A stretch of DNA of 64,000 nt. Source: Akkermansiaceae bacterium (GTDB lineage Bacteria; Verrucomicrobiota; Verrucomicrobiia; Verrucomicrobiales; Akkermansiaceae). A model generated the notes under the pieces. It worked only from the letters and a program-made list of their open reading frames with translations. It was not told the origin of the DNA and ran no database searches. The stretch's first letter is position 1; the number at the start of each line of letters is the position of its first letter. The stretch covers positions 124,001-188,000 of the forward strand of contig JABDRB010000026.1 in the NCBI GenBank assembly GCA_013041925.1. Reading direction: 5' to 3'. Shown one piece after another: positions 1 to 64,000 of this stretch. A program made the translations under genes and the position numbers.

Positions 1-154
1 TCCACTCATCCTTCTCTGGTTGTCCGGTTTCCGCCATCAACGCGGGGCCAGAGAAAACCCCGAAACAAAGCGCCACCAGCCACAGGACCAACGCCCTCGG
101 CAGGGATAACGAGGAATGGGCATTCGCCGCCGTATTTTTCATCTTACTTATCAT
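1..154 (-). CDS. secreted protein, N-terminal fragment (cut by window edge)
   Basis: An open frame reads leftwards off the window from ATG at 154 (alternative in-frame ATG at 142). The visible ~50 residues form a signal peptide: a short polar start, then a hydrophobic core (LVLWLVALCFGVFSG) and an Ala-containing cleavage region before a charged stretch (TGQPEKDE). It lies about 105 bp downstream of the GH105-type gene on the same strand, so the two may be co-transcribed. Nothing of the mature protein is visible, so its function cannot be named. Confidence 0.6.
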   Translation of the reverse strand, partial: MISKMKNTAANAHSSLSLPRALVLWLVALCFGVFSGPALMAETGQPEKDEW

Positions 155-259
155 ACGTTGGGGTCTCCCACTCTTATCAAGAAAATGGCTACCCCATGCT
201 GCGGTGCCCTCACTGATCATCTAGACCGAGGACTTCGGATTACCAGATGAACCCTTGAT

Positions 260-1486
260 TTAATCGCGGCGATGCACATTTTCACCCCCAACGAGTTTGT
301 AAACCTCGGTGCCGGCGGCGAGAAACGCGCCGATGCCGTAGACTTCGGTTTTATCCGGGTAAGAATCTCCAGGCGCAGCACCGACCGGCTGCACGTATCC
401 AAGCAGGCCGTCTTGGGTGACACAACCCGTGAGGGCGTTCCACCCTTTAAGAACGATCGGCTCGTATACCTGGCGGTCGAGCAGCCCATTGTTCACCCCC
501 CAGGCAAGACCAAAGGTGAAAAACGATGTGCCACTGGTTTCTTTGATCGGATACCCCTCGGTGCCGCCGAGCAGCCCCATACTCCAGGTGCCGTCCTCAC
601 GCTGGCATGCTTTCAGGCTTTCGGCCATTTGTTGGAAGAGCTCGATGTAGAATGGCCGACCTTTCCAATCCTTCGGAAGGTCTGGGATCATCAGGGCTAA
701 ACCACCAAAGACCCAGCCATTACCACGCGCCCAGTAGAGTTTTTTGCCATTGGTTTCACGTTTTGGAAAAAATGACGAGTCGCGCCAGAAAAAGCGATCC
801 CCCTTATCCCAGAGGAGGTCGTAGGTGGCGTGGTATTCTTCGTCCATGAATGTCAGGTATTTCTGCTCACCCGTGATTTTGGCAAGTCGCGCCCAGACAG
901 GCGGAGCCATAAAGAGGGCATCACACCAGCCCCAGCGGTCGTGGCAGTCCGTGGTGTAGGGTTTTTTATACCCGCACCAGTCCAGCGAGCCGGTTTTTCG
1001 GTTGGCGAGAATCCAGTCGAAGTGATCCTGGGTCGGGCTCAGCATGGCCGCATTTTTTGTCTCTTGATAAAGCGACAGATAAAACTGGCCCACGGTGTGG
1101 TCATCGGCGTGGTAAGGGCGTTTGTGGAGTTTCCAATCGTTGCGATCACCGATTCCTTTGAGGAAGGCTGTATATTTATCGGGTTGGTCGGCGATGGTGC
1201 GCCATTGGTCCATGCCTGCATAGAGGGCTCCCATATGCCATAAAAGGTCATGATAGGGCTTGGGGAGTTTTCCTGTTTTTTCAGCCTGCTCCTTGTGCTT
1301 ACTTGAAAGCGCGCGATGCTGGGCATGCTGGTCAAACGTTTTGATTTGCCAATCCGCCACCTTCTGGGTGATCGCCTTGACACTTTCGGGGGACGGTTTT
1401 TGTTCGGCTGACGCATAGCTTGTCATGCCGCAAAGTATCATCGCAGCAAGGATCATGGCGCATCGGTGAAAGGTTCTCTTTTTCAT
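260..1486 (-). CDS. secreted GH88/GH105-type unsaturated glycuronyl hydrolase
   Basis: 408 residues with a signal peptide (residues 1-27, ending ASA). The rest matches the (alpha/alpha)6-barrel family that removes the unsaturated uronic acid left by polysaccharide lyases. Visible family marks are HADDHTVGQ (126-134), WCDALFMAPP (187-196, with D189 at the position of the catalytic Asp of YteR-like enzymes), WARGNGW and ETSGTSFFTFGLAWGVN. Length is normal for the family. The start ATG at 1486 directly precedes a Lys/Arg-rich signal peptide. A perfect 10-bp inverted repeat lies 19-45 bp upstream. Family assignment is good; the choice between rhamnogalacturonyl and other unsaturated substrates is open. 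Confidence 0.85.
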   Translation of the reverse strand: MKKRTFHRCAMILAAMILCGMTSYASAEQKPSPESVKAITQKVADWQIKTFDQHAQHRALSSKHKEQAEKTGKLPKPYHDLLWHMGALYAGMDQWRTIADQPDKYTAFLKGIGDRNDWKLHKRPYHADDHTVGQFYLSLYQETKNAAMLSPTQDHFDWILANRKTGSLDWCGYKKPYTTDCHDRWGWCDALFMAPPVWARLAKITGEQKYLTFMDEEYHATYDLLWDKGDRFFWRDSSFFPKRETNGKKLYWARGNGWVFGGLALMIPDLPKDWKGRPFYIELFQQMAESLKACQREDGTWSMGLLGGTEGYPIKETSGTSFFTFGLAWGVNNGLLDRQVYEPIVLKGWNALTGCVTQDGLLGYVQPVGAAPGDSYPDKTEVYGIGAFLAAGTEVYKLVGGENVHRRD

Positions 1487-1504
1487 GTTGATTGATAAGG
1501 ATCT

Positions 1505-1531
1505 GCTTAAGGTGTCATCTCCACCTTAAGC
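1505..1531. promoter_or_regulatory. perfect inverted repeat upstream of the GH105-type gene
   Basis: Arms GCTTAAGGTG (1505-1514) and CACCTTAAGC (1522-1531) are exact reverse complements separated by 7 nt. The repeat lies 19-45 bp upstream of the ATG at 1486. No T-run follows on either side, so a dimeric operator or an RNA hairpin in the leader is more likely than a terminator. Function is inferred. Confidence 0.5.
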
Positions 1532-1641
1532 GTTGGCCGTGTCTTTACGCTGAATGAGATCGGACATCAAGTCGTATCGTTTCTGATCCCCCTCCGTCAT
1601 GGGCGACTGATCCCCTATGTCGGCGCGCCCGCCAAGCTTAC

Positions 1642-1673
1642 AAAAAAGGCCGGTGCCCCGTCGCCGAGGCACC
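1642..1673 (-). terminator. Rho-independent terminator of the 1775-2146 gene
   Basis: Read on the minus strand, a GGTGCC...GGCACC stem (extended by an inner CG/CG pair around a GCGA loop) is followed after GGCC by six T residues (A-run 1642-1647 on the plus strand). It lies about 100 bp downstream of the stop codon at 1775. Confidence 0.6.
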
Positions 1674-1693
1674 AGCTCACACACAAATTACTC

Positions 1694-1722
1694 TTCGGAA
1701 AACCTCTTAAAGGTTTTCCGAA
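1694..1722. terminator. perfect 12-bp hairpin, possible terminator
   Basis: TTCGGAAAACCT (1694-1705) and AGGTTTTCCGAA (1711-1722) are exact reverse complements with a 5-nt loop. It sits between the stop of the small gene at 1775 and the terminator at 1642-1673. There is no long T-run, so it may act as a 3'-end stability hairpin or as part of a two-hairpin terminator. An 11-bp direct repeat (GCAGATTCTAT, twice within about 1753-1780) lies next to it. Confidence 0.45.
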
Positions 1723-1774
1723 CGAAATTCAAGGATTTCACCCTCGTGACTTGCAGATTCTATGCTAGCAGATT

Positions 1775-2146
1775 CTATACCGTTCCAGGCAATTCTTTGA
1801 AAACATTTTCAGCCCTGTCACCATGCGATGCGTTTTTCTGGGCACTCCCACGACGGACCTTATCAGCGGCACGGCGCCCGGCAGCGGCTCCTTTTGACAC
1901 GCCATCCTTCACGGTTTGGGGGACAAACTCATTGGCAAAGGCGCTGGCAAAAAAGGCACCGTAAGCGGTACCATAGGCGACATCAAAAATAACATCGGCA
2001 ATGGCAGCCTTCAGTTCGGGTGCCGCCTCGCGGGCCTTTGCTGTAGCATCATCCCTTCCGGATCTAAAAGCATCTGAGCAGGAATCAAAATGGCGTTTTT
2101 TCTCAGTATCCCGAGGCATCTCTTCGTGATTGTTTTCTGGGTTCAT
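1775..2146 (-). CDS. small uncharacterised protein with Gly/Ala-rich helical segment
   Basis: About 123 residues from ATG at 2146; an in-frame ATG at 2251 is also possible, and no Shine-Dalgarno decides between them. The N-terminal half is charged and polar (ENNHEEMPRDTEKKR). The C-terminal half has a regular Ala/Gly/aromatic pattern (IFDVAYGTAYGAFFASAF, then NEFVPQTVKDGVSKGAAAGR), which suggests an amphipathic or membrane-associated helix pair. I do not recognise the family. The regular composition and the terminator just downstream support a real gene. Confidence 0.6.
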   Translation of the reverse strand: MNPENNHEEMPRDTEKKRHFDSCSDAFRSGRDDATAKAREAAPELKAAIADVIFDVAYGTAYGAFFASAFANEFVPQTVKDGVSKGAAAGRRAADKVRRGSAQKNASHGDRAENVFKELPGTV

Positions 2147-2310
2147 TGGTTTGTTGGGTTTGTGATTAGGCGGGCCTATTGATACCCGCTTGTTGCTTGC
2201 ATTCCATTCAACCCTAGAAAAGTCATGGCCGCGATTACAATGGTACTTCATGATTATAACGCGGCAGAACATTCCAGCGCTATTCGCAACATCACCCCAA
2301 AAACACCACC

Positions 2311-4482
2311 TCACATCCTGACCAGACCCAATCTGTTTAATCTCCGGATAAAGTCAGCAGGCATACGCCCCTTGGTTTTCGAGCCCATCTCCATTCGGGT
2401 CAGCACCAGAGAACCTGCCCCATGTGACTCACCTGCAATGAGAAGTCGTAAGCCATCGCGCGCGCAATCCCAGCGACTGTCATTCTCCAGCGCTACCCAC
2501 CCGTCCTCGAGGATGGCATTCAACACATCATCGCGGGACACCCCATCCTCGGCCCACCAGCGGACTTGATATTCATCATACGGCTCCATCTGATCCACGA
2601 CGCTCGACTCACGCTTTCGTGAAACACGCTCGACCTTGCCACGCCACCTCAGACTCCCCCACCAGCGAGCCCAGCCCCTCACCCAAGGCTGCAAACTCCG
2701 CGCCATCGCCAGTTTAACCCTGACTTCGATTCCATCAAACCCCTGCGGGATAGGACGCTGGGGCTGCATGGTCAGGGCGAGTTTCTGGTAAGGTGCCGTT
2801 CCCATCGCACCGTGATAAATCACACTCCCCGAACTGACGCAAAGCGCCGCTCCGCCATACACCTGCCCCTTCCACAACGCGCCACTCCCACGCCTAAACC
2901 TCTCAGAGTGATCCTTCATCAGGAGCGCCTCCGCCTTGCCGTAGCCATACTGCTGTTTAAAATAGTGCCAGACACGGGCCCTCCTCCGGTGCCAGACAAA
3001 GGCGGCACCACAAAACCCCATCCGAAAGCCCGCCTCACTCAGGCGCCAACAAAAATCCACATCATCCCCCGCCACTCGATAGCTCACGTCAAACCCACCC
3101 AGTTTTTGAAACGCCTCAGCGCGAACCGCTAAGTTGCAGCCAGGAAGATGTTCCGCCTCACAATCGTCCAACAAAACATGCGATGGCGCACCGGGAGCCG
3201 ATGCCACCACCACCTCGCCGAGGTCATCCCCCTTCATCGCCCCGCATCGCGAGCTCGGCCTAGGGGGTAAATTGGGACCGCCACAGGCATCCCACCCCTG
3301 TGTGGTCATGGCATAGGCCAGCCACTTGAGCCACGCCGCATCCGGTTCACAATCATCATCTGTATAGGCGATGATTTCGCCCGTTGCGTCCCGTGCTCCT
3401 TCATTTCTCGCAGCGCTCAGCCCCGCATGATCAAGCCGGATCATGCGCACGCCATCGAAGCCCGCCACGATGGCAGCCGTATCATCCGTCGAGCCATCAT
3501 CCACGACAATCACCTCGTAGTTCGGGTAATCCAGATCCTTGATGGCCGATAAACAGTCACTCATGTGACGCCCGCCATTGTGCGTGCAGACAACCACGGA
3601 AAACATCGGCCACTCAGGAAGGTTGATTGAATGCTCGGGCGACATCACCGTGGGCAACACGGCGGACAAGGCCGACAAGGCAAGCTTGGCATTCCCCTCG
3701 CGATCCGTCAGACCAAAATCCCAATCATCCACCACCGCAGAACGGTTGAACCATCGGTCGCTCCACGCATAGACGGTCAGGCCTGCCATCCCGGCGGACA
3801 ACGACTCATCGAGAGCCCAGAGCATGGCATCACGTTGATCCGCCTGACTGTGGCGCCGTGTATCCAAGCCAAACTCGCTGAGCAGCACCGGCCGGTCCCC
3901 CGCCACATTGTGCAAGCGTGGAAGATACGCCGCAAAGTCCTGCCGCTGCTCGAGGTAGACATTCATCGCAGTAAAGTCGGCATTAGCCGGCTCCATAAAC
4001 TCCGTCGTCGGAAAATTGGCATAGGCAAAAAGAAGGTGGGGGCTCTGCTCCCGACCGAGCTTGATCAATGCCTCTAGCGCCGCCCTTACCTTCATGACGC
4101 CCATCCAGCGCACCATATCGGCGGGAACCTCATTGGCCACAAACACACCCGCCACTGCCGCATGCCCACCCCACTGCTTTAATCCGGCATGCATCTGCAC
4201 CCGTGCCGCGGTCAACAACGACGGCTTCGACACAAAATCGCACCACGACTCCCAGGCCAAGCCCACAAACACCCATAACCCAGCCGCCTCCGCTGCATCC
4301 AGTAACGACGGATCAGGCTGACCATAAACTCGGATCGCATTAAACCCAGCCGACGCCATACGCGGCATCTCCCTATGTGGGTCCGGTTGAGGGTCAGGAA
4401 ACGGCCCATACGTCACCATCTTCACAAACACACGCCTACCGCCAGCACGGAAAAATTTCCCGTCGACCTCTAAACGATGCAT
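2311..4482 (-). CDS. bifunctional glycosidase-barrel / GT2 glycosyltransferase fusion
   Basis: About 723 residues. The N-terminal part (to about residue 285) resembles the TIM barrel of GH2-type glycosidases: it has the opening GKFFRAGGRRVFVKMVTYGPF, an acid/base Glu in VFVANEVP and a nucleophile-like Glu in LLSEFG. From about residue 295 a GT2 domain follows with VVVCTHN, the VVDDGSTDDT nucleotide-binding loop, the metal motif YTDDD and an acceptor-side GDDVDFCWR. The last ~120 residues match nothing I know. No signal peptide or membrane segment is visible, so it is probably cytoplasmic. ATG 4482 was chosen because homologous barrels start there; an in-frame GTG at 4527 would add 15 residues. 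It is divergent from queA, with overlapping or very short leaders. The activity of the barrel is inferred. Confidence 0.75.
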   Translation of the reverse strand: MHRLEVDGKFFRAGGRRVFVKMVTYGPFPDPQPDPHREMPRMASAGFNAIRVYGQPDPSLLDAAEAAGLWVFVGLAWESWCDFVSKPSLLTAARVQMHAGLKQWGGHAAVAGVFVANEVPADMVRWMGVMKVRAALEALIKLGREQSPHLLFAYANFPTTEFMEPANADFTAMNVYLEQRQDFAAYLPRLHNVAGDRPVLLSEFGLDTRRHSQADQRDAMLWALDESLSAGMAGLTVYAWSDRWFNRSAVVDDWDFGLTDREGNAKLALSALSAVLPTVMSPEHSINLPEWPMFSVVVCTHNGGRHMSDCLSAIKDLDYPNYEVIVVDDGSTDDTAAIVAGFDGVRMIRLDHAGLSAARNEGARDATGEIIAYTDDDCEPDAAWLKWLAYAMTTQGWDACGGPNLPPRPSSRCGAMKGDDLGEVVVASAPGAPSHVLLDDCEAEHLPGCNLAVRAEAFQKLGGFDVSYRVAGDDVDFCWRLSEAGFRMGFCGAAFVWHRRRARVWHYFKQQYGYGKAEALLMKDHSERFRRGSGALWKGQVYGGAALCVSSGSVIYHGAMGTAPYQKLALTMQPQRPIPQGFDGIEVRVKLAMARSLQPWVRGWARWWGSLRWRGKVERVSRKRESSVVDQMEPYDEYQVRWWAEDGVSRDDVLNAILEDGWVALENDSRWDCARDGLRLLIAGESHGAGSLVLTRMEMGSKTKGRMPADFIRRLNRLGLVRM

Positions 4483-4563
4483 TTCTCCCTGCGGCACAGA
4501 AAAATCATACACACGCACGCTTCCCACTTGAAACTGAAAAACTTAGAACTTAACAATCTCCCC

Positions 4564-5574
4564 GTGCTCAAAACCACCGATTTCAACTACGCCCTGCCCG
4601 ATGACCTCATCGCCAGCCGACCGCTTGCCGACCGTGCCTCGTCACGCATGATGGTCGTCCATCGAGATACTGGACAAATCGAACACCGGATGTTTGCGGA
4701 TTTCCCCTCGTATCTCCACCCCAACGACCTGCTCATCCTCAATGACACCAAGGTCACGCCAGCCCGATTTTTTTCCAATGACGAAAAAATCGAACTCGTC
4801 TGCACTCACAAACTCGACGAACTCGTATGGGAGTGCCTCGTCCGTCCTGGGAAAAAAATGAAACCTGGCCGCACCGTCGAGATTGGTGATGCCACCGGCA
4901 CCGTCGAATCCCTCATGGAAAATGGCAACCGCATTATCCGCTGGGACCGCACCGTGGATGAAGACCGCCACGGCCAACTTGCCCTCCCCCACTACATGCA
5001 ACGCGAAAGTGACCGCGCCGACCGCGACCGCTACCAGACCACCTTTGCCCGTGAAGAAGGCGCCATCGCCGCGCCCACCGCAGGTCTCCACTTCACGCCA
5101 GAAATCCTCTCAGGCATCGACCACGCCTTCCTCACACTGCACGTCGGCGTCGGCACGTTCCGCCCGGTCAAAGCCGAGTATATCAACGACCACGAGATGC
5201 ACCATGAACGTTATCACCTGAGCCAAGAAACAGCGGATCGCATCAACGCCGCGCGCACACAAGGTGGCCGAATCATCGCCACTGGCACCACCTGCACCCG
5301 CGTGCTCGAGAGCCTCGCACGTGAACACCCCGCAGCGGCACCATCCACCTTCAAACTCAAATCCGTCAGCGGTGAAACTGATATCTTCATCAGCCCACCC
5401 TATAACTTCCAAGTCGTCGACACCCTACTCACCAACTTTCACCTCCCCCAAAGCACGCTCATCATGCTCGTCTCCGCATTCGCAAGCCGCGAGCTTATTC
5501 TGGAAGCCTACGCCCAAGCCGTTGAGCAAAAATACCGTTTCTTCTCCTACGGCGATTGTATGTTGATCGTGTAA
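4564..5574 (+). CDS. queA: S-adenosylmethionine:tRNA ribosyltransferase-isomerase QueA
   Basis: About 336 residues. QueA transfers and isomerises the ribosyl moiety of SAM onto preQ1 in tRNA to give epoxyqueuosine. Recognisable segments are the N-terminal DFNYALPDDLIASRPL, the LILNDTKVTPARF block, EGAIAAPTAGLHFTPE, HVGVGTFRPVK, NDHEMHHERY and the C-terminal NFHLPQSTLIMLVSAF. I chose the GTG at 4564 because family members begin a few residues before the DFDYxLP motif; the upstream in-frame ATG at 4477 would add an atypical basic tail inside the neighbouring gene's start region. It converges with the ferritin gene, with only 3 bp between the stop codons. Confidence 0.95.
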   Translation: MLKTTDFNYALPDDLIASRPLADRASSRMMVVHRDTGQIEHRMFADFPSYLHPNDLLILNDTKVTPARFFSNDEKIELVCTHKLDELVWECLVRPGKKMKPGRTVEIGDATGTVESLMENGNRIIRWDRTVDEDRHGQLALPHYMQRESDRADRDRYQTTFAREEGAIAAPTAGLHFTPEILSGIDHAFLTLHVGVGTFRPVKAEYINDHEMHHERYHLSQETADRINAARTQGGRIIATGTTCTRVLESLAREHPAAAPSTFKLKSVSGETDIFISPPYNFQVVDTLLTNFHLPQSTLIMLVSAFASRELILEAYAQAVEQKYRFFSYGDCMLIV

Positions 5575-5577
5575 TGA

Positions 5578-6084
5578 TCAAGCTTCTTCCTCTTCCGCCG
5601 AGCGCGCGCCCAGCTTGTCATTGAGATATAGCAAACCTGCGGCATCGTCATCAATACGCTCTAGTAATGCGATGATATCCTCAACGCTTTTTTCCTCCTC
5701 CACCTGCTCGTCAATAAACCACTGGAGGTGGCTTTTCGTGGCGTAATCGTTCAGCCGAGTTGCCAACGCGTAGAGTTCATTGATCGACGCCGTGTTTTTC
5801 TGTTCCTGCACTAACGAAATCTTAAAAATTTCCATGGGGTTAGCGAACTCACTGCGTGGACTACCAATGCTTTCCAGCTCCACATGACCACCGCGATCCT
5901 GCAGGTAGCGAAGTAACTTCATAGCATGTGCCTGCTCCTCGTCGTGCTGTCTATACATCCAGTTCGCAAAACCATCTAAGTTCTGTGCATCGAAGTAAGT
6001 CGCCATACCGAGGTAATTATACGCCGCGGTTAATTCCTGGTTAATCTGGCTATTGAGGGCTTCTTGAAGGTCTTGATGAATCAT
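5578..6084 (-). CDS. ftnA: non-haem bacterial ferritin
   Basis: 168 residues from ATG 6084, preceded by a good Shine-Dalgarno (GGGAGG, 8 nt spacing), which is why this start is preferred over the in-frame codon at 6102. With this start the ferroxidase-centre residues fall at the Escherichia coli FtnA positions: Glu17, Glu50, His53, Glu94, Gln127, with Glu129-131 nearby. It stores iron as a mineral core in a 24-mer cytoplasmic cage. The C-terminal tail is acidic (EEEEA). It stands alone with no iron-uptake neighbours, so iron-dependent control cannot be judged here. Confidence 0.95.
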   Translation of the reverse strand: MIHQDLQEALNSQINQELTAAYNYLGMATYFDAQNLDGFANWMYRQHDEEQAHAMKLLRYLQDRGGHVELESIGSPRSEFANPMEIFKISLVQEQKNTASINELYALATRLNDYATKSHLQWFIDEQVEEEKSVEDIIALLERIDDDAAGLLYLNDKLGARSAEEEEA

Positions 6085-6185
6085 GTTGGAATCCTCCCAC
6101 ATCTCCTAGCCCTGTCAATATTTCATCCCTTTTTCACAGACGATTCACCCAATATTCATCCGTCACTGCCATCGTGCACACCGTT

Positions 6186-6509
6186 ATGAATCAACCAGAA
6201 CCAATCCATGAAACCCATCAAATTAATCAAGAAACCATTAACCTCATCGCCACTCAAGCGAATCGCTGGGCTGGCCCTGCCGTCTCTGTGATCAGCTACG
6301 GACTCATCATCGGCTTCGCCCTCACCGGCCTCGCCATGATGACCGCCAGTGCGCTGGCATGGCTGATGTTGAACGCCAGCTGGCTCAGCGGATTTGGACT
6401 GCTAACCGGCGGGATATTTTTCTCTTCAGCCGCTGCCCTCTTTCTCGGAAAGCTCACCAAGGTCGGAGACTCACTTTACCAAAATCGCAGAAAGCAGCCA
6501 GCCACCTAG
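6186..6509 (+). CDS. small membrane protein with two transmembrane segments
   Basis: 107 residues from ATG 6186; an upstream GTG at 6174 would add four residues. A polar N-terminus rich in Gln, His and Glu is followed by two hydrophobic helices (around PAVSVISYGLIIGFALTGLA and WLSGFGLLTGGIFFSSAAAL), then a basic tail (YQNRRKQ). This layout resembles phage-shock or holin-like small membrane proteins, but no family is recognised. It lies just upstream of the SRP RNA gene on the same strand. Confidence 0.6.
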   Translation: MNQPEPIHETHQINQETINLIATQANRWAGPAVSVISYGLIIGFALTGLAMMTASALAWLMLNASWLSGFGLLTGGIFFSSAAALFLGKLTKVGDSLYQNRRKQPAT

Positions 6510-6551
6510 AAAACCTCTTGCAATTTTATAGGCTGGGTTCTAAGAAACCCG

Positions 6552-6654
6552 CGCTGTCAGGACTGTGGAGTGTCGGCAGATGAAATGGGTCAGGACCGAA
6601 AGGTAGCAGCCACAGTTTGTCCGTCATTGCCGCAGTTCCTGGCAGTATTTTTTT
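6552..6654 (+). ncRNA. ffs: small (4.5S-type) signal recognition particle RNA
   Basis: The diagnostic Ffh-binding helix 8 is intact at 6588-6611, with GGTCAGGACC, the GAAA tetraloop region and GGTAGCAGCC. The flanking arms pair over a long stem: 6554-6567 (CTGTCAGGACTGTG side) pairs with 6630-6645 (GCAGTTCCTGGCAG side) apart from one bulge. A run of seven T follows at 6648-6654 as terminator. Length of about 100 nt fits the bacterial small SRP RNA that, with Ffh, targets membrane proteins. The 5' end is set from the stem and is approximate. Confidence 0.93.
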
Positions 6655-6763
6655 ACCCTCGACCAAGCCACTGGCCTAAAACCCGGGATTACCCTTGATC
6701 ACTAGGAGGATTAAACCTCTACTCGTCACGGGCTTATTTCAAGCATTCAGAGTGCATCAACTG

Positions 6764-6840
6764 CCCCCCCCCCTTTGGCGCACGATGAAGCATGGACGAC
6801 GGCTCATCTTCGTTTAAACCCCTGTCAACCATCCCCCCCC
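6764..6840. repeat. poly-C tracts in the leader of the GH42 gene
   Basis: A C10 tract at 6764-6773 and a C8 tract at 6833-6840 lie 83-92 bp and 16-23 bp upstream of the ATG at 6856. Homopolymers of this length can slip during replication and so alter promoter or leader spacing. That effect is inference. Confidence 0.5.
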
Positions 6841-6855
6841 AACAGTCAACACACC

Positions 6856-8940
6856 ATGAAACGCCTCGCCCTTTTACTCACTCTTTCCATCGGTCTTAGC
6901 GCTCAAATCTCCGCCGACGAGTCCACGTTTTTCCCTGAAAAAGGCACCCACTTTGGCGTCTATTACTATCCTGAACATTGGCAGGAAGACCAATGGGAGC
7001 GGGACATCAAACGCGTTGCCGAACTCGGGTTTGATTTCATCCATTACGCCGAGTTCTCATGGGCGCGACTCGAACCAGAGGAAGGAAAATACGACTTCGC
7101 CTGGCTCGATAAGGCCATCCAATTAGCGGCCGACAATAACCTGAAGGTGATCATGAGCACGCCATCACCTTGCATCCCCGCATGGCTAGCCACGAAACAC
7201 CCCGAAGTGCTCCGCATGGGGAGCAGCGGCAAACGTAACAAACACACAGGGTCGCGGCTCACAGGATCGCTTGCCAATCCCATCTACCAAGAAAACGTCG
7301 CACGTATCGCCACCCAACTCGCCGAACGCTACAGCAAAGACAAACGCGTCTGGGGGTGGCAAATCGGCAATGAACCGCACATCCAAGGCGGCGCCGACTA
7401 CAGCCCGTCCGCCCACAAAGAGTTCATCCAATTCCTCAAAAACAAATACGGCACGATCGACAAGCTGAACGCATCGTGGGGCGCGGCTTTCTGGAGCTTC
7501 ACGCACAACAACTTTGACCAAGTCAACCTGCCCGGCGGCAACCCGCATGCGATACTCGATTTCGAAACATACACCTCGCAGGAAATTGCCCGCGACCTTA
7601 TCGACCAAGCACAGATCGTTCGCAATCACGGTGATGGCAAACAATGGGTTACGACCAACTACGCCTACTACAAGGGACTGAAAAATGTGAACCCGTTCCT
7701 CACCCGCAACGATTTGGATTTTGCATCACGCACGATGTATCTCACTCACAACCGAAAGAACTCGTCGGGCGACTCACTCGCGCACCGACTCGGATGCGGT
7801 ATGGAATATGCATTGTCTGGCGACCTCACAAAATCAGTCAGTGGCTACATGGGTATTATGGAACTTCAACCGAGCCAGATCAACTGGGGCAAGTTCAACG
7901 CGATGCCCATGCCGGGCGCCGTCCGCATGTGGGTCTGGCATGCCTTTGGCATGGGCGACCGCTTTGTCTGCACCTACCGCTTCCGCCAGCCACTCTACGG
8001 CATGGAGCAATTCCACCACGGCATCATGCAAACCGATGGCATCAGCGTGAGCCGCGGCGGCAAGGACTTCGTCAAGGCCGTGAATGAAATCAACGCGCTC
8101 GAAGAACAACTCGACCCGAAAGCCACCGATCCATTCGTCGAAAAATCACGCACTGGCATCCTCTGGAGCAACCGCAACATCATTGATATCGAAAACTACA
8201 AACACCACCAGGATTGGGACACTTGGCAGCACATCTACACCTACTACCAAAATCTCAAACGCATGGGCGTGGATGTGCCATTCTTCGGTGAAGGCGATGC
8301 TCTTGACCCAAAACACATCCCCTTCCTTGTCGTCCCCGCCTACCAGATGATGACCCGCGCATTGATCGTAAAACTTGAGGCCTACGCCAATGCTGGCGGC
8401 CACCTCATCATCAGCACACGCTCAGGGTTGAAAGATGGCAATGGCCACCTGTGGGAGACCAAAATTCAAGAACCCATCTGGAAGCTCATCGGCGGCGAAA
8501 TTAAATTCTACGACCACCTCCCCGCCAATCACCCTGGCAAAATAACATTCAACCAACAAACCTACCCATGGCACATTTGGGGCACGGTGACAGAACCATT
8601 TGCTGACACGGAATCATGGGCGACTTTTGAGGACCAGTTCTATCAAGGAAAGTCTGCCATCCTCCACCGCAAAGCAAAACAAGGCAGTGTCACCTACGTC
8701 GGCGCATGGTCCGATGGATGGGAAATGGAATACGACATCCTCCGTCAGCTCTATGGCACCGTGGTCGGCAAGCTCCCATTTGACCTCCCGCCCTACGTCT
8801 TTGCTCATTACCGCCAAGGGCTGTGGACCGCCGTCAATTACACCGACCAAGTGATCGATATCCCAACATCCAAAGGCTCTAAAATCCTCATGGGCAAGCA
8901 AGCCCTCCCGCCCGCCGGAGTCCTTGTTTGGAAAGAATGA
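6856..8940 (+). CDS. secreted GH42 beta-galactosidase
   Basis: 694 residues. The signal peptide (MKRLALLLTLSIGLSAQISA) marks ATG 6856 as the start; the frame stays open upstream but holds no better start. GH42 hallmarks are GVYYYPEHW near the N-terminus, the acid/base Glu173 in QIGNEPH, and the nucleophile Glu336 in MELQPSQINW. The A (TIM barrel), B (trimerisation) and C domains add up to a normal family length. It removes terminal beta-galactosyl residues, presumably from oligosaccharides in the periplasm or outside. It stands alone, with C10 and C8 tracts in its leader, and is convergent with the alpha/beta hydrolase. Linkage preference cannot be told. Confidence 0.92.
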   Translation: MKRLALLLTLSIGLSAQISADESTFFPEKGTHFGVYYYPEHWQEDQWERDIKRVAELGFDFIHYAEFSWARLEPEEGKYDFAWLDKAIQLAADNNLKVIMSTPSPCIPAWLATKHPEVLRMGSSGKRNKHTGSRLTGSLANPIYQENVARIATQLAERYSKDKRVWGWQIGNEPHIQGGADYSPSAHKEFIQFLKNKYGTIDKLNASWGAAFWSFTHNNFDQVNLPGGNPHAILDFETYTSQEIARDLIDQAQIVRNHGDGKQWVTTNYAYYKGLKNVNPFLTRNDLDFASRTMYLTHNRKNSSGDSLAHRLGCGMEYALSGDLTKSVSGYMGIMELQPSQINWGKFNAMPMPGAVRMWVWHAFGMGDRFVCTYRFRQPLYGMEQFHHGIMQTDGISVSRGGKDFVKAVNEINALEEQLDPKATDPFVEKSRTGILWSNRNIIDIENYKHHQDWDTWQHIYTYYQNLKRMGVDVPFFGEGDALDPKHIPFLVVPAYQMMTRALIVKLEAYANAGGHLIISTRSGLKDGNGHLWETKIQEPIWKLIGGEIKFYDHLPANHPGKITFNQQTYPWHIWGTVTEPFADTESWATFEDQFYQGKSAILHRKAKQGSVTYVGAWSDGWEMEYDILRQLYGTVVGKLPFDLPPYVFAHYRQGLWTAVNYTDQVIDIPTSKGSKILMGKQALPPAGVLVWKE

Positions 8941-9032
8941 TCCAAGCCTGTGAGCGCGCCCCTACTGGGATACTGAAAGCCTCATGCATGGCGCATGATA
9001 GTCCGCAGGACTGGCATTTTGCGGTGAGCGGT

Positions 9033-10001
9033 TTATTTCACCCCACAGTTTTTGCGAATGAATTCGACGATCGGGGTAGGATCCTTGAGCCCGTGTTGAT
9101 GGCCGGCATCCTTTTTGTGGATCACCTCGAAAACACCTCCCATTTCTTGATACCGTTTTTGCGCAATCGCCGTATTTTCAGAAACAGGGACGACCTTATC
9201 CCTGTCTCCGACCACGTGAATGATCGGAATTTTTGCATCGGCCAGCGGCTTCAGGTTATCGATGGGGTTCCCCTTCCAAGCGGCTAATTCTTCTTGGGAT
9301 TTAAATCCATATGACCGCTCGAGAAGCCGACTTCCAAAACCGGGCCAACTCCCGACATGCATCACCGGTGCATCACCATAGATAGCTGCCACCTTGTCTG
9401 GATTGGCAATCGCCCAGTTGTAAACGATCATCCCGCCTCGACTCATGCCTTCAAGCACGGGCTTCTTGGCAAAGCCATATTTCTCGACCAGTAATTGGTA
9501 ATAAGCATTCCACCTCCGCACGGCTTTCGGGTTACCCAGCAGTCCAATCACATCGCAGTAAACGACGTGGTATCCCTCTTCCAGCATAGCGAGGTCGAAC
9601 TCGGGGGCGTGTCGCCAGAAACGTGCACGCCACACCCAAGGCTTCCCTGGAGCCGCTTTTTTAGGCACAACAATCCTCCTCACAAACTGGCCATCATCCT
9701 CACGATACAGGTCAAATCTACCCTCAAACAGAGATTTCACACCGGGAAATGTGATCTGTTTTTCAGGTGACTTCTCAAGTTCACCTAGGGTTTCATGAAT
9801 AGTCACATTGGACTGACCAGAGGGCGACAAGGTTTCAACCAAGCCATTGGTGGCTGGAGCCTCCTCTGCTTTCGTCGTCATCACCAGGGCGCTAAACCCT
9901 GCCCCAGCGATGGTGATGGTGGTCATCAGACCCGTGACACTTCGCGCTACCCAGCTGGGCAGCACCACGTTAGTCGTATTTGTTGTTGTTCTTGATTTCA
10001 T
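9033..10001 (-). CDS. secreted alpha/beta hydrolase (peptidase S9/esterase-like)
   Basis: About 322 residues from ATG 10001; ATG 10028 is an alternative, with a weak GGAAAG upstream. A basic N-terminus and hydrophobic segment (SVTGLMTTITIAGAGFSALV) indicate export. The catalytic triad is readable: nucleophile Ser in GMSRGG, Asp in VVGDRDKVVP and His in AGHQHG. An oxyanion-region Trp-rich stretch (PWVWRARFWRH) is typical of secreted planctomycete and verrucomicrobial carbohydrate-esterase-like hydrolases. It is the last gene of the minus-strand degradation cluster, so removal of ester groups from the glycan is plausible, but the substrate is not shown. Confidence 0.8.
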   Translation of the reverse strand: MKSRTTTNTTNVVLPSWVARSVTGLMTTITIAGAGFSALVMTTKAEEAPATNGLVETLSPSGQSNVTIHETLGELEKSPEKQITFPGVKSLFEGRFDLYREDDGQFVRRIVVPKKAAPGKPWVWRARFWRHAPEFDLAMLEEGYHVVYCDVIGLLGNPKAVRRWNAYYQLLVEKYGFAKKPVLEGMSRGGMIVYNWAIANPDKVAAIYGDAPVMHVGSWPGFGSRLLERSYGFKSQEELAAWKGNPIDNLKPLADAKIPIIHVVGDRDKVVPVSENTAIAQKRYQEMGGVFEVIHKKDAGHQHGLKDPTPIVEFIRKNCGVK

Positions 10002-10068
10002 GGAATCCGTATATTCATCGTTTGCCATCACTTTCCATATCGATGGGACTCTCAGTCGAGATGCGTTG

Positions 10069-11319
10069 TTATAACTTCAATCCAGCCGTATCGAATTCGA
10101 GTGCCGTCTTGTCATTGACAACCTGATCCCACGTCACGGTTTTCCCCTGCTGGTAGCAGGCCTCGCGGGCGAGCAGAGCGAGGTAATGGCTCTGCGCGCT
10201 GGGTGCGACGGTTTCTTGAGCAAAATTGTTCTTCGTGATGTTATCGTGAAAAGTTTTCCAATTATTGGTGATACCCAAGTTATAAATTCCTCGGATTTTT
10301 TCCTTCATAAAGCGATCCCCGTTAAAGGTTTTCTCGCCACGAATCAGGACCTGACCTTTGTAGTCGGCAGAAAGACTCCCGTGGGAACCGTGGAGATTGA
10401 CGTAGATGCCGCCGTGGTTTGAGGAGCCGTGACCATCAAATCGCTTGCAACGAAAGCCGACCTTCACACCATCGCCGTAGTCGTAGGTAGCCATCCAGTG
10501 ATCCCGGACATCGCCAGGGGTTGGCTCCGGCATCTGGTCAACAAAATTACGACCGCAGAAGCCAGTGGCTGATAGGGGATGACGGCCGATCATGAGGCTC
10601 GCCATGTCGATGGCGTGAATGCTGAACTCGATAATCGACTCACCACAAAGGTCGCGCCACTGGAGCCAGTTCCTGAGTTTGGTTTCCTTACCACCATGCG
10701 GGGTGCGGAGGCCAAAGGCTAGGCAAGTCCCCTCGATCTCACCGTAGCCGAGTTTACCGAGGTCACCTGCGGCAACGCGACGGGCGGCTTCGTTGTAGTG
10801 ACCCAATGCACGGGTTTGAAAATCGACAAGAAAACATCTTTTCTTACTGGCAGCATTGCGGGCAGCGGCCTCGATACGGGCCACGCCTGGGGCATCTACC
10901 GCGATCGGTTTAGCCAGCCATACATGCAACCCCGCATCCACCGCGGCTTCCACCTGCTCAGGGTGAAAATAAGGTGGAGAAAGCACCGCAATGATATCCA
11001 CCCCGCCAGAATCGATCAATTTCTTAAAACAATTCAGCCCAGTATAGCGACGATTGGCAGGCACCTTAAATTTCTCACCCTGCTTATCCACCGCCTCCTG
11101 AAAGTAATCTGCGAGTGCAACAATCTTAAATCGGCCGTCTTGGAGAGCCATATCACCCACATTGTTCGACCTGCCGCCACATCCGATAATTCCGATACGG
11201 AGCTTAGATCCTGAGGCATTCTGTGCCTGGGCAACGTGGGGCATAGACAGGGCAGCAGCGGCTAGTCCTGTTTGAGCGATAAAATTCCGCCGCGTGCTTA
11301 GATGGTGATTCGTGTTCAT
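10069..11319 (-). CDS. TAT-exported Gfo/Idh/MocA family oxidoreductase
   Basis: 416 residues from ATG 11319. The N-terminus carries a twin-arginine signal (STRRNF, residues 8-13) followed by AAAALSMP and an AQA cleavage site. A Rossmann fold follows (IGIIGCGGRSNNVG) and then the catalytic-type Lys137 in LAKPIAVD, where the family has EKP. An internal HAID motif matches the family's substrate-side His. These NAD(P)-dependent sugar or sugar-acid dehydrogenases usually carry a tightly bound cofactor when exported folded. It lies between the sulfatases and the hydrolase on the same strand. Confidence 0.9.
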   Translation of the reverse strand: MNTNHHLSTRRNFIAQTGLAAAALSMPHVAQAQNASGSKLRIGIIGCGGRSNNVGDMALQDGRFKIVALADYFQEAVDKQGEKFKVPANRRYTGLNCFKKLIDSGGVDIIAVLSPPYFHPEQVEAAVDAGLHVWLAKPIAVDAPGVARIEAAARNAASKKRCFLVDFQTRALGHYNEAARRVAAGDLGKLGYGEIEGTCLAFGLRTPHGGKETKLRNWLQWRDLCGESIIEFSIHAIDMASLMIGRHPLSATGFCGRNFVDQMPEPTPGDVRDHWMATYDYGDGVKVGFRCKRFDGHGSSNHGGIYVNLHGSHGSLSADYKGQVLIRGEKTFNGDRFMKEKIRGIYNLGITNNWKTFHDNITKNNFAQETVAPSAQSHYLALLAREACYQQGKTVTWDQVVNDKTALEFDTAGLKL

Positions 11320-11455
11320 GATCGTTGATTGCAGATGCTTCAATAATATGAGATTTTTTAGCGAAAATAATGAACTCATTCAATAGGATAAATTTCAATC
11401 TGGACGACCCAGCAAGTGATCAACCACATACCCACCGAACAGCCACCGCAGAGAG

Positions 11456-13153
11456 CTACTTCTTCTTTTTACCACCACTGGGCTTGGGGTAGATCAGGGT
11501 GCGATGGGCGTTTTTTTCCCATAAGGCTGCGAGTGCCTTCACTTTTTCTGGATGGGCTTCAGCTAGGTTATTGAGTTCGCTTCGGTCGTTCTCCATATCG
11601 TAGAGTTCCCATGCCTCGCGCTTGAGTTTAACAAGTTTCCATTTCCCCTGACGGATGGCAGCATTTTGGTAGTGCTCCCAGATAAGTAGCCGATCAGATA
11701 CCAGATCACTCTGAAAGCTTGGCGCTAGGCTTTGGCCTTCCATCGGCTGAATTCTGTGACCGTTGTAATGGCTCGGGTAGATTGATCCTGACAGATCGAT
11801 ACAGGTGGCCATGATATCAATCAAGTGACTCGGTTGATTGCGGAATTCGTTTGGGGCTTTGATGCCGTTCGGCCAGTGGACGATCATCGGAGTGGAGATT
11901 CCACCTTCGTGATTTTGTGATTTATACTGGCGGAAAGGCGTGTTCGAAACGTTCGCCCAGCTTCGACCATAGGCGATGTAGGATTCGGAGGGGCCAGGCA
12001 TCACCTTGGCTCCTGTAAGGACTGGGTGGCCCGCGCGACTTCGCTCAGGGACCATACGGGTTTGTCGTTCGTCTTTCCCCATAGGGACGATTCCTCGGGC
12101 GGGGGTTTTTGTAGGGCGGCGTCCCCTGCTCTCTGCGCAGCCACCATTGTCTTGAAAAAAGAGGATCAAGGTATTATCGAACTGGCCGTTGTCTTTGAGT
12201 GATTGGACGATACGGCCAATCCCTTGGTCCATGTTATCGATCATGGCAGCATAAACTTCCATGCAGCGAAGCTCCCAGGCTTTTTGACCCTCGGGAAAAT
12301 CTTTCCAGAGCTGAGGTGCGGGGCTGAGTTTCCAACCTTTGATCAAGCCAAGCATCTTCATCTTCTCATAGCGGGCTCTGCGGATCACCTCGTAGCCGGC
12401 GTCATATTTCCCTTTATACTTCGCGATGTCTTTTTCCAACGCATGCATCGGCCAGTGGGCGGCGGTGTAGGCGACATACATGAAAAACGGATTTTTCTTC
12501 TCAGCGATTTGATGTCGATTGATAAACTTCACCGCATTATCGCTGATCGCATCGGTGTAGTAGTATTGTTTTGGTTGGTATTCTTTGTCGTTATCTGGGG
12601 TAATCGCCATGTTTCCACGAGTAAGCGTCCAGGGGTCATAAAAACTACCGGCACCGATGATGGTGCCGTAAAATTGATCAAACCCGCGCTGCAGCGGCCA
12701 GTTTGATATATCGGTATCGGGTGTGAGGTGCTGGGTGACGTGCCACTTGCCGGACATGTAGGTGCTGTAACCAGAAGCTCTCAAGACCTCTGCTATGGTG
12801 ACAGCATTACGGCTGAGGTCACCCCGGTATCCAGGTTGACCACCGTCGCTGGTCATCTGACCCACCCCCGCTTGGTGGGCGTAAAGGCCGGTCAGCAGCG
12901 AGGCGCGGGTCGGGCAGCATCGACCAGTATTGTAAAATTGCGTGTAGCGAAGCCCATTCGACGCAAGGCGATCCAGGTTCGGGGTGGCGATTTCTCCGCC
13001 GTAACAACCGATATCCGAGTAACCCATATCATCGGACATGATAATGATGATGTTCGGCTTAGCGGCTTGCACATGGAGTGCCGATACGATCAGACACAGC
13101 CCGAGCGAGCTCCATACACACTTTTTCAGCTTCCTTTCATGAGAATTAATCAT
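11456..13153 (-). CDS. secreted formylglycine-dependent sulfatase (S1 family)
   Basis: 565 residues with a signal peptide (to about residue 30). The metal-binding opening NIIIIMSDDMGYSD is followed by the sulfatase signature at residues 79-83 (Cys-Cys-Pro-Thr-Arg) and SLLTG; Cys79 would be converted to formylglycine. A second metal site is seen in FFQDNGG. It hydrolyses sulfate esters, here presumably of a carbohydrate. Its start is 3 bp after the stop of the upstream sulfatase, so the two are co-transcribed. The Lys-rich end (GGKKKK) is unusual but short. No sulfatase-maturing enzyme lies in the window. Substrate subfamily not assigned. Confidence 0.92.
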   Translation of the reverse strand: MINSHERKLKKCVWSSLGLCLIVSALHVQAAKPNIIIIMSDDMGYSDIGCYGGEIATPNLDRLASNGLRYTQFYNTGRCCPTRASLLTGLYAHQAGVGQMTSDGGQPGYRGDLSRNAVTIAEVLRASGYSTYMSGKWHVTQHLTPDTDISNWPLQRGFDQFYGTIIGAGSFYDPWTLTRGNMAITPDNDKEYQPKQYYYTDAISDNAVKFINRHQIAEKKNPFFMYVAYTAAHWPMHALEKDIAKYKGKYDAGYEVIRRARYEKMKMLGLIKGWKLSPAPQLWKDFPEGQKAWELRCMEVYAAMIDNMDQGIGRIVQSLKDNGQFDNTLILFFQDNGGCAESRGRRPTKTPARGIVPMGKDERQTRMVPERSRAGHPVLTGAKVMPGPSESYIAYGRSWANVSNTPFRQYKSQNHEGGISTPMIVHWPNGIKAPNEFRNQPSHLIDIMATCIDLSGSIYPSHYNGHRIQPMEGQSLAPSFQSDLVSDRLLIWEHYQNAAIRQGKWKLVKLKREAWELYDMENDRSELNNLAEAHPEKVKALAALWEKNAHRTLIYPKPSGGKKKK

Positions 13154-13156
13154 CGG

Positions 13157-14455
13157 TTATTTGATGGATCGGGTTTGATCGAGTTTGCGGATGACGCCCA
13201 GCAAAGATTCATAGCGGGTCTTAAGCGCCCCCTCGAGTTGGTCGATTTCTAGGGTGGTCGGTTCATAGGGAGTTGAGTAGTCGATCAACTCGATCTCCCC
13301 TTTCCGCTTCATTCGGCGGACCATGTGCGTCTGGGTGCGGGCTAGCACCTTACCTTCCCACCAGATGTAGGTCCACGGTTTTTCACGCCCTGGTTGACCT
13401 TGAAGCGTGCTCCAGAAACTGACGCCATCGATCGGTCGATCCTCTGGAATTGCCAGACCCGCAGCCTCGCACAGGGTGGGAAACATATCAGCGAAGTCAA
13501 CCAACTCTGGACTCACGGCGCCAGTCTGAATTCCCCCTGGGTAACTCACGATGAGAGGAACGCGGGTGCCATTGTCGTTCATCTTTCCTTTCCCAAACTT
13601 CACCTTCTTTCCATTGAGTGAAGTGACCACGGGGCGATCGGTTCCATTATCTCCGGTAAAGATAACAAACGTATTCTCGCGCAGTTGGTGTTGTTCGAGT
13701 TTGGCGATGATGCGGCCGACCACCTTATCCATGTGGTGCACCATATCGCCAAAGTATGCAGGATCACCTTTGTAGGTTTTTGCCCCCTTGGATTGAGGAT
13801 CCCAGCCCTTACTGTTTGGGGTTGGGGTAAACGGACAGTGGGTTAAAAGCATTGGGTAATAGGCGAGAAATGGTTTATCTTTGTTGGCTTCAATAAACTC
13901 ACAAATAAAGTCAGCGCAGACGTCTGGGCCGTATTCACCGTCATCATAGTCTTTGAATTCACCATTGATTTCAACCCTTGGGTTGCTGAAACGACTGTCG
14001 TAAACTTGCCCGTCGCGTGTGCGTTTGCGCATGTGCTGCCAGAGGCACGACTGATCGAAACCAAAATGTTGCGGAGCATCCTTCTCGTTGCCGAGTTGCC
14101 ACTTGCCTGCGATGCAGGTGGTATATCCTGCGGCCTTCAATGTATGGGCGAAGGTCTTTTGTTTCCGGTCCAGCAAACCAAAACGCACGTAGTTGCGGAC
14201 GTTAAACATCCCCGTCATGATCTTAACGCGACTTGGAGTGCAAATCGGGTTCGAGAAACAGTTGGTAAAACGGACACCTTCGGCTGCCAGCTTATCCAGC
14301 ACGGGGGTTTTGTAATCATCGCAGCCATTGGCACCGATACACTCGTATCCCAGATCATCCGCCATGATCAGGATGATGTTGGGCTTACCTGTCCGCGCAT
14401 GCGATGCCGACACCATCAGCCAGAGAATCAACCCTTTAAGGATCCATGTTTTCAT
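13157..14455 (-). CDS. secreted formylglycine-dependent sulfatase (S1 family)
   Basis: 432 residues, shorter than its neighbour. A signal peptide ends at SASHA (residue ~20). NIILIMADDLGYE gives the metal-binding Asp pair; Cys72-Thr-Pro-Ser-Arg76 is the formylglycine motif; IFTGDNGTDRP holds the second metal site. The paired, different sulfatases suggest that at least two sulfate positions of one glycan are attacked. It is the first of a two-gene unit with the next sulfatase. A 195-bp gap (14,456-14,650) to the upstream DUF6288 gene holds no feature I can support. Confidence 0.92.
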   Translation of the reverse strand: MKTWILKGLILWLMVSASHARTGKPNIILIMADDLGYECIGANGCDDYKTPVLDKLAAEGVRFTNCFSNPICTPSRVKIMTGMFNVRNYVRFGLLDRKQKTFAHTLKAAGYTTCIAGKWQLGNEKDAPQHFGFDQSCLWQHMRKRTRDGQVYDSRFSNPRVEINGEFKDYDDGEYGPDVCADFICEFIEANKDKPFLAYYPMLLTHCPFTPTPNSKGWDPQSKGAKTYKGDPAYFGDMVHHMDKVVGRIIAKLEQHQLRENTFVIFTGDNGTDRPVVTSLNGKKVKFGKGKMNDNGTRVPLIVSYPGGIQTGAVSPELVDFADMFPTLCEAAGLAIPEDRPIDGVSFWSTLQGQPGREKPWTYIWWEGKVLARTQTHMVRRMKRKGEIELIDYSTPYEPTTLEIDQLEGALKTRYESLLGVIRKLDQTRSIK

Positions 14456-14650
14456 TGTTCTTAAAAAATCTAGGTCGTTTGTTGGCCGTTACCAGCAGGA
14501 AAACGTGACGATCCAGCCAAGGTAATTCGACTGAGTATGGCTTGCCGCGTTCGCATTGTCCCAAGTCGGATCGAGACGCAGCCATCCCCCACCAACCGGA
14601 ATGGTCTAGGGAAGTGCCCAGTGCCTGCCTATGCCTCGCTCCGTTGTTTT

Positions 14651-17600
14651 TTATTGACCGTCAACAGGCGGCAGCTTCATCTCTTCAAACCAGAAGCTCT
14701 GACGGTTGGATTTTGTCGTGCTTCCTTTTTTATACCGCATAAAACCGGTGGCTGAGACAATGACCTTGCCGTCCTCGAATTCGGCACGCAACGTGTCGTC
14801 AATGGTTTGGCCCCATGGCTTACCGCCTTGGCGTTTGCCTACCCCCGAGATTGAGGGGTCCGTCTTGCGACGGGCCGTCATGTATTTTCCATCGATCCAG
14901 ATGTCAGAACCATCACCATGGTTGACGTGGGAGCGACCTCCAACCAGCAGGCGGTAGGCGTAACCTTTTTTCAATGGGGGAAGTTGGATCTCTGCACGCA
15001 TCATCAGGAGCTCTTTTTCCCACAATGTTTTGAGAGGTTCACCACAACCGCAGTAGTTTCCTTTGCATCCACCGTGGTATTCAAGCTTACCCCCCGTACT
15101 TCCGAAGGGTGCAAAGCCTGATTTCCAGCCAGATGCCTTGGGATCAAACTCAGGGGAAAACCAGTTTTCCATGCCCTTGGGCCAGTCGACCTTGCGGTAG
15201 CGCTTACCCGACTCCCAGAGCTTGCCGTCTTGGGGATCAAAGCTGTGGTAGGCCCACTTGATTTCGGTCTTTTTCGGACCATAGCGTTTCCAGTTGTAGT
15301 CGTCGACGCCAGCTTTGTCATAAAGAGCGACTAGACCTTCCACCGTGCGACTGGGCCTATTTGACTTCAGTTCCGTTTCCAATCGTTTGCGGTTCTTTTC
15401 TACATACTCAGGAACCAGCTGTTGGGTCAGGATCGGCATAAACGCCTTTTTTACCTCGGGACCAAATTGGCTCGTATCGGCACTCAGATAAAGCTCTTGG
15501 TGCGGCAAGCCCAGTTCAGGGTAACGTTTTTTGGACACTCGGTAAAGTTCGTCAAAACCACCTGGGGCATTGGCAAGATTCTTAGCAATCCCGTGCATCA
15601 GATACGCGACACCGTCTGACATATCCTGTCCACCTGGGGCGCTCAACTTGTTCGGGAAGTCCGTATAGGCTTGGCCGAGCACCTTAACTGCCAATTGCTG
15701 CACCTCGGGTTCTGCTGTCCGAAGTCGACTGACAATCCCGCTGACGGGAGCCAGTGCCACCGGCCGCTGATTCGTCGCAATCATCTTACCGATCATGGGG
15801 AGAATCTTCTTGTAGAAGCGTTTGTCAGTGGCAATGGGCGTGAGCGCTGTCATCGCGGACTTACGGAGCCACCATTCATCGTGATTGAGCCATTGGGTCA
15901 GACGTTCAACGTGGGGTGTGATCAATTCGGGTTTGGCACGTCCGAGAGCATTCATCCCGGCATCAGCCACCCACCAAGACTCCTTGGGGTCGTTGACCAT
16001 GCCGGCAATGAGGCGAAACATTTCATCGGTGAGCTTTTCCTGAGGCAAGGCGCTGCCTTTTTTCATACCCGTGATACAGGTCACACCCGTGTGACGACCG
16101 CGTGGGTCTTTGGAATTCAACAGAGGAAGGACGAGGTGATCCCGACCATGGCGATTAATGGCCCTCGCCGTTGCTGTGCGGATCCCTTGGTCAATATGAT
16201 GGGCATACATCAGCAAGGTATCATCGCCGACTTTACGGTCACCGACACGCGCCAAGATCTGCATGGAGGCATCGGTGCTGAGTTGTTCTGCCGCGATATC
16301 CTGTCTTTTTCCAGGTTGATATTCGCCAGGTATCAGCGAGTAAAAGGCTTCATCTGCCTTGTTGCCCCATGGCTGTTTGGGAATCGCGTAGGATTTAGAA
16401 AAGGGGGATTTTGGCGCGCCATAGATACGCAGTTGCTTGCGCGGCAGTGTGTAGACGAGAGGGATATAGTTTCCCCATGCTTTTCCTTTTGAGTGCGCAG
16501 TCCCCGTATAATTAACATTCCAGCCACTGACCCATCCAAACACACCATCGTGGGTCCGGGCCAGTTCATACATCCAGCGGCGTCCGTTCATAAACGACTG
16601 ATACTGGCTGGGTCGTTTATCCCTAACGATACCCATCGACTGACCACGCCAGAGCTCACCAATCCCACCACCCGTATGGCCATGGAATGCCCAAGAGGTT
16701 GAATAAAACCCCTTGGTTGCATTGATGTCACGGGCTTTGGCATAAACAGAGTTTTCACCGTCAGGGCTTAGATTGGCCGCTGCGGCCATGGCTAAGGCCA
16801 AGCCAGAGGTTCTGCCGTTATCGCTATAACCGCCCTCGGGAATGCCATCACCGTAGGCGACATTTCCGCGACCTGAAAAGCGGAAGAAATACTTAAGCGA
16901 GCTTTGTAATGTGTGATCATCGACATCGACGCCGCACTCCTTGGCGAGCATCAAAAAGGTGACGCAATGCACACCCGCAGCATTCATGTGACCTCCCGCC
17001 ATATAGCGATAGGGTGCCGCGCCGCGACCGGCCCAACTTCCGTTATAGATGGTTTTCGCGAGCTGATCCGCAATTTTTTTAATGACGGGAAGAATCGATT
17101 TGTCTCCGGTCCGGAGGTAATATTCACACAGTGCGGGGCCGCTGTAGCCTGCGAACCATGGGTAGGTTTTGATCTCCTCCGCATTTTGATACTTGGCCAC
17201 CAATTTCTTGATCCAACCACGTACGACATCGAGATCTTTTTCTTCTCCTGTTGAGAGCATAAAGAGCATCTGCCCCTGAATACCCAGACCCACCGACTCT
17301 TGTTGACTAAGAGCATCCGCGAAGTTGCGGACGATCTTATCCGATTTTTTGCAATTTAACGGCCACGTCGGGCTATAAGCACCGAGGGCGGGAATCTTGA
17401 CGATGACCTCCTTAGCTACCGATTTCGAGTCCTCTTTGACCATCATTTTCATGATACCATCCTTGGCTTCAGCCTCGGTGATCATGTTAGCAAGAAGGAT
17501 GCGAGGATCCTCGTCCTTGAGGAACTGACCGTTAATACTCTCGATGATCTGGCCTTTTTTGAGTTTCCCACAGGCCTCGGCGGGTGATCCTTGCTCCACA

Positions 17601-17836
17601 CCCGTGATATGCATGGTGAAAGCAGGCTGACGCAGCTCCAGACCAATCCCGACAGGTCCAAAACGAACGATCGAGTAACGAGCCGCCTTTGCGTCGGGTG
17701 CAGGATGAAACGAGGGTTCTGACTTATAATATGAGTCATCCGCCCTCAGGCTTGAGCCCATGAGCACACCCACACCCAAACCTAACAATACGCACTGCAT
17801 ACAATGCGTCCTCTTTATTCCTTTATTCATCATCAT
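14651..17836 (-). CDS. large secreted PDZ / DUF6288-type alpha-toroid protein with HEAT-like repeats
   Basis: 1,061 residues with a signal peptide (ending SSLRA). A PDZ-like domain follows (about 60-150: VGIGLELRQPAFTMHITGV and KLKKGQIIESINGQ). Next is a long helical region with repeated aromatic and Gly motifs (YPWFAGYSGPALCEYYLRTG, GYSDNGRTSGLALAM, HGHTGGGIGELWRG) that resembles an (alpha/alpha)-toroid. From about 540 there are short helical repeats of HEAT type, and from about 850 a C-terminal beta-rich region (WIDGKYMTARRK). I assign it to the DUF6288 group from memory of that architecture. Role unknown; the setting beside sulfatases and the toroid fold suggest a glycan-acting or glycan-binding protein. 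It is paralogous to the next gene. Confidence 0.75.
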   Translation of the reverse strand: MMMNKGIKRTHCMQCVLLGLGVGVLMGSSLRADDSYYKSEPSFHPAPDAKAARYSIVRFGPVGIGLELRQPAFTMHITGVEQGSPAEACGKLKKGQIIESINGQFLKDEDPRILLANMITEAEAKDGIMKMMVKEDSKSVAKEVIVKIPALGAYSPTWPLNCKKSDKIVRNFADALSQQESVGLGIQGQMLFMLSTGEEKDLDVVRGWIKKLVAKYQNAEEIKTYPWFAGYSGPALCEYYLRTGDKSILPVIKKIADQLAKTIYNGSWAGRGAAPYRYMAGGHMNAAGVHCVTFLMLAKECGVDVDDHTLQSSLKYFFRFSGRGNVAYGDGIPEGGYSDNGRTSGLALAMAAAANLSPDGENSVYAKARDINATKGFYSTSWAFHGHTGGGIGELWRGQSMGIVRDKRPSQYQSFMNGRRWMYELARTHDGVFGWVSGWNVNYTGTAHSKGKAWGNYIPLVYTLPRKQLRIYGAPKSPFSKSYAIPKQPWGNKADEAFYSLIPGEYQPGKRQDIAAEQLSTDASMQILARVGDRKVGDDTLLMYAHHIDQGIRTATARAINRHGRDHLVLPLLNSKDPRGRHTGVTCITGMKKGSALPQEKLTDEMFRLIAGMVNDPKESWWVADAGMNALGRAKPELITPHVERLTQWLNHDEWWLRKSAMTALTPIATDKRFYKKILPMIGKMIATNQRPVALAPVSGIVSRLRTAEPEVQQLAVKVLGQAYTDFPNKLSAPGGQDMSDGVAYLMHGIAKNLANAPGGFDELYRVSKKRYPELGLPHQELYLSADTSQFGPEVKKAFMPILTQQLVPEYVEKNRKRLETELKSNRPSRTVEGLVALYDKAGVDDYNWKRYGPKKTEIKWAYHSFDPQDGKLWESGKRYRKVDWPKGMENWFSPEFDPKASGWKSGFAPFGSTGGKLEYHGGCKGNYCGCGEPLKTLWEKELLMMRAEIQLPPLKKGYAYRLLVGGRSHVNHGDGSDIWIDGKYMTARRKTDPSISGVGKRQGGKPWGQTIDDTLRAEFEDGKVIVSATGFMRYKKGSTTKSNRQSFWFEEMKLPPVDGQ

Positions 17837-17915
17837 TTTTTCTTTCTCGTTCTTGGTAACTTCTCTAAATAATCCCCTTTGTCAATGAGTTCCATGGGTG
17901 ACTCCATCAGATGCC

Positions 17916-20900
17916 CTACTCCTTGACCTGAGCATCGAGGCGGAAGCCAAAGCCATCGTTATAAACCCTCATGAACAACATCCCCCAACGCCAGTTGTGG
18001 CGCGAGGTCACGGCCAGTGTGTTTTTGCCGTTTTTGAGGTGCTTGATTGCGCTTTGTTTCAGGATAGCCTCAACATTGCTGGTTTTCTTTTCAAGGTTAT
18101 TGACCTTGGCGACCAATTCGCCATTGAGGTAAACCTCAAGACCTAACTGCCGGAAAAACCACCCGCGGATTCGCAGCCCATCAAAGGCATTTTTATCCTC
18201 GACGTTGAAGGTCGTTCTCAGAAGTGCAGTATGATACATCCGCCAAGAAATAGGCAGGTTTGTCTCGTTCCATGAGGTGTCGTCGAAGTCTGGTTTCACC
18301 CAATCTTCGGGGGCTTGCTCAGCCGACTCGACCACTTTGAGCCGCCATAGGTTAGCTTGCTCTGCGGGAACCTTGCCGAGCTTGTCTTCTTTATTGCTCA
18401 CGGGGATTTCCGTGACGAGGGGTTTCCAATGACGTGGTTGCTCAACGATTTTTTTCTGAGACTTCCCCGAGGCCGTCATCGCCTTTTGTTCGGAATCGTA
18501 GAGGGCTTGATCGTCGGCTCGCGCATCCCCCTTGAGTCCAGCTTTAACGGCAGCGAGACGTGGATTGTTGGGGTCGACGACCCCCTTAAGCTGGGCAAAC
18601 TCGACTCGGGCCTCGGTCATTTTCCCCTCCTTGATCAACACGTCCAATTGATTGAGATCGGACGTGATACTTTGCCGCATCTCACGGGACACTTGGGCAA
18701 GTCTCTCGACGCGAGGTCGATCATCTTTTTCAATCGTGCCACTGGCAAGCAGCTTAGCGAGCAGATTTTCACATCCAGAGTAGTCCTTTTGAGCATAAGC
18801 GGCGAGTGCCGGCTTCAATACTTGCGGTGCATTGACTGCAAACGGCGAAGCGGGTGCGCCGAGGATGCGAAGTCGCTGACGAGGAACCACGAGGGGGAGC
18901 CCTTGCCCGCCACCCAGCCGAGCTCCTTCGTTGATAATCAAGCTGCCGTCAAACATCCGGTTCATCTCTCGGTACCAGCGATGCCCTTTCCAGAAGTGTA
19001 AAAAGGCCGCCTTTCCGTGGACGTTGGCACCCAGAGGCGTCCAAAAATTGTTCCAGAAGTTACCGCCGTGACCATCAAAGGTGTGATTATAGGAATAACT
19101 ACTGATCAAGGAACAAAGGTGGGCTGTCCGAGGGTGGTCAGCCAACTGATATAGCACCGCCGCAATCGCGGTCTTACCGTTGTCGGTGGTGAGTTTGCCC
19201 ACCTTCATTCGATCAGGGTTCATGGGATACGGACGATCTCTGTAGGCATTGCCATAGATGATGATCCCTACATCAGCACCTTTGTTGCTGAAATGTTTAA
19301 GTCCTAGCTGGTAGGCATCCTCATCGACGGGAACGCCAGCTTCTTTAGCTAAAGTCATACCCAGCATACAGGCCAATCCCGCATGGGGCATGGCAGGGTA
19401 GCCGCGCGCCTTGAGGCCTCTTCCATACCAACCGCCAACCCTCCCAGTTTGACCGTTACGAGGTTCCTTGATCTGGTTCGCGACGATGGACTCGATGAGT
19501 TTTTGCAGGTAGGGCAATACCGTCTTATCGCCCGTCGCAAGGTAATACTCAGCAACAAGTGTGGCGCAGTATCCGAAGCTCCAGTTATTGTCGCCTTTTG
19601 TGTTCATGAGCTTGTAGACCTTACGTCGCACGAGCCCTTGGTGCTTGGGATTGCCCGCGGCAAGCAGGAACAAGGTGTCTGTCGCCAGAAAATCAGACCC
19701 ACCACCATGTTCGACGAGATAGTTTTCAAGATGGGTGACGATTTTTTCCGTTTTCGGACAGTCGTAGGGAGCGGTAGGACTGTATGCGCCCATCACCTCA
19801 AGTGTCAGCTCGACATCGATATTCTTTGCTCCACGGCGGACACCGAGAACCAGTTTCCCCTTGTTGGCATGCGTTTCACTCTCGGTGATGGCCGCTGCCA
19901 TAGTGCGCTCGGCCTGCTCGCCGAGCATGGTCCCGTTCACACTGTAAATCACGTCCTCGTCGAAGAGTTTTCCAGCGGCCGGTGATCCAGGGGCGATTTC
20001 ACGCACGCCCATATTGGGGCCGAATGGACCGACCCTGACACCGACGGGTCCGAGCCATCCGGTGAAATTTTTATACCCGTGGGTCTTGAGCTGGCCGTTG
20101 ACAAGCGTCACATCATTTTTTGACCACTGATTGGCGGGTGTGGAGTATTCCATCGGCAGGTCACCTTCCGTGTTGCGGATAAACCAGTTGTATTCGACCT
20201 TTTGTGAGCGGAAAGGCACAGCTGGTAACCCAGAGGCATTGGTCAACCCTTGGTCCGGAGATTTTTTCCAGTTGTAACGCACATGAACAATCCGGCTAAT
20301 CGTATCGCTCTCAATGCGGATCACGGAGCCGTCAATACGCGCCATGGCAGGCGAATAGATCCCGTCGACCCCCGAGGCCTCAAAAGCATCCAAGGATCCT
20401 TTGGCCGCTTTCAACCCTTGTGCCGTTCCCTCTTTAAAGTAAACCGTCGCTGTGTTCATCTTCGTTTCCAGTTTCTCGAAGAGAGGGCCCGAAGCCGCGA
20501 AATCTTTTTGATGGTAAACGGCGCCGAGAGCCCACTTCAAGCTCCGTTCGGCCAGTAGTGCCTCATCACGAGGCTGCGCACTGAAGGGGACATTTTCATA
20601 CCCAGGAAGGATTATGCCGAGGTCTGGATTATCCCGCGCCATGAGACGTTGCAGTTCACGCATCTCCATGCCGTGTTCAGCGAATGTGCTTAGCGCGGAA
20701 CTTGGTGGCATCATCCACGCCATCGGCAGGGATTGATCCGCAAACGCCTGTCGCCACTCCTTGGGGATGCGCGGGGTGGTCAAGGGGTCCATCCGAAAAC
20801 CGACCTTGCGTGTATTGTATGTCTCCGTGTAAGCACGATTCAATTCAGGGCGATCTCGGTCTTTGCCACTCTTTTCCAGATCAGAATAAAACATGTAGGG

Positions 20901-21794
20901 GTAATTGCCACCGAGTTGAAGCACGATGCCCTTCATCGCGAGTCCCTTGAGCGGATGAATCACCGCATTGTATCCTGCGGCTGGGTAGAGTGCATATTGC
21001 TTGGGATCGGATGATATCACCTCCTTGCGGGGAAGCGGTTCGCCCTTACTCCTGAGATCGGCGAGGTTTTCCATCCGTTTCAAATTCGACTCCACGTCCG
21101 CCTTGCCGTAGATCTTTGCGGTATTGAGCTGAGTTTCTCGGCTAAGCCACCCGACGGGGAAGTAGCAGCCCATGTGCAGATCGATCACGCCGACGGGCAC
21201 CTTGCAGGCTTGGGCAAGGTCACGCCCAAAATAATAGGCGGCGGCAGACATCGTGAGTGCCGATGCCTGATCAACGGGAGCCCAGCCACGGGTCGCCCCC
21301 TTCGCCAAGTCACTTTGTGGCTCGGTTGCGGGCACGGTCTGAATGGTAATGGCACGGTAGAGCGGGTTGGGGGTATCGGCCGCTGCCGCCTGACGCCCTG
21401 CGGCATCACGCCCGAGCGAAATATCAATCGTGCTTTGCCGGGCAAAAAGAAACACGTCGCCGATCAGGACGTCCGTCAGGCTGACTTCGCCGCTAGCCGA
21501 TTTGGCAGAAAGTGTCTGCCCCTTAGCATTGGCTGGCATGGCACCGAAACGCACCCGCCATGCGCCGGCATCATCGGATTTGGCCGCCTGCGTCTTCCCC
21601 GCCAGTTCAACGGTGACCTCACTCCCCGGCTCAGCAAAACCCGTTACGATCACGGGTTTGTCGCGCTGGATTATCATGCCATGGCCTAGGTGTCGACTGA
21701 AGCGCAATTCAGCGGCATTTAGGGAAAGCGGCATGAGCAGCACCGCGGCTACGAGAGCACATAGCGCCCGTGTCTTGTTCATTGTCTGAGTCAT
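17916..21794 (-). CDS. fusion of degenerate sialate-O-acetylesterase-like domain with PDZ/DUF6288 module
   Basis: About 1,293 residues from ATG 21794 (alternative 21782), with a signal peptide (ALVAAVLLMPLSLNA). The N-terminal ~430 residues follow the layout of secreted sialate O-acetylesterases (GMIIQRDKPVIVTGFAEPG, then DVLIGDVFLF). Yet the usual CSGQSN nucleophile block reads FARQSTID, and neither the usual QGESN nor the Asp-x-x-His block is present. Then comes a PDZ-like domain (VGVRVGPFGPNMGVREIAPG), a DUF6288-type helical toroid with the same motifs as the next gene (SFGYCATLVAEYYLATGDK, HGGNFWNNFW), a coiled region and a C-terminal galactose-binding-like domain (FDDTSWNETNLP). It is the probable first gene of the minus-strand cluster. 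The first domain is probably a non-catalytic binding module. Confidence 0.75.
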   Translation of the reverse strand: MTQTMNKTRALCALVAAVLLMPLSLNAAELRFSRHLGHGMIIQRDKPVIVTGFAEPGSEVTVELAGKTQAAKSDDAGAWRVRFGAMPANAKGQTLSAKSASGEVSLTDVLIGDVFLFARQSTIDISLGRDAAGRQAAAADTPNPLYRAITIQTVPATEPQSDLAKGATRGWAPVDQASALTMSAAAYYFGRDLAQACKVPVGVIDLHMGCYFPVGWLSRETQLNTAKIYGKADVESNLKRMENLADLRSKGEPLPRKEVISSDPKQYALYPAAGYNAVIHPLKGLAMKGIVLQLGGNYPYMFYSDLEKSGKDRDRPELNRAYTETYNTRKVGFRMDPLTTPRIPKEWRQAFADQSLPMAWMMPPSSALSTFAEHGMEMRELQRLMARDNPDLGIILPGYENVPFSAQPRDEALLAERSLKWALGAVYHQKDFAASGPLFEKLETKMNTATVYFKEGTAQGLKAAKGSLDAFEASGVDGIYSPAMARIDGSVIRIESDTISRIVHVRYNWKKSPDQGLTNASGLPAVPFRSQKVEYNWFIRNTEGDLPMEYSTPANQWSKNDVTLVNGQLKTHGYKNFTGWLGPVGVRVGPFGPNMGVREIAPGSPAAGKLFDEDVIYSVNGTMLGEQAERTMAAAITESETHANKGKLVLGVRRGAKNIDVELTLEVMGAYSPTAPYDCPKTEKIVTHLENYLVEHGGGSDFLATDTLFLLAAGNPKHQGLVRRKVYKLMNTKGDNNWSFGYCATLVAEYYLATGDKTVLPYLQKLIESIVANQIKEPRNGQTGRVGGWYGRGLKARGYPAMPHAGLACMLGMTLAKEAGVPVDEDAYQLGLKHFSNKGADVGIIIYGNAYRDRPYPMNPDRMKVGKLTTDNGKTAIAAVLYQLADHPRTAHLCSLISSYSYNHTFDGHGGNFWNNFWTPLGANVHGKAAFLHFWKGHRWYREMNRMFDGSLIINEGARLGGGQGLPLVVPRQRLRILGAPASPFAVNAPQVLKPALAAYAQKDYSGCENLLAKLLASGTIEKDDRPRVERLAQVSREMRQSITSDLNQLDVLIKEGKMTEARVEFAQLKGVVDPNNPRLAAVKAGLKGDARADDQALYDSEQKAMTASGKSQKKIVEQPRHWKPLVTEIPVSNKEDKLGKVPAEQANLWRLKVVESAEQAPEDWVKPDFDDTSWNETNLPISWRMYHTALLRTTFNVEDKNAFDGLRIRGWFFRQLGLEVYLNGELVAKVNNLEKKTSNVEAILKQSAIKHLKNGKNTLAVTSRHNWRWGMLFMRVYNDGFGFRLDAQVKE

Positions 21795-21996
21795 TTTTAT
21801 ACTGGGTATGGAGTAGGTGGTGAGTGTGCGTAATGAGATATTTGTATTACTGGTCCACGCGGGGCGATCTGTCACTTTTTCAATCTGTGCGCATCGCGAG
21901 AGCTCTTGCCGCTCGCTCTCCACTGAAATGATCGACCAAAAAAGTGTGTTATTTCCCTATAAACGTGTTTAATCCGACTGAAAACAGCCCCAAGCG

Positions 21997-23334
21997 ATGA
22001 ACGAGATGGATGTATTCCAATGGCCGCCCACCATGGCGAAAGCAGCGACTACGGCGACAGCGCTCTGTTTGGCCGTCTGCCCCACGGTGCTGGCGCAATC
22101 GACGCCGGACTATGATCTGGCGCCCGTCCATTACAGCACCTCTCAGGATGACAACACGATCACACGGTTACAGCAGGCGATGGATAATCAGGAACGCGTG
22201 CTTCCCGGTCAAACAGGCAAGCAGGCCCTGAATGCCTTGCTGGCTGAGCTTCACATTCCGGTGTCGTCGCAGACCCTCGTTTTTTCCAAAACGAGCCTTC
22301 AGCGGGAGTTCATTTCTCCTACTAACCCGCGTGCAGTTTATTTTAATCGGGATTTTTATGTGGGATATGTGCCAGGAGGCGTCATTGAGGTGATCGCCTG
22401 TGATGACCCCAAGGGGATGATGTTTTATAGCCTGAACCCCAACCGCCCTGTGAAGAAACGGAAATTCATCCGTTCCCAAGAATGTATGACCTGTCATGCC
22501 AGCCGCCATACCTCTGGGGTCCCCGGACTCTTGGTGCGTTCTGTTTTTCCAGAAAAAAATGGCCAACCACTGCTTGCGTGGGGGACCTCACTGACCACCA
22601 CGGCGAGCCCGCTCTCTGAACGTTGGGGCGGCTGGTATGTCACCGGAAACCATGGCAAAAGCATGCACCGAGGAAACAAATGGGTAAGCTCATCCGATAC
22701 GGGCCAACATAGCTTCCCTAAAAGTCGGGGCCAAAACGTCACGGATCTCTCCGCCTACTTTGATACTCAAAAACACCTGACAGACACCAGCGACATCCTC
22801 GCCCTGATGGTGATGGAGCATCAGATTGAGGTGCATAATACCTTGTCGGCAGCCACCATGGGTTATGCTCGCCATGTTTATCTGGGTAAGGCGATCAACG
22901 AGGGGGAATACGACCTCAGCTCAGCTGTTGCGCGCAAAATGATCGATGGCTACGCCGACTCCATCCTCAAGGTCTTGTTATTTACCCATGAGATGAAGCT
23001 GCCGGAGGACGGCATCGATGGGTCCGAGGCCTTTCAACAGGCATTTTCCCAACAAGGCCCGCGCCATGCGGGGCATTCGCTCAGGGACTTACGGCTTGAG
23101 AAACGACTCTTTAAATACCGATGCAGCTACATGATTTACAGCAAGAGTTTTGAGATGCTTCCCGATCCCATCAAAACCCGTGTATTAACCCAAGTCCATC
23201 AGCTCGTGACCGACAAAAAACAAGACGCCCGCTTTCCCCGCTTAAGCAGCAGGGAAAAATCGCGTATTCACACGATTCTGTTCCACACGCACCCCGCTTA
23301 TCGACACGTGGCGGTGGGGCAGCCGACCCCCTGA
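21997..23334 (+). CDS. secreted c-type monohaem protein
   Basis: Up to 445 residues. Starts at 21997, 22006 or 22033 all keep the hydrophobic export segment (AKAATTATALCLAVCPTVLA). A single haem-attachment motif, Cys163-Met-Thr-Cys166-His167, lies in the middle, inside SQECMTCHASRHTSG. Several Met residues downstream (MVMEHQ, ATMGYARH) could supply the second ligand. The long domain before and after the haem is not a simple cytochrome c and I do not recognise it; similar single-CxxCH proteins occur in planctomycetes and verrucomicrobia. It is divergent from the degradation cluster (203 bp from ATG 21794 to 21997), so a shared control region is possible. Confidence 0.75.
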   Translation: MNEMDVFQWPPTMAKAATTATALCLAVCPTVLAQSTPDYDLAPVHYSTSQDDNTITRLQQAMDNQERVLPGQTGKQALNALLAELHIPVSSQTLVFSKTSLQREFISPTNPRAVYFNRDFYVGYVPGGVIEVIACDDPKGMMFYSLNPNRPVKKRKFIRSQECMTCHASRHTSGVPGLLVRSVFPEKNGQPLLAWGTSLTTTASPLSERWGGWYVTGNHGKSMHRGNKWVSSSDTGQHSFPKSRGQNVTDLSAYFDTQKHLTDTSDILALMVMEHQIEVHNTLSAATMGYARHVYLGKAINEGEYDLSSAVARKMIDGYADSILKVLLFTHEMKLPEDGIDGSEAFQQAFSQQGPRHAGHSLRDLRLEKRLFKYRCSYMIYSKSFEMLPDPIKTRVLTQVHQLVTDKKQDARFPRLSSREKSRIHTILFHTHPAYRHVAVGQPTP

Positions 23335-23364
23335 ATGCGATGATTCGCTTGTTGATCACGTCAT

Positions 23365-24099
23365 TTACAAACCTCTGCGTTTCGCCTCTTTAAACTCAAG
23401 ATACGTGACCCCTGTCACTTTGTTGGTGCCTGGCTTGTACGTTTCCACATTCATCTTTTTGAGTGTCTGCACTTTTTTCACGGTCATCAGCTCGGTGACG
23501 TGAAATCGCTTGAGGAGTTGGCCATTGCGGTTGTATCCAGCGACCTGCATCAGGGCACCAAATTTCTGGTGCACCCAGATATAAACCAGACTGTAGCGAC
23601 CATCTTGACCTGGGTTACGCAGGCGTATTTTATGGCAATGCTGCATTTTAATTTTTTCCTGCCCAATGATTGTGGCGTCCTTCCAGTAGAGGAAACGCAG
23701 TGAGAGGTCTTCGTAGGTGACATCACTCCCGAGGACCGCCTGACCAATCTTTTTGGCAGGAAAAGGCACCGCCTTACCTTGCAGCGTTTCAAAAAGTTTC
23801 GCCTCTCCTTGCTTCATCTGCATGTGGAAACCACTCCATTTTTTCTGTGTATAAAATTGAAATGAGATATTCTCCCCCATCATGGTAAGGGTTAAGGGGG
23901 TGCGTTTGCCATCCTTGCGCAGATGACCTTCTAGCCGGCTCTTTTGGAGTGTGGCCCCGTAGCGCACACTTTCCAGAAGACGCTCAGCGGCATCATCCGC
24001 CCGAACCAGGGTGGCCGAACACAGCAAACCGATCGCCATCAAAACGAAACATCCAGCCGCAGGGAGAACTTTTGTCATACTGGGAAAATAACACTTCAT
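23365..24099 (-). CDS. LolA-like periplasmic outer-membrane lipoprotein-sorting family protein
   Basis: 244 residues from ATG 24099 (alternatives GTG 24135, ATG 24078). It has a signal peptide (GCFVLMAIGLLCSATLVRA) and a mature beta-rich protein. The segment VLGSDVTYEDLSLRFLYW, then IKMQHCHKIRL and a repeated strand pattern (YIWVHQKFGALMQVAGYN), resembles the LolA-like/TP0789 group thought to carry lipid or lipoprotein between membranes. It is a single gene, converging with the haem protein 30 bp away. Assignment rests on fold-level resemblance. Confidence 0.65.
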   Translation of the reverse strand: MKCYFPSMTKVLPAAGCFVLMAIGLLCSATLVRADDAAERLLESVRYGATLQKSRLEGHLRKDGKRTPLTLTMMGENISFQFYTQKKWSGFHMQMKQGEAKLFETLQGKAVPFPAKKIGQAVLGSDVTYEDLSLRFLYWKDATIIGQEKIKMQHCHKIRLRNPGQDGRYSLVYIWVHQKFGALMQVAGYNRNGQLLKRFHVTELMTVKKVQTLKKMNVETYKPGTNKVTGVTYLEFKEAKRRGL

Positions 24100-24251
24100 G
24101 GCTAAGTAGACGGCAAGAATAAAAAAGTTATTCACAAAATCACGCTATTCAGGCCGAATTTTAAAATGATGCTTGAGCGAAAGCTTTCCAACCGATTGGA
24201 TACGCGCAGATTATTTTTCACCCTTTCATCGTCTTTCTTCAAACAACAACC

Positions 24252-25232
24252 ATGAGCCTCCGCAAGCAACTCACTGACGTTCTTCCCGATTATTTGCCCG
24301 CCAATCCGAGGGAGTCGATCAAAGGCACCGAACTGATCCGCCTGCTTCGGCTGAAGCTGGAAGGAAACTACTCGGACGCCTCGTTGCGTTATCACTTCTC
24401 GATTATGTCCTGTGACCCGACCTCACCGATTGCTAAGGTGGAAAAAGGTCAAGGGTATTACCGTCGCACCGCCCCAGTACCTGCATTGTCGAGCGCCCAA
24501 GAAATTTTCTCCCAGTATCAAGGCCGGCTTACGGGGATGGGAGGCGACAACGATGAAGTGGATCACGCAATGATGCGCATCAAGAAGTTCCGTGCCATCG
24601 TCAACAAGTGGTGTGACGTCAATGCCCGCTTCCCATTTGCCTTCCGCGAACCCTTCCGCGCAGACGCACCAATCGGAAATTTATGGAAGTTCCCGGAGAT
24701 GTTACTGGTCGACTGGGAAAGTGGTGATGGTGACGAGCAGACCCGGCCACTCCTCAAGCTCAAGGCACAACTCGGCCTCCCCCCGTTCAGACTGCACGCG
24801 GCGAGGCTACGGATTTTACCATCGCACCATACTTTCCGAGAAGATTTTTTTCAGACCCTGAGTGCCTCGGTGTGGACACAAGGAGGTGAACTGATTTATG
24901 CGGCACCTATCGAGGATGAAGCACTGGCCGAGGCCATTCGTGGGCTGAGCACGACCTTTGGTATCGGTGTGACCACTTTTGGCCTCACCGCAGAGATTCT
25001 TGATGACCTCCCACGTCCGGCACATATCCTCAACGCCCACCCGCGTGAGACGGAGGCACTCATGGAGAGGCTGGATGTCACCCGTGTTGCGGCAGCCAAG
25101 TCACGCCCCCACATTGACTGGGCTTCCCTCGAGGCCATCCGTGGTGATAGCCATGAGGTCGACCAGCTTCTGGCATGGCTATCCGAGAGTGCCGAGATCG
25201 GGCGCATCCTCCCTTATGTGGAACAAGACTAA
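24252..25232 (+). CDS. uncharacterised HTH-domain protein
   Basis: 326 residues, no signal peptide. The N-terminal ~75 residues look like a winged helix (IKGTELIRLLRLKL, then SDASLRYHFSIM and a basic GQGYYRRT wing). The middle and C-terminal part has FREDFFQTLSASVWTQGGELIYAAP and LSTTFGIGVTTFGL, which recalls HTH proteins fused to restriction-endonuclease-like cores (HrgA/COG2958 type). That link is a memory-based resemblance and no PD-(D/E)xK site is clear. It ends about 50 bp before a strong bidirectional terminator separating it from the exopolysaccharide locus. It could be a regulator or a DNA-acting defence-type protein. Confidence 0.7.
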   Translation: MSLRKQLTDVLPDYLPANPRESIKGTELIRLLRLKLEGNYSDASLRYHFSIMSCDPTSPIAKVEKGQGYYRRTAPVPALSSAQEIFSQYQGRLTGMGGDNDEVDHAMMRIKKFRAIVNKWCDVNARFPFAFREPFRADAPIGNLWKFPEMLLVDWESGDGDEQTRPLLKLKAQLGLPPFRLHAARLRILPSHHTFREDFFQTLSASVWTQGGELIYAAPIEDEALAEAIRGLSTTFGIGVTTFGLTAEILDDLPRPAHILNAHPRETEALMERLDVTRVAAAKSRPHIDWASLEAIRGDSHEVDQLLAWLSESAEIGRILPYVEQD

Positions 25233-25280
25233 GACCGTCCAAAGCTCATCAAACCTAGCCCTACAGCTCGATATTAACGA

Positions 25281-25316
25281 AAACGACCCCACCCTGCAAT
25301 CAGGGTGGGGTCGTTT
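25281..25316. terminator. strong bidirectional terminator, 16-bp perfect stem
   Basis: Positions 25281-25296 pair perfectly with 25301-25316 around a 4-nt CAAT loop. The stem is GC-rich in its core (CCCC/GGGG) and A/T-rich at its base, so it works in both directions. It separates the convergent HTH gene and the end of the 38.7-kb exopolysaccharide locus. Confidence 0.85.
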
Positions 25317-25344
25317 GTCTTCAAGAAGAGGAAAAATCTTGCCA

Positions 25345-26841
25345 TTACTGGCCTCTGCCAAAAAGAACCATATAAAAAGTTTTTACGACGATAATGACGT
25401 CGAGCAGTGGCGTATATTTCCGGATGTAGTAAAGGTCGTAATGAAACTTCTCAATGGTATCTTCATCATTCTGGCCATAGGAATAATTTACCTGAGCCCA
25501 GCCAGTAATACCGGGCTTGATCGCGTGGCGGAAGTGATAGTAGGGGAATTTCTTTTCGTAGCTCTCTACCAACTCGACCCACTCCGCTCTCGGGCCGATG
25601 ATACTCAGGTCCCCCTTAAACACATTCCAGAACTGAGGCAGCTCATCGAGCCGACTTTTTCTCAAAAATTTACCGATCGGAGTCAGTCGGGAATCATTAG
25701 CCGCGGTATACTTGGCACCATTTTCTGATCCCACCCGCATACTGCGAAATTTATAAATCATAAAGGGAACCTCGCGCTCACCCACCCGGGTTTGTTTAAA
25801 AATAACGGGTCCCTTACTGGTCAACTTGACCGCCAAAGCTGTCATCAGCAAGACTGGCGACAACACGATCATACCCAACAACGAAAACAGAATGTCATTC
25901 ATCCTTTTCACCCGGTCATAGGTCACACGCTTATTCAACTTAAACCCCTCGTTCATCACCCAGTCCATCGAGATCTTCGAAGGTGGAATGATCATCAGCT
26001 TCTCGGTCAGATAACTTTCATAGGTACACACGCTGTTACCACTGAACTGAGCCGCAGCCAACCGCTTGACAAAAGCTTCCGGCAGGCTGCTAAACGGACA
26101 CGCTACGACATAACTCTCGACATGCCTGCTATCCATCGAGGAATTGAACGAAACCACATCCAAGGGCTCAATCACCTGTGCATCGGCATCACCAACATCA
26201 AACGTCTTGCCCACCTTACTTGGGTCAGGATCCACAACAATGATTTTAAGCGTCGTCTTCTTGTGGCCAAGCCGTTTACACAAATCTTTAGCCTCATCAC
26301 CCGAACCTATAATACAAAGGGCATTACCACGCTGAAAATTACGCTTAATCCGCGATAAAGCGAACCGGTAGCCTATCGAACACACAGGAAAAACAGCCAA
26401 GGTAAAAGCAATCACACTGCGTGCAGAATTAATCGGCACCCCATAGGTCACTACCGAGTAAATTACAAAAAACACCCCGATAAATACACCCCCGGAAACA
26501 ATAAGATGCTCACTGACAAAGCGAAACGAGCTTTTATTCGTCTGATAACTATACCCCCCGATCAAACCCACTCCAACCAGACTACCCGCCATGATCACCA
26601 GAATGATTCTCCGGCTCAAAGCTTGTAAGAAATCCACATCATAACGAAACCACACCGCCACAGAAAAAATAACCGAGATAAGCAATAGATCCATACCCAG
26701 CAGCATCCACGGATAGGCCTTGCTCACCCAAGCACGCTTCCAATGTCGCGCACCCTGTGATCCTTCAGCTCCGACATCAAAGATAGAACCGATCCCGGAC
26801 TTCTCCTCAGTTGCTGTGACTGTATTATCGTTACTAGACAT
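25345..26841 (-). CDS. exopolysaccharide polyprenyl-phosphate sugar phosphotransferase (WbaP/EpsB-type)
   Basis: 498 residues. A soluble N-terminus leads into about five transmembrane helices, a CoA-binding-like Rossmann segment (NALCIIGSGDEAKDLC) and the C-terminal catalytic domain. That domain has a membrane re-entrant helix (DILFSLLGMIVLSPVLL) and the phosphoglycosyltransferase motifs KFRSMR, RLDELPQFWNVFKGDLSIIGPR and KPGITGWAQVNY. It starts the repeat unit by moving a sugar-1-phosphate onto undecaprenyl phosphate. It is the last gene of the locus before the terminator. The nearby exosortase fits the known pairing of EpsB-type enzymes with exosortase loci. Confidence 0.93.
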   Translation of the reverse strand: MSSNDNTVTATEEKSGIGSIFDVGAEGSQGARHWKRAWVSKAYPWMLLGMDLLLISVIFSVAVWFRYDVDFLQALSRRIILVIMAGSLVGVGLIGGYSYQTNKSSFRFVSEHLIVSGGVFIGVFFVIYSVVTYGVPINSARSVIAFTLAVFPVCSIGYRFALSRIKRNFQRGNALCIIGSGDEAKDLCKRLGHKKTTLKIIVVDPDPSKVGKTFDVGDADAQVIEPLDVVSFNSSMDSRHVESYVVACPFSSLPEAFVKRLAAAQFSGNSVCTYESYLTEKLMIIPPSKISMDWVMNEGFKLNKRVTYDRVKRMNDILFSLLGMIVLSPVLLMTALAVKLTSKGPVIFKQTRVGEREVPFMIYKFRSMRVGSENGAKYTAANDSRLTPIGKFLRKSRLDELPQFWNVFKGDLSIIGPRAEWVELVESYEKKFPYYHFRHAIKPGITGWAQVNYSYGQNDEDTIEKFHYDLYYIRKYTPLLDVIIVVKTFYMVLFGRGQ

Positions 26842-26966
26842 TGTTTTTTCAGCCTCTCTGGCTTCATACAGGCGACACTATAACGAATTCCAACATCATC
26901 ACAAACTTAACTCACGAAATCTTAAGTTGTGAAAACTTCCAAGCGGGAAACCTCTCTAGAAAAACG

Positions 26967-28685
26967 CTATTCCCTCTCTGTGTTGGATCGATCAGCACGG
27001 ATTCGTGACATCTCCGCCTTTGACTGGTTTCTATATTCAGCCGCTTTGGCCAAATCTCCCGATTCTCCATAAGCCCTCACCAGTAGGTTAAGGAAACGTA
27101 ATCGGTAGTCATCCGATGCCTCAGAAACAAAGGACTCAGCCAAGCCAACCACCTCATTCCAGTGCTGCATCTTCGCTAAAATAACACACTTGGTATACAA
27201 AACACCCTCGTATTTCTCTTGGTCAAGTTTCGAAACCATGTCAAGTAACCGCAGCGACCTTCTCCATAATGGCTGGGTATCAAGCGACATTCGAAACGGG
27301 CGAGCCGTATCATCATCCGCTAACTGCACAATATGCATCACCACATATTCGACCACAGTCAGTGAGTTGGGTTCCAAAGCATGCGCAAGGCGGATATGCA
27401 ATTCAGCTTCAGGCATCAGGTTTTTTTTCCATGCATCCAGGCCAAGAAACAAATGAGCCATCGCAGGGCCCTCGCCACGCACCAACGCATCCCGCATCTG
27501 CTGCTGGGTAAGGCCAGCATGGGCATCCAAATTACTCGCTTCTAATACAAGAGCCCCCATGACATGAGGCACCCTGCCTACCGCTACTGATTTCTGAAAA
27601 TAGACCAGTGACTTACGCCGACTCTCCTCATCGACCTGTTGTGATAATACATTCCCCACCACCATATAGGCCTGCGTTAACTGAGATTTGATCAACTCAT
27701 CGTCAGGAGCCAAAATCGCCTTGCTCTCAAGCTGAGCCGCAACTTCAAGCAAACTCTCAACTACACCCACTGGCTGCCTTTGTGTCTCAGCCAATACCGT
27801 AAATACATCAATGCGCTCCGCCAAATAGCGATCTTTTTGTGGGTTTTCCACATCAATTCGTTCAAGGACACGGGTAACCATTTCATACGCTTTTTGTGGC
27901 AACTCATTGGCGATACAAAGTTTTGCAAGCAGGATGGATGTTTTTGGATCCGGATCGGTCGACTCTTCCAATAAATTTGCCGCCATTTCTGACCGCTTCG
28001 ACTTATAACACATCTTGGCAAGCTCGATACGTATAGGCGCAGGATCATCACTCAGCTTTAATGCGGTCAATACATGCTGAAGTGCCTCCAAGAAATGGTC
28101 ATCCTCACTATCTCCCGTTGCGAGCAACTGCCGAGCATACCATAAATGTGTTTCGATATGTTGGAGTTCACCCGTCAATCGCTTGATCAACATGTCCCTG
28201 CGCGGCATATTCTCCGTCTCATGAGCGGCAAGCATCGCGGCAAACAACATCCGCTCGTCTCGGGCAAAAGCAGCCTTATGCAACAATTTCCCCGCTAAAA
28301 AATCAGCTCGATCATAATCCCCAGCCCCCGCTGAAGAAAGCACCCCGCTCTGGTAATCAGCAAATATTTCCTCGTCACCGCGGTTGTTCGTCAGAAAAAT
28401 GATCGATGCTATCCAAATCATCGCCAGCAATAAGGGCGACGCCAACAGCAACTGAACCCAAGACCGTGTCAAGGTCCAGCGCTTCACAAAAAAGAGAATC
28501 GGCCTAAAGGGCGTCGTTAGCAACGCAAACCCTCCCCCAAAACAGCCACTCAACCAGCGAGGAACAAGCCTCGATAGCTGCCAGCCGATATAAATGGGAA
28601 ATGCTAACACGGATGCCAGCACGTAACCAAGCTTGGAGCTATTCCTACGCGCTCGGAATGATCGACTTTTATACGGATTCTTCAT
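26967..28685 (-). CDS. membrane-anchored TPR protein of the exosortase cassette
   Basis: 572 residues. The Arg/Lys-rich N-terminus (KSRSFRARRNSSK) and two or three hydrophobic segments before residue ~115 (LASVLAFPIYIGW, LLLASPLLLAMIWIASIIFL) anchor a long helical-repeat region with TPR spacing (KLSDDPAPIRIELAKMCYKS, NLLEESTDPDPKTSILLAKL, HIRLAHALEPNSLTVVEYVV). It starts 3 bp after the exosortase stop codon, so it is translated with it. TPR proteins of this kind often scaffold polymer assembly or secretion complexes; a role with the exosortase is inferred from position only. Confidence 0.75.
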   Translation of the reverse strand: MKNPYKSRSFRARRNSSKLGYVLASVLAFPIYIGWQLSRLVPRWLSGCFGGGFALLTTPFRPILFFVKRWTLTRSWVQLLLASPLLLAMIWIASIIFLTNNRGDEEIFADYQSGVLSSAGAGDYDRADFLAGKLLHKAAFARDERMLFAAMLAAHETENMPRRDMLIKRLTGELQHIETHLWYARQLLATGDSEDDHFLEALQHVLTALKLSDDPAPIRIELAKMCYKSKRSEMAANLLEESTDPDPKTSILLAKLCIANELPQKAYEMVTRVLERIDVENPQKDRYLAERIDVFTVLAETQRQPVGVVESLLEVAAQLESKAILAPDDELIKSQLTQAYMVVGNVLSQQVDEESRRKSLVYFQKSVAVGRVPHVMGALVLEASNLDAHAGLTQQQMRDALVRGEGPAMAHLFLGLDAWKKNLMPEAELHIRLAHALEPNSLTVVEYVVMHIVQLADDDTARPFRMSLDTQPLWRRSLRLLDMVSKLDQEKYEGVLYTKCVILAKMQHWNEVVGLAESFVSEASDDYRLRFLNLLVRAYGESGDLAKAAEYRNQSKAEMSRIRADRSNTERE

Positions 28686-28688
28686 CGG

Positions 28689-30386
28689 CTACTTGATCTT
28701 GTTTTTCTCACTCATCAACACAATCGCATCCCGCGCCTGCTGCCTAAACCTCGCATACATCATCCGGATCTCCTCCTTAGTCGCTTCATCCATCGGCATC
28801 GGAGTGCTCACCTTGCACTGCGCTTGATAAAAGGTGCGTTCCCCCTTGCCGACCCTAGAGCTAAACGGTGGCGTCATCCGCTCGGGCCGAATACGATAAA
28901 GAATCATTTCCCAACCGTGCTCAGCAGGCTTAGGCACAACGACATTCCCCAGATGATCACAATGACTACAAAGCAACATTGCGCTGTCTCCATTGGGCAA
29001 TGCCATATCCGTCTCCGATGCCGCCCACTGATAGAGAAGCGAGTCATCAATAATTTTTTCATCTTCAATTTCCCACCCTAAGTTCGAATAACACACCTTG
29101 ATATCGTGCCAGTCATCAAAGGGGTAATCGAGAGACATCGTCACGCTGACACCATGATACGCGAGAGTCCAAATATTCGAGTATGAACCCCAAATACTGG
29201 AATACGGCCGCTTTTCTAGCTCATAATGAATCACCTCCCAACCAGGACGATCGAAAACCACCGAGCCTTCATCGATCTTCGTCAAACTTTCCTCTCCATG
29301 CATGGCTTGCTCACCAAGACTTTCAGGCCTGTAATAAACCACCAAGGCATTCATCACCAAAAAAGCAAACAATCCCCCAAACACCATCACGGTCATGACT
29401 GAAGACATCGGCTTCATTCTTAGCGAAGAAGAAAATCTTCCAAGAACTTCCGACAGCTTAAATTCACAGGCATACCGCCACAAGGTGACCAGAGATCCCT
29501 TGTAAGATAGTTTTTTGGGGCTTCCCTCATCCTTCTTTGTGATGGCTCCCAACAGAAAGACAAGAAAAGCATCAGCACTCCCTACGAGCACCAAGGCCAC
29601 AAGCAACGAACCTAGCTGGTATGCCCATAAATACCCCTCTGCTAGTAAGTCCGTATCAAAACGTATCTGCACACCCACCACCACGATCGTTCGGAATATA
29701 TTCAATAGCCAGCAACACCCAACCGCCGACAGAAGCAGCGACACACTGTGTAAACATTTGCGATTACGTGCTACAGCAAGGATCGCCGCCATCATCACCG
29801 TGCTCACCATGGAAACCCAGCCACTACATATTGCCTGGATATCAAAATGATATTCAGGCAAAGCCAACAGACCCCCCTGCACCGAATGTAATACCTTCAG
29901 ATAATCAAGGACGAGCGACGCCGTCTCGAGACTGACATCCTCCATCCACGCCATCATCCGCAGCATCATCTGATAAGGTGGTCGGATACAGAGCAAACAT
30001 AACAACCAAATCCCCCACATGTTCTCAACTTTTCGGTAGGACAATAAATAAATAGCCCCCCATGCCAGCACTAGGCCAGTAACTACGGCCATAGTCCACG
30101 GCAAATAATATAGAAAAACACAGAGCAGAAGAATCAACGTAGGTAGGATGATCAATCCCATCGACCAACGCGGAGGGTATCGACTGGCCGGTGAGGCCTT
30201 TCTCCACCGGAGGGTGAATAGAATGCCCACGGCCATCAACAACAATGGCCAACATTGATAATAGTCCTTCAGCTGCAGCCATGAAAAATAGACCTTCAAC
30301 AAGGGCAAGATAATCAATGCCGCCATGACCACGATCAGCCATGCCTTGATATCACCCCGACCTCTGCGTTTGTTCAATATTCCCAT
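28689..30386 (-). CDS. exosortase (XrtU-like) with C-terminal periplasmic domain
   Basis: 565 residues from ATG 30386; the upstream TTG at 30398 is less likely. Multiple transmembrane helices (~residues 15-280) hold the catalytic Cys187 in AICSGWVSM and Arg232 in LNIFRTIVV. Where family members have His in an HxxxG motif, the sequence reads AYQLG (Ala255). After a hinge, residues ~330-560 form a soluble domain with LDYPFDDWHDIKVCY and CSHCDHLG, resembling the C-terminal domain of planctomycete exosortase U. It would cut C-terminal PEP-type sorting tags and transfer the proteins to an envelope or polysaccharide acceptor. TPR genes flank it on both sides. No tagged substrate is encoded in this window. 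Confidence 0.85.
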   Translation of the reverse strand: MGILNKRRGRGDIKAWLIVVMAALIILPLLKVYFSWLQLKDYYQCWPLLLMAVGILFTLRWRKASPASRYPPRWSMGLIILPTLILLLCVFLYYLPWTMAVVTGLVLAWGAIYLLSYRKVENMWGIWLLCLLCIRPPYQMMLRMMAWMEDVSLETASLVLDYLKVLHSVQGGLLALPEYHFDIQAICSGWVSMVSTVMMAAILAVARNRKCLHSVSLLLSAVGCCWLLNIFRTIVVVGVQIRFDTDLLAEGYLWAYQLGSLLVALVLVGSADAFLVFLLGAITKKDEGSPKKLSYKGSLVTLWRYACEFKLSEVLGRFSSSLRMKPMSSVMTVMVFGGLFAFLVMNALVVYYRPESLGEQAMHGEESLTKIDEGSVVFDRPGWEVIHYELEKRPYSSIWGSYSNIWTLAYHGVSVTMSLDYPFDDWHDIKVCYSNLGWEIEDEKIIDDSLLYQWAASETDMALPNGDSAMLLCSHCDHLGNVVVPKPAEHGWEMILYRIRPERMTPPFSSRVGKGERTFYQAQCKVSTPMPMDEATKEEIRMMYARFRQQARDAIVLMSEKNKIK

Positions 30387-30412
30387 ACTACTGTTCAATG
30401 ATCAAAAATCCA

Positions 30413-31912
30413 CTATTGCCCCAGATCCGCTCGTTCCTGATGCTTGGCCGCAATCTTCGGCTGCCCCACCAAGGTATAGGCCTCGGCCAGTAATCGATGC
30501 ACACTGACTTTGTCGTCAAAAGCATCCAAGGACCTCTCCAACGCAATGATCGCTTCGTCCCAATTTTTTAGGCGCAGCTGTGACAACCCAAGTAAATAAT
30601 GGCAAGACGCGTGCCATTCTTTCCGAACATGAGGCATGGCATCCTTGGCGAGTTGGTGAATGCGCACATAGTCAGGCTCAGAGTCCGCCGCTAGCACCTT
30701 GGCCAGTTGCAACATCGCCTCGCCATTTTCAGGGTTCTCGTTCACGGCCTTCTCAAGATATGTTCTCCGTGTATTGTCCACCTGATCAGCCATCAGGCCA
30801 AGAGCCATCGACACCCTCGACCTTAGCTGCGCATTACCCTTCGATTCATTGGCAAGCACCGTCTGTAAACACCTCTTAATTCGCGCCTTCTGGCTCACGT
30901 CTTTGGACGCGATAATGGACAAGGCTTCAATAGCCGCATCACAATCAGGCTGCACCGCAGTCACCTTGGCGAGCTCGTCAACCACCTTCTTGTAATCCCC
31001 CGAAGGATCAGACTGGGCCGTCTGATATTGATGCACCGCTCGGTGATAGTGGTAGGCCATCCGCACCGCTCTGACCGCATCATAAGCCCTACGCTCGACA
31101 TCCTTGATGGGTTGACTCGATCTGTGCTGAACCTCCAACCTGCGAATCGCAACCTCGGCGCTTTCATACTTTTTAAGAATTAATGCACTCAACACATAGC
31201 GGATCCGAACAAAAACATCACGGTTACGGCCCGAGCTTACGTTCATCGCGTGAGATGAAAACAAATGCTGGGCACGCTCGCTCAACGCCAAATCATCGCC
31301 CTGCATCGTCAACACATTGGCCAACGGCACATGCAAGCGCGGCAGTGCACTTTTCTCGTGCGATACTGCATCCCATAAAACATCCACCGCTTGATTACGC
31401 CGTCCTTGGGCAGCATAACTTGCGGCTAACATCACGACACCCGGCTCCCATTCAGGATTGAGCGCCACCGCGTGCGCTAGGTGACGCTGCGCAAGCAATA
31501 CATCCTCACTGCTACCCAAGGCCATACTCCGCGCCATGCCTCCCACATCAGCTGGAAACGACCACAAAAAACCCGAATCAAACCCAGAAAGCATATCCCG
31601 AGCCACCCAAAAGTGCGCCATGCCAAAACCCAACGGCTTGTCCGCCGAAGCTCCAAGCCGAGCCAACCGTGTCATCATCACACGCGCCTCGTTGACGGAT
31701 CCTTCATCCTCAAGCTCAAGCGCCCGCTGATACTTCTCTTCCAATGTCCCAGACATCGCCGCAACCACCCCGTCATGCTGTCCCTCCTTCTGCACCATCA
31801 CCAAGGCCCCCCAGACAGCAATCACCACAGGAACGACAATCACCAAAACACGCTGATACACGTGTTTTTTATACACCCAATGCTTCTTCAATTTACGCTT
31901 TAACCGTGCCAT
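30413..31912 (-). CDS. membrane-anchored TPR protein of the exosortase cassette
   Basis: 499 residues. A strongly basic N-terminus (MARLKRKLKKHW) precedes one transmembrane helix (VLVIVVPVVIAVWGALVMV). The rest is helical repeat with clear TPR units (AQRHLAHAVALNPEWEPGVV, YLEKAVNENPENGEAMLQLA, AIIALERSLDAFDDKVSVHR). It ends 26 bp before the exosortase start and is the first gene of the TPR - exosortase - TPR - phosphotransferase cassette. Topology puts the repeats outside the cytoplasm. Confidence 0.78.
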   Translation of the reverse strand: MARLKRKLKKHWVYKKHVYQRVLVIVVPVVIAVWGALVMVQKEGQHDGVVAAMSGTLEEKYQRALELEDEGSVNEARVMMTRLARLGASADKPLGFGMAHFWVARDMLSGFDSGFLWSFPADVGGMARSMALGSSEDVLLAQRHLAHAVALNPEWEPGVVMLAASYAAQGRRNQAVDVLWDAVSHEKSALPRLHVPLANVLTMQGDDLALSERAQHLFSSHAMNVSSGRNRDVFVRIRYVLSALILKKYESAEVAIRRLEVQHRSSQPIKDVERRAYDAVRAVRMAYHYHRAVHQYQTAQSDPSGDYKKVVDELAKVTAVQPDCDAAIEALSIIASKDVSQKARIKRCLQTVLANESKGNAQLRSRVSMALGLMADQVDNTRRTYLEKAVNENPENGEAMLQLAKVLAADSEPDYVRIHQLAKDAMPHVRKEWHASCHYLLGLSQLRLKNWDEAIIALERSLDAFDDKVSVHRLLAEAYTLVGQPKIAAKHQERADLGQ

Positions 31913-32031
31913 TTGATAAAATGAAAAAAATAATTAAAAAACATCAAGATTCGTGACCCCGATAGCTAAACACCAAAACGCAAAAACAATCAAGCCTGTT
32001 TAGATGCAGCATAGAGTTCATTAACTTATTA

Positions 32032-32892
32032 TTACGAATTTCGCAAGAACTGACTCAACTTACCAAAATTCTTCCCCAGCAAGGTATGAAAATGGCCAAT
32101 CTTGTTGCGCCGGATCGCCCGCCAATCCTCCCGCGACTTACGGATGATATGTCTGAGGCTGCGGTTACTCACCCCCCCCATCCGCATTTTGACAAGAACC
32201 TCAGGAAGATACTCAGGACATACATTCAACTTCGACAATACACGCATCATCAAATCGTAATCGGCGGCACAACGGAATGACGAGTCAAAATACTCACCAT
32301 TCTCCATCATCGCCCGATCATACACATCTCGCTTTAAATAAAGCGCTGGATGCGGCGGCATCCACCCCCACGCCAGCTTCCTTCTAGAATATTCACCCGA
32401 CCGCCAATACCGGATAACCGAGTCACTGCGATCAAAGGGTGAGTCGAGTGCGGTAGTTTTGCCGTGCGGCTCTTCAGATCTGCGGCAGCCCCCCCCAACC
32501 TCAGCCCGCCCCAGCTCTTGTCGCCCAGTGATATACTGCAAATCCCCATAAACCGCCTCGACATTCGCATCTAAAAACCGTTCTGCCACATGCAACAACA
32601 CATCGGGATGCGCCAAAAAATCATCGGCATGTACAAAGCCAATCACATCCCCAGTGGCCAGCCGAACCCCCTTGTTCAACGCATCGTAAAGCCCGTCGTC
32701 GGGCTCCGATACTAAAGTCATTCTCGGTTCCTTGGCCGCCATCTCCGACAACCATTCCACCGCCCCATCAGACGAGCCCCCATCAACAACGATATACTCG
32801 ACGTCTTTATAAGACTGCCCCAAAACCGACTCCACCGCGGATAACACAAGCGAGCCCGGATTAAAACAAATTGTGATGATAGAAAATTTCAT
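32032..32892 (-). CDS. GT2 glycosyltransferase with a low-complexity insert
   Basis: About 286 residues from ATG 32892. GT-A fold motifs are FSIITICFNPG, VVDGGSSDG, DGLYDALNKGV, FVHADDFL (DxD) and AADYDLMMRV. Around residue 125-145 an atypical Gly/Arg/Glu-rich stretch (ELGRAEVGGGCRRSEE) interrupts the family pattern and is encoded by a repeat-like sequence that includes a G8 tract (C8 at 32489-32496 on the plus strand). A second C7 run lies at 32172-32178. Slippage in either would shift the frame. It adds one sugar to the lipid-linked repeat unit in the cytoplasm; donor unknown. Confidence 0.88.
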   Translation of the reverse strand: MKFSIITICFNPGSLVLSAVESVLGQSYKDVEYIVVDGGSSDGAVEWLSEMAAKEPRMTLVSEPDDGLYDALNKGVRLATGDVIGFVHADDFLAHPDVLLHVAERFLDANVEAVYGDLQYITGRQELGRAEVGGGCRRSEEPHGKTTALDSPFDRSDSVIRYWRSGEYSRRKLAWGWMPPHPALYLKRDVYDRAMMENGEYFDSSFRCAADYDLMMRVLSKLNVCPEYLPEVLVKMRMGGVSNRSLRHIIRKSREDWRAIRRNKIGHFHTLLGKNFGKLSQFLRNS

Positions 32893-32898
32893 AACCAC

Positions 32899-32911
32899 GC
32901 GGCTGTGCCGC
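32899..32911. repeat. GCGGC-TGT-GCCGC hairpin
   Basis: A 5-bp perfect palindrome with a 3-nt loop immediately upstream of the GT2 start. It is the same type of small hairpin seen at 39,993-40,032 and 45,182-45,194. Confidence 0.5.
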
Positions 32912-32966
32912 AGTCCAGAAGTAGGGAAATCGGAATTTGAGAGTGAACTAGCTCATTCAAAATTAA

Positions 32967-33230
32967 CTATTTAAGCTCAACATTTCCCTTAGGGGGAACT
33001 ACTTCAAAAACTGAGCTTATCTGGAAAAGTTGGATAGGTTGCTGACCCAACCTAAGATAAAGCAACCAATGAAAAAGAGGCGTGAATTCAGTGACGATTC
33101 CTAAAACAAAGTAGCCCTTGAAGTCGTTCGCAGACAGCGAGCCATCCACGAGATAGCAAAACGATACCAGATTCACCCAAGCCAGGTTACGGAATGGAAG
33201 AAAGAGGATCGCCTTCACATCGTCCTCCAT
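32967..33230 (-). CDS. doubtful small hydrophobic ORF in an intergenic gap
   Basis: 87 codons in the 412-bp gap between two EPS genes (32,893-33,304). The predicted protein is hydrophobic and aromatic (LAWVNLVSFCYLV, TPLFHWLLYLRLG) with no recognised family. Composition is plausible for a short membrane protein, but it could equally be a remnant or a non-coding repeat copy. No other structure is visible in the gap apart from the hairpin at 32,899. Confidence 0.3.
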   Translation of the reverse strand: MEDDVKAILFLPFRNLAWVNLVSFCYLVDGSLSANDFKGYFVLGIVTEFTPLFHWLLYLRLGQQPIQLFQISSVFEVVPPKGNVELK

Positions 33231-33304
33231 CTATCAGCGTTCAACCGACTCAATATTTGATATGTTCAACACCACCTCTTTAACTTAGAGAAGCGAAGAT
33301 GATT

Positions 33305-34354
33305 CTATCGAAGATTAGCCCGTTGCTTGAGCAACTCCTGAAAAATCCAATCGTAGGTCTTGGAGAGGCCGTCCTCAAGAGTCACGGACGGTTGCCAACC
33401 GAAAACCTTTTGTATAAGAGTGTTGTCGCTGGATCGGCCCCTTACCCCCTTGGGCGCATCCAGATTATACTGATGTTCTAGATCGATGTCTGCGATCCCT
33501 TCGATGACCTTGGCCAACTGATTGATGCTCATCATTTCCGCGCTCCCTAAGTTAATGGGGTCGCACCATTCATCACTTTCGGTAATCAGGTGAATGCCGG
33601 TAATGCAATCATCGATGTACATGAATGAACGTGTTTGCTCTCCGTCTCCCCAAATTTCGAAGGACAACTCTCTCTTTAACTTGCAAAGCCCTATTTTACG
33701 GCAAAGGGCGGCCGGTGCTTTTTCCCTCCCACCATCAAAAGTGCCGTGAGGCCCATAGACATTATGAAGGCGGGCTATACGAGTCACCACCCCATAGTCT
33801 TCGGTGTAGTGACGGCACAAACGCTCCGAAAATAGCTTCTCCCAGCCATAACCATCCTCGGGCATTGCTGGATAAGCATCTTCCTCCTTCAACGGGGCCA
33901 CATCAGGAGTCGATTGTTTATCCGCAGCATAAACGCAGGCTGTCGAGGAATAGAAATACCGATCACATTGATTGATTCTAGCCGCCTCCAGGAGGTGTGT
34001 ATTGATGAGCACACTACGCATACATGCCGCCTTATTATTCTCAATGAAACCCATTCCTCCCATGTTACAAGCAAGGTTGTAGATCCTGTCGCAACCACGA
34101 GACGCGTCGAAACAGGCGTCTTCATTGCGCAAGTCCATGATACGGTTGTCGACATCGGAAAAATATTGATACCATTCATCTTTGGGTTTCAGATCGACGG
34201 CGACGATTTGGCGACACCCCCGACGGAGCAAATCCGCGACAAGATGACCACCAATAAAACCACCCGCTCCCGCGACAAGGATTTTTTGCTCTTGGAAGTT
34301 TTCGGGGAATTGAACTTCTGGTCCATATACCGATTGTATGTTTTTATTCATCAT
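33305..34354 (-). CDS. GDP-mannose 3,5-epimerase-like SDR
   Basis: 349 residues. The NAD-binding motif is VAGAGGFIGGH. The block ACNMGGMGFIENNKAACMRS, the catalytic Cys140 in SSTACVYA, the Tyr169-Lys173 pair in DGYGWEKL, and HNVYGPHGTFDGGREKAPAA match plant-type GDP-mannose 3,5-epimerase. That enzyme yields GDP-L-galactose (and GDP-L-gulose). It would supply an L-sugar to the polymer. It overlaps the upstream gene by 11 bp. The family is clear; the exact nucleotide sugar is inferred. Confidence 0.88.
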   Translation of the reverse strand: MMNKNIQSVYGPEVQFPENFQEQKILVAGAGGFIGGHLVADLLRRGCRQIVAVDLKPKDEWYQYFSDVDNRIMDLRNEDACFDASRGCDRIYNLACNMGGMGFIENNKAACMRSVLINTHLLEAARINQCDRYFYSSTACVYAADKQSTPDVAPLKEEDAYPAMPEDGYGWEKLFSERLCRHYTEDYGVVTRIARLHNVYGPHGTFDGGREKAPAALCRKIGLCKLKRELSFEIWGDGEQTRSFMYIDDCITGIHLITESDEWCDPINLGSAEMMSINQLAKVIEGIADIDLEHQYNLDAPKGVRGRSSDNTLIQKVFGWQPSVTLEDGLSKTYDWIFQELLKQRANLR

Positions 34355-35297
34355 TAAGGATTTTTTTTATTTCTAACCATCGATGCCAAAAAGTATGTCC
34401 TGCAATCAACGTTTGATAGTTTTTTTCAATAAGTTCTTGATAGGTGCTGAAATCACTAAGAATGCTTTGTACCTGTTGGCTAGGATTTGAAAAATCCGCG
34501 GCAATTACCGGATCATAACCAAAAAGATCCTTTAAAATCGAAGGGCATCTTCCGAGGAGAAGGGCTTTCGAGGCCATCGACTGAAGGTAACGCATGGTCA
34601 GCATATCCACATCCATATTTTCATCTGTGAGAGAGCGAGGGAAGTTGATGATGATCCTGGCTGAACCCATAGCTTTTTTCAGATCACTCCGATTTTTTAC
34701 ATAACCATGCTGAAATTTAACTTCTGGAGGCAAGCCGGTCAAAAGGTCATTCTGATAGGACTTGAGCACTCGACCAAAAGAAAGGAGATCGATCGTTTTC
34801 ACCTCATCGTTTAGGTATTCATTGGGATCGACAGCCTCTGGGACATAATAAACTCGGCACCCTTTTAAACGGGGTTGCAGGCGCTGGCAGAACGTGGGGT
34901 GTGAAACAAAAAGGACTGAAATACCAGTATCCTCAATAAAGCGAGTCACGGCATCGACAGTAACCCACGGCTGGGTCGCGTCGTAGAGGTAAGCTGCCTT
35001 AGCTCCTTTTAAAATAAAATCCGGGCAGCGACTAAAAGAGAGCCCGCCAAGAATGGCGAAACGAATTGCATATTTAGACTTAACCGGCAAATCATAAGGC
35101 GGCTTCATTCCTATTAGCCGCCCCGATTTTCTTAATAATCGGAACACCACGGATGACAAAACCCGAGTGGGCTGACTGCGTTTTATCGAATGTATTTCTT
35201 GATCCTTGAGGACACTCTTCTCGAACTCCTGCCAATCATCGAAATTGATCGATTCAGGGTCTGCCTGATTCCTGACTAATCCAAATTGATTCATCAT
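34344..35297 (-). CDS. putative glycosyltransferase (GT-B-like), family not recognised
   Basis: 317 residues, soluble. The C-terminal half has a GT-B-like layout: DLLSFGRVLKSY, a middle RSDLKKAMGSARIIINFPRS, and MRYLQSMASKALLLGRCPSI, where related transferases select and mark the donor site. A classic ExxxxxxxE is not obvious. The 3' end overlaps the epimerase start by 11 bp (translational coupling). It could instead be a small accessory or regulatory protein, but position and layout favour a transferase. Confidence 0.6.
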   Translation of the reverse strand: MMNQFGLVRNQADPESINFDDWQEFEKSVLKDQEIHSIKRSQPTRVLSSVVFRLLRKSGRLIGMKPPYDLPVKSKYAIRFAILGGLSFSRCPDFILKGAKAAYLYDATQPWVTVDAVTRFIEDTGISVLFVSHPTFCQRLQPRLKGCRVYYVPEAVDPNEYLNDEVKTIDLLSFGRVLKSYQNDLLTGLPPEVKFQHGYVKNRSDLKKAMGSARIIINFPRSLTDENMDVDMLTMRYLQSMASKALLLGRCPSILKDLFGYDPVIAADFSNPSQQVQSILSDFSTYQELIEKNYQTLIAGHTFWHRWLEIKKILNDE

Positions 35298-35326
35298 AGT
35301 AATAATATAAAATATTCTTGGCGAGA

Positions 35327-35347
35327 AGTTGAAATTTAAAATTTAGC
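35327..35347. repeat. heptanucleotide tandem repeat (three units)
   Basis: AGTTGAA-ATTTAAA-ATTTAGC, period 7, 30 bp upstream of the gene starting at 35297. It belongs to the same class as the repeats at 35,984-36,010, 38,718-38,738 and within 40,437-40,744. Confidence 0.5.
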
Positions 35348-35518
35348 CACACACATGGTGCATCAAGCCCCCCGTAGCAGGTTCAGATCTAGTCAGCGCA
35401 ACAGGCCAACCAAATACAGCACTGATAACAAATGAATAACAACACAACCACAGGAGGATTCAACATCAAGCTAGAGTAACAGATCCGAATTTGTTCCCAC
35501 TGCGCAAGATCCTTGCCA

Positions 35519-36010
35519 TCACCCATTATCAGTTCGGGAGTATCGTTCCCCAGCCTTGATCATCGTCTCTGCGGGAACGATCGAACCAGGCCCAATAAAT
35601 GCCTGAGCGCAGATCCAGCAACCGTCTTCAATACTGATAGGTTTTGCAATCAAATCAAACGATTCCTTCCGGAAATCATGTGAACCGGTGCAGAGAAACG
35701 CACGTTGTGAAATACACACGTTATTGCCAATCTTCACGCTATCCAACGAGAGGATCATCACCTCGTCACCGAGCCACACATGGTCTCCAATCTCGAGGTT
35801 CCATGGGAAGGTGATATTTACCCGCGAACGAATCACCACGCCCTCCCCGACCTTCGCTCCAAATAACCGCAAAACCGCCACCTTGATCAGTGACGGTATT
35901 GGAAACCAGGGAGAAAAACAAAGTGACCGGCATAGCCACCAAAGCACCTCTTTCCACTTCGGAGCACCACGAGAAAAATGGTCGTTGTTAAATGTTGAAA
36001 GTTGAATCAA
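35519..36010 (-). CDS. WcaF-like O-acetyltransferase, C-terminally short
   Basis: 163 residues starting at TTG 36010; an in-frame stop lies just upstream and no ATG is available before the conserved region. WcaF-type left-handed beta-helix motifs are visible: FGAKVGEGVVIRSRVNI, FPWNLEIGDHVWLGDEV, ISQRAFLCTGSHDF and AFIGPGSIVP. The normal ending (VTKDVPP...GNPAK) is missing; the last 20 residues (ETMIKAGERYSRTDNG) look out of frame. The first codons are made by a heptamer repeat (35,984-36,010). It probably O-acetylated the polymer. It may be a damaged gene. Confidence 0.7.
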   Translation of the reverse strand: MIQLSTFNNDHFSRGAPKWKEVLWWLCRSLCFSPWFPIPSLIKVAVLRLFGAKVGEGVVIRSRVNITFPWNLEIGDHVWLGDEVMILSLDSVKIGNNVCISQRAFLCTGSHDFRKESFDLIAKPISIEDGCWICAQAFIGPGSIVPAETMIKAGERYSRTDNG

Positions 36011-36051
36011 TGATTAGATGGTTAATGTTAAAAATGGACGTATCGACTACG

Positions 36052-37278
36052 TCAAATGACAACCTCGGTCCCTACCTGCGTCAATGCTTGTGCGACCCGT
36101 TCTAGGCCGAAACCCTCAGCCGTGGCCATTGCCGCCTTACGCATTGATTCCAACATGTCGGGGGATTGCGCGATTTGACGCAACCGCTCCGCAAGCACCT
36201 GAGCATTACCTGCGGGAACAACCCATCCATTCACACCCTCTACCACGACATCTCCGCAGCAGGGAGTTGCGATTACCGGCACGCCTTGCGCCATCGCCTC
36301 GAGTTGGGTGAGTGCGAAACCATCTGAGTGGGTCGGCAGGACAAACAGATCCGACTGTTGGTACCACTGCGCGGCCTCAGAACGCGGCACGGCCCCGTGG
36401 AAGACGAGGTTCGAGGGAAGCCCTGAAGGCAATACTCCATGTGGGCCAACGATATCGATTTGAATCGGTGCCTCTGTCAGCAGACGAGCCGCTGCGACTA
36501 AATCCTGAATCCCCTTGCGAACGATTGCCTGACCGAGGAAGAGCACGCGCAGTTGTGATTTTTTCTGAAAAGTTGGGTGACTCCCACAGTTCGAGGCCCG
36601 ACCCACATCATAAGCCAGCGGCAATACTTCGAGCTTTTCCCTGTCAATCCCCTCGGCTACCAGTAGTTTCCGTGACCACTCGGAATTCACCATAATCCGA
36701 TCCGCAAGCCCACATTCCTCACGCCAATCCTGCCAATAACTTTCTGGAGGCGAGTGCTCAATCCCCTCCGCCCATTCGGGATGAGCCGCCCTCAGGTTCT
36801 GAACGATAGCGTCCTCGCCCGGACCAGGATCAATCTGGCCCAGCACGGTGCGCCAGCCCCAATCCTTGACCTCGCGGAAAAGTTCCAACGCAGCATAACT
36901 GTAAGAAAAAAGCGTTGGGGTTTGCCCTCCCGACATCGGGGCTCGCCATTTCCGCAGCCGTTTTAGAGCTTCCTGCTGGAATAAATGGTTCCGCTTGATG
37001 ATGCCGTCCCATCCGCTGAGACTTCTAATCCTTAAAACGCCTTCAAATCCTAACATTCGAAGATTGGGCGCATACACCTTGCTGGCATCTAGGTCACGGT
37101 GATAGCGATCCCGCAAGCGCGCAGCGCCTGGCATAGAGCCCACCATGGACCCAGGCGGCAACCAGAAATCGGTCAACACCCCAGACAGACATCCGGCACG
37201 GCGAAGAGCTCGCGCGATACCATAATGCTCGCGAGCTCCGATTTGGCAAACGATCCATTCCGGTAATTTTTCAGCCAT
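36052..37278 (-). CDS. GT4 glycosyltransferase
   Basis: 408 residues, GT-B fold. The donor-side half holds LRVLFLGQAIVRKGIQDLV, the GAVPRSEAAQWYQQSDLFVLPT block, and DGFALTQLEAMAQGVPVIAT with the retaining-GT Glu pair. The N-terminal half (GAREHYGIARALRRAG) is the acceptor domain. It overlaps the polymerase gene by 8 bp, so the two are coupled. It adds one sugar to the repeat unit; specificity unknown. Confidence 0.9.
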   Translation of the reverse strand: MAEKLPEWIVCQIGAREHYGIARALRRAGCLSGVLTDFWLPPGSMVGSMPGAARLRDRYHRDLDASKVYAPNLRMLGFEGVLRIRSLSGWDGIIKRNHLFQQEALKRLRKWRAPMSGGQTPTLFSYSYAALELFREVKDWGWRTVLGQIDPGPGEDAIVQNLRAAHPEWAEGIEHSPPESYWQDWREECGLADRIMVNSEWSRKLLVAEGIDREKLEVLPLAYDVGRASNCGSHPTFQKKSQLRVLFLGQAIVRKGIQDLVAAARLLTEAPIQIDIVGPHGVLPSGLPSNLVFHGAVPRSEAAQWYQQSDLFVLPTHSDGFALTQLEAMAQGVPVIATPCCGDVVVEGVNGWVVPAGNAQVLAERLRQIAQSPDMLESMRKAAMATAEGFGLERVAQALTQVGTEVVI

Positions 37279-38713
37279 GCTCCACCACTTTCCGTCTCTT
37301 TTTGCGCCTCTCTTTTCCTTCCCGATCTCTCGCTTTCGAATGCGATCCTCGCGCCTTTCTCGTCATTTGACCTCCTGCCTTATAGCGTTGGTAATATAAC
37401 CAAGCCCGATAAAGCCCCCAACCGAAAAAAAACGGATACAAGACGAGCAACGTGATATCGCGCCCCAAATTGAAGGTAAGGATCAATCCACAGCCATACA
37501 GGATCAATCGCCCTGGGTTGCGGCCCAATAGGTCTTGTCTTGCCAATATGCCCACCCAAAGTGTCATCAGCAGCGCGGCGGCCATAGGACCAAAAAACCT
37601 GCCGAAATTCACCACCCCTTGCCCGATCATTCCGGTGGAAATCGTCGCCGTCGTTTCGCCATTAGGACCCGAAACTGCCTGTCCACGTGCCATAGCATAA
37701 TCAAGACCGATGGTAGGTTTATTCTCCCAGATTGCCCGGGGAATCGGGTTCACGACCTCGGCAAAATACCGTTCCCCCCAGTTCGGATTATAACTCCCCA
37801 ACTCAATGTATTTATCGATCCACGCCAACTCCTCAAACATATTGAGACCAGCATGCCGACTCCCCTCCAAGCCTTGCCCTGAAAGCGCCTCCCCAATGTT
37901 AAACTGCATCCCTTCCCGGTTGGCCATCACGAGGCTGAACCAAAGGTGTGTCATCAGAAAGGCTACGCCCAAAATAGCCAGCTTCGCAGAAAAACCCATA
38001 CGCAAACGTAAAAACACCCAGCTCAATAGCCCAGGCAAGACCGTTGCCAGCATCGTATTGCGGGTCCGGTCAAACACATACCAAGGCAGCATCAGAAAGC
38101 ACACCGCCAGCGCTATCCTCCTCGTCTTCGCATTCATCGAAACAGCCGCCACCACGCCAAAGGCGGCCGTCAAAAAAATCTGTAGGTAGGACGCCAACGA
38201 AATGAACGCCGAATACCCACCACCAATCTGCCCACGGGACCAAGGATTCGCCTTGTGCCCCAAATACGGAGCAAAAAGCCCCAGCACATCACCATGAACC
38301 TGCACGAGGGCAATCGCCATCAGTACTAGCCAGGCAACCAACAACGCAGCAGCTAGCTTATCTATCCTCCCCTGCACATCCTTCCGCCACAAACGACGAG
38401 TTTCCAAATACGCCATCACGTGACTGCCCTTGCGCAGGTATTTCCGATTCATCCATTGGTGCACCGGCACCACTGCCACGCCAAAAACCGCTAGAAACCA
38501 CAGGACCTGCCACCATGCGGAAGCAATCGATTCCGATCCAATCGTCATTACATAGCGCTCAAAATCATTGTAGATCACATCCCCCACATACCAAGCACCC
38601 ACCGTAGCCAACACCATGCCAGCTGGAATCCCCCAAGCTTTTCGTCGCTCGTTCCACGCCCAAAGGGCAAGCCCGATAAGGACAAATACGCTGATGTAAA
38701 AGGGTAAGGGCAT
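37271..38713 (-). CDS. Wzy-like polysaccharide polymerase (polytopic membrane protein)
   Basis: 480 residues with about 11-12 hydrophobic helices (e.g. FYISVFVLIGLALWAW, IALVQVHGDVLGLF). A large loop near residue 260-330 (ANREGMQFNIGEALSGQG, WGERYFAEVVNPIPR) is the usual place for O-antigen polymerase activity. The C-terminal tail is strongly basic (KARDREGKERRKKRRK). Sequence conservation in this class is low, so the call rests on topology, size and place in the locus. The AT-rich heptamer repeat at 38,718-38,738 lies just upstream. Confidence 0.75.
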   Translation of the reverse strand: MPLPFYISVFVLIGLALWAWNERRKAWGIPAGMVLATVGAWYVGDVIYNDFERYVMTIGSESIASAWWQVLWFLAVFGVAVVPVHQWMNRKYLRKGSHVMAYLETRRLWRKDVQGRIDKLAAALLVAWLVLMAIALVQVHGDVLGLFAPYLGHKANPWSRGQIGGGYSAFISLASYLQIFLTAAFGVVAAVSMNAKTRRIALAVCFLMLPWYVFDRTRNTMLATVLPGLLSWVFLRLRMGFSAKLAILGVAFLMTHLWFSLVMANREGMQFNIGEALSGQGLEGSRHAGLNMFEELAWIDKYIELGSYNPNWGERYFAEVVNPIPRAIWENKPTIGLDYAMARGQAVSGPNGETTATISTGMIGQGVVNFGRFFGPMAAALLMTLWVGILARQDLLGRNPGRLILYGCGLILTFNLGRDITLLVLYPFFFGWGLYRAWLYYQRYKAGGQMTRKARGSHSKARDREGKERRKKRRKVVEHG

Positions 38714-38717
38714 GTAA

Positions 38718-38738
38718 AATTTAAAAATTGAAAGTTCA
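38718..38738. repeat. heptanucleotide tandem repeat (three units)
   Basis: AATTTAA-AAATTGA-AAGTTCA, period 7, immediately upstream of the polymerase start. Same class as the other period-7 repeats of this locus. A GGCGCC palindrome follows at once (38,740-38,745). Confidence 0.5.
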
Positions 38739-38749
38739 AGGCGCCGCCT

Positions 38750-39982
38750 TTAGTGAACAAAATCAGGACGGTCACCATTCCCTGTTATCCACTGATACAG
38801 CTCCTTCATTTGTGCCGCCACCTTCGGCCAGGTGAACTGACGCTCGACTAAGGCACGGCCATTGGACCCTAAAGAGATAAGAGAGGTTGTCGATGATTCG
38901 TTCTCTGTTGTCGGCAAAGAAAATAATAGACCCATGCCTTCGGAGATGCTCTCCACATCAGTCCCGATGCGTATCGCGGCACCAGCATCAAATCCTTCGG
39001 GGAGATTGCAGTGGTCGGTCATGAGCACGGGAAGGCGATACGACCATGCCTCAAGGACTGACATCGGTAGCCCTTCGCTGAAACTCGGAAGAATAAAGGC
39101 ATTCGCTTGCTGCAAAAGTTCGTCTTTTTCCTTACCAAAGGCGGGACCTGTGAACAAAAGCTCAAATTCTGGAAGCTTAAAATTGAAATGAGCCGGTTCC
39201 GCTCTCCTGTCTCTCACATCAGCCCAGCAGATTCCAAGCTCCGTCGCCAATTTCTTCAACTCTGCCTCATGCCCGCCCTGATCCCAACCAGCAATGACAA
39301 ACTGCCATTCGTCGAATGATGGGTTTTGATTGTTGGATTTTAATTGGGACGCCCATGCACGCAGAGCATTCGCAAGCCCCTTTTTCGGATGCACTCGACC
39401 CAGAAAAAGTAGCCGCTTCTTATCAGGATCTGTTGTCTTTTGTCTATGCTCTGCTGTCTCGCCTTCAGGTATTTCCACCCCATTCGGGATCACAGCAATC
39501 GGATTGCCTAATCCATACGTTCGCATCGATTCTGCCTCCGACTCGCACAGCGCATGCAGACAAGCGGCACCTCGTAAATTCCGATTCTCAAACCACCAGC
39601 CCGCGATGCGCTTCTTCCACGCGGAATTCGCCAATGCCCAGGCATCCAACATTCCATGCGGGCTGATTATCTGGGGTTTCCCGCATTTCAAGACAGACAA
39701 GGATGCCCCGGTCCAAAGACCGTGAAGATGTACCAACTCGGCCCCACTTTCTCCAAGAGCCTCATCCATTCCTTTCCCTCTCGGCAGCCCCCATCTCTTT
39801 TCAAAAGGCAGCGATTGCAACACGCCACTCGGCCACTTTCCAACAGCATCTCCACCATCATCCCATCCCAACACACGAACATCCAGTCCAACATGCAACT
39901 GCTCCCTCACCAACGCATCCAGCGCAACCGGTATGCCACCACCGCGCTGCGTCACCGAACCCGTTATGTGCGTAATCTTCAT
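38750..39982 (-). CDS. GT4 glycosyltransferase
   Basis: 410 residues. The N-terminus ITGSVTQRGGGIPVALDALV is typical of GT4 exopolysaccharide transferases. Donor-side motifs are RLLFLGRVHPKKGLANALRA, NAFILPSFSEGLPMSVLEAW and the LPVLMTDHCNLPEG strand. Between residues ~240 and ~265 an atypical insert (DVRDRRAEPAHFNFKLPEFE) separates ELGICWA from LLFTGPAFG, where relatives continue directly; its DNA contains a TTAAAATTGAAA stretch like the heptamer repeats. Function as a sugar transferase is likely still intact. Confidence 0.88.
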   Translation of the reverse strand: MKITHITGSVTQRGGGIPVALDALVREQLHVGLDVRVLGWDDGGDAVGKWPSGVLQSLPFEKRWGLPRGKGMDEALGESGAELVHLHGLWTGASLSVLKCGKPQIISPHGMLDAWALANSAWKKRIAGWWFENRNLRGAACLHALCESEAESMRTYGLGNPIAVIPNGVEIPEGETAEHRQKTTDPDKKRLLFLGRVHPKKGLANALRAWASQLKSNNQNPSFDEWQFVIAGWDQGGHEAELKKLATELGICWADVRDRRAEPAHFNFKLPEFELLFTGPAFGKEKDELLQQANAFILPSFSEGLPMSVLEAWSYRLPVLMTDHCNLPEGFDAGAAIRIGTDVESISEGMGLLFSLPTTENESSTTSLISLGSNGRALVERQFTWPKVAAQMKELYQWITGNGDRPDFVH

Positions 39983-39992
39983 CGTAGACGAA

Positions 39993-40066
39993 TGCCGCAG
40001 GGCGGCAAGTTAAAGTATGCCGCGGAGCGGCAGTTTAAGTTTAAGTCTTGGATTGCTACTTCAACT
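39993..40066. repeat. paired GCGGC hairpins plus 29-bp dispersed repeat
   Basis: Two hairpins, TGCCGC-AGG-GCGGCA (39,993-40,007) and TGCCGC-GGA-GCGGCA (40,018-40,032), are followed by a 29-bp sequence at 40,038-40,066. That sequence recurs as its reverse complement at 45,220-45,248 with 28 of 29 positions identical. The repeat runs into the stop codon of the 40,061-41,296 gene. Confidence 0.75.
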
Positions 40067-41296
40067 GTCGCGCAGCAGCGCGACCAGCCCTTCGCCAAAG
40101 GCTCGCGTTGGACAGCGCTCCTCCAATATTCTCAAACTCTGCTTACTCATGTTGAGCCACTCGACTTCACTCATGCCTACAATCTTATTCAAGCACTCCG
40201 CCACCTCATCTACGTCCACAGCATTAAAAGTCCAACCATTCACACCCTCATCAATCAATTCCTCCGCCGCACCAACATTACTACCACTCAACACTGGTAA
40301 TCCACAGGCCATCGCCTCATTCAGCACCAAGCCCCAGGGCTCTTCCAAAGCTGGATGCACAAAACAACCAGCATGCGCATAAAACCTGGGTAATTCCTCG
40401 ATCTGGCGGAAGCTGGGGAAATACACGGTTACGGATGGCTGATGACTGATAGCTGATTTAGGAAGCTCTTCCCATGGTGCACATTCTAGAACTTTCAGCC
40501 CTAGATTTTCACACTGTTTGATTAATTGAGACTTAAGCTCGCCATCCCCCAATAGGCATAAATTCCAGGGGGGCCTCAGGTCTTGGTTCCTGGTTCTTAG
40601 TTGGTTCAGCGAAAACTGGGCATAAGCCTCGATCAAGCGGGTCAGGTTTTTACGATCAATAAACCGATTGGAAGCCAGGAAATATTTTCCAACTTTGAGA
40701 CCTTCGACCTCCGACCTCCGACCTCCGACCTCCGACCTTCCGACTTTAAGACACTCTTCCGCGAAATACTCATTATCCACGACGTTATAACCCAGCTGGA
40801 TCTTCTCTGCTGGCATGCCAAGCTTCACGAGATAATCCCGATGCGAAGCTGCACCAACCAAGGCTGAGTCAAACTTGCCAATGATTCTACTTTTGATCCA
40901 CTCTTTCCACCAAACCCTCACACCATCCGCCTCACGAGTCTCACTCATGACAATGGCCTGAGCATGATTTTTTTTGCACCAGTCCAAGCACGCCCGAGCA
41001 TCCACACTGCCCCAGCCGGCAATAGCAACTGCATCTGGCTTCAAATTATCCAGAGACTGCATCATGCCAGCCCGCACGCGGCTTTTATCGAGCCGTTCCG
41101 CTGCCTCTCCCGGAAACACGGTCATTCTCTCCCATCTCTGCTCACCGAATTCTTCGTTCCAAGCATAGGTCTCATCCGCTCCACCCGTTTCCAAGCCTAC
41201 CACATTCCAACCTTCACTCCCTAACACCTCAGCTGCAGCAGAGATTCGAGCCAAATGATACGGCCCAAACCGGGCAAAATGGATAGCAACTTTCAT
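40061..41296 (-). CDS. GT4 glycosyltransferase carrying three in-frame heptamer repeats
   Basis: 411 residues. GT4 marks: an N-terminal HFARFGPYHLARISAAAEVL, GKYFLASNRFIDRKNLTRLI at the donor-domain start, and EPWGLVLNEAMACGLPVLSG with the Glu pair. Three stretches break the family pattern, each encoded by a 7-bp tandem repeat: GRSEVGGRRSEVEG (40,699-40,744), LRTRNQDLR (40,582-40,602) and SAISHQPSV (40,437-40,457). Three 7-bp units make 21 bp, so the frame survives. All lie where loops are expected, so activity may be kept. The stop codon falls in a dispersed 29-bp repeat. Confidence 0.88.
   Translation of the reverse strand: MKVAIHFARFGPYHLARISAAAEVLGSEGWNVVGLETGGADETYAWNEEFGEQRWERMTVFPGEAAERLDKSRVRAGMMQSLDNLKPDAVAIAGWGSVDARACLDWCKKNHAQAIVMSETREADGVRVWWKEWIKSRIIGKFDSALVGAASHRDYLVKLGMPAEKIQLGYNVVDNEYFAEECLKVGRSEVGGRRSEVEGLKVGKYFLASNRFIDRKNLTRLIEAYAQFSLNQLRTRNQDLRPPWNLCLLGDGELKSQLIKQCENLGLKVLECAPWEELPKSAISHQPSVTVYFPSFRQIEELPRFYAHAGCFVHPALEEPWGLVLNEAMACGLPVLSGSNVGAAEELIDEGVNGWTFNAVDVDEVAECLNKIVGMSEVEWLNMSKQSLRILEERCPTRAFGEGLVALLRDS
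40437..40457. repeat. intragenic heptamer repeat, type A
   Basis: GGCTGAT-GACTGAT-AGCTGAT, three 7-bp units inside the GT4 gene, coding for SAISHQPS on the minus strand. Confidence 0.8.
40582..40602. repeat. intragenic heptamer repeat, type B
   Basis: CTTGGTT-CCTGGTT-CTTAGTT, three 7-bp units inside the GT4 gene, coding for QLRTRNQD on the minus strand. Confidence 0.75.
40699..40744. repeat. intragenic heptamer repeat, type C
   Basis: About six units of a 7-bp motif (consensus CCTCCGA, with slightly diverged end units) inside the GT4 gene. The minus strand codes for GRSEVGGRRSEVEGLKVG, a 7-residue period. Confidence 0.85.
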
Positions 41297-41325
41297 GAAG
41301 ACTTCTGTAACAACTGCTGTTCAGT

Positions 41326-42525
41326 TCACGGGGAAGACATAACATCCTCATATTTAGCAATGACCTGTTGCCAACGAAACTCACTGGCAAAATGGTCGCG
41401 GGCCGATTCCCCTAGACTCAATCTCAAGGGTTGGCTTTCAATCAATGGCACCAGCGCATCAATCACTGAGTTCAAATCCCTTGGTTTGCTAAATAGGGCA
41501 TTTTTACCATTTTCCAGCACCTCAGCGACGCCGGCGTCTTCGCAAACAACCACCGGTAAACCACAGGCCATGGCCTCGAGGAAGACCACCCCGAAAGGTT
41601 CGGCCCAACCAACCAGCGCAAAAACATCGGCTGCCATCATTTCTGTTCTCACTTCATCAGGAGATAACAATCCGAGAAGAGATACACGATCTTGAGAACT
41701 CATTTCAGACACTTGCTTTTCAATGATCGTCCGGTCAGGTCCATCACCCGCTATCCTTAGCCGAAGCTGCGGGAAATTCGGAGCCATCTGTTCAATGGCC
41801 TGCAATAGCAAAGGAACATCTTTTCGCCCGTAAAACTTACAGCAGCAGAACACCGTCACCTCCTTGTGGGACGTTCTTTGCTGCAACTCTTGATTGGTCA
41901 CCGGGGAGAACGAGCTCCCATTATGAATCACTTTGAATACGGCCTCAGGCAAGGCCTTGATAGCTTCTCGCTGCATCGATGCAGAAACAACGACCATGCA
42001 CCTCGCGTCTTTCGCGACGCGTTCAAAGACGGCCTTCACGCGATCTCGCTTTTGACATTCAATAAAATCACCCACCTCATGATCCGTGACCACATAGGGC
42101 AATCCGTATTTCTGAAACCAAGACTGAGCCACTTGACCTGCCACCATGGTATGATGTGCGCATACCACATCTGGAGAAAACGTTTCGATACACCGCTTCA
42201 AGGGTCGATTCAAAAAAAGCTGAGCCCCCGATAGCAACAAGCGCGGCGCCATCCGGTTCAATTTGCCTATCATATGCCACGGGTAATACGGCCACTTCCA
42301 ATATTCCACGTCTAAACCCTCGACGTTCCACGTGTCAGCCAATTCAATCTGACGGCTAAAGCGGGCACCAAGGATCGATGTCCATCGGGGTAACCACGGA
42401 GTAGGAACCACCACCCGCACATCATGCCCGGCTTGTTTAAATGCCTGAGCCTGTTCCAAAGCCCAGTTCCCACGTGATAGACTCACAGGCGTTGGGAAGT
42501 AGGTGGCCAAAAATAAAATTTTCAT
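41326..42525 (-). CDS. GT4 glycosyltransferase
   Basis: 399 residues. The N-terminus ILFLATYFPTPVSLSRGNWA is a typical acceptor domain of this family. Then come VTVFCCCKFYGRKDVPLLLQ, LRIAGDGPDRTIIE, VFALVGWAEPFGVVFLEAMA and GLPVVVCEDAGVAEVL. Its start overlaps the sulfotransferase stop by 4 bp (ATGA), so the two are translationally coupled. Sugar donor unknown. Confidence 0.92.
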   Translation of the reverse strand: MKILFLATYFPTPVSLSRGNWALEQAQAFKQAGHDVRVVVPTPWLPRWTSILGARFSRQIELADTWNVEGLDVEYWKWPYYPWHMIGKLNRMAPRLLLSGAQLFLNRPLKRCIETFSPDVVCAHHTMVAGQVAQSWFQKYGLPYVVTDHEVGDFIECQKRDRVKAVFERVAKDARCMVVVSASMQREAIKALPEAVFKVIHNGSSFSPVTNQELQQRTSHKEVTVFCCCKFYGRKDVPLLLQAIEQMAPNFPQLRLRIAGDGPDRTIIEKQVSEMSSQDRVSLLGLLSPDEVRTEMMAADVFALVGWAEPFGVVFLEAMACGLPVVVCEDAGVAEVLENGKNALFSKPRDLNSVIDALVPLIESQPLRLSLGESARDHFASEFRWQQVIAKYEDVMSSP

Positions 42526-43364
42526 TTTTGAATGATTCTTCGACCGATACCCTTCGCTACATATTTACTCCGCGCAACGGCCTTGAGCCAAGGTTGGATT
42601 CTCGCATTTTTCCTCCGGAATTCATCAACAGCTTTACCATCAGACAGACCATACTGTCGAAGCCGTTCATTAAACACCTCTTCTGCTCTATGGTAGAGAA
42701 TTTCATCCAGAGCAATCAAATTTGTGAACGACGAATCGAAGTCAGGTATTTCAACCTCACTCGGAGTTTTGTTGATGCGAGTGTAACAACATTTTTTCAA
42801 GCCGATACATTGGCTAAAAACTAGAAGAGATTCATCAAAACGCTCAAGCAAGCCGAATGCAACAATATGTGACTCAAGATTTTTGATAGCCCGATCGAGA
42901 TCACTTTGATCTAGGGTTCCGAAAGGTTTTGGATTGATAAACATATTACTCTCTTTTGCATCCCCTGATAGAAAGCGCACCATTCCATTATCAGCTTCTA
43001 GGACAGATCCGTTAGTGAGAAAGTTCTCAAATGTGGATACTTTCGCTTGATGATGATAATAAGCGTTAGGCTCGACCTTGGCATGTCTATACAAAGAAAC
43101 CAGACGCCCTTTCGGCTTGCGCAACATAGTTGCATACTCGCACTCCTCTTGAAAAAGCTGATGAACACCATAGGCAAAGTGTCCCATAATGTAGCCGTCA
43201 CTCTGCCCCCGTTGTTGGATGGAGACGGAAAGATCGTCAGGCTTCCTAAGTCCTCGTATTGGACTTAGTTCAATCTCCTTTTGACATCGCCCTCGGAAAT
43301 TCTTTCGAATCAGCTCCTGAAGTGACGATCCTCCGCACTTATGAATGTGTATGAATGCAAGCAT
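42522..43364 (-). CDS. PAPS-dependent carbohydrate sulfotransferase (Sulfotransfer_2-like)
   Basis: 280 residues from ATG 43364; the TTG before it is less likely. The 5'-phosphosulfate loop is HIHKCGGSSLQE near the N-terminus, and the 3'-phosphate region is ATMLRKPKGRLVSLYRH; this matches membrane-less relatives of heparan 2-O-sulfotransferase. It would move sulfate from PAPS to a sugar hydroxyl of the growing polymer. Coupling (ATGA) to the next GT4 gene ties it to repeat-unit assembly. With two sulfatases upstream of the locus it suggests that this organism makes and handles sulfated glycans. The acceptor is unknown. Confidence 0.82.
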   Translation of the reverse strand: MLAFIHIHKCGGSSLQELIRKNFRGRCQKEIELSPIRGLRKPDDLSVSIQQRGQSDGYIMGHFAYGVHQLFQEECEYATMLRKPKGRLVSLYRHAKVEPNAYYHHQAKVSTFENFLTNGSVLEADNGMVRFLSGDAKESNMFINPKPFGTLDQSDLDRAIKNLESHIVAFGLLERFDESLLVFSQCIGLKKCCYTRINKTPSEVEIPDFDSSFTNLIALDEILYHRAEEVFNERLRQYGLSDGKAVDEFRRKNARIQPWLKAVARSKYVAKGIGRRIIQK

Positions 43365-43392
43365 CAAACTAAAAATATGAGTGTTATAAACA

Positions 43393-43935
43393 CTAACTTA
43401 ACCACGGATGATAATCTAATTGATAATTAATATCCCTATAACGTTCGCCAATTTTTTTAGCGGGATTCCCTGCAACAATCGAAAATGGCTCCACATCCTT
43501 GACGACCACTGAGCCAGCCCCCACCACGGCACCCTCGCCGATCGTGACTCCCGGTAAGACCATCGCTCGATAACCGATCCAGACTCGATCTCCAACGATG
43601 ACATCACCACCACGATCTTCAAAGCTTGGCGACTGCGGGTCATGACCTAACGTCAAGATACTGGCATCGGGCCCAATGCTCACATCGTCGCCTATTCGAA
43701 TAGTAAACTTACGCCCATCCAACAAACACCCATGATTAATCACATTCCGTTTTCCTAAACAAACTTTCCGGCCGTTCAGGAATTGACAGCCTAATTGCAC
43801 CCCCGCACCCACACCATACTCGGCCAACCAAAGCTTTAAATACCCTTTACGGATAGTCCGCATGGGAACATGGGTCAGCAAATGATTGTAAAACCATGCT
43901 AACACACTGCCTAGAATGACTCGGAAATTATTCAT
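43393..43935 (-). CDS. hexapeptide-repeat O-acetyltransferase
   Basis: 180 residues. The left-handed beta-helix repeats are plain: RIGDDVSIGPDASILTLGHD, GDRVWIGYRAMVLPGVTIGE and AVVGAGSVVVKDVEPFSIVAG followed by NPAKKIG. That complete ending contrasts with the short WcaF-like gene at 35,519. His in TLGHDPQ sits where the catalytic base is expected. It acetylates a sugar hydroxyl using acetyl-CoA. It overlaps the upstream GT4 gene by 8 bp. Confidence 0.9.
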   Translation of the reverse strand: MNNFRVILGSVLAWFYNHLLTHVPMRTIRKGYLKLWLAEYGVGAGVQLGCQFLNGRKVCLGKRNVINHGCLLDGRKFTIRIGDDVSIGPDASILTLGHDPQSPSFEDRGGDVIVGDRVWIGYRAMVLPGVTIGEGAVVGAGSVVVKDVEPFSIVAGNPAKKIGERYRDINYQLDYHPWLS

Positions 43936-45109
43936 GATTGAATGTGTCTATAACTAATTGAGCATTTCTTTCCCATGAATGCTCCTTCACATAATCATCC
44001 CACCGTGGATGAAACCCTTTCTGCATATAAGCCTGCATCGCTTGGGCGATTGATTCAGGATCATCAGGAAGCATACGCTCTCCGAGTCCGTAGTTCTCGA
44101 CCATACTTCCTAAATTTGACTGCCCACAGGAAGCGATGACAGGTTTACGAAACCACGCCGCGACGTTGAGAACGCCACTGGCGGAACGAAAGGAAGATGA
44201 ATACGTAAGGGCCACAACATCACACCCATTAAAACAGTTAGAAACATCATCAGGACTCAGAAATCGAACCATCCAACGACACCTCTTGGCCACATCCAGC
44301 TTCGCAGCCTGTTGAATATAGTCAGCTGACTGCCGTTGACCAGGTGTTGCCTCACTCCCCGCGATCAGTAGCCACACATCCTGCACCTCTTTGAGCGCAT
44401 CCAAGATAAGATTGAGGTTTTTACCATCCCGGATATGCCCAAAACTTAAAAAGACAGCTGCCGATTCCGGAATTTCGTATTTTGCGCGGAATTGCTCTCG
44501 GGAAAGGGATGGCTGAGGAAATGAAAACGGCCCGTGTGGAATCACGGTCACCTTCAATGTTGGCATCGGTTGTCCAGTATCAAGTTCGGTAGGGGCATGA
44601 ACGAAGGCGTCTCGCAGGAATGAATAGCCAGCCGCGATCGACCGTCGGTGCCACCACAGCGGACCAACCACATAATCCCTGACCGGATCGTGCACCACCG
44701 CGGAAAATACAACGCCCTGTCTTGCTCTCCGTTGGAATCTCCATGCCCAAAGCGGTGCGAGGTATTCGCTGTAATTGGCAAAAAGAACCCGTGTGTATCC
44801 CTTGCTCACCATCATACGATCGAGAGTGCGGGCGTCCTTCAGGATCCGACGCACTAAAGTGAAACGACTGATCCAACGATTACTGCTATTGGACGTTTGC
44901 GATTCCAGTGCCTTTTCCTGATCATATCCATCGGGAGAATGAGGATAATCAACTGGGCACAGCATCGTCACCTTTAGCCCAGTCGCAGCGAGAGCCTTAG
45001 CTTGTTCGTGTGCATAATCAGCAATTCCACCCAGCGATGCTGGACAATAATACAGAAGCCTCCGATCCTGTCCGTGCGTTTCTTTGGAGTGCCCGATTTC
45101 AGGATTCAT
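43928..45109 (-). CDS. GT4 glycosyltransferase
   Basis: 393 residues from ATG 45109. The frame stays open upstream to 45238, but that part is repeat DNA, so the later ATG is chosen. Motifs are RRLLYYCPASLGGIADYAHE, then AVFLSFGHIRDGKNLNLIL, LLIAGSEATPGQ and NGCDVVALTYSSSFRSASGV. The usual retaining Glu pair is not obvious near KPVIASCGQSN, so it may belong to a diverged GT4 branch. It overlaps the acetyltransferase by 8 bp. Confidence 0.85.
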   Translation of the reverse strand: MNPEIGHSKETHGQDRRLLYYCPASLGGIADYAHEQAKALAATGLKVTMLCPVDYPHSPDGYDQEKALESQTSNSSNRWISRFTLVRRILKDARTLDRMMVSKGYTRVLFANYSEYLAPLWAWRFQRRARQGVVFSAVVHDPVRDYVVGPLWWHRRSIAAGYSFLRDAFVHAPTELDTGQPMPTLKVTVIPHGPFSFPQPSLSREQFRAKYEIPESAAVFLSFGHIRDGKNLNLILDALKEVQDVWLLIAGSEATPGQRQSADYIQQAAKLDVAKRCRWMVRFLSPDDVSNCFNGCDVVALTYSSSFRSASGVLNVAAWFRKPVIASCGQSNLGSMVENYGLGERMLPDDPESIAQAMQAYMQKGFHPRWDDYVKEHSWERNAQLVIDTFNHE

Positions 45110-45137
45110 AGAGATTTGGGTAGGTTCTGTTACTTTG

Positions 45138-45304
45138 TTAGCCACAGAGAGCACAGAATCCACAGAGTTTAGTTTAAGTTTGCCGCTGTGCGGCAGTTCA
45201 AGTTGTCGGCGATGCCTCGAGTTGAAGTAGCAAGCCAAGACTTAAACTTATTCACTTCAACTTAAACTGACTCGCAGGGTATGAGGCGTGCTTTCTGTGG
45301 CTAA
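45138..45304. repeat. 167-bp element with 17-bp inverted ends and internal repeats
   Basis: Ends TTAGCCACAGAGAGCAC (45,138-45,154) and GTGCTTTCTGTGGCTAA (45,288-45,304) are inverted repeats with 16 of 17 matches. Inside are a period-9 repeat (CCACAGAGA-GCACAGAAT-CCACAGAGT), a GCCGC-TGT-GCGGC hairpin (45,182-45,194) and the reverse-complement copy of the 29-bp repeat (45,220-45,248). It contains no gene and separates two GT4 genes. Confidence 0.75.
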
Positions 45305-45348
45305 TTTGAACTTTTGTCGTATCGCCTGATTCACAATCACATGCCAGG

Positions 45349-46599
45349 TTAGCCTCTGTTTTCCATAAGTTTCCTAAAATGAGAACCTGAATGGAAGTCG
45401 GTAACTCCCTTAGAGCCAGACTCCGCCGTCATACGCAATCGATCCAATGTATTCACGGCAGTGAGTATCGCTTCCTTGATCCCCTCTGGGCTCTCATCTT
45501 CGATTTCAACTCCACCACCCACCAAATCAGCCACTTCAGATGTCCAGGTTCCTTTTGAGTAGATGAGCGGAATGCCTCGACTGGCTGCTTCGATGGCCAC
45601 TCTCGATAAGCGGTGATGATAACTTTCACATCGGTAGGGAAGGACCACCAAATCGCTACGATCCAATAGTTGCTCATATTCTTCAGCGTTAAGTGAGCCA
45701 TTAAGAAATTCAACTCTTTCATCAGCTAATAATTCAGGATCGGGTCCAAGCATCGCCCCGTCAGGCATTTCAAAGGGCTCAGGCCACTGCATCACGAAAC
45801 GGTAACCATCTCCCGCAGGACAGGCCAGAATGAGTCGAATCGCCTGTTGAAGGAGATCATTCCCCTTTTCGTGTCGGGCAAATCCCGGGCACGTGATGGT
45901 GACTCGGGATTCAGAGCTTTCATTTTCACCTAAACGATTGCAAGCAGGCTGAGACTGGGATGTTTCCAAATCATGTGGCTTCAGAGTGGATACAGCAGGA
46001 GGAGGCACAGGGTGGGGAAAGAGGCTGATCGAAAGACCCGTAAATCGTTGCAGTTCGTCCTGCATACCCTTGGTTTCTGCGGCCAACACAACACGTCCAG
46101 AACGAACGGCTGGGGCCAGCAAACGAAAACAAAAACGAGCTAGATAGGTAGAAAGATTATGCGGGAAAACTGTTGGCTTTCCAAGTCCAGCATATTGACC
46201 AAAGCCTTGGACAAAAAGCATTAGAAAGCGTGTTTGCGATGGGATCTTACCACTACGGCTCAGCATTGCCATGGCCAATAGATGCTGAAGTCGCATCGTC
46301 AAACAACAAACCCAGTCATAGGGTTCATGAGTCGACAACCAACGAGACAGCTCATCCCGAAGAATCAAATTGTGCCGTATCCCGCCAAGCCCTCCTTGAC
46401 TGGATTCGTCCACCCAACAGTTCCTAGATAAATAGGGAACCCCTTGAATCTCACGCACCAATTCCGGTGTAGCATCCTGATGCATGAGAACATCAACCTC
46501 ATCCCCAGCCTCGCGCATGCCTTCGGCGATGCCTCCGATGTAGCTCGGCCAATGTCCGCCTCCATCTTGGAGAGCTTCCTCTGTAATGAGAATTCGCAT
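45349..46599 (-). CDS. GT4-like glycosyltransferase
   Basis: 416 residues from ATG 46599, 4 bp after the stop of the upstream GT2 gene; the open frame further upstream overlaps that gene and is rejected. The N-terminus MRILITEEALQDGGGHWPSY is followed by a GT-B layout with RVTITCPGFARHEKGNDLLQ, YEQLLDRSDLVVLPYRCESY and SRVAIEAASRGIPLIYS, where Glu in AIEAA is the conserved donor-side acid. It acts on the growing repeat unit; donor unknown. Confidence 0.85.
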   Translation of the reverse strand: MRILITEEALQDGGGHWPSYIGGIAEGMREAGDEVDVLMHQDATPELVREIQGVPYLSRNCWVDESSQGGLGGIRHNLILRDELSRWLSTHEPYDWVCCLTMRLQHLLAMAMLSRSGKIPSQTRFLMLFVQGFGQYAGLGKPTVFPHNLSTYLARFCFRLLAPAVRSGRVVLAAETKGMQDELQRFTGLSISLFPHPVPPPAVSTLKPHDLETSQSQPACNRLGENESSESRVTITCPGFARHEKGNDLLQQAIRLILACPAGDGYRFVMQWPEPFEMPDGAMLGPDPELLADERVEFLNGSLNAEEYEQLLDRSDLVVLPYRCESYHHRLSRVAIEAASRGIPLIYSKGTWTSEVADLVGGGVEIEDESPEGIKEAILTAVNTLDRLRMTAESGSKGVTDFHSGSHFRKLMENRG

Positions 46600-46603
46600 T
46601 ATT

Positions 46604-47623
46604 TTAGCTGCCTGATTCTGATTTTTGGAAGATTCGTTCGATCCCACTCAACTGATTTTCGGTCAATGGGCCGATCTGGAAATCAGTATGAGCACGGCCA
46701 CCTGTGAGCCGCTGTTGAATGCCCTCTAATTTCCGTCTAATACTGCGGTGGCTAAAGTAACTCAGTCGTCTCAATCCTCCCCTATTAATTGCCTGCAAGC
46801 CGGAGATCAGCTCCTCATTCCGAATGCCAGCATGTTTTAGATCCAGTTCTACCTGCCATGCTCGTTGTCGGAAACCAAACCATTCTTGAGGATCAATTCC
46901 CTTGTCTAAGCACTCATTCCGTGCGATGGCAAGAAATCGGCCCCACTCCCGAAAATGGCGAGCTTTCGAAGCCGGGTCACTGGCCGTGATCTTTCCAGCA
47001 TCATTGCTGCGGTAAAGTTCCAGTGTTTCAGGAGAATGCATCACCTTAGCTCCCGCCAGTAAACAGCGCAAAAACATCAGCTGATCTTCGGCGACAAAGA
47101 GCTCTTCGGGGAACCCCCCTACCTTCTCCACGATACTTCGACGGAACAAACAGGCATGTGGAACTATTGACCAATTGGTGAGCAACGCACGAATTAAATC
47201 CCCCTTGGGCAATCCCAACTGCTGAAGCACATGGTTTTCAGCGTTGAATCCACTCTCCGTAATCTCCCCTTTCACCCATGGTCCGTAGGCAATATCCGCT
47301 CCGCTTCGTTCGAGCACATCCAGCTGCACTTCATGTTTGTTGGGCAGTGCCAGATCGTCACTATCAAAAAAATGAATAAACTCCCCCTGTGATTCCTTGA
47401 AGCCACGATTGCGTGCCGCTGCGGGGCCAGCATTGGCCTGCCGAATAACCCTGACCGTTCCTCCAAACGACTCGGCTATGGATACCGTCGAATCCGTAGA
47501 ACCATCATCTACTACAATGATCTCATCTGCCGGACACGTCTGAGCCAACAGGCTTTTCAGCGTCAATGGCAGTAGCGATTCACGATTGAAGACTGGGATG
47601 ATAACTGAGATTGATTTCTTCAT
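46604..47623 (-). CDS. GT2 glycosyltransferase
   Basis: 339 residues from ATG 47623. Motifs are SVIIPVFNRESLLPLTLKSL, IVVDDGSTDSTV, PAAARNRGF, FIHFFDSDDLALP (DxD) and VAEDQLMFLR, a complete GT-A inverting transferase followed by a helical C-terminus. Its N-terminal 36 residues resemble the truncated GT2 stub at 50,652-50,762 (SVIIPxxNRExLLxLTLxSL). A 645-bp gene-free stretch lies upstream. Confidence 0.92.
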   Translation of the reverse strand: MKKSISVIIPVFNRESLLPLTLKSLLAQTCPADEIIVVDDGSTDSTVSIAESFGGTVRVIRQANAGPAAARNRGFKESQGEFIHFFDSDDLALPNKHEVQLDVLERSGADIAYGPWVKGEITESGFNAENHVLQQLGLPKGDLIRALLTNWSIVPHACLFRRSIVEKVGGFPEELFVAEDQLMFLRCLLAGAKVMHSPETLELYRSNDAGKITASDPASKARHFREWGRFLAIARNECLDKGIDPQEWFGFRQRAWQVELDLKHAGIRNEELISGLQAINRGGLRRLSYFSHRSIRRKLEGIQQRLTGGRAHTDFQIGPLTENQLSGIERIFQKSESGS

Positions 47624-47862
47624 ACAGTATCTACCCGCTTCTTTAGCCGCCATTGTATAAAAACGTAAATAGTAGCATCACACTCAAAACAAAACATCAC
47701 TGAACTATTCCTATGGAACGGCCAATAGTCGGTAGAGATTACAAGCTATCAATGCTCAGCAGCCTCTAAAAAGCGCGGAGTCACAGGGTTAAAACCACCT
47801 ATTCTTATTTTACCGTATGACTGCAGGATGGGGCGCGTCGTAGTTCAGGGGAAAATTAACTG

Positions 47863-48080
47863 CTAGGAGCCTGTCGGACTTAGAACACACAACATAGAGC
47901 ACTTAACACATGCCCCTCGGCTGCATATTGCTCTCACCGACTTCATGTCAGCTAACAGGTAGGGCATTCGGACACCTCCCTATACAGAATTAAAATCCAC
48001 ATGCAACATTTAGTGTTGAGGCACCGCCGGGGTTCTACATATTGAACAGCGATGTCATTTTAAGTCCGACAAACTCCTAG
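47863..48080. mobile_element. MITE-like element with terminal inverted repeats and CTAG duplication
   Basis: Terminal repeats GAGCCTGTCGGACTTAGAA (47,867-47,885) and, inverted, GAGTTTGTCGGACTTAAAA (48,058-48,076) match at 16 of 19 positions. CTAG flanks both sides (47,863-47,866 and 48,077-48,080), consistent with a 4-bp target duplication; with it the matching inverted sequence extends to 20 of 23. The 210-bp interior has no ORF, so the element is non-autonomous. Palindromic 4-bp targets are known for IS5-like families, but family membership is inference. The rest of the 47,624-48,268 gap is AT-rich and holds nothing I can support. Confidence 0.8.
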
Positions 48081-48268
48081 GCATTTCCTGTGGGTAAGGT
48101 GTTCAGAGGGCTGCATGAGAGGAGACAGGAGTAATCATTAATGACCAGGTACTGCTCATGTTGAGGATTGATAGTGTTTTAACTACTCTAGCTGATTCGA
48201 AGGGGCATAAAGTATAAAACCTGTTCCTGATCAACAGGCTATAGGTAAAGAGATTTTAAGCGGAGGGG

Positions 48269-49120
48269 TTAACTCTTGAATTCATTGCAAACAGCTTTGG
48301 TAGTTTCTCTCAGAATCCGTACTATAGTTCCCGTATTGTGTCGAACTATGTGTAATACCCGCTTAAACTTTGAAATGTGCGAAGTGGAATTCTTTTCTAT
48401 GATTACCTCGGATAGATAACTCAATCGTTTTACTTTTGCCTCATTACCCATAACATAGTTACAGTGGAAGAAAAATGGGAGCCGTGTAGTGATTTGTGGG
48501 TCGAACAATGGATAGAACCAGCCAGACATGGCGAAGCCATTTGCTAATCTACAGATGCTTTTTTCAAGGTCTGAATTTTTGTGCATGAGGTCGTTGAAGG
48601 CATCTTGATCGTGAAAGGATGGATCTTGTTGAAGCATATTGTTGTGGTTCGAAACCCAGCGATCGAGGACAAAAAAGGTGTGTTCTGCATATTTTAATCC
48701 TAATAGGCCTGTGCAATAATTATGGGGATTAAATGTCTCGCCTTCACAGCTGACTAAAACATCCCAACGGGAAAGGAGATGTTCTAGATCTGAACGGAAG
48801 GGCTTAAGAGCCAGAATATCGCCATCACTAAATAGTATCCATTCTTTGTCCTTGTTGAGGGCATCTCGCATAACTTCGCTCTTCTCTCGAGTGATCATCC
48901 CAAAGTTAGATGTCCCAAATTTAGCATGCCCGGATTCACGAACAGGGTTTCCCCATGGTCGCACTTCGTCGAGCAGCCCCATTATCTCACTTGGAACATC
49001 TTGGCAATCAGTATATAAAACTTTTTTCAGTTCGCCTCCATTTTTCTTGTAGGATCTAAGAGAAATTGCGAGTTGCTCTAAGCCAGAGTGACCGAACTGG
49101 AGAAATACGATGGTAGCCAT
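48269..49120 (-). CDS. putative glycosyltransferase (GT77-like, nucleotide-diphospho-sugar transferase fold)
   Basis: 283 residues, soluble. It opens with IVFLQFGHSGLEQLAISL. The metal motif is FSDGD (Asp99/Asp101), followed by CTGLLGLK and HDQDAFNDLM, the usual order DxD then DQ-x-x-FN of GT77-like transferases. Its DNA is clearly more AT-rich than the genes on either side of the island, which suggests acquisition. It is not closely coupled to neighbours: a MITE-containing gap lies downstream and a 277-bp gap with a C9 run (49,203-49,211) upstream. Confidence 0.7.
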   Translation of the reverse strand: MATIVFLQFGHSGLEQLAISLRSYKKNGGELKKVLYTDCQDVPSEIMGLLDEVRPWGNPVRESGHAKFGTSNFGMITREKSEVMRDALNKDKEWILFSDGDILALKPFRSDLEHLLSRWDVLVSCEGETFNPHNYCTGLLGLKYAEHTFFVLDRWVSNHNNMLQQDPSFHDQDAFNDLMHKNSDLEKSICRLANGFAMSGWFYPLFDPQITTRLPFFFHCNYVMGNEAKVKRLSYLSEVIIEKNSTSHISKFKRVLHIVRHNTGTIVRILRETTKAVCNEFKS

Positions 49121-49397
49121 GAGTTAGTGTTTATTATTCTAGTTGTGACTTTGGCGAAATCAATATGTGTTAAGGGACAAAAGTTAGGAGAACCTCATCT
49201 AGCCCCCCCCCGTCGAGTCAATGTTAAAATCCGTATTCCTGTGTGATCTTGAAATTTAGAATATACGCTTGCAGAACACGAACTCACTCAATCCAAGCTA
49301 AACATACTCAATAAAGTTTTTGCCTGAAACAAAGATTAAAGCCAACAAAACACCCCAACTATGTGTCATCTGCGTCACTCTCCCACTTCTGCTTTTC

Positions 49398-50576
49398 TCA
49401 CCTCCCTCTCCACTTCACTCCTTCTCTATCCATCATAATTTGCTGGCAAATGTTTTGGTCAATTGTGCGTAAATCAATAAACCTTTTACTATTTTTAATA
49501 TACTCATTTAGTAAATCAAACACATGAAATTTAAAGATATCTTTCTCGTAGAGAATAAATGATTTAGTCAGGACGGTTGCCAGAAAGCTGAAGCTGCTTT
49601 TTCCAGGGATGAAGATATCGGCTTTGGTCATGTGATACAACGTATCAAAGCTATTTGAACGCAAGTGGAAATAAATGTTGTTGATCCATTCGTCATCATT
49701 TCGTTTCAAAATAGCTTCACTTCCAGATCGGAAAGTAAATTCCGGGAATTCTTCTCGGTAGCCATCTGAGAATATATGGAAGTGCGGCTTTTTATGGGAG
49801 GATTGAAACAACGTGTCTAATCTTGAGATTAAATCTATATAATAGGTGTTCCCAACATATCTTTGTGTATACTGAACCTCGCTGGTTTTGCTTTTTATAG
49901 CGTGTGAGACATCTCCACGTCGTATATGTATAGCTATGTTCAGATGCTTATCGTTGTAGAAGCTTTCTGTGGGTTCAAATCCATTGTGGTTGAACTTATC
50001 TTGAATGCTTTTGATAAAATCATTATCCATTTGGAGCTTGTTTTGTAGACAGTTGGACATGATTTCATCATCAAAAATTTGATAGCGTTCTGAAGTTGTT
50101 GAATCATCCCTGATGTTTTGTATTTTATCATAAATCCCTTTCCATCTAATATTGGGTTTGGTATATTGACGTTGGAATATATAAAAAGCTCTTAGTATGC
50201 CAAGCCTCATTAAGGGCGATTTGATATTTGAAAGTTGGGTTTCTCCTTGTCCTAAATTCAAGAATCGCTCCCACTCTTCACGTGTTGAATTATCTATGTT
50301 TAGATGTGCCAGCCTTTCAAATGGGATGTGAATATAAGTGGTATTTGTTTGTCGTGATAATAATAAAATACAAATTCGCTGAGTCGCTTGAAAGCCGACA
50401 CCATCACATCGGAGGAAGGGCATTAAAAGGGGGAGGTTAAACCTTAGATTAGGACGAGTTTGAGATATTACATGTTTAGTTTTTTTGAAATTTTCATTAA
50501 TAGCACGAGCTAATATTAATTGATCACTGAACAGCGGAAACTTTCCAACTAAGAATTTCTTTATTGATTTCATCAT
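49398..50576 (-). CDS. fucosyltransferase-superfamily protein (HxRRGD motif)
   Basis: 392 residues. The motif IAIHIRRGDVS (~214-224) is the GDP-fucose-binding signature of GT11/GT23-type fucosyltransferases. GVGFQATQRICILL near the N-terminus fits the opening of the GT11 acceptor domain, and HIFSDGYREEFP with SFSFLATVL late in the protein matches the donor-domain pattern. It would add fucose (or a related deoxysugar) to the repeat unit; donor inferred. Its base composition is strongly AT-rich, unlike the flanking EPS genes, and it directly abuts the GT2 stub. It looks like an acquired cassette gene. Confidence 0.75.
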   Translation of the reverse strand: MMKSIKKFLVGKFPLFSDQLILARAINENFKKTKHVISQTRPNLRFNLPLLMPFLRCDGVGFQATQRICILLLSRQTNTTYIHIPFERLAHLNIDNSTREEWERFLNLGQGETQLSNIKSPLMRLGILRAFYIFQRQYTKPNIRWKGIYDKIQNIRDDSTTSERYQIFDDEIMSNCLQNKLQMDNDFIKSIQDKFNHNGFEPTESFYNDKHLNIAIHIRRGDVSHAIKSKTSEVQYTQRYVGNTYYIDLISRLDTLFQSSHKKPHFHIFSDGYREEFPEFTFRSGSEAILKRNDDEWINNIYFHLRSNSFDTLYHMTKADIFIPGKSSFSFLATVLTKSFILYEKDIFKFHVFDLLNEYIKNSKRFIDLRTIDQNICQQIMMDREGVKWRGR

Positions 50577-50651
50577 AAACGTTCAGTTAGGCGTTGTCTG
50601 GATTTGGCAACAATTTCGCAACTTCATCGGTTCTGCCCAAAGACCCGTCAT

Positions 50652-50762
50652 TCACCTCGAAATCTCATTTACCGGAACCGTTTGGACAAGCAAACTCTGT
50701 AGAGTCAGCTGCAGTAATTGCTCCCGATTGTAGGCAGGGATAATGACCGAAATCTTATTCAT
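50652..50762 (-). pseudogene. truncated GT2 glycosyltransferase, N-terminal 36 codons only
   Basis: From ATG 50762 the frame codes for NKISVIIPAYNREQLLQLTL and SLLVQTVPVNEIS and then stops at 50652. This is the beginning of a GT2 domain without the DDGS, DxD or acceptor parts. Its ATG overlaps the stop of the upstream GT4 gene (ATGA), the arrangement of an intact operon gene, so the body was lost after the operon formed. The remaining 75 bp before the fucosyltransferase gene hold no GT2 sequence I can recognise. Confidence 0.85.
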
Positions 50763-51874
50763 TTTTTAACGATCGACTGTAAGACTTGAAGAAGTTGCCC
50801 AGCGGGATCCGCCTTAGCAAGCTCACGAGCTCTGAAGTGTGCTCGACGGCCTATCTCTGCCCAATCTTCTCTTTGTTGCCAAGCCCGTTCCATGGCAGAT
50901 TCAAAGGATCTTACCGTCGGCGCTTCTGCAATAAATCCTGTCACTCCGTCCTCAATGATCTCCGAGTTTCCTCCAACATCGGTCGTGATGACTGGGCGAC
51001 CGCACATCATGGCCTCTATTGCGACCAATGGCGTCCCCTCGCCTCGCGACGGCAGAAGTAGGGCATGATAACTCTCCCACAGCTTCACTAAATCGCGTTC
51101 GTAACCGACCATTCCTACCCGCTCAGCAACATGGTAGTGCTCAATCAAACTTTGAATGTAGCCTTCGTCAGGACCTGTGCCAAAATAGTCCATCGTCACA
51201 TCGCGCTCACGCCACTTTGGTGTTGCAAAAATGGCAGGCAACAAGTCCTGCCCTTTCCACCTTGTCTCAAGACGGGCGACGTGCGCGAATTTTATGGATC
51301 CCTGTGGTGACAGGAGAGGTAGGGGTGCGTCCAACTCGAGTCTCGATTGATTAAGGATTACTGTGGACTGAGCAAAACTACGGGCGGTCTGGCGTTCCAA
51401 CTCATCCCGATTCCCCTCGCTAACGAAAACCCAATGAACAGCCTCGTTACATACTTGATCAGCGGGCTCCCCAATCTCACGATGCAAGCGGTCAGAATTG
51501 AAATGACAGAAGTATACGAGCGGGCAATTGACCCGAGATGCCGATTTGGCGAGTCTTAAATCATAATGGAGGTCAAATGGTGACCCCGCATTTACCATGA
51601 CAACATCCGGATCAAAGTTACCAAGTTCTTGATGGATTGAACCAAATTGCTCTAAAAGACGCGTAACTCGGCCCGTTGCCCGAGCAGGACGTGTGCTGAC
51701 TTCCATACCTTGATCAATCAGTTCAGCAACTTGCGACGACGCACCAACGCGGTGGTCACAACAAAGCATCACCTGATGCCCCTCTGAAAGCGCACAATAC
51801 ACCAATGCGCGCCAGACCTCTTCGGTCCCCCCCCACGAGTAGCCGCTAATTGTCGATATAATGGCAATTTTCAT
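50759..51874 (-). CDS. GT4 glycosyltransferase with G8 tract near the start
   Basis: 371 residues. The N-terminus IAIISTISGYSWGGTEEVWR contains a G8 run (C8 at 51,827-51,834) at codons ~14-16, where slippage would abolish the protein. Further motifs are GSIKFAHVARLETRWKGQDL, YHVAERVGMVGYERDLVKLW, SYHALLLPSRGEGTPLVAIE with the donor-side Glu, and GRPVITTDVGGNSEII. It overlaps the acetyltransferase upstream by 4 bp (ATGA) and the GT2 stub downstream by 4 bp. Donor unknown. Confidence 0.92.
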   Translation of the reverse strand: MKIAIISTISGYSWGGTEEVWRALVYCALSEGHQVMLCCDHRVGASSQVAELIDQGMEVSTRPARATGRVTRLLEQFGSIHQELGNFDPDVVMVNAGSPFDLHYDLRLAKSASRVNCPLVYFCHFNSDRLHREIGEPADQVCNEAVHWVFVSEGNRDELERQTARSFAQSTVILNQSRLELDAPLPLLSPQGSIKFAHVARLETRWKGQDLLPAIFATPKWRERDVTMDYFGTGPDEGYIQSLIEHYHVAERVGMVGYERDLVKLWESYHALLLPSRGEGTPLVAIEAMMCGRPVITTDVGGNSEIIEDGVTGFIAEAPTVRSFESAMERAWQQREDWAEIGRRAHFRARELAKADPAGQLLQVLQSIVKK

Positions 51875-52494
51875 TTCTTAATTTTGCGTGCAGGAACCCC
51901 CGCCCAAGTCTCACCTTCTGGTATGTCTCTCGTTACAACGGCTCCAGCTCCAACGATCACATTGTCACCAATCGTTACCCCTGGCAACACGACGACGAGA
52001 CTTCCTAACCATACATTCTGCCCCAATCGAACGTCTGCCCCTTGAAAACCTTGCTGTGCGTAAGGAATATCCTGATGATCAGTCCGGTGATTCACGGTAA
52101 TCAAGTAGCAGTTGGCACCAATCATACAATCTGCCCCAATCACCAATTGATGACACGAGCCAAGAAAGGTGCCGGGGCCCACGTAACTTCGTTCACCAAC
52201 TTTAAGATTACTTAAAATACCGCATTCCTCGCCCAACCAAAGGATCACGCCCTGATCGATTGAAACGCCTTCTCCCAATTCTATGCGCTCAAGAAATTCT
52301 CCGGTACCGCGAATCGACACACTGGGATCAACCAAGCGCCCTTCCCGGCGCATTCTAGAAAGCCAACGCCATTTCGGCCAGAGCGCCAGTTCATCGGCGC
52401 GCGGTGCAAAAAGGCAAGACAATGGTGCAAACGCGCGAAACCTCGCGTAAAGAAAACGGCTAAGACGATTCATTGATTCAAGGGGTAAAATCAT
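51871..52494 (-). CDS. hexapeptide-repeat O-acetyltransferase
   Basis: 207 residues. An N-terminal helical part with aromatic and basic residues (LWPKWRWLSRMRREG) is followed by beta-helix turns (IELGEGVSIDQGVILWLGEE, KVGERSYVGPGTFLGSCHQL, IGADCMIGANCYLITVNHRT) and the ending VTIGDNVIVGAGAVVTRDIP with GVPARKI. His in TVNHRTD is the likely catalytic base. It acetylates a sugar or glycan. It is coupled on both sides (TAATG with the upstream GT4, ATGA with the downstream GT4). Confidence 0.9.
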   Translation of the reverse strand: MILPLESMNRLSRFLYARFRAFAPLSCLFAPRADELALWPKWRWLSRMRREGRLVDPSVSIRGTGEFLERIELGEGVSIDQGVILWLGEECGILSNLKVGERSYVGPGTFLGSCHQLVIGADCMIGANCYLITVNHRTDHQDIPYAQQGFQGADVRLGQNVWLGSLVVVLPGVTIGDNVIVGAGAVVTRDIPEGETWAGVPARKIKK

Positions 52495-53681
52495 TAATAA
52501 TCCTCCACCAGTGCACTCACTCGATCGACCAGTTTTTGGTGGATCAAGTCTGGGTGAAAACGACCTTCATACATCCGACGCGCATTGCCTATCAGCTTCT
52601 GGCGCCGTTTCGGATCCGAGGCCAGACGTGCTATCGTGCTCGCACACTCCACCACATCTTCCTCCAAAACACACTCTGCGGAATCGAACTCACGCGCCAC
52701 CTTCACCGCTGAACAGTATTCGGGACCCCAAACGAGAATCGGTCGCTGAAAAGAAAGATAATCAAGAAACTTCGTCTTGAAACTCGTCCGCTCTACTTGG
52801 GCACATTCTTCACCGAAACCCATCGGCAGAATCAAGAGGTCGGCTTCGGCTGCTCGCAAACCTAGATCTTCAAAGGACACCCGTCCGCCGAACACACCTG
52901 CATCCCGTGCCCATTGATCAAACTCATCGCTCCAAGTCTCTAAAGCCCCGAAAATTTTAAAACAAACGGAAGGTTCGAACTCCCGGCAATAGGTGACAAG
53001 AGCCTCCAGCATAGGTCCATACCAGTCTCCGAGACTACCTCCAAAGAAGACGGTGAGCGGGCGGTCCGCGTTTGCGATCGTCGGAGTGTATGGATCAGAC
53101 TCGGAAGGAACTGGGGCACCAGTCGGATACCAAATATGAACATTGCGGTGCTCGCCCAGTGACGCCTGCATACCTTCGCAGGTGCACAACGCTAAATCGG
53201 CCTGCTGATAAAAGAGTCGGAACCGCAGCTCTATCGACTTCCTGAAACGCTCATGCGCGAGAAAGGAACCATAGTCATACCAGTCATTGAAGCTCGCAAT
53301 CAGTGGAACCCTTAATTCATAAGCCAGCTTCTGCGCAGCTAGAGCCGTCCAATCCCAACTTCCCGCTACCGTGAAAACTGCATCCGGCTTAAATAGCTTG
53401 GCCTCTTTGATTACCTTACGCGGTAAAAACACTCCACCATAGAGCATTTCAAAAGCGTGGATCCATTTCGAAAAACGCGTATGGCATAACCGACGCCATA
53501 AATTTGGCCGATCAAATGATTTTAGCTCATAGCCCAAATCACATTCCGTCTCCACGGACTCGCCTGCTGGACTGAAAACCATCACCTCAAATTCCGGCCG
53601 TTGGATAAAATGCCGATAAAACGTCATCGCCCCTCCCCATGAGGGAAGCGGCGGACAATGTGTTAGAATGACTAATTTCAC
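52494..53681 (-). CDS. GT4-like glycosyltransferase
   Basis: 395 residues beginning at GTG 53681. The acceptor domain opens with LVILTHCPPLPSWGGAMTFY. Later motifs are PLTVFFGGSLGDWYGPMLEA, RAAEADLLILPMGFGEECAQ and TSFKTKFLDYLSFQRPILVW, the usual donor-side pattern in which Lys/Phe-Leu-Asp-Tyr-Leu replaces the Glu-rich block. It is the first gene of a tightly coupled run (this gene, acetyltransferase, GT4, GT2 stub). A ~300-bp gap upstream (53,682-53,978) shows no gene. Confidence 0.85.
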   Translation of the reverse strand: MKLVILTHCPPLPSWGGAMTFYRHFIQRPEFEVMVFSPAGESVETECDLGYELKSFDRPNLWRRLCHTRFSKWIHAFEMLYGGVFLPRKVIKEAKLFKPDAVFTVAGSWDWTALAAQKLAYELRVPLIASFNDWYDYGSFLAHERFRKSIELRFRLFYQQADLALCTCEGMQASLGEHRNVHIWYPTGAPVPSESDPYTPTIANADRPLTVFFGGSLGDWYGPMLEALVTYCREFEPSVCFKIFGALETWSDEFDQWARDAGVFGGRVSFEDLGLRAAEADLLILPMGFGEECAQVERTSFKTKFLDYLSFQRPILVWGPEYCSAVKVAREFDSAECVLEEDVVECASTIARLASDPKRRQKLIGNARRMYEGRFHPDLIHQKLVDRVSALVEDY

Positions 53682-53978
53682 GACAATTTGAAGTGGTATC
53701 CCTCTCGTAGCTAGTAAAAAAATGGGCTCTAGAGGCAGGTAAGTGCCAACTATTCTCTCTGCCTACTGGCCGTGATATTCGGTTTGATAAAAACACTGGC
53801 CTACAAATCAGCAGCAGAACTAGAAACTAAAGTAACAGCGTGAACAGTAACCCTTTCTTCCACTAGAAAGTATTTTGTGGAACTTTGAATTTGCTAGGCT
53901 TCATAGAAACACAATCAAAATCTATCTATACAAATTAAATCCTGCACGTCTACTGCTTCGTGAAAACCTATGGTCGGA

Positions 53979-54815
53979 TCACTGATTCGTCGGTGTAAGC
54001 CCCAAATCTTTTGCTTTTGCCAGCCAGTAGTTAATCTGAGAACTAACTTCTGGGAAGCTCGGCTCTCGGTTCGTCAAATGGCGCGCAAGGCTTTCAGAAA
54101 ATCGTTTCGATTGGTTTGAGATTGGATCCTTTTTACAGTATTTTAGATGCGCATAGACCTGCTCATGGATTGTCACTTTTCTTGTATCTGAAACAAAGGT
54201 ATTGATATATTCACCTCCAAACTCGCCAGGCTTTCCCACGAAGCCGTATTCCCCACTCAGAAATTTCGAGAAGCACAACGGAAATATCCGCGGTTCGATG
54301 CCCGCCTTCCATTTGAGAAAGTGAGACATATCTGCTGAAAGGTTTTCTCCACCAAAATCAAGCTGCAGACAGCGGCTTTCTCTGAATTCCTTAACCAGTC
54401 TTTCGAAATTCGCCAGAGCAATCATATCATCGTCCCACTTCATCACAAATTGCCCGTGACATTTAGTAAGGCAAAAGTTGTAAAATGTAGAAGTAAGGTG
54501 AGGCGAGTTGGGGTTCTCGGCAGCAACTTGTTGGTACGTCTCCCCGATGGGGATTATATCGTAAGGATAATCTACTAAATTGACCTTATCGGATAATTCA
54601 GCAAGGCGCTGCCCGATTATTGACGTCGCATCATTACTATTGTTATTGATAATGACCACATCATCTACGTGATCAAGAATCGACAGAATTGAAGCAGCGA
54701 GAAACTCTTCACCGTTTTTAACCCGAATCATAGCTGTGATCCGGCCGCGCCCAGAAAAACACAAGCCAGAAAGAAGATATTTAAATCTTCTTTTAATTTT
54801 CTCGATAAGTCTCAT
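53979..54815 (-). CDS. GT2-like glycosyltransferase
   Basis: 278 residues. A short basic N-terminus (IEKIKRRFKYLL) precedes ITAMIRVKNGEEFLAASILS, VVIINNNSNDATS and the metal motif VMKWDDDMIAL, which together give a GT-A transferase. The C-terminal half (EYGFVGKPGEFGGEYINTF) is not typical of well-known subfamilies. Its start overlaps the methyltransferase stop by 4 bp, so the pair is coupled. Function as a glycosyltransferase is likely; donor unknown. Confidence 0.75.
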   Translation of the reverse strand: MRLIEKIKRRFKYLLSGLCFSGRGRITAMIRVKNGEEFLAASILSILDHVDDVVIINNNSNDATSIIGQRLAELSDKVNLVDYPYDIIPIGETYQQVAAENPNSPHLTSTFYNFCLTKCHGQFVMKWDDDMIALANFERLVKEFRESRCLQLDFGGENLSADMSHFLKWKAGIEPRIFPLCFSKFLSGEYGFVGKPGEFGGEYINTFVSDTRKVTIHEQVYAHLKYCKKDPISNQSKRFSESLARHLTNREPSFPEVSSQINYWLAKAKDLGLTPTNQ

Positions 54816-55585
54816 GGCATTGAAAAAATCGATTTCACCAATCGCTTTAATTGAGAGCTTACTTTTAGCTGCCGCTGTTGTTCTTGCTGAAGCTCATCTA
54901 TAAGCTGTTGCTTGAGATTCCAGTTGAAAGGGTGGACTAAGGAAAGTGGATTTTCAATTGCTGGCAAACCACCCCCCTCCTTAAAGAAAACAAGGCAATT
55001 CTGCCGATAGTGAGGCAGGATCGATTCGTTATTCCAGATTTCGGATCTTAGAATGTCCGCACACAGGAAACCCCTGCGTGAGAATATTTCCGCCCAGTAG
55101 GTTGGCCATTGTTCATTTACATGATTCCATCCACCTTGATATGGAATAGCGGCAGAGAAGAGAACTAAATCTGATAGACTACATAGCAACTCCACTAGCT
55201 GGTGCGCAGAAGAAGCAGGCAAGTGCTCAGCAACTTCAAGACACAATGCGAGATCGAAATGCCTACCATTTAAGGAAGTCATTAAAGAACTTCGTTCAAC
55301 TGAATTAGTGAAATCACATTGTATCATTTTATCAGGTGGTATTTCCAACTGATTTTCACAAATCCACGGACCATCAACACCTAGAATTTCTAGATTTTCC
55401 TTAGTCGACCTAGCCACACTGAGCCACTCTCCGTAGCCGCAACCGATATCAACAACTGATGTTAAATCGAACTTTGAAAACAATAATGGTAGGATATCAG
55501 CAGCCGAAGATTTTGTCCCCTGTAGATAATCATCCGATCGGTGAGGATTAGACCCTAGGTTGGTGCTTGAGGTTTTAGTATTCAT
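54812..55585 (-). CDS. SAM-dependent methyltransferase
   Basis: 257 residues. SAM-binding motif I is SVVDIGCGYGEWLSV (~40-54); the acidic end of strand 2 is ILGVDGPW; motif IV-like LALCLEVAEHLP carries the active-site region. This is a class I fold of the Methyltransf_23/11 type. A role in O-methylation of the polysaccharide is inferred from its place between an ABC transporter and a transferase. In some systems such an enzyme caps the chain to signal export, and the adjacent ABC exporter makes that worth noting. A 78-bp gap separates it from the ABC gene. Confidence 0.85.
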   Translation of the reverse strand: MNTKTSSTNLGSNPHRSDDYLQGTKSSAADILPLLFSKFDLTSVVDIGCGYGEWLSVARSTKENLEILGVDGPWICENQLEIPPDKMIQCDFTNSVERSSLMTSLNGRHFDLALCLEVAEHLPASSAHQLVELLCSLSDLVLFSAAIPYQGGWNHVNEQWPTYWAEIFSRRGFLCADILRSEIWNNESILPHYRQNCLVFFKEGGGLPAIENPLSLVHPFNWNLKQQLIDELQQEQQRQLKVSSQLKRLVKSIFSMP

Positions 55586-55663
55586 ATAGTAAAGGGAGTA
55601 GCGTGATCACGATGCGATCTCTCTTGATTCTTTTCGTTATGTCAAAAGGGAGTCTCGGCGTTT

Positions 55664-57535
55664 TTAAGCGCTGGTTTTCGTTGTTACTTCAGCCAAATTT
55701 AGTCGTTCATCGCACATCTCCACCGTCCGCAGTCGGTGGGCTATGACGAGCATCGTGATCTGACCACTCAAGCCCGCAATCGCTTTGATCACCCCATCCT
55801 CGGTTTTGGTGTCGAGGGCGGAGGTGGCCTCATCTAGCACCAGAAGTTCCGGTTGGTGATACAGTGCTCGAGCCAAACCGATGCGCTGGCGCTGGCCACC
55901 AGAGAGACGGACACCACGTTCGCCGACGACGGTTTCCCAGCCCTGGGGTAGCTCGTGTTCGATAAACTCGCGGATCTGCGCCGCAGCGGCTGCGCGTTCC
56001 AGATCGGCCGGGTCGATCGTTTCCTTGGGCACACCGAATGCAATATTGGCGGCCACCGTATCATCAATCAGAAAAATTTCTTGGGGTACGTAGCCAATAC
56101 CGCCACGCCACGCACGCCGGTTATCGGCCCCAAGTGGGGTGTCGTCGATGAGAATGCGGCCGAAAGAAGGGGCGTGAAGACCGAGGATAAGATCCACAAG
56201 CGTGGACTTGCCACAACCCGTGGTACCGACGATCCCAAGAGAAGAGTTTTTGGGGATGGTGAGGTTCAAGTTCGAGATGACTGGCTTGTCTCCCCCAGGG
56301 TATTGGAAGCTGAGATCTTCCAATGTAATGGCTCGCTGCCAGCGCAGGGGCTCCGGCGCGGTGAGGCGCCCGTCGGCAGATTCGGTATCTTTGCCTGCTG
56401 CCGTCTCTACGGCGAGGAATTCATCAAAAACTTCTTCAAGCGTGTGGCGCTGGGTAGTGAACTGGGTGATCTGACCATAGAGGAGTTGCAGGGCGGGTAG
56501 CAGGCGATAGCCGGCGAGCGCCATCACCCCGAGATTGGGCAAGATCGCGATGATGTCCTGGCCGCGAGCGGCGTAGATGATGACAACGACAACAAGTCCA
56601 CCGAAGGCGAGCGGTTCGATAAGGTAGCGCGGGCCATTCCCAAGAATGGTGGACCAAGCTTGGAGACGGGCGTTCCGCTCGGAGTGGGTGGAAAAGCGTT
56701 CAATGAAGGTTTCCTCGGCACGGTGGACCTTGACGGGCTTGATGCCGCCAAGCATTTGCTGAACCTCAATATAGGTGCCACGGAATGCGTCCTTAAGGCC
56801 ATTCGAAATACAACTGCGGAAGCGGCCTAGTCCGCGGAATACCGCGACGTAGAACAAACCGAAGCCAAGGCTGGCGACGATGGCAATCTGCGGATGGACG
56901 AGAAACAGGGTGCCGATGAGTAATATAATCGTCGCGATGCGGGCGAGGCTGTCGAGCAAGGGCAGCAATACGCCTGTTGTATAACCCATCACGTCACCGA
57001 GAACTTTTTTCACCAGCACACCAGTGTTTTCCTCAAGGAAATCGGTATAGGGACGTGTGGCAATCTGACGGAGCAGGCGGACCCGCAACCAATGGCTGAA
57101 CTGGTGGGCGTAGCGGGTGCGGACAAACTCAGCTGACAAATTCACGCCATTGGCGACCAACAACATAGCAATAGCGAAGATCCCAGCGATGAGCAACAAT
57201 CGGCTGTCGTCAAAGGGAGGCAAGATCTCGAGCAACTTCGTGCCGAACTGGGAATTACGCAGGCGGGAAGGATCGGCAGCGAGCGCCAAAAATGGGAAGA
57301 TTGAGGTAACCCCGAGAACTTGGAACAAACCCTGAGCGAAGGAGCAACCGATGACGATGAGCAGCCTCTTCCGGCCGAATGGACGAGCAAGTGTATAGAC
57401 CTTGTGGATGAGGTCAGCGGAGTTGTGGAGGAAGGAGGGCAAGGGAGAAGAAGTTAAAAAGACGAAAAGCGGAAGAAAAGAATCGATGAGCTCTGAAGAC
57501 GGAAATGAAGAGATCAGAGAAACGCGGGAAGTCAA
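55664..57535 (-). CDS. ABC exporter, fused permease and ATPase (MsbA/HlyB-type)
   Basis: About 590-623 residues. Six membrane helices are followed by an ATPase domain with Walker A GTTGCGKST (~440), Q-loop YVPQEI, signature RLSGGQRQRIGL (~546), Walker B LLVLDEATSALD (~565) and the H-loop IAHRLR. It exports a lipid-linked or hydrophobic substrate, possibly lipid-linked oligosaccharide. The start is unsure: no ATG lies before the first conserved helix. TTG 57535 or TTG 57442 are candidates, and the first ~40 codons come from a purine-biased, low-complexity stretch (57,420-57,540). It starts 12 bp after the upstream epimerase. Confidence 0.88.
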   Translation of the reverse strand: MTSRVSLISSFPSSELIDSFLPLFVFLTSSPLPSFLHNSADLIHKVYTLARPFGRKRLLIVIGCSFAQGLFQVLGVTSIFPFLALAADPSRLRNSQFGTKLLEILPPFDDSRLLLIAGIFAIAMLLVANGVNLSAEFVRTRYAHQFSHWLRVRLLRQIATRPYTDFLEENTGVLVKKVLGDVMGYTTGVLLPLLDSLARIATIILLIGTLFLVHPQIAIVASLGFGLFYVAVFRGLGRFRSCISNGLKDAFRGTYIEVQQMLGGIKPVKVHRAEETFIERFSTHSERNARLQAWSTILGNGPRYLIEPLAFGGLVVVVIIYAARGQDIIAILPNLGVMALAGYRLLPALQLLYGQITQFTTQRHTLEEVFDEFLAVETAAGKDTESADGRLTAPEPLRWQRAITLEDLSFQYPGGDKPVISNLNLTIPKNSSLGIVGTTGCGKSTLVDLILGLHAPSFGRILIDDTPLGADNRRAWRGGIGYVPQEIFLIDDTVAANIAFGVPKETIDPADLERAAAAAQIREFIEHELPQGWETVVGERGVRLSGGQRQRIGLARALYHQPELLVLDEATSALDTKTEDGVIKAIAGLSGQITMLVIAHRLRTVEMCDERLNLAEVTTKTSA

Positions 57536-57546
57536 ATCCCGGCTTT

Positions 57547-58599
57547 CTATTTCAGCTTTTCCAGCGCATGCTCGTTATCACAAACCCAAGTGTGGGTGTC
57601 AGAAACGATGTCTTGGATACTGCGCGTTGGCCTCCAGGTGCTGCGCTGGAAAAGTTTCGAGCAATCGCCGATGAAGAGGCGGAGGTCGGAGGGACGGGTC
57701 TCGGGGACGGAGCCGATGGGTATGATGTTGCCAGTGACTTGCTGGCAGACGGCGGTGAGCTCCTGAAGAGAGGCTGAGCATTCAAGCCCCCCCGCGACGT
57801 TGCCGAGCCAACCGTCCCAGGCGTCGAAGTCGCGAACTTGTTCGAGGATGAGATCGGCGAGGTCGTGAACGTGGAGACAATCGCGCACCTGCTTACCGGT
57901 GCCGCCGTAGCCGATGTATTGGAGAGATCGCTTGTAGTGATGGGCCATAACCCAGAGTGCGACAACGCCTTGGTCAACCTTACCGAATTGCCAAGGACCC
58001 GCGATGACACCACAGCGGTTGACGACGACCTTGAGACCAAAGGTATCGCGGTATTCTTCAATCAACTGCTCGGCGGAAAGCTTGGTGTAGCCGTAGAGAG
58101 ATCGAGCACCATCGAGGGCGAGGTCTTCACTGACGCCGCGAGAAGAAAGGCCGACAGTGCCGTCGTCTCTCCAGACGAAGCGCGTGTCCTCTTCCCGCCA
58201 TGGATGGGCCTCGAGACGAGCCACTGGATAGACTCGGCTAGTGGAGAGAAATATCATGCCCGCGCCATGCTTGCGACAGGCTTCGAGGCAATGATAGGCG
58301 CCCACGAGGTTGGTCTGGAAAAGGTAGTCAGGGGAGCCCTCGCGACCAGCCAGGACGGATGGTTCCGCCGAGCATTCGATCATCAGGTCGAAAGGCTCTT
58401 CTGGGAAGCTGTCGGGATGGCGGACGTCGCCATTATGAAAACGAATGCCAGCGGCTTGAAGGCGGGTGACGTTGAGTTCGGAACCGCTGCGGTAGAGGTT
58501 GTCCATCACGGTGATGGGGGCGACGGGAAAGGCCGAGCGCAGTCCTAGTGCAATATTGGAACCGACAAAGCCGGCACCACCAGTTATGAGAATTTTCAT
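57547..58599 (-). CDS. NAD-dependent sugar-nucleotide epimerase (CDP-paratose 2-epimerase-like)
   Basis: 350 residues. NAD motif ILITGGAGFVGSN, STSRVYP, Tyr169-x-x-x-Lys173 in SLYGYTKLS, then GVIAGPWQFGKVDQGVVALW and GTGKQVRDCLHVHDLADLI. This pattern fits the extended SDR group that includes CDP-tyvelose/paratose 2-epimerase. A C7 run (57,787-57,793) sits inside the gene. It supplies a nucleotide sugar for the polymer; the exact product is not shown. A second member of the same group lies two genes upstream (59,823-60,869). Confidence 0.85.
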   Translation of the reverse strand: MKILITGGAGFVGSNIALGLRSAFPVAPITVMDNLYRSGSELNVTRLQAAGIRFHNGDVRHPDSFPEEPFDLMIECSAEPSVLAGREGSPDYLFQTNLVGAYHCLEACRKHGAGMIFLSTSRVYPVARLEAHPWREEDTRFVWRDDGTVGLSSRGVSEDLALDGARSLYGYTKLSAEQLIEEYRDTFGLKVVVNRCGVIAGPWQFGKVDQGVVALWVMAHHYKRSLQYIGYGGTGKQVRDCLHVHDLADLILEQVRDFDAWDGWLGNVAGGLECSASLQELTAVCQQVTGNIIPIGSVPETRPSDLRLFIGDCSKLFQRSTWRPTRSIQDIVSDTHTWVCDNEHALEKLK

Positions 58600-58846
58600 A
58601 TTTTTTATCGGCTGCGCCGTTATTGGAGTTGAGCGATCGTTTCGCAGTCCGAGTATCGAGAATCAAGCATGTGAACTAGAACTCTCCAATCGCATCAGTA
58701 ACACGCCACGTTGCTAAAAAAAATCGGAATAATCATTCCTTCAAGGCTTGGGAAACCCAGTATATCAACAGATATGGTAACGAGAATGACACCGAGCTAT
58801 AGGCTTTTTCTTCGAAACAAGACAATCGAGTCACCATCGATTTCGT

Positions 58847-59794
58847 CTAGGAAACAAAGGCGCGTTCAACGGGAGACGGCTCGATCGACTGGACGGCGTG
58901 TGGTGCCTGACGGCAAAAAACGAGCGTCAATGCCCAACCTGCACTAACGAAAGAGAAAATCAGCTCTCTTACCTCAGGAGTCGAATTGGGGTTCAATTGC
59001 TCATTATACTTCAAATTTAAAATCATGACTACCACGGCAACGCTGAGACTAAAAACAGACATCCCAACATATGGGGCATTTCGGCTCAATAGACTTATGA
59101 ATAATCCGAAAACTAGGACTGCAGCACTCATGCAGTAAGGTTTATCAATCAGGGAGCTATTTTGATAGACTCCAGAAAGCGCAAGCGCTTGGACCACCGG
59201 GAGTGATGGCAGGCGAATACCGCAGATCGAATCCCACCGAATCACAATAAAGAGTGTTCCGAGCATCGACGCCAACGCGATCGAATACCTCAGCGATGTG
59301 TCCACGAAACCTTTGGCCATATTGTGGACGTTGAATTCATTTTGGTCGTTAATCTCTTTAATCGTCTGCGGAGTATCGAATCCCAAAATACGCTGTCCCC
59401 AGCTTATCTCTTCGCCTGCCCCAATGAAAAAAATAGACCCAGTTAGTATCAATACCCAAGCGCTCATCACGGACCAACGGCCGGGCAACCCAGCCTTAAG
59501 CTCTCGACGCCCTTGCAATATCAATAAAACACTGCAACAGAGCAATAATAGACAACCGGCATACTCAAAGCATCCGTCCTCCCGATGAAGTCTCTGAAAA
59601 AGAGACGGCTCTAATATGACAAGAGTCGAACAGACCAGCAGCAATGCTCCCACTCCGAAAAGAACCACGACATCAATCGATTTCAATGAAGTCAAGAGAT
59701 GACGTTTTCGTTGTTGAGAGGAAATCATTTTTCCTCGTCGCTGGTTTCCTGATCGAGTATTCAATTTCTTCAAATTAAACGTAAGCGAAGCCAT
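58847..59794 (-). CDS. polytopic membrane protein with GEEISWGQR motif, function unknown
   Basis: 315 residues with about seven hydrophobic helices. The one striking block is residues 125-157: GAGEEISWGQR (Glu128, Glu129, Trp132, Arg135), then GFDTPQTIKEIN and QNEFNVHN. I recall the same block in uncharacterised membrane proteins of varied bacteria, often near polysaccharide genes. The acidic pair at a membrane edge plus invariant Asn/His suggests an enzyme or a lipid- or sugar-binding site. It sits between two sugar-nucleotide epimerase genes. No function is claimed. Confidence 0.75.
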   Translation of the reverse strand: MASLTFNLKKLNTRSGNQRRGKMISSQQRKRHLLTSLKSIDVVVLFGVGALLLVCSTLVILEPSLFQRLHREDGCFEYAGCLLLLCCSVLLILQGRRELKAGLPGRWSVMSAWVLILTGSIFFIGAGEEISWGQRILGFDTPQTIKEINDQNEFNVHNMAKGFVDTSLRYSIALASMLGTLFIVIRWDSICGIRLPSLPVVQALALSGVYQNSSLIDKPYCMSAAVLVFGLFISLLSRNAPYVGMSVFSLSVAVVVMILNLKYNEQLNPNSTPEVRELIFSFVSAGWALTLVFCRQAPHAVQSIEPSPVERAFVS

Positions 59795-59822
59795 GACTTC
59801 AGCTTAAGGCAACGCCAACAAT

Positions 59823-60869
59823 TTAAGGTCGATCTTGCCAGTTATCGACAATCTGGCGAATTGTTTCATCCAGACTAATGGTAATATTCCATTCAGGATA
59901 ATGTCTTCGCATTTTATCGAGGTTGGAGATGTAGCAGATGTGGTCACCGATCCGGTTGTCATCGACGTATTGATAGACTTGTTTTTTACCAGAGAATTTC
60001 TCGGCGATTTTGAAGGCTTCCCAGATGGAACACGAGTTATCGCGCCCTCCACCGATGTTGTAAACTTCTGCGATCCGTGGAGCTTTGAGGAACTCCTCGA
60101 TAAACCGGGCAACGTCATGCGAGTGAATGTTGTCGCGGACCTGTTTTCCTTTGTAACCAAATACCTTGTATTCCCGGCCCTCCAGGTTGCATTTCACGAG
60201 GTAGGAAAGAAAGCCGTGCAGTTCGACTCCGGTGTGGTTCGGCCCCGTGAGGCAGCCACCACGCAAACAACAGGTCGGCATTTGGAAATAACGACCGTAT
60301 TCTTGCACCATGACATCGGCCGCCACTTTCGAGGCCCCAAAAAGCGAGTGTTTCGATTGATCGATCGAAAACTCCTCGGTGATCCCATCGGCGTAGGCAG
60401 GATCGTCGTAATCCCAGCGGGTTTCGAGTTCTTTGAGCGCGATGGTATTGGGTCGGTCGCCGTAGACTTTGTTCGTGGACATGTGCACGAAGGGCACGTC
60501 CGCGTTCACCTGGCGATTGGCTTCGAGCAGGTTGAGGGTACCCACGGCATTGGTATCGAAATCATCAAAGGGGATGGCTGCGGCGCGATCGTGGGACGGC
60601 TGAGCCGCGGTGTGCACGATAGCGTCTGGTTTGACGTCAGCGATCAAGTCAAGCACGCCTTGTCGATCGCGGATATCGAGTTCGTGATGGACAAATCTGG
60701 GCAGGTCGCGTTCGAGCCGTTGCTGGTTCCAGCGGGTATCTCCTTGCGGACCGAAAAAGGTGGCTCGCTGGTTGTTATCGAGCCCATGGATCTCCCAGCC
60801 CAAAGCCGAGAAATGGACACAAACTTCAGAGCCAATCAAGCCGGATGATCCGGTGACGAGTAGTTTCAT
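59823..60869 (-). CDS. CDP-paratose 2-epimerase family SDR, Phe in place of catalytic Tyr
   Basis: 348 residues. [14 protein letters not shown] binds [38 protein letters not shown] and [20 protein letters not shown] followed by [16 protein letters not shown] are shared with the CDP-paratose 2-epimerase (RfbE) group. In [12 protein letters not shown] the usual Tyr of Y-x-x-x-K is Phe177, with Lys181 kept. It presumably converts a nucleotide sugar for the polymer. It is divergent in sequence from its neighbour epimerase, so the two likely make different sugars. Confidence 0.88.
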
Positions 60870-61061
60870 GGTAAAAATAAATAATAGGGAATGAGGGGTC
60901 GGAGACGATTCAGCTGCAAGTCGATTCTTACGACCAAGCTGCCGCCCGTGGTCGATCCCCCCATTTTTTGGAGGGAAACCTTCTTTTTTGAGAGAAAAGG
61001 TGATGTTTTTTCAAAATACCGCATCGCGATAGCTTAAGTTGATTATCTATCTCAATGTGAA

Positions 61062-61079
61062 CCACGGAATTCACGGAAC
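61062..61079. repeat. period-9 direct repeat in the EPS leader gap
   Basis: CCACGGAAT-TCACGGAAC, two 9-bp units, in the 250-bp gap between the tyrosine kinase and the epimerase. It resembles the CCACAGAGA-type repeat at 45,142-45,168. The rest of the gap (60,870-61,120) shows an A/T-rich stretch and no gene. Confidence 0.45.
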
Positions 61080-61120
61080 ACATTCTAAATAGAATGACGG
61101 TTGTTCAGGACTTTCTCCTC

Positions 61121-63175
61121 TTACTCGTCATCTCCATAATAACCATAAGATCCACCGTATTCGCCGTAGTCCCGGTAGCCGTAATAGCCGCCTCCTGTAT
61201 GTTTCGTTTTCATGGCGTTAAGGACGGCACCGACCAGTGGGGCCTTGGCAACCATCAAGAGTTCCTTAGCTCTCAGAATAGCGCCGGCGGGAGCTTTTAG
61301 TGCTCGGACAACCAGGACGACCGAGTGCACATGGTTTACCAGCAGTCGGGTGTCACTCACGGGCAGCACCGGCGCACTATCGATAATCACACGGTCGTAA
61401 TATTTGCTGAGTTTCGAGATAATCTCGCGCAATTCATTCTCCTGGAAAAGTTCAGATGGATTGGGTGCCTTGGTCCCCGCGGTGATCAAGTGCAATCCTT
61501 CGACTCCAGTTTTTTGCACGACCTTTTCAAGATCGATTTGCCCCGAAAGCACATCCGACATCCCAGGTTCCCGCTCTAATTGGGGGAAGAGTTTATGTAC
61601 ACGCGGTTTTCTCAGGTCAAAATCGATCAGAAGGGTTTTTTGTTCGTTCAGGGCAAATGCGGCGGCTAGCTCCGTGGCCACGGTGGTTTTCCCCTCGCCG
61701 GGCACCGAGCTGGTAATTAAAATCGTTTGATGGCGCTCCGCTTTCCCCAGTAATGTAACCGATGCCCTCAGGTTGCGGATTGCTTCGGCACTGGGTGTGT
61801 TGGGCTCCGCCGTCAGCACATTCACCCAATCATGGTCGATATCAAAAATCGAACCATCGGGAATAGCGGACAGGCAGTTAAGACCGATAGCCGTTTCGAC
61901 CGTGCGCACATCATAAATCTTATAATCAATCATCCCCATCAGGTAGGCGATCGCAAACCCAAAGAGCATCCCACCCACCAAGCCCTGGCTCAGCCGTTTA
62001 TACTTATCAACCTCGATGTTACCACTCGGGTAGGCTCGTTCTGCAATTTTGATCTTGCGGTTATCATTCTCCTCCGCCACATCAATTTCTGTAATCCTCT
62101 TGGTAACGGTATCGTAGAGGGATTGCTTGCTTTGAATGCTGCTTTGCAACGAGGCCTCACGCGATGCCAGAGCAGCTTGCAGCACTACCAGCCAGCTTGC
62201 CTCGCTTTCGGTTTCATCCACGGGCGATACCATTGGATCAGCTACTCCCGATTTTTCAACCGCCTGATTATAAAAATCAACCTGTTCACGATGTTGGGCC
62301 CAAAACTCGAGCTCGCTCGGGAGTTGTGATACCGCCGTAATTTCTCGGCGGAAGCGTTGTTTGAGATCATTAAGAATAGCGCGAGCTTCGATCATCTTAG
62401 GATGTTTTGACTTGTAACGCAGTTTCAACAACACAAGTTCATCCCGCTTCGCTTTCAGCAATTCATTGCTGGCCAGAACCGACTTGTAAGACTCAATCGA
62501 TCGGCGGGCAGTCTCAAGCTCCTGCGCGGCGGCGTTCGCCTCGGCCCGAAGAATTTTGAATGCCTCGGTGGCTCCTCCTGATTTCCGCTCCTCTTCAGTA
62601 GCCAGATACTGCTCCATAATAGCGTCGGCGATGGTCATTGCCGTGACGGAATCCTTGTGGGTCACGATAATGTCAATCAAGGTCGTTCCATTTCTAGGGA
62701 CTACCTTGAGATTACCCGTGATCATTTTCACCACCTCGGAAGTTTCCACATCTGCTGCGGATTTATACACCAATTCTTTCTCGTTGCGCCAGTATTTAGG
62801 TTTCAGTGAAAACGTAGGAGGCACCGCTTTTTCGATCGCCTGAATCTTGGCGCTGTTCACCACCTTGGTAAGCTGAGACGGCCCGACTAATTTATTGGCA
62901 ATGGTGACCATTAGGCTATCCATGGCAAGCCGATCACTCTCCAACTCCGCCCCCACAAGACTCCTCTGCTTGGTGATCAATTCTAACACCGCGCGGGCCT
63001 TATGACTCGGTTCGGCAATCGATAAGGTATAGAGGGCAATGACATAACCCAGAATGGCGAAGATGAGAATCAACCACCAACGCACAAACGCCATTCTTAG
63101 CCGACTCAGCCCTTGCTTGGGGCTGCGTTCGGTCTCATTGTCAAAATTGTCGAGATCATCGGGGAAATCAGTCAT
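61121..63175 (-). CDS. Wzc-like polysaccharide co-polymerase / BY-type tyrosine autokinase
   Basis: 684 residues. Two transmembrane helices (~28-50 and ~395-415) bracket a Wzz-like periplasmic domain with coiled coil (ETARRSIESYKSVLASNELL). The cytoplasmic kinase has Walker A TSSVPGEGKTT (~485), Walker A' LLIDFDLRKPR and Walker B RVIIDSAPVLPVSD (~596). The C-terminus is an unusual Gly/Tyr-rich tail (GGGYYGYRDYGEYGGSYGYY, 9 Tyr in 20) ending DDE, the autophosphorylated cluster. It controls chain length and export together with the Wza-like protein 45 bp upstream. Confidence 0.93.
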   Translation of the reverse strand: MTDFPDDLDNFDNETERSPKQGLSRLRMAFVRWWLILIFAILGYVIALYTLSIAEPSHKARAVLELITKQRSLVGAELESDRLAMDSLMVTIANKLVGPSQLTKVVNSAKIQAIEKAVPPTFSLKPKYWRNEKELVYKSAADVETSEVVKMITGNLKVVPRNGTTLIDIIVTHKDSVTAMTIADAIMEQYLATEEERKSGGATEAFKILRAEANAAAQELETARRSIESYKSVLASNELLKAKRDELVLLKLRYKSKHPKMIEARAILNDLKQRFRREITAVSQLPSELEFWAQHREQVDFYNQAVEKSGVADPMVSPVDETESEASWLVVLQAALASREASLQSSIQSKQSLYDTVTKRITEIDVAEENDNRKIKIAERAYPSGNIEVDKYKRLSQGLVGGMLFGFAIAYLMGMIDYKIYDVRTVETAIGLNCLSAIPDGSIFDIDHDWVNVLTAEPNTPSAEAIRNLRASVTLLGKAERHQTILITSSVPGEGKTTVATELAAAFALNEQKTLLIDFDLRKPRVHKLFPQLEREPGMSDVLSGQIDLEKVVQKTGVEGLHLITAGTKAPNPSELFQENELREIISKLSKYYDRVIIDSAPVLPVSDTRLLVNHVHSVVLVVRALKAPAGAILRAKELLMVAKAPLVGAVLNAMKTKHTGGGYYGYRDYGEYGGSYGYYGDDE

Positions 63176-63220
63176 GGAAAAGAGTCGGGCTATAGAAAAG
63201 TCTCGATGCAGGGAAGTTGG

Positions 63221-64000
63221 CTAGAACCGGCTTTCTTTGATAATGATAATATCGCCTTGGTAAATAAATACCATGGGGTCCTTGCCGCTACGAATGTTGC
63301 GGATACTCACATCGATCGCCTTGTAACCGGTTTTCATTTTTCGGTGGAGAATACATTCCTTCTGATTGGCCACCTTGCTGAAACCACCAGCCTTGGCAAT
63401 CGCCGTAAGAATGTCAATTTTGCCATTTGACGGAAGGCTGATGTCGCCAGGGTTCTTTACCTCTCCTGAAACCGTAGAGGTGCGCACAGTGAGCTTTAAG
63501 TCAGTCCGTGGTAGCCTCGGAACCACCACCGTGTCCCCTGGTAGCAAAAGAATTTTACCACTGTTGGCCAGACTGTGTTTGCTGGCTCCACCTGCCTTGC
63601 GGGCCACGGTAATATTACGGCTATTGCCCATTTCCATCACACCACCGGCCATGGCGACTGCGGAGGCCAAGTTGATGGTTCCCTCCTCGGGGTAAGCAAT
63701 ATTACCGGGGTTTTCAACCGCTCCGGCGACAGTCAACCATTTCTTAGCATAGCTGACAATCGTCATCCTGACCTTCGGGTCAACGAGGTAGTCTTTTTCG
63801 TAGAGCTCTTTAACTTTTTGTTCTGCCTCGCGCAGCGTAAGCCCTTTAATCTCCACCGTGCCGATCAAAGGCAGGGAAACATTACCGGATTTCCCGATCA
63901 TTGCCTCTGTCTGCATGTCGGCCTCCTGATAAACAGATAGACTAATAACATCCGTCTGTTGAAGGCGGTAATCCTCAGCGTGCGCATACCACGGAGCTAG
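63221..64000 (-). CDS. Wza-like polysaccharide export protein (5' end outside window)
   Basis: The frame runs open to the window edge. The bases beyond 63916 still code for matching sequence (DYRLQQTDVISLSVYQEAD), so the ATG at 63916 is internal. Visible are the poly-export domain (GNVSLPLIGTVEIKGLTL and REAEQKVKELY) and two SLBB-like segments (LTVAGAVENPGNIAYPEEGT and VSGEVKNPGDISLPSNGKID). It forms the outer-membrane or periplasmic export channel, driven with the Wzc-like kinase downstream. The signal peptide must lie beyond 64,000. Confidence 0.92.
   Translation of the reverse strand, partial: LAPWYAHAEDYRLQQTDVISLSVYQEADMQTEAMIGKSGNVSLPLIGTVEIKGLTLREAEQKVKELYEKDYLVDPKVRMTIVSYAKKWLTVAGAVENPGNIAYPEEGTINLASAVAMAGGVMEMGNSRNITVARKAGGASKHSLANSGKILLLPGDTVVVPRLPRTDLKLTVRTSTVSGEVKNPGDISLPSNGKIDILTAIAKAGGFSKVANQKECILHRKMKTGYKAIDVSIRNIRSGKDPMVFIYQGDIIIIKESRF

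Follow-up and report, generated by a model that had tools for sequence, protein, structure and literature searches.

The window analyzed here is a stretch of 64,000 nucleotides of an Akkermansiaceae genome (G000). At positions 40,061 to 41,296, on the minus strand, it carries a single intact open reading frame for a protein of 411 residues. The product matches Pfam PF00534 (Glycos_transf_1, E = 2.8e-27) and PF13692. Its AlphaFold model (pLDDT 93.4, pTM 0.91) has the GT-B fold, and the closest folds in the Protein Data Bank, as found by Foldseek, are those of MshA, BshA and HepE. A sequence search of the PDB with the same protein covered only the C-terminal part. The GT-B fold and the Glycos_transf_1 domain together identify the protein as a GT4 glycosyltransferase, which is also what an earlier sequence-only reading of this DNA had called it. 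The gene is located in an exopolysaccharide-type gene cluster.

Three segments of the GT4 gene consist of tandem 7-bp units, and none of the same score has a period of 5, 6 or 8-12. Array 1 (40,699-40,744, minus strand) is a (GGTCGGA)n array of about 6.4 copies (TRF score 76), about five of which are near-perfect, and its segment at 40,699-40,738 (sense AGGTCGGAGGTCGGAGGTCGGAGGTCGGAGGTCGAAGGTC) has a score of 30.5. It encodes RSEVGGRRSEVEGL, residues 187-200, in the segment bounded by GYNVVDN and FLASNRF, which is called loop 1 here. Array 2 (40,581-40,602, minus strand; AACTAAGAACCAGGAACCAAGA) is composed of the units ACTAAGA-ACCAGGA-ACCAAGA (ACCARGA, the CTTGGTT type of the other strand) and is weak and decayed, with a score of 7.5. 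Its residues, 232-239, belong to loop 2, bounded by RLIEAYA and PWNLCLLGDG, and its site coincides with a hot spot for arrays in the family. Array 3 (40,434-40,457, minus strand; ATCAGCTATCAGTCATCAGCCATC) has the units ATCAGCT-ATCAGTC-ATCAGCC (ATCAGCY); it is of moderate strength and decayed (score 9.5, TRF score 34) and encodes residues 280-288 of loop 3, the segment before VYFPSFRQ.

The level expected by chance was obtained by counting period-7 segment scores in 2000 codon shuffles of the gene. None of the shuffles reached the score of array 1, which means that its tandem 7-bp units are beyond chance. A period-7 segment with a score of at least 10 occurred in 0.2% of the shuffles, of at least 9 in 0.9% and of at least 7 in 8.75%, and two segments of at least 7 occurred in 0.35%. 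On these frequencies array 1 is certain, array 3 is likely and array 2 is weak when taken alone. Their joint occurrence is nevertheless unusual, given the 0.35% for two segments of at least 7. The original claim of three in-frame heptamer repeats in one glycosyltransferase gene was right about the period and about the reading frame, which survives intact over all 411 residues, but the three repeats are not equally secure.

Array 1 spans the only stretch of the model with a pLDDT below 50 (residues 193-199). Arrays 2 and 3 are found at a helix end and in coil, respectively, the coil of array 3 having a pLDDT of about 80-88. The nearest homolog (L073, 57-60% identity) is array-free, and Luteolibacter marinus carries no array here either. 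A homolog that encodes the repeat residues of the window gene with repeat-free DNA, named in the sequence-only reading as the contrary case, was sought and not found among those examined. Array 1 is not a copy of some sister array elsewhere in G000, because the GT4 gene is the only site of a GGTCGGA array in this genome.

Three further period-7 sites had been proposed in the window. All of them are either intergenic or at the extreme 5' end of a dubious open reading frame with a TTG start, and those at 35,327-35,347 and 38,718-38,738 score below 9. The third, an AAGTTGA-type segment at 35,986-36,006, barely reaches 9.0; it coincides with or precedes the start of an acetyltransferase-like open reading frame (35,519-36,010), whose TTG start falls inside the segment, and is probably outside the coding phenomenon. 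At loose thresholds the whole window contains eight segments of period 7, 14 of period 6 and 13 of period 9. The genome statistics refer to a sample of 1.04 Mb (32% of the 3.28 Mb of G000, the window included) and to a threshold of 13 matches out of 14. This sample holds five arrays of period 7, ten of period 6, eight of period 9, one of period 8 and none of period 5. Thus, in this sample, period 7 exceeds its neighbors that are not multiples of three (5 and 8) but not 6 and 9, and there is no overall excess. Most of the other arrays in the sample are at or upstream of gene starts.

A strong excess was seen only in relatives. In G118, the genome that contains the homologs L075 and L088, 339 kb hold 20 period-7 arrays, or 59 per Mb, compared to four arrays of period 6, ten of period 9 and two of period 8. 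Many arrays of G118 are very long (8-20 units) and at least a dozen different units are present, making this a good genome for studying array origin. Genome G117 also has a clear period-7 excess. Counts of 'coding' arrays based on open reading frames are unreliable in the sampled genomes because stop-free arrays yield long spurious reading frames, and only genes supported by Pfam or the PDB were used.

The homolog set consisted of 80 genes named from 84,980 species genomes and 12 from whole genomes, 90 in total after removal of duplicates. There are 36 period-7 arrays inside these genes, versus 11 for all other periods from 5 to 15, and the density of period 7 is 0.325 per kb inside the gene versus 0.096 per kb in the flanks. 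Twenty-nine of the 35 mapped arrays fall into three segments that make up 15% of the coding length and are the same three as in the window gene; none is in the N-terminal domain (40 kb of N-domain DNA). The mapping still held sequence-identical duplicate copies, which affects only the C-terminal count. The P-values of 1e-9 (gene against flank) and 7e-19 (location) are for related sequences with their shared ancestry ignored, and flanking DNA is no substitute for matched control genes.

The array-bearing genes, 20 out of 20, are from Verrucomicrobiota. Their units vary among orthologs and among the loops of one gene: in L092, for example, loop 1 has AGAAAGC, loop 2 has AGAAAGC and CTTTCAA, and loop 3 has CTCTCAA. 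Hence the observation first made within the window gene, of a common period with differing sequences, extends across orthologs at these three segments. A quick maximum-likelihood tree requires ten changes of the label 'array', at least seven of them on supported branches, and this, together with the array-free L073, indicates that arrays came or went repeatedly at the same places. Other repeats are present in the same loops. In L130 a repeat encoding RQGYGGQ, apparently dispersed, is inside or beside the heptamer array in loops 1 and 2 (about 3030-3070 and 3180-3240); its DNA in loop 1 is CTTCGCCAAGGCTACGGCGGGCAAG, and it may be a REP-like palindrome. The peptide HGGTEHTEGK in loop 3 of L080 looks like another dispersed in-frame repeat.

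One alternative is that the loops are ordinary variable loops, that the GGTCGGA array alone is real and that the rest is noise. The weakness of the CTTGGTT segment by itself and the lack of an overall period-7 excess in G000 would fit such an explanation. Strong period-7 arrays, however, recur at these three segments in 18 genes from other species, which is true of no other period. Given the homologs, chance is already disfavored and is considered to be highly improbable.

In one clade, two helices are array-coded and yet exactly as long as their native counterparts, and conserved residues seven apart stay in register. Loop 1 of the GLP type is 26 residues long in 10 of 12 copies from array genes and in 25 of 34 others, and the two longer array-gene copies have extra inserts. 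Its residues R11 and R18, seven positions apart, are kept in 9/10 and 10/10 of the array copies and in 24/25 and 22/25 of the native ones. The lag-7 DNA identity of this loop is 0.78 where it is array-coded and 0.29 where it is native. Loop 3 is 22 residues long and has L6, L13 and L15 in all 13 copies from array-bearing genes. Loop 2 is lengthened by arrays, the median being 24 residues versus 14. For L127 the model predicts largely confident helix at the array-coded residues 181-192 and 247-259. The idea that every array is a clean insertion was rejected, considering the equal lengths of loops 1 and 3 and a dihydroorotase (PyrC) array that adds only two residues. It had been proposed that the repeats interrupt the family pattern at loops. 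This describes the permissive segments of the window gene well, but in the clade with fixed-length loops the arrays are the helix itself and the length is unchanged.

The arithmetic of the unit may explain how register can be kept. As 7 mod 3 = 1, a 7-nt unit encodes one and the same heptapeptide whichever frame is read, so that any stop-free array is translated into a peptide with a 7-residue period regardless of the frame. Three units amount to exactly seven residues, and an array therefore meets both conserved positions at once. Loops 1 and 3 of the window gene are not of the fixed-length helix type, and the heptad argument is thus demonstrated for the relatives and not for the window gene. 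Because its loop 1 differs from the GLP type and array 1 is predicted to be disordered, array 1 is best seen as a tolerated linker, and we infer that the window gene is a tolerated-linker case.

In-frame arrays are not restricted to glycosyltransferases. In related genomes they are present in the Pfam-confirmed enzymes PurL, TrpD (two), Sua5 and a radical-SAM HemW/HemN-like protein, as well as in PyrC, where the array-coded stretch aligns with native sequence and, by alignment, adjoins a strand region and not a helix. The array loci are L173 598-630, L189 6961-6997, L195 5578-5618 and 10677-10759, L209 16990-17022, and L208 10394-10504; the hosts are PurL, PyrC, Sua5, TrpD, the HemW/HemN-like protein and a large membrane protein, the last of which has no Pfam match. 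Since arrays also occur outside helices, as in PyrC, and between genes, protein structure cannot explain period 7 itself.

Units drift within arrays. The lag-7 identity within loop 1 arrays (0.78) is higher than the identity between aligned orthologs (0.61), which is a sign of homogenization; loop 3 does not have this signal (0.83 within arrays, 0.87 between orthologs). Unequal gain and loss of units would also homogenize them at constant length, and this is one argument for a phase-variable switch, in which slippage by a single 7-bp unit shifts the frame and turns an exopolysaccharide glycosyltransferase on or off. The gene belongs to a class typical of contingency loci, the length of the unit is not divisible by 3, and the near-perfect units of array 1 would suit such a switch. 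Indirect evidence against it is that all 20 array-bearing copies are in frame and full length, although detection is biased toward intact ones, and that the same arrays are found in housekeeping enzymes, for which a switch would be deleterious. Many of the arrays are, moreover, short and degenerate. A switch is considered unlikely.

A graded array in L088 (4979-5058) proceeds from GCGGTGG through GCGGTAG and GCAGAGG to TCAGAGG; over 4940-5080 the array passes through these four units with its period unbroken, and a second kind (ACCAAGC) follows. A fraction of 0.88 of the distinct units have a neighbor one substitution away, whereas shuffled units gave a mean of 0.63 and a maximum of 0.84 in 60 shuffles. 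Three consecutive copies of GGTCGGA occur in 21 of 388 Verrucomicrobiota genomes, compared to a single match for the reversed pattern. The ATCAGCT unit is rare (2 of 388 genomes). Three copies of AGAAAGC were found in two of 11 tested genomes, precisely the two with AGAAAGC in GT4 loop 1. The reversed-pattern control is invalid for CTCTCAA (pattern CAACTCTCAACTCTCAACT), because read backwards this unit is its own rotation. A completely free unit sequence was rejected on the basis of the one-mutation network and the reversed-pattern controls. Of the earlier idea that a mechanism and not a sequence is conserved, the shared period with differing sequences is supported, but the sequence is not free.

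The recurrence of specific units across families, where reversed controls do not recur, and the confinement of AGAAAGC arrays to two tested genomes might point to a small mobile or templated element, similar to the Rickettsia palindromic elements or to a telomerase-like or reverse-transcriptase enzyme, that seeds heptamer tracts at preferred sites. The other apparently dispersed in-frame repeats of these loops (RQGYGGQ and GGTEHTEG) would be in line with this. Nevertheless, the arrays showed neither inverted repeats nor target duplications nor fixed ends, units vary within a single array (L088), loops 1 and 3 are unchanged in length and the window GGTCGGA array is the only one in G000. Such an element is considered an unlikely explanation.

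The best explanation, to which we assign a probability of roughly 60%, is that the known excess of heptamer repeats at the DNA level is filtered by protein structure. A period-7 process, possibly slippage or local template switching, would generate arrays, which are abundant in many Verrucomicrobiota. The GT4 gene would keep them only where the protein tolerates them, in the variable linker of loop 2 and in the surface segments of loops 1 and 3. In many homologs the latter two are fixed-length helices, and a heptapeptide period would suit amphipathic helices with conserved residues seven apart. Selection would hold length and register, while the unit would drift and be homogenized within each array. 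Arrays would arise in this way and replace native codons. From the sequences, repeat DNA appears to have been absorbed into working proteins. A bolder proposal is that heptamer repeats recurrently give rise to protein helix, replacing heptad-spaced native codons repeatedly, with differing units in orthologs and with length and key residues kept; this is tentative, its chances being somewhat below even. The dominance of heptamers among the long simple repeats of many bacteria is an old question. Because the same protein sites are struck by different heptamers, both the DNA process and the protein filter become testable. The arrays offer a concrete case of repeat DNA that has turned, with the frame kept, into structured sequence of enzymes, those of housekeeping as well as the product of a surface-sugar gene.

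Several known systems resemble these arrays. The heptanucleotide contingency repeats of Haemophilus (PMC2651432; HMW1A, PMC8262952) are also heptamers linked to surface-structure genes, but variation in unit number and switching are documented there, as far as these sources describe them, whereas the GT4 arrays are known from one genome per species. The Rickettsia palindromic elements (reviewed in PMC10969869) likewise form translated, in-frame repeats at tolerated positions of unrelated enzymes. They are mobile palindromes of about 150 bp with a conserved peptide. The GT4 arrays, tandem 7-mers of 20-45 bp whose units differ, have neither a palindrome nor a fixed sequence and so do not belong to that class. 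The STRR repeats of cyanobacteria (Calothrix heptamers, as summarized in PMC4692102) are tandem heptanucleotides with several sequences per genome that, according to this summary, served for fingerprinting; the literature searched yielded no account of STRR repeats within the coding segments of a single gene family.

The sequence-only reading named no earlier description of this arrangement inside genes. However, TAACTGA direct repeats of Beggiatoaceae, Cyanobacteria and Bacteroidetes have already been reported within or overlapping 25 predicted proteins (MacGregor 2015, PMC4679880). They too are short heptamer arrays in different phyla, some of them in open reading frames (LSVISYQ), but they have one fixed unit and are mostly just upstream of start codons, in contrast to the many drifting units and recurrent in-gene sites of the GT4 arrays. 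The units GGTCGGA, ATCAGCY and ACCARGA, which are inside the window gene, are not repeats of the TAACTGA kind. No description of in-gene heptamer arrays in Verrucomicrobiota was found among openly accessible papers. An excess of heptamers in bacteria is known, and polymerase slippage has been proposed for it (Mrazek 2007, as cited in PMC4679880 and PMC4692102). As represented in those citing papers, these long simple sequence repeats (LSSR) share with the present arrays the dominance of period 7, the variety of units and the scattering over the genome. The LSSR works, as cited there, stress intergenic location and units of 3n length in genes, whereas the GT4 arrays recur, in frame, at particular sites within a single enzyme family and can encode a helix as long as the native one. 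What the present analysis adds is a proposed protein filter and the finding that differing heptamers return to the same sites within this family.
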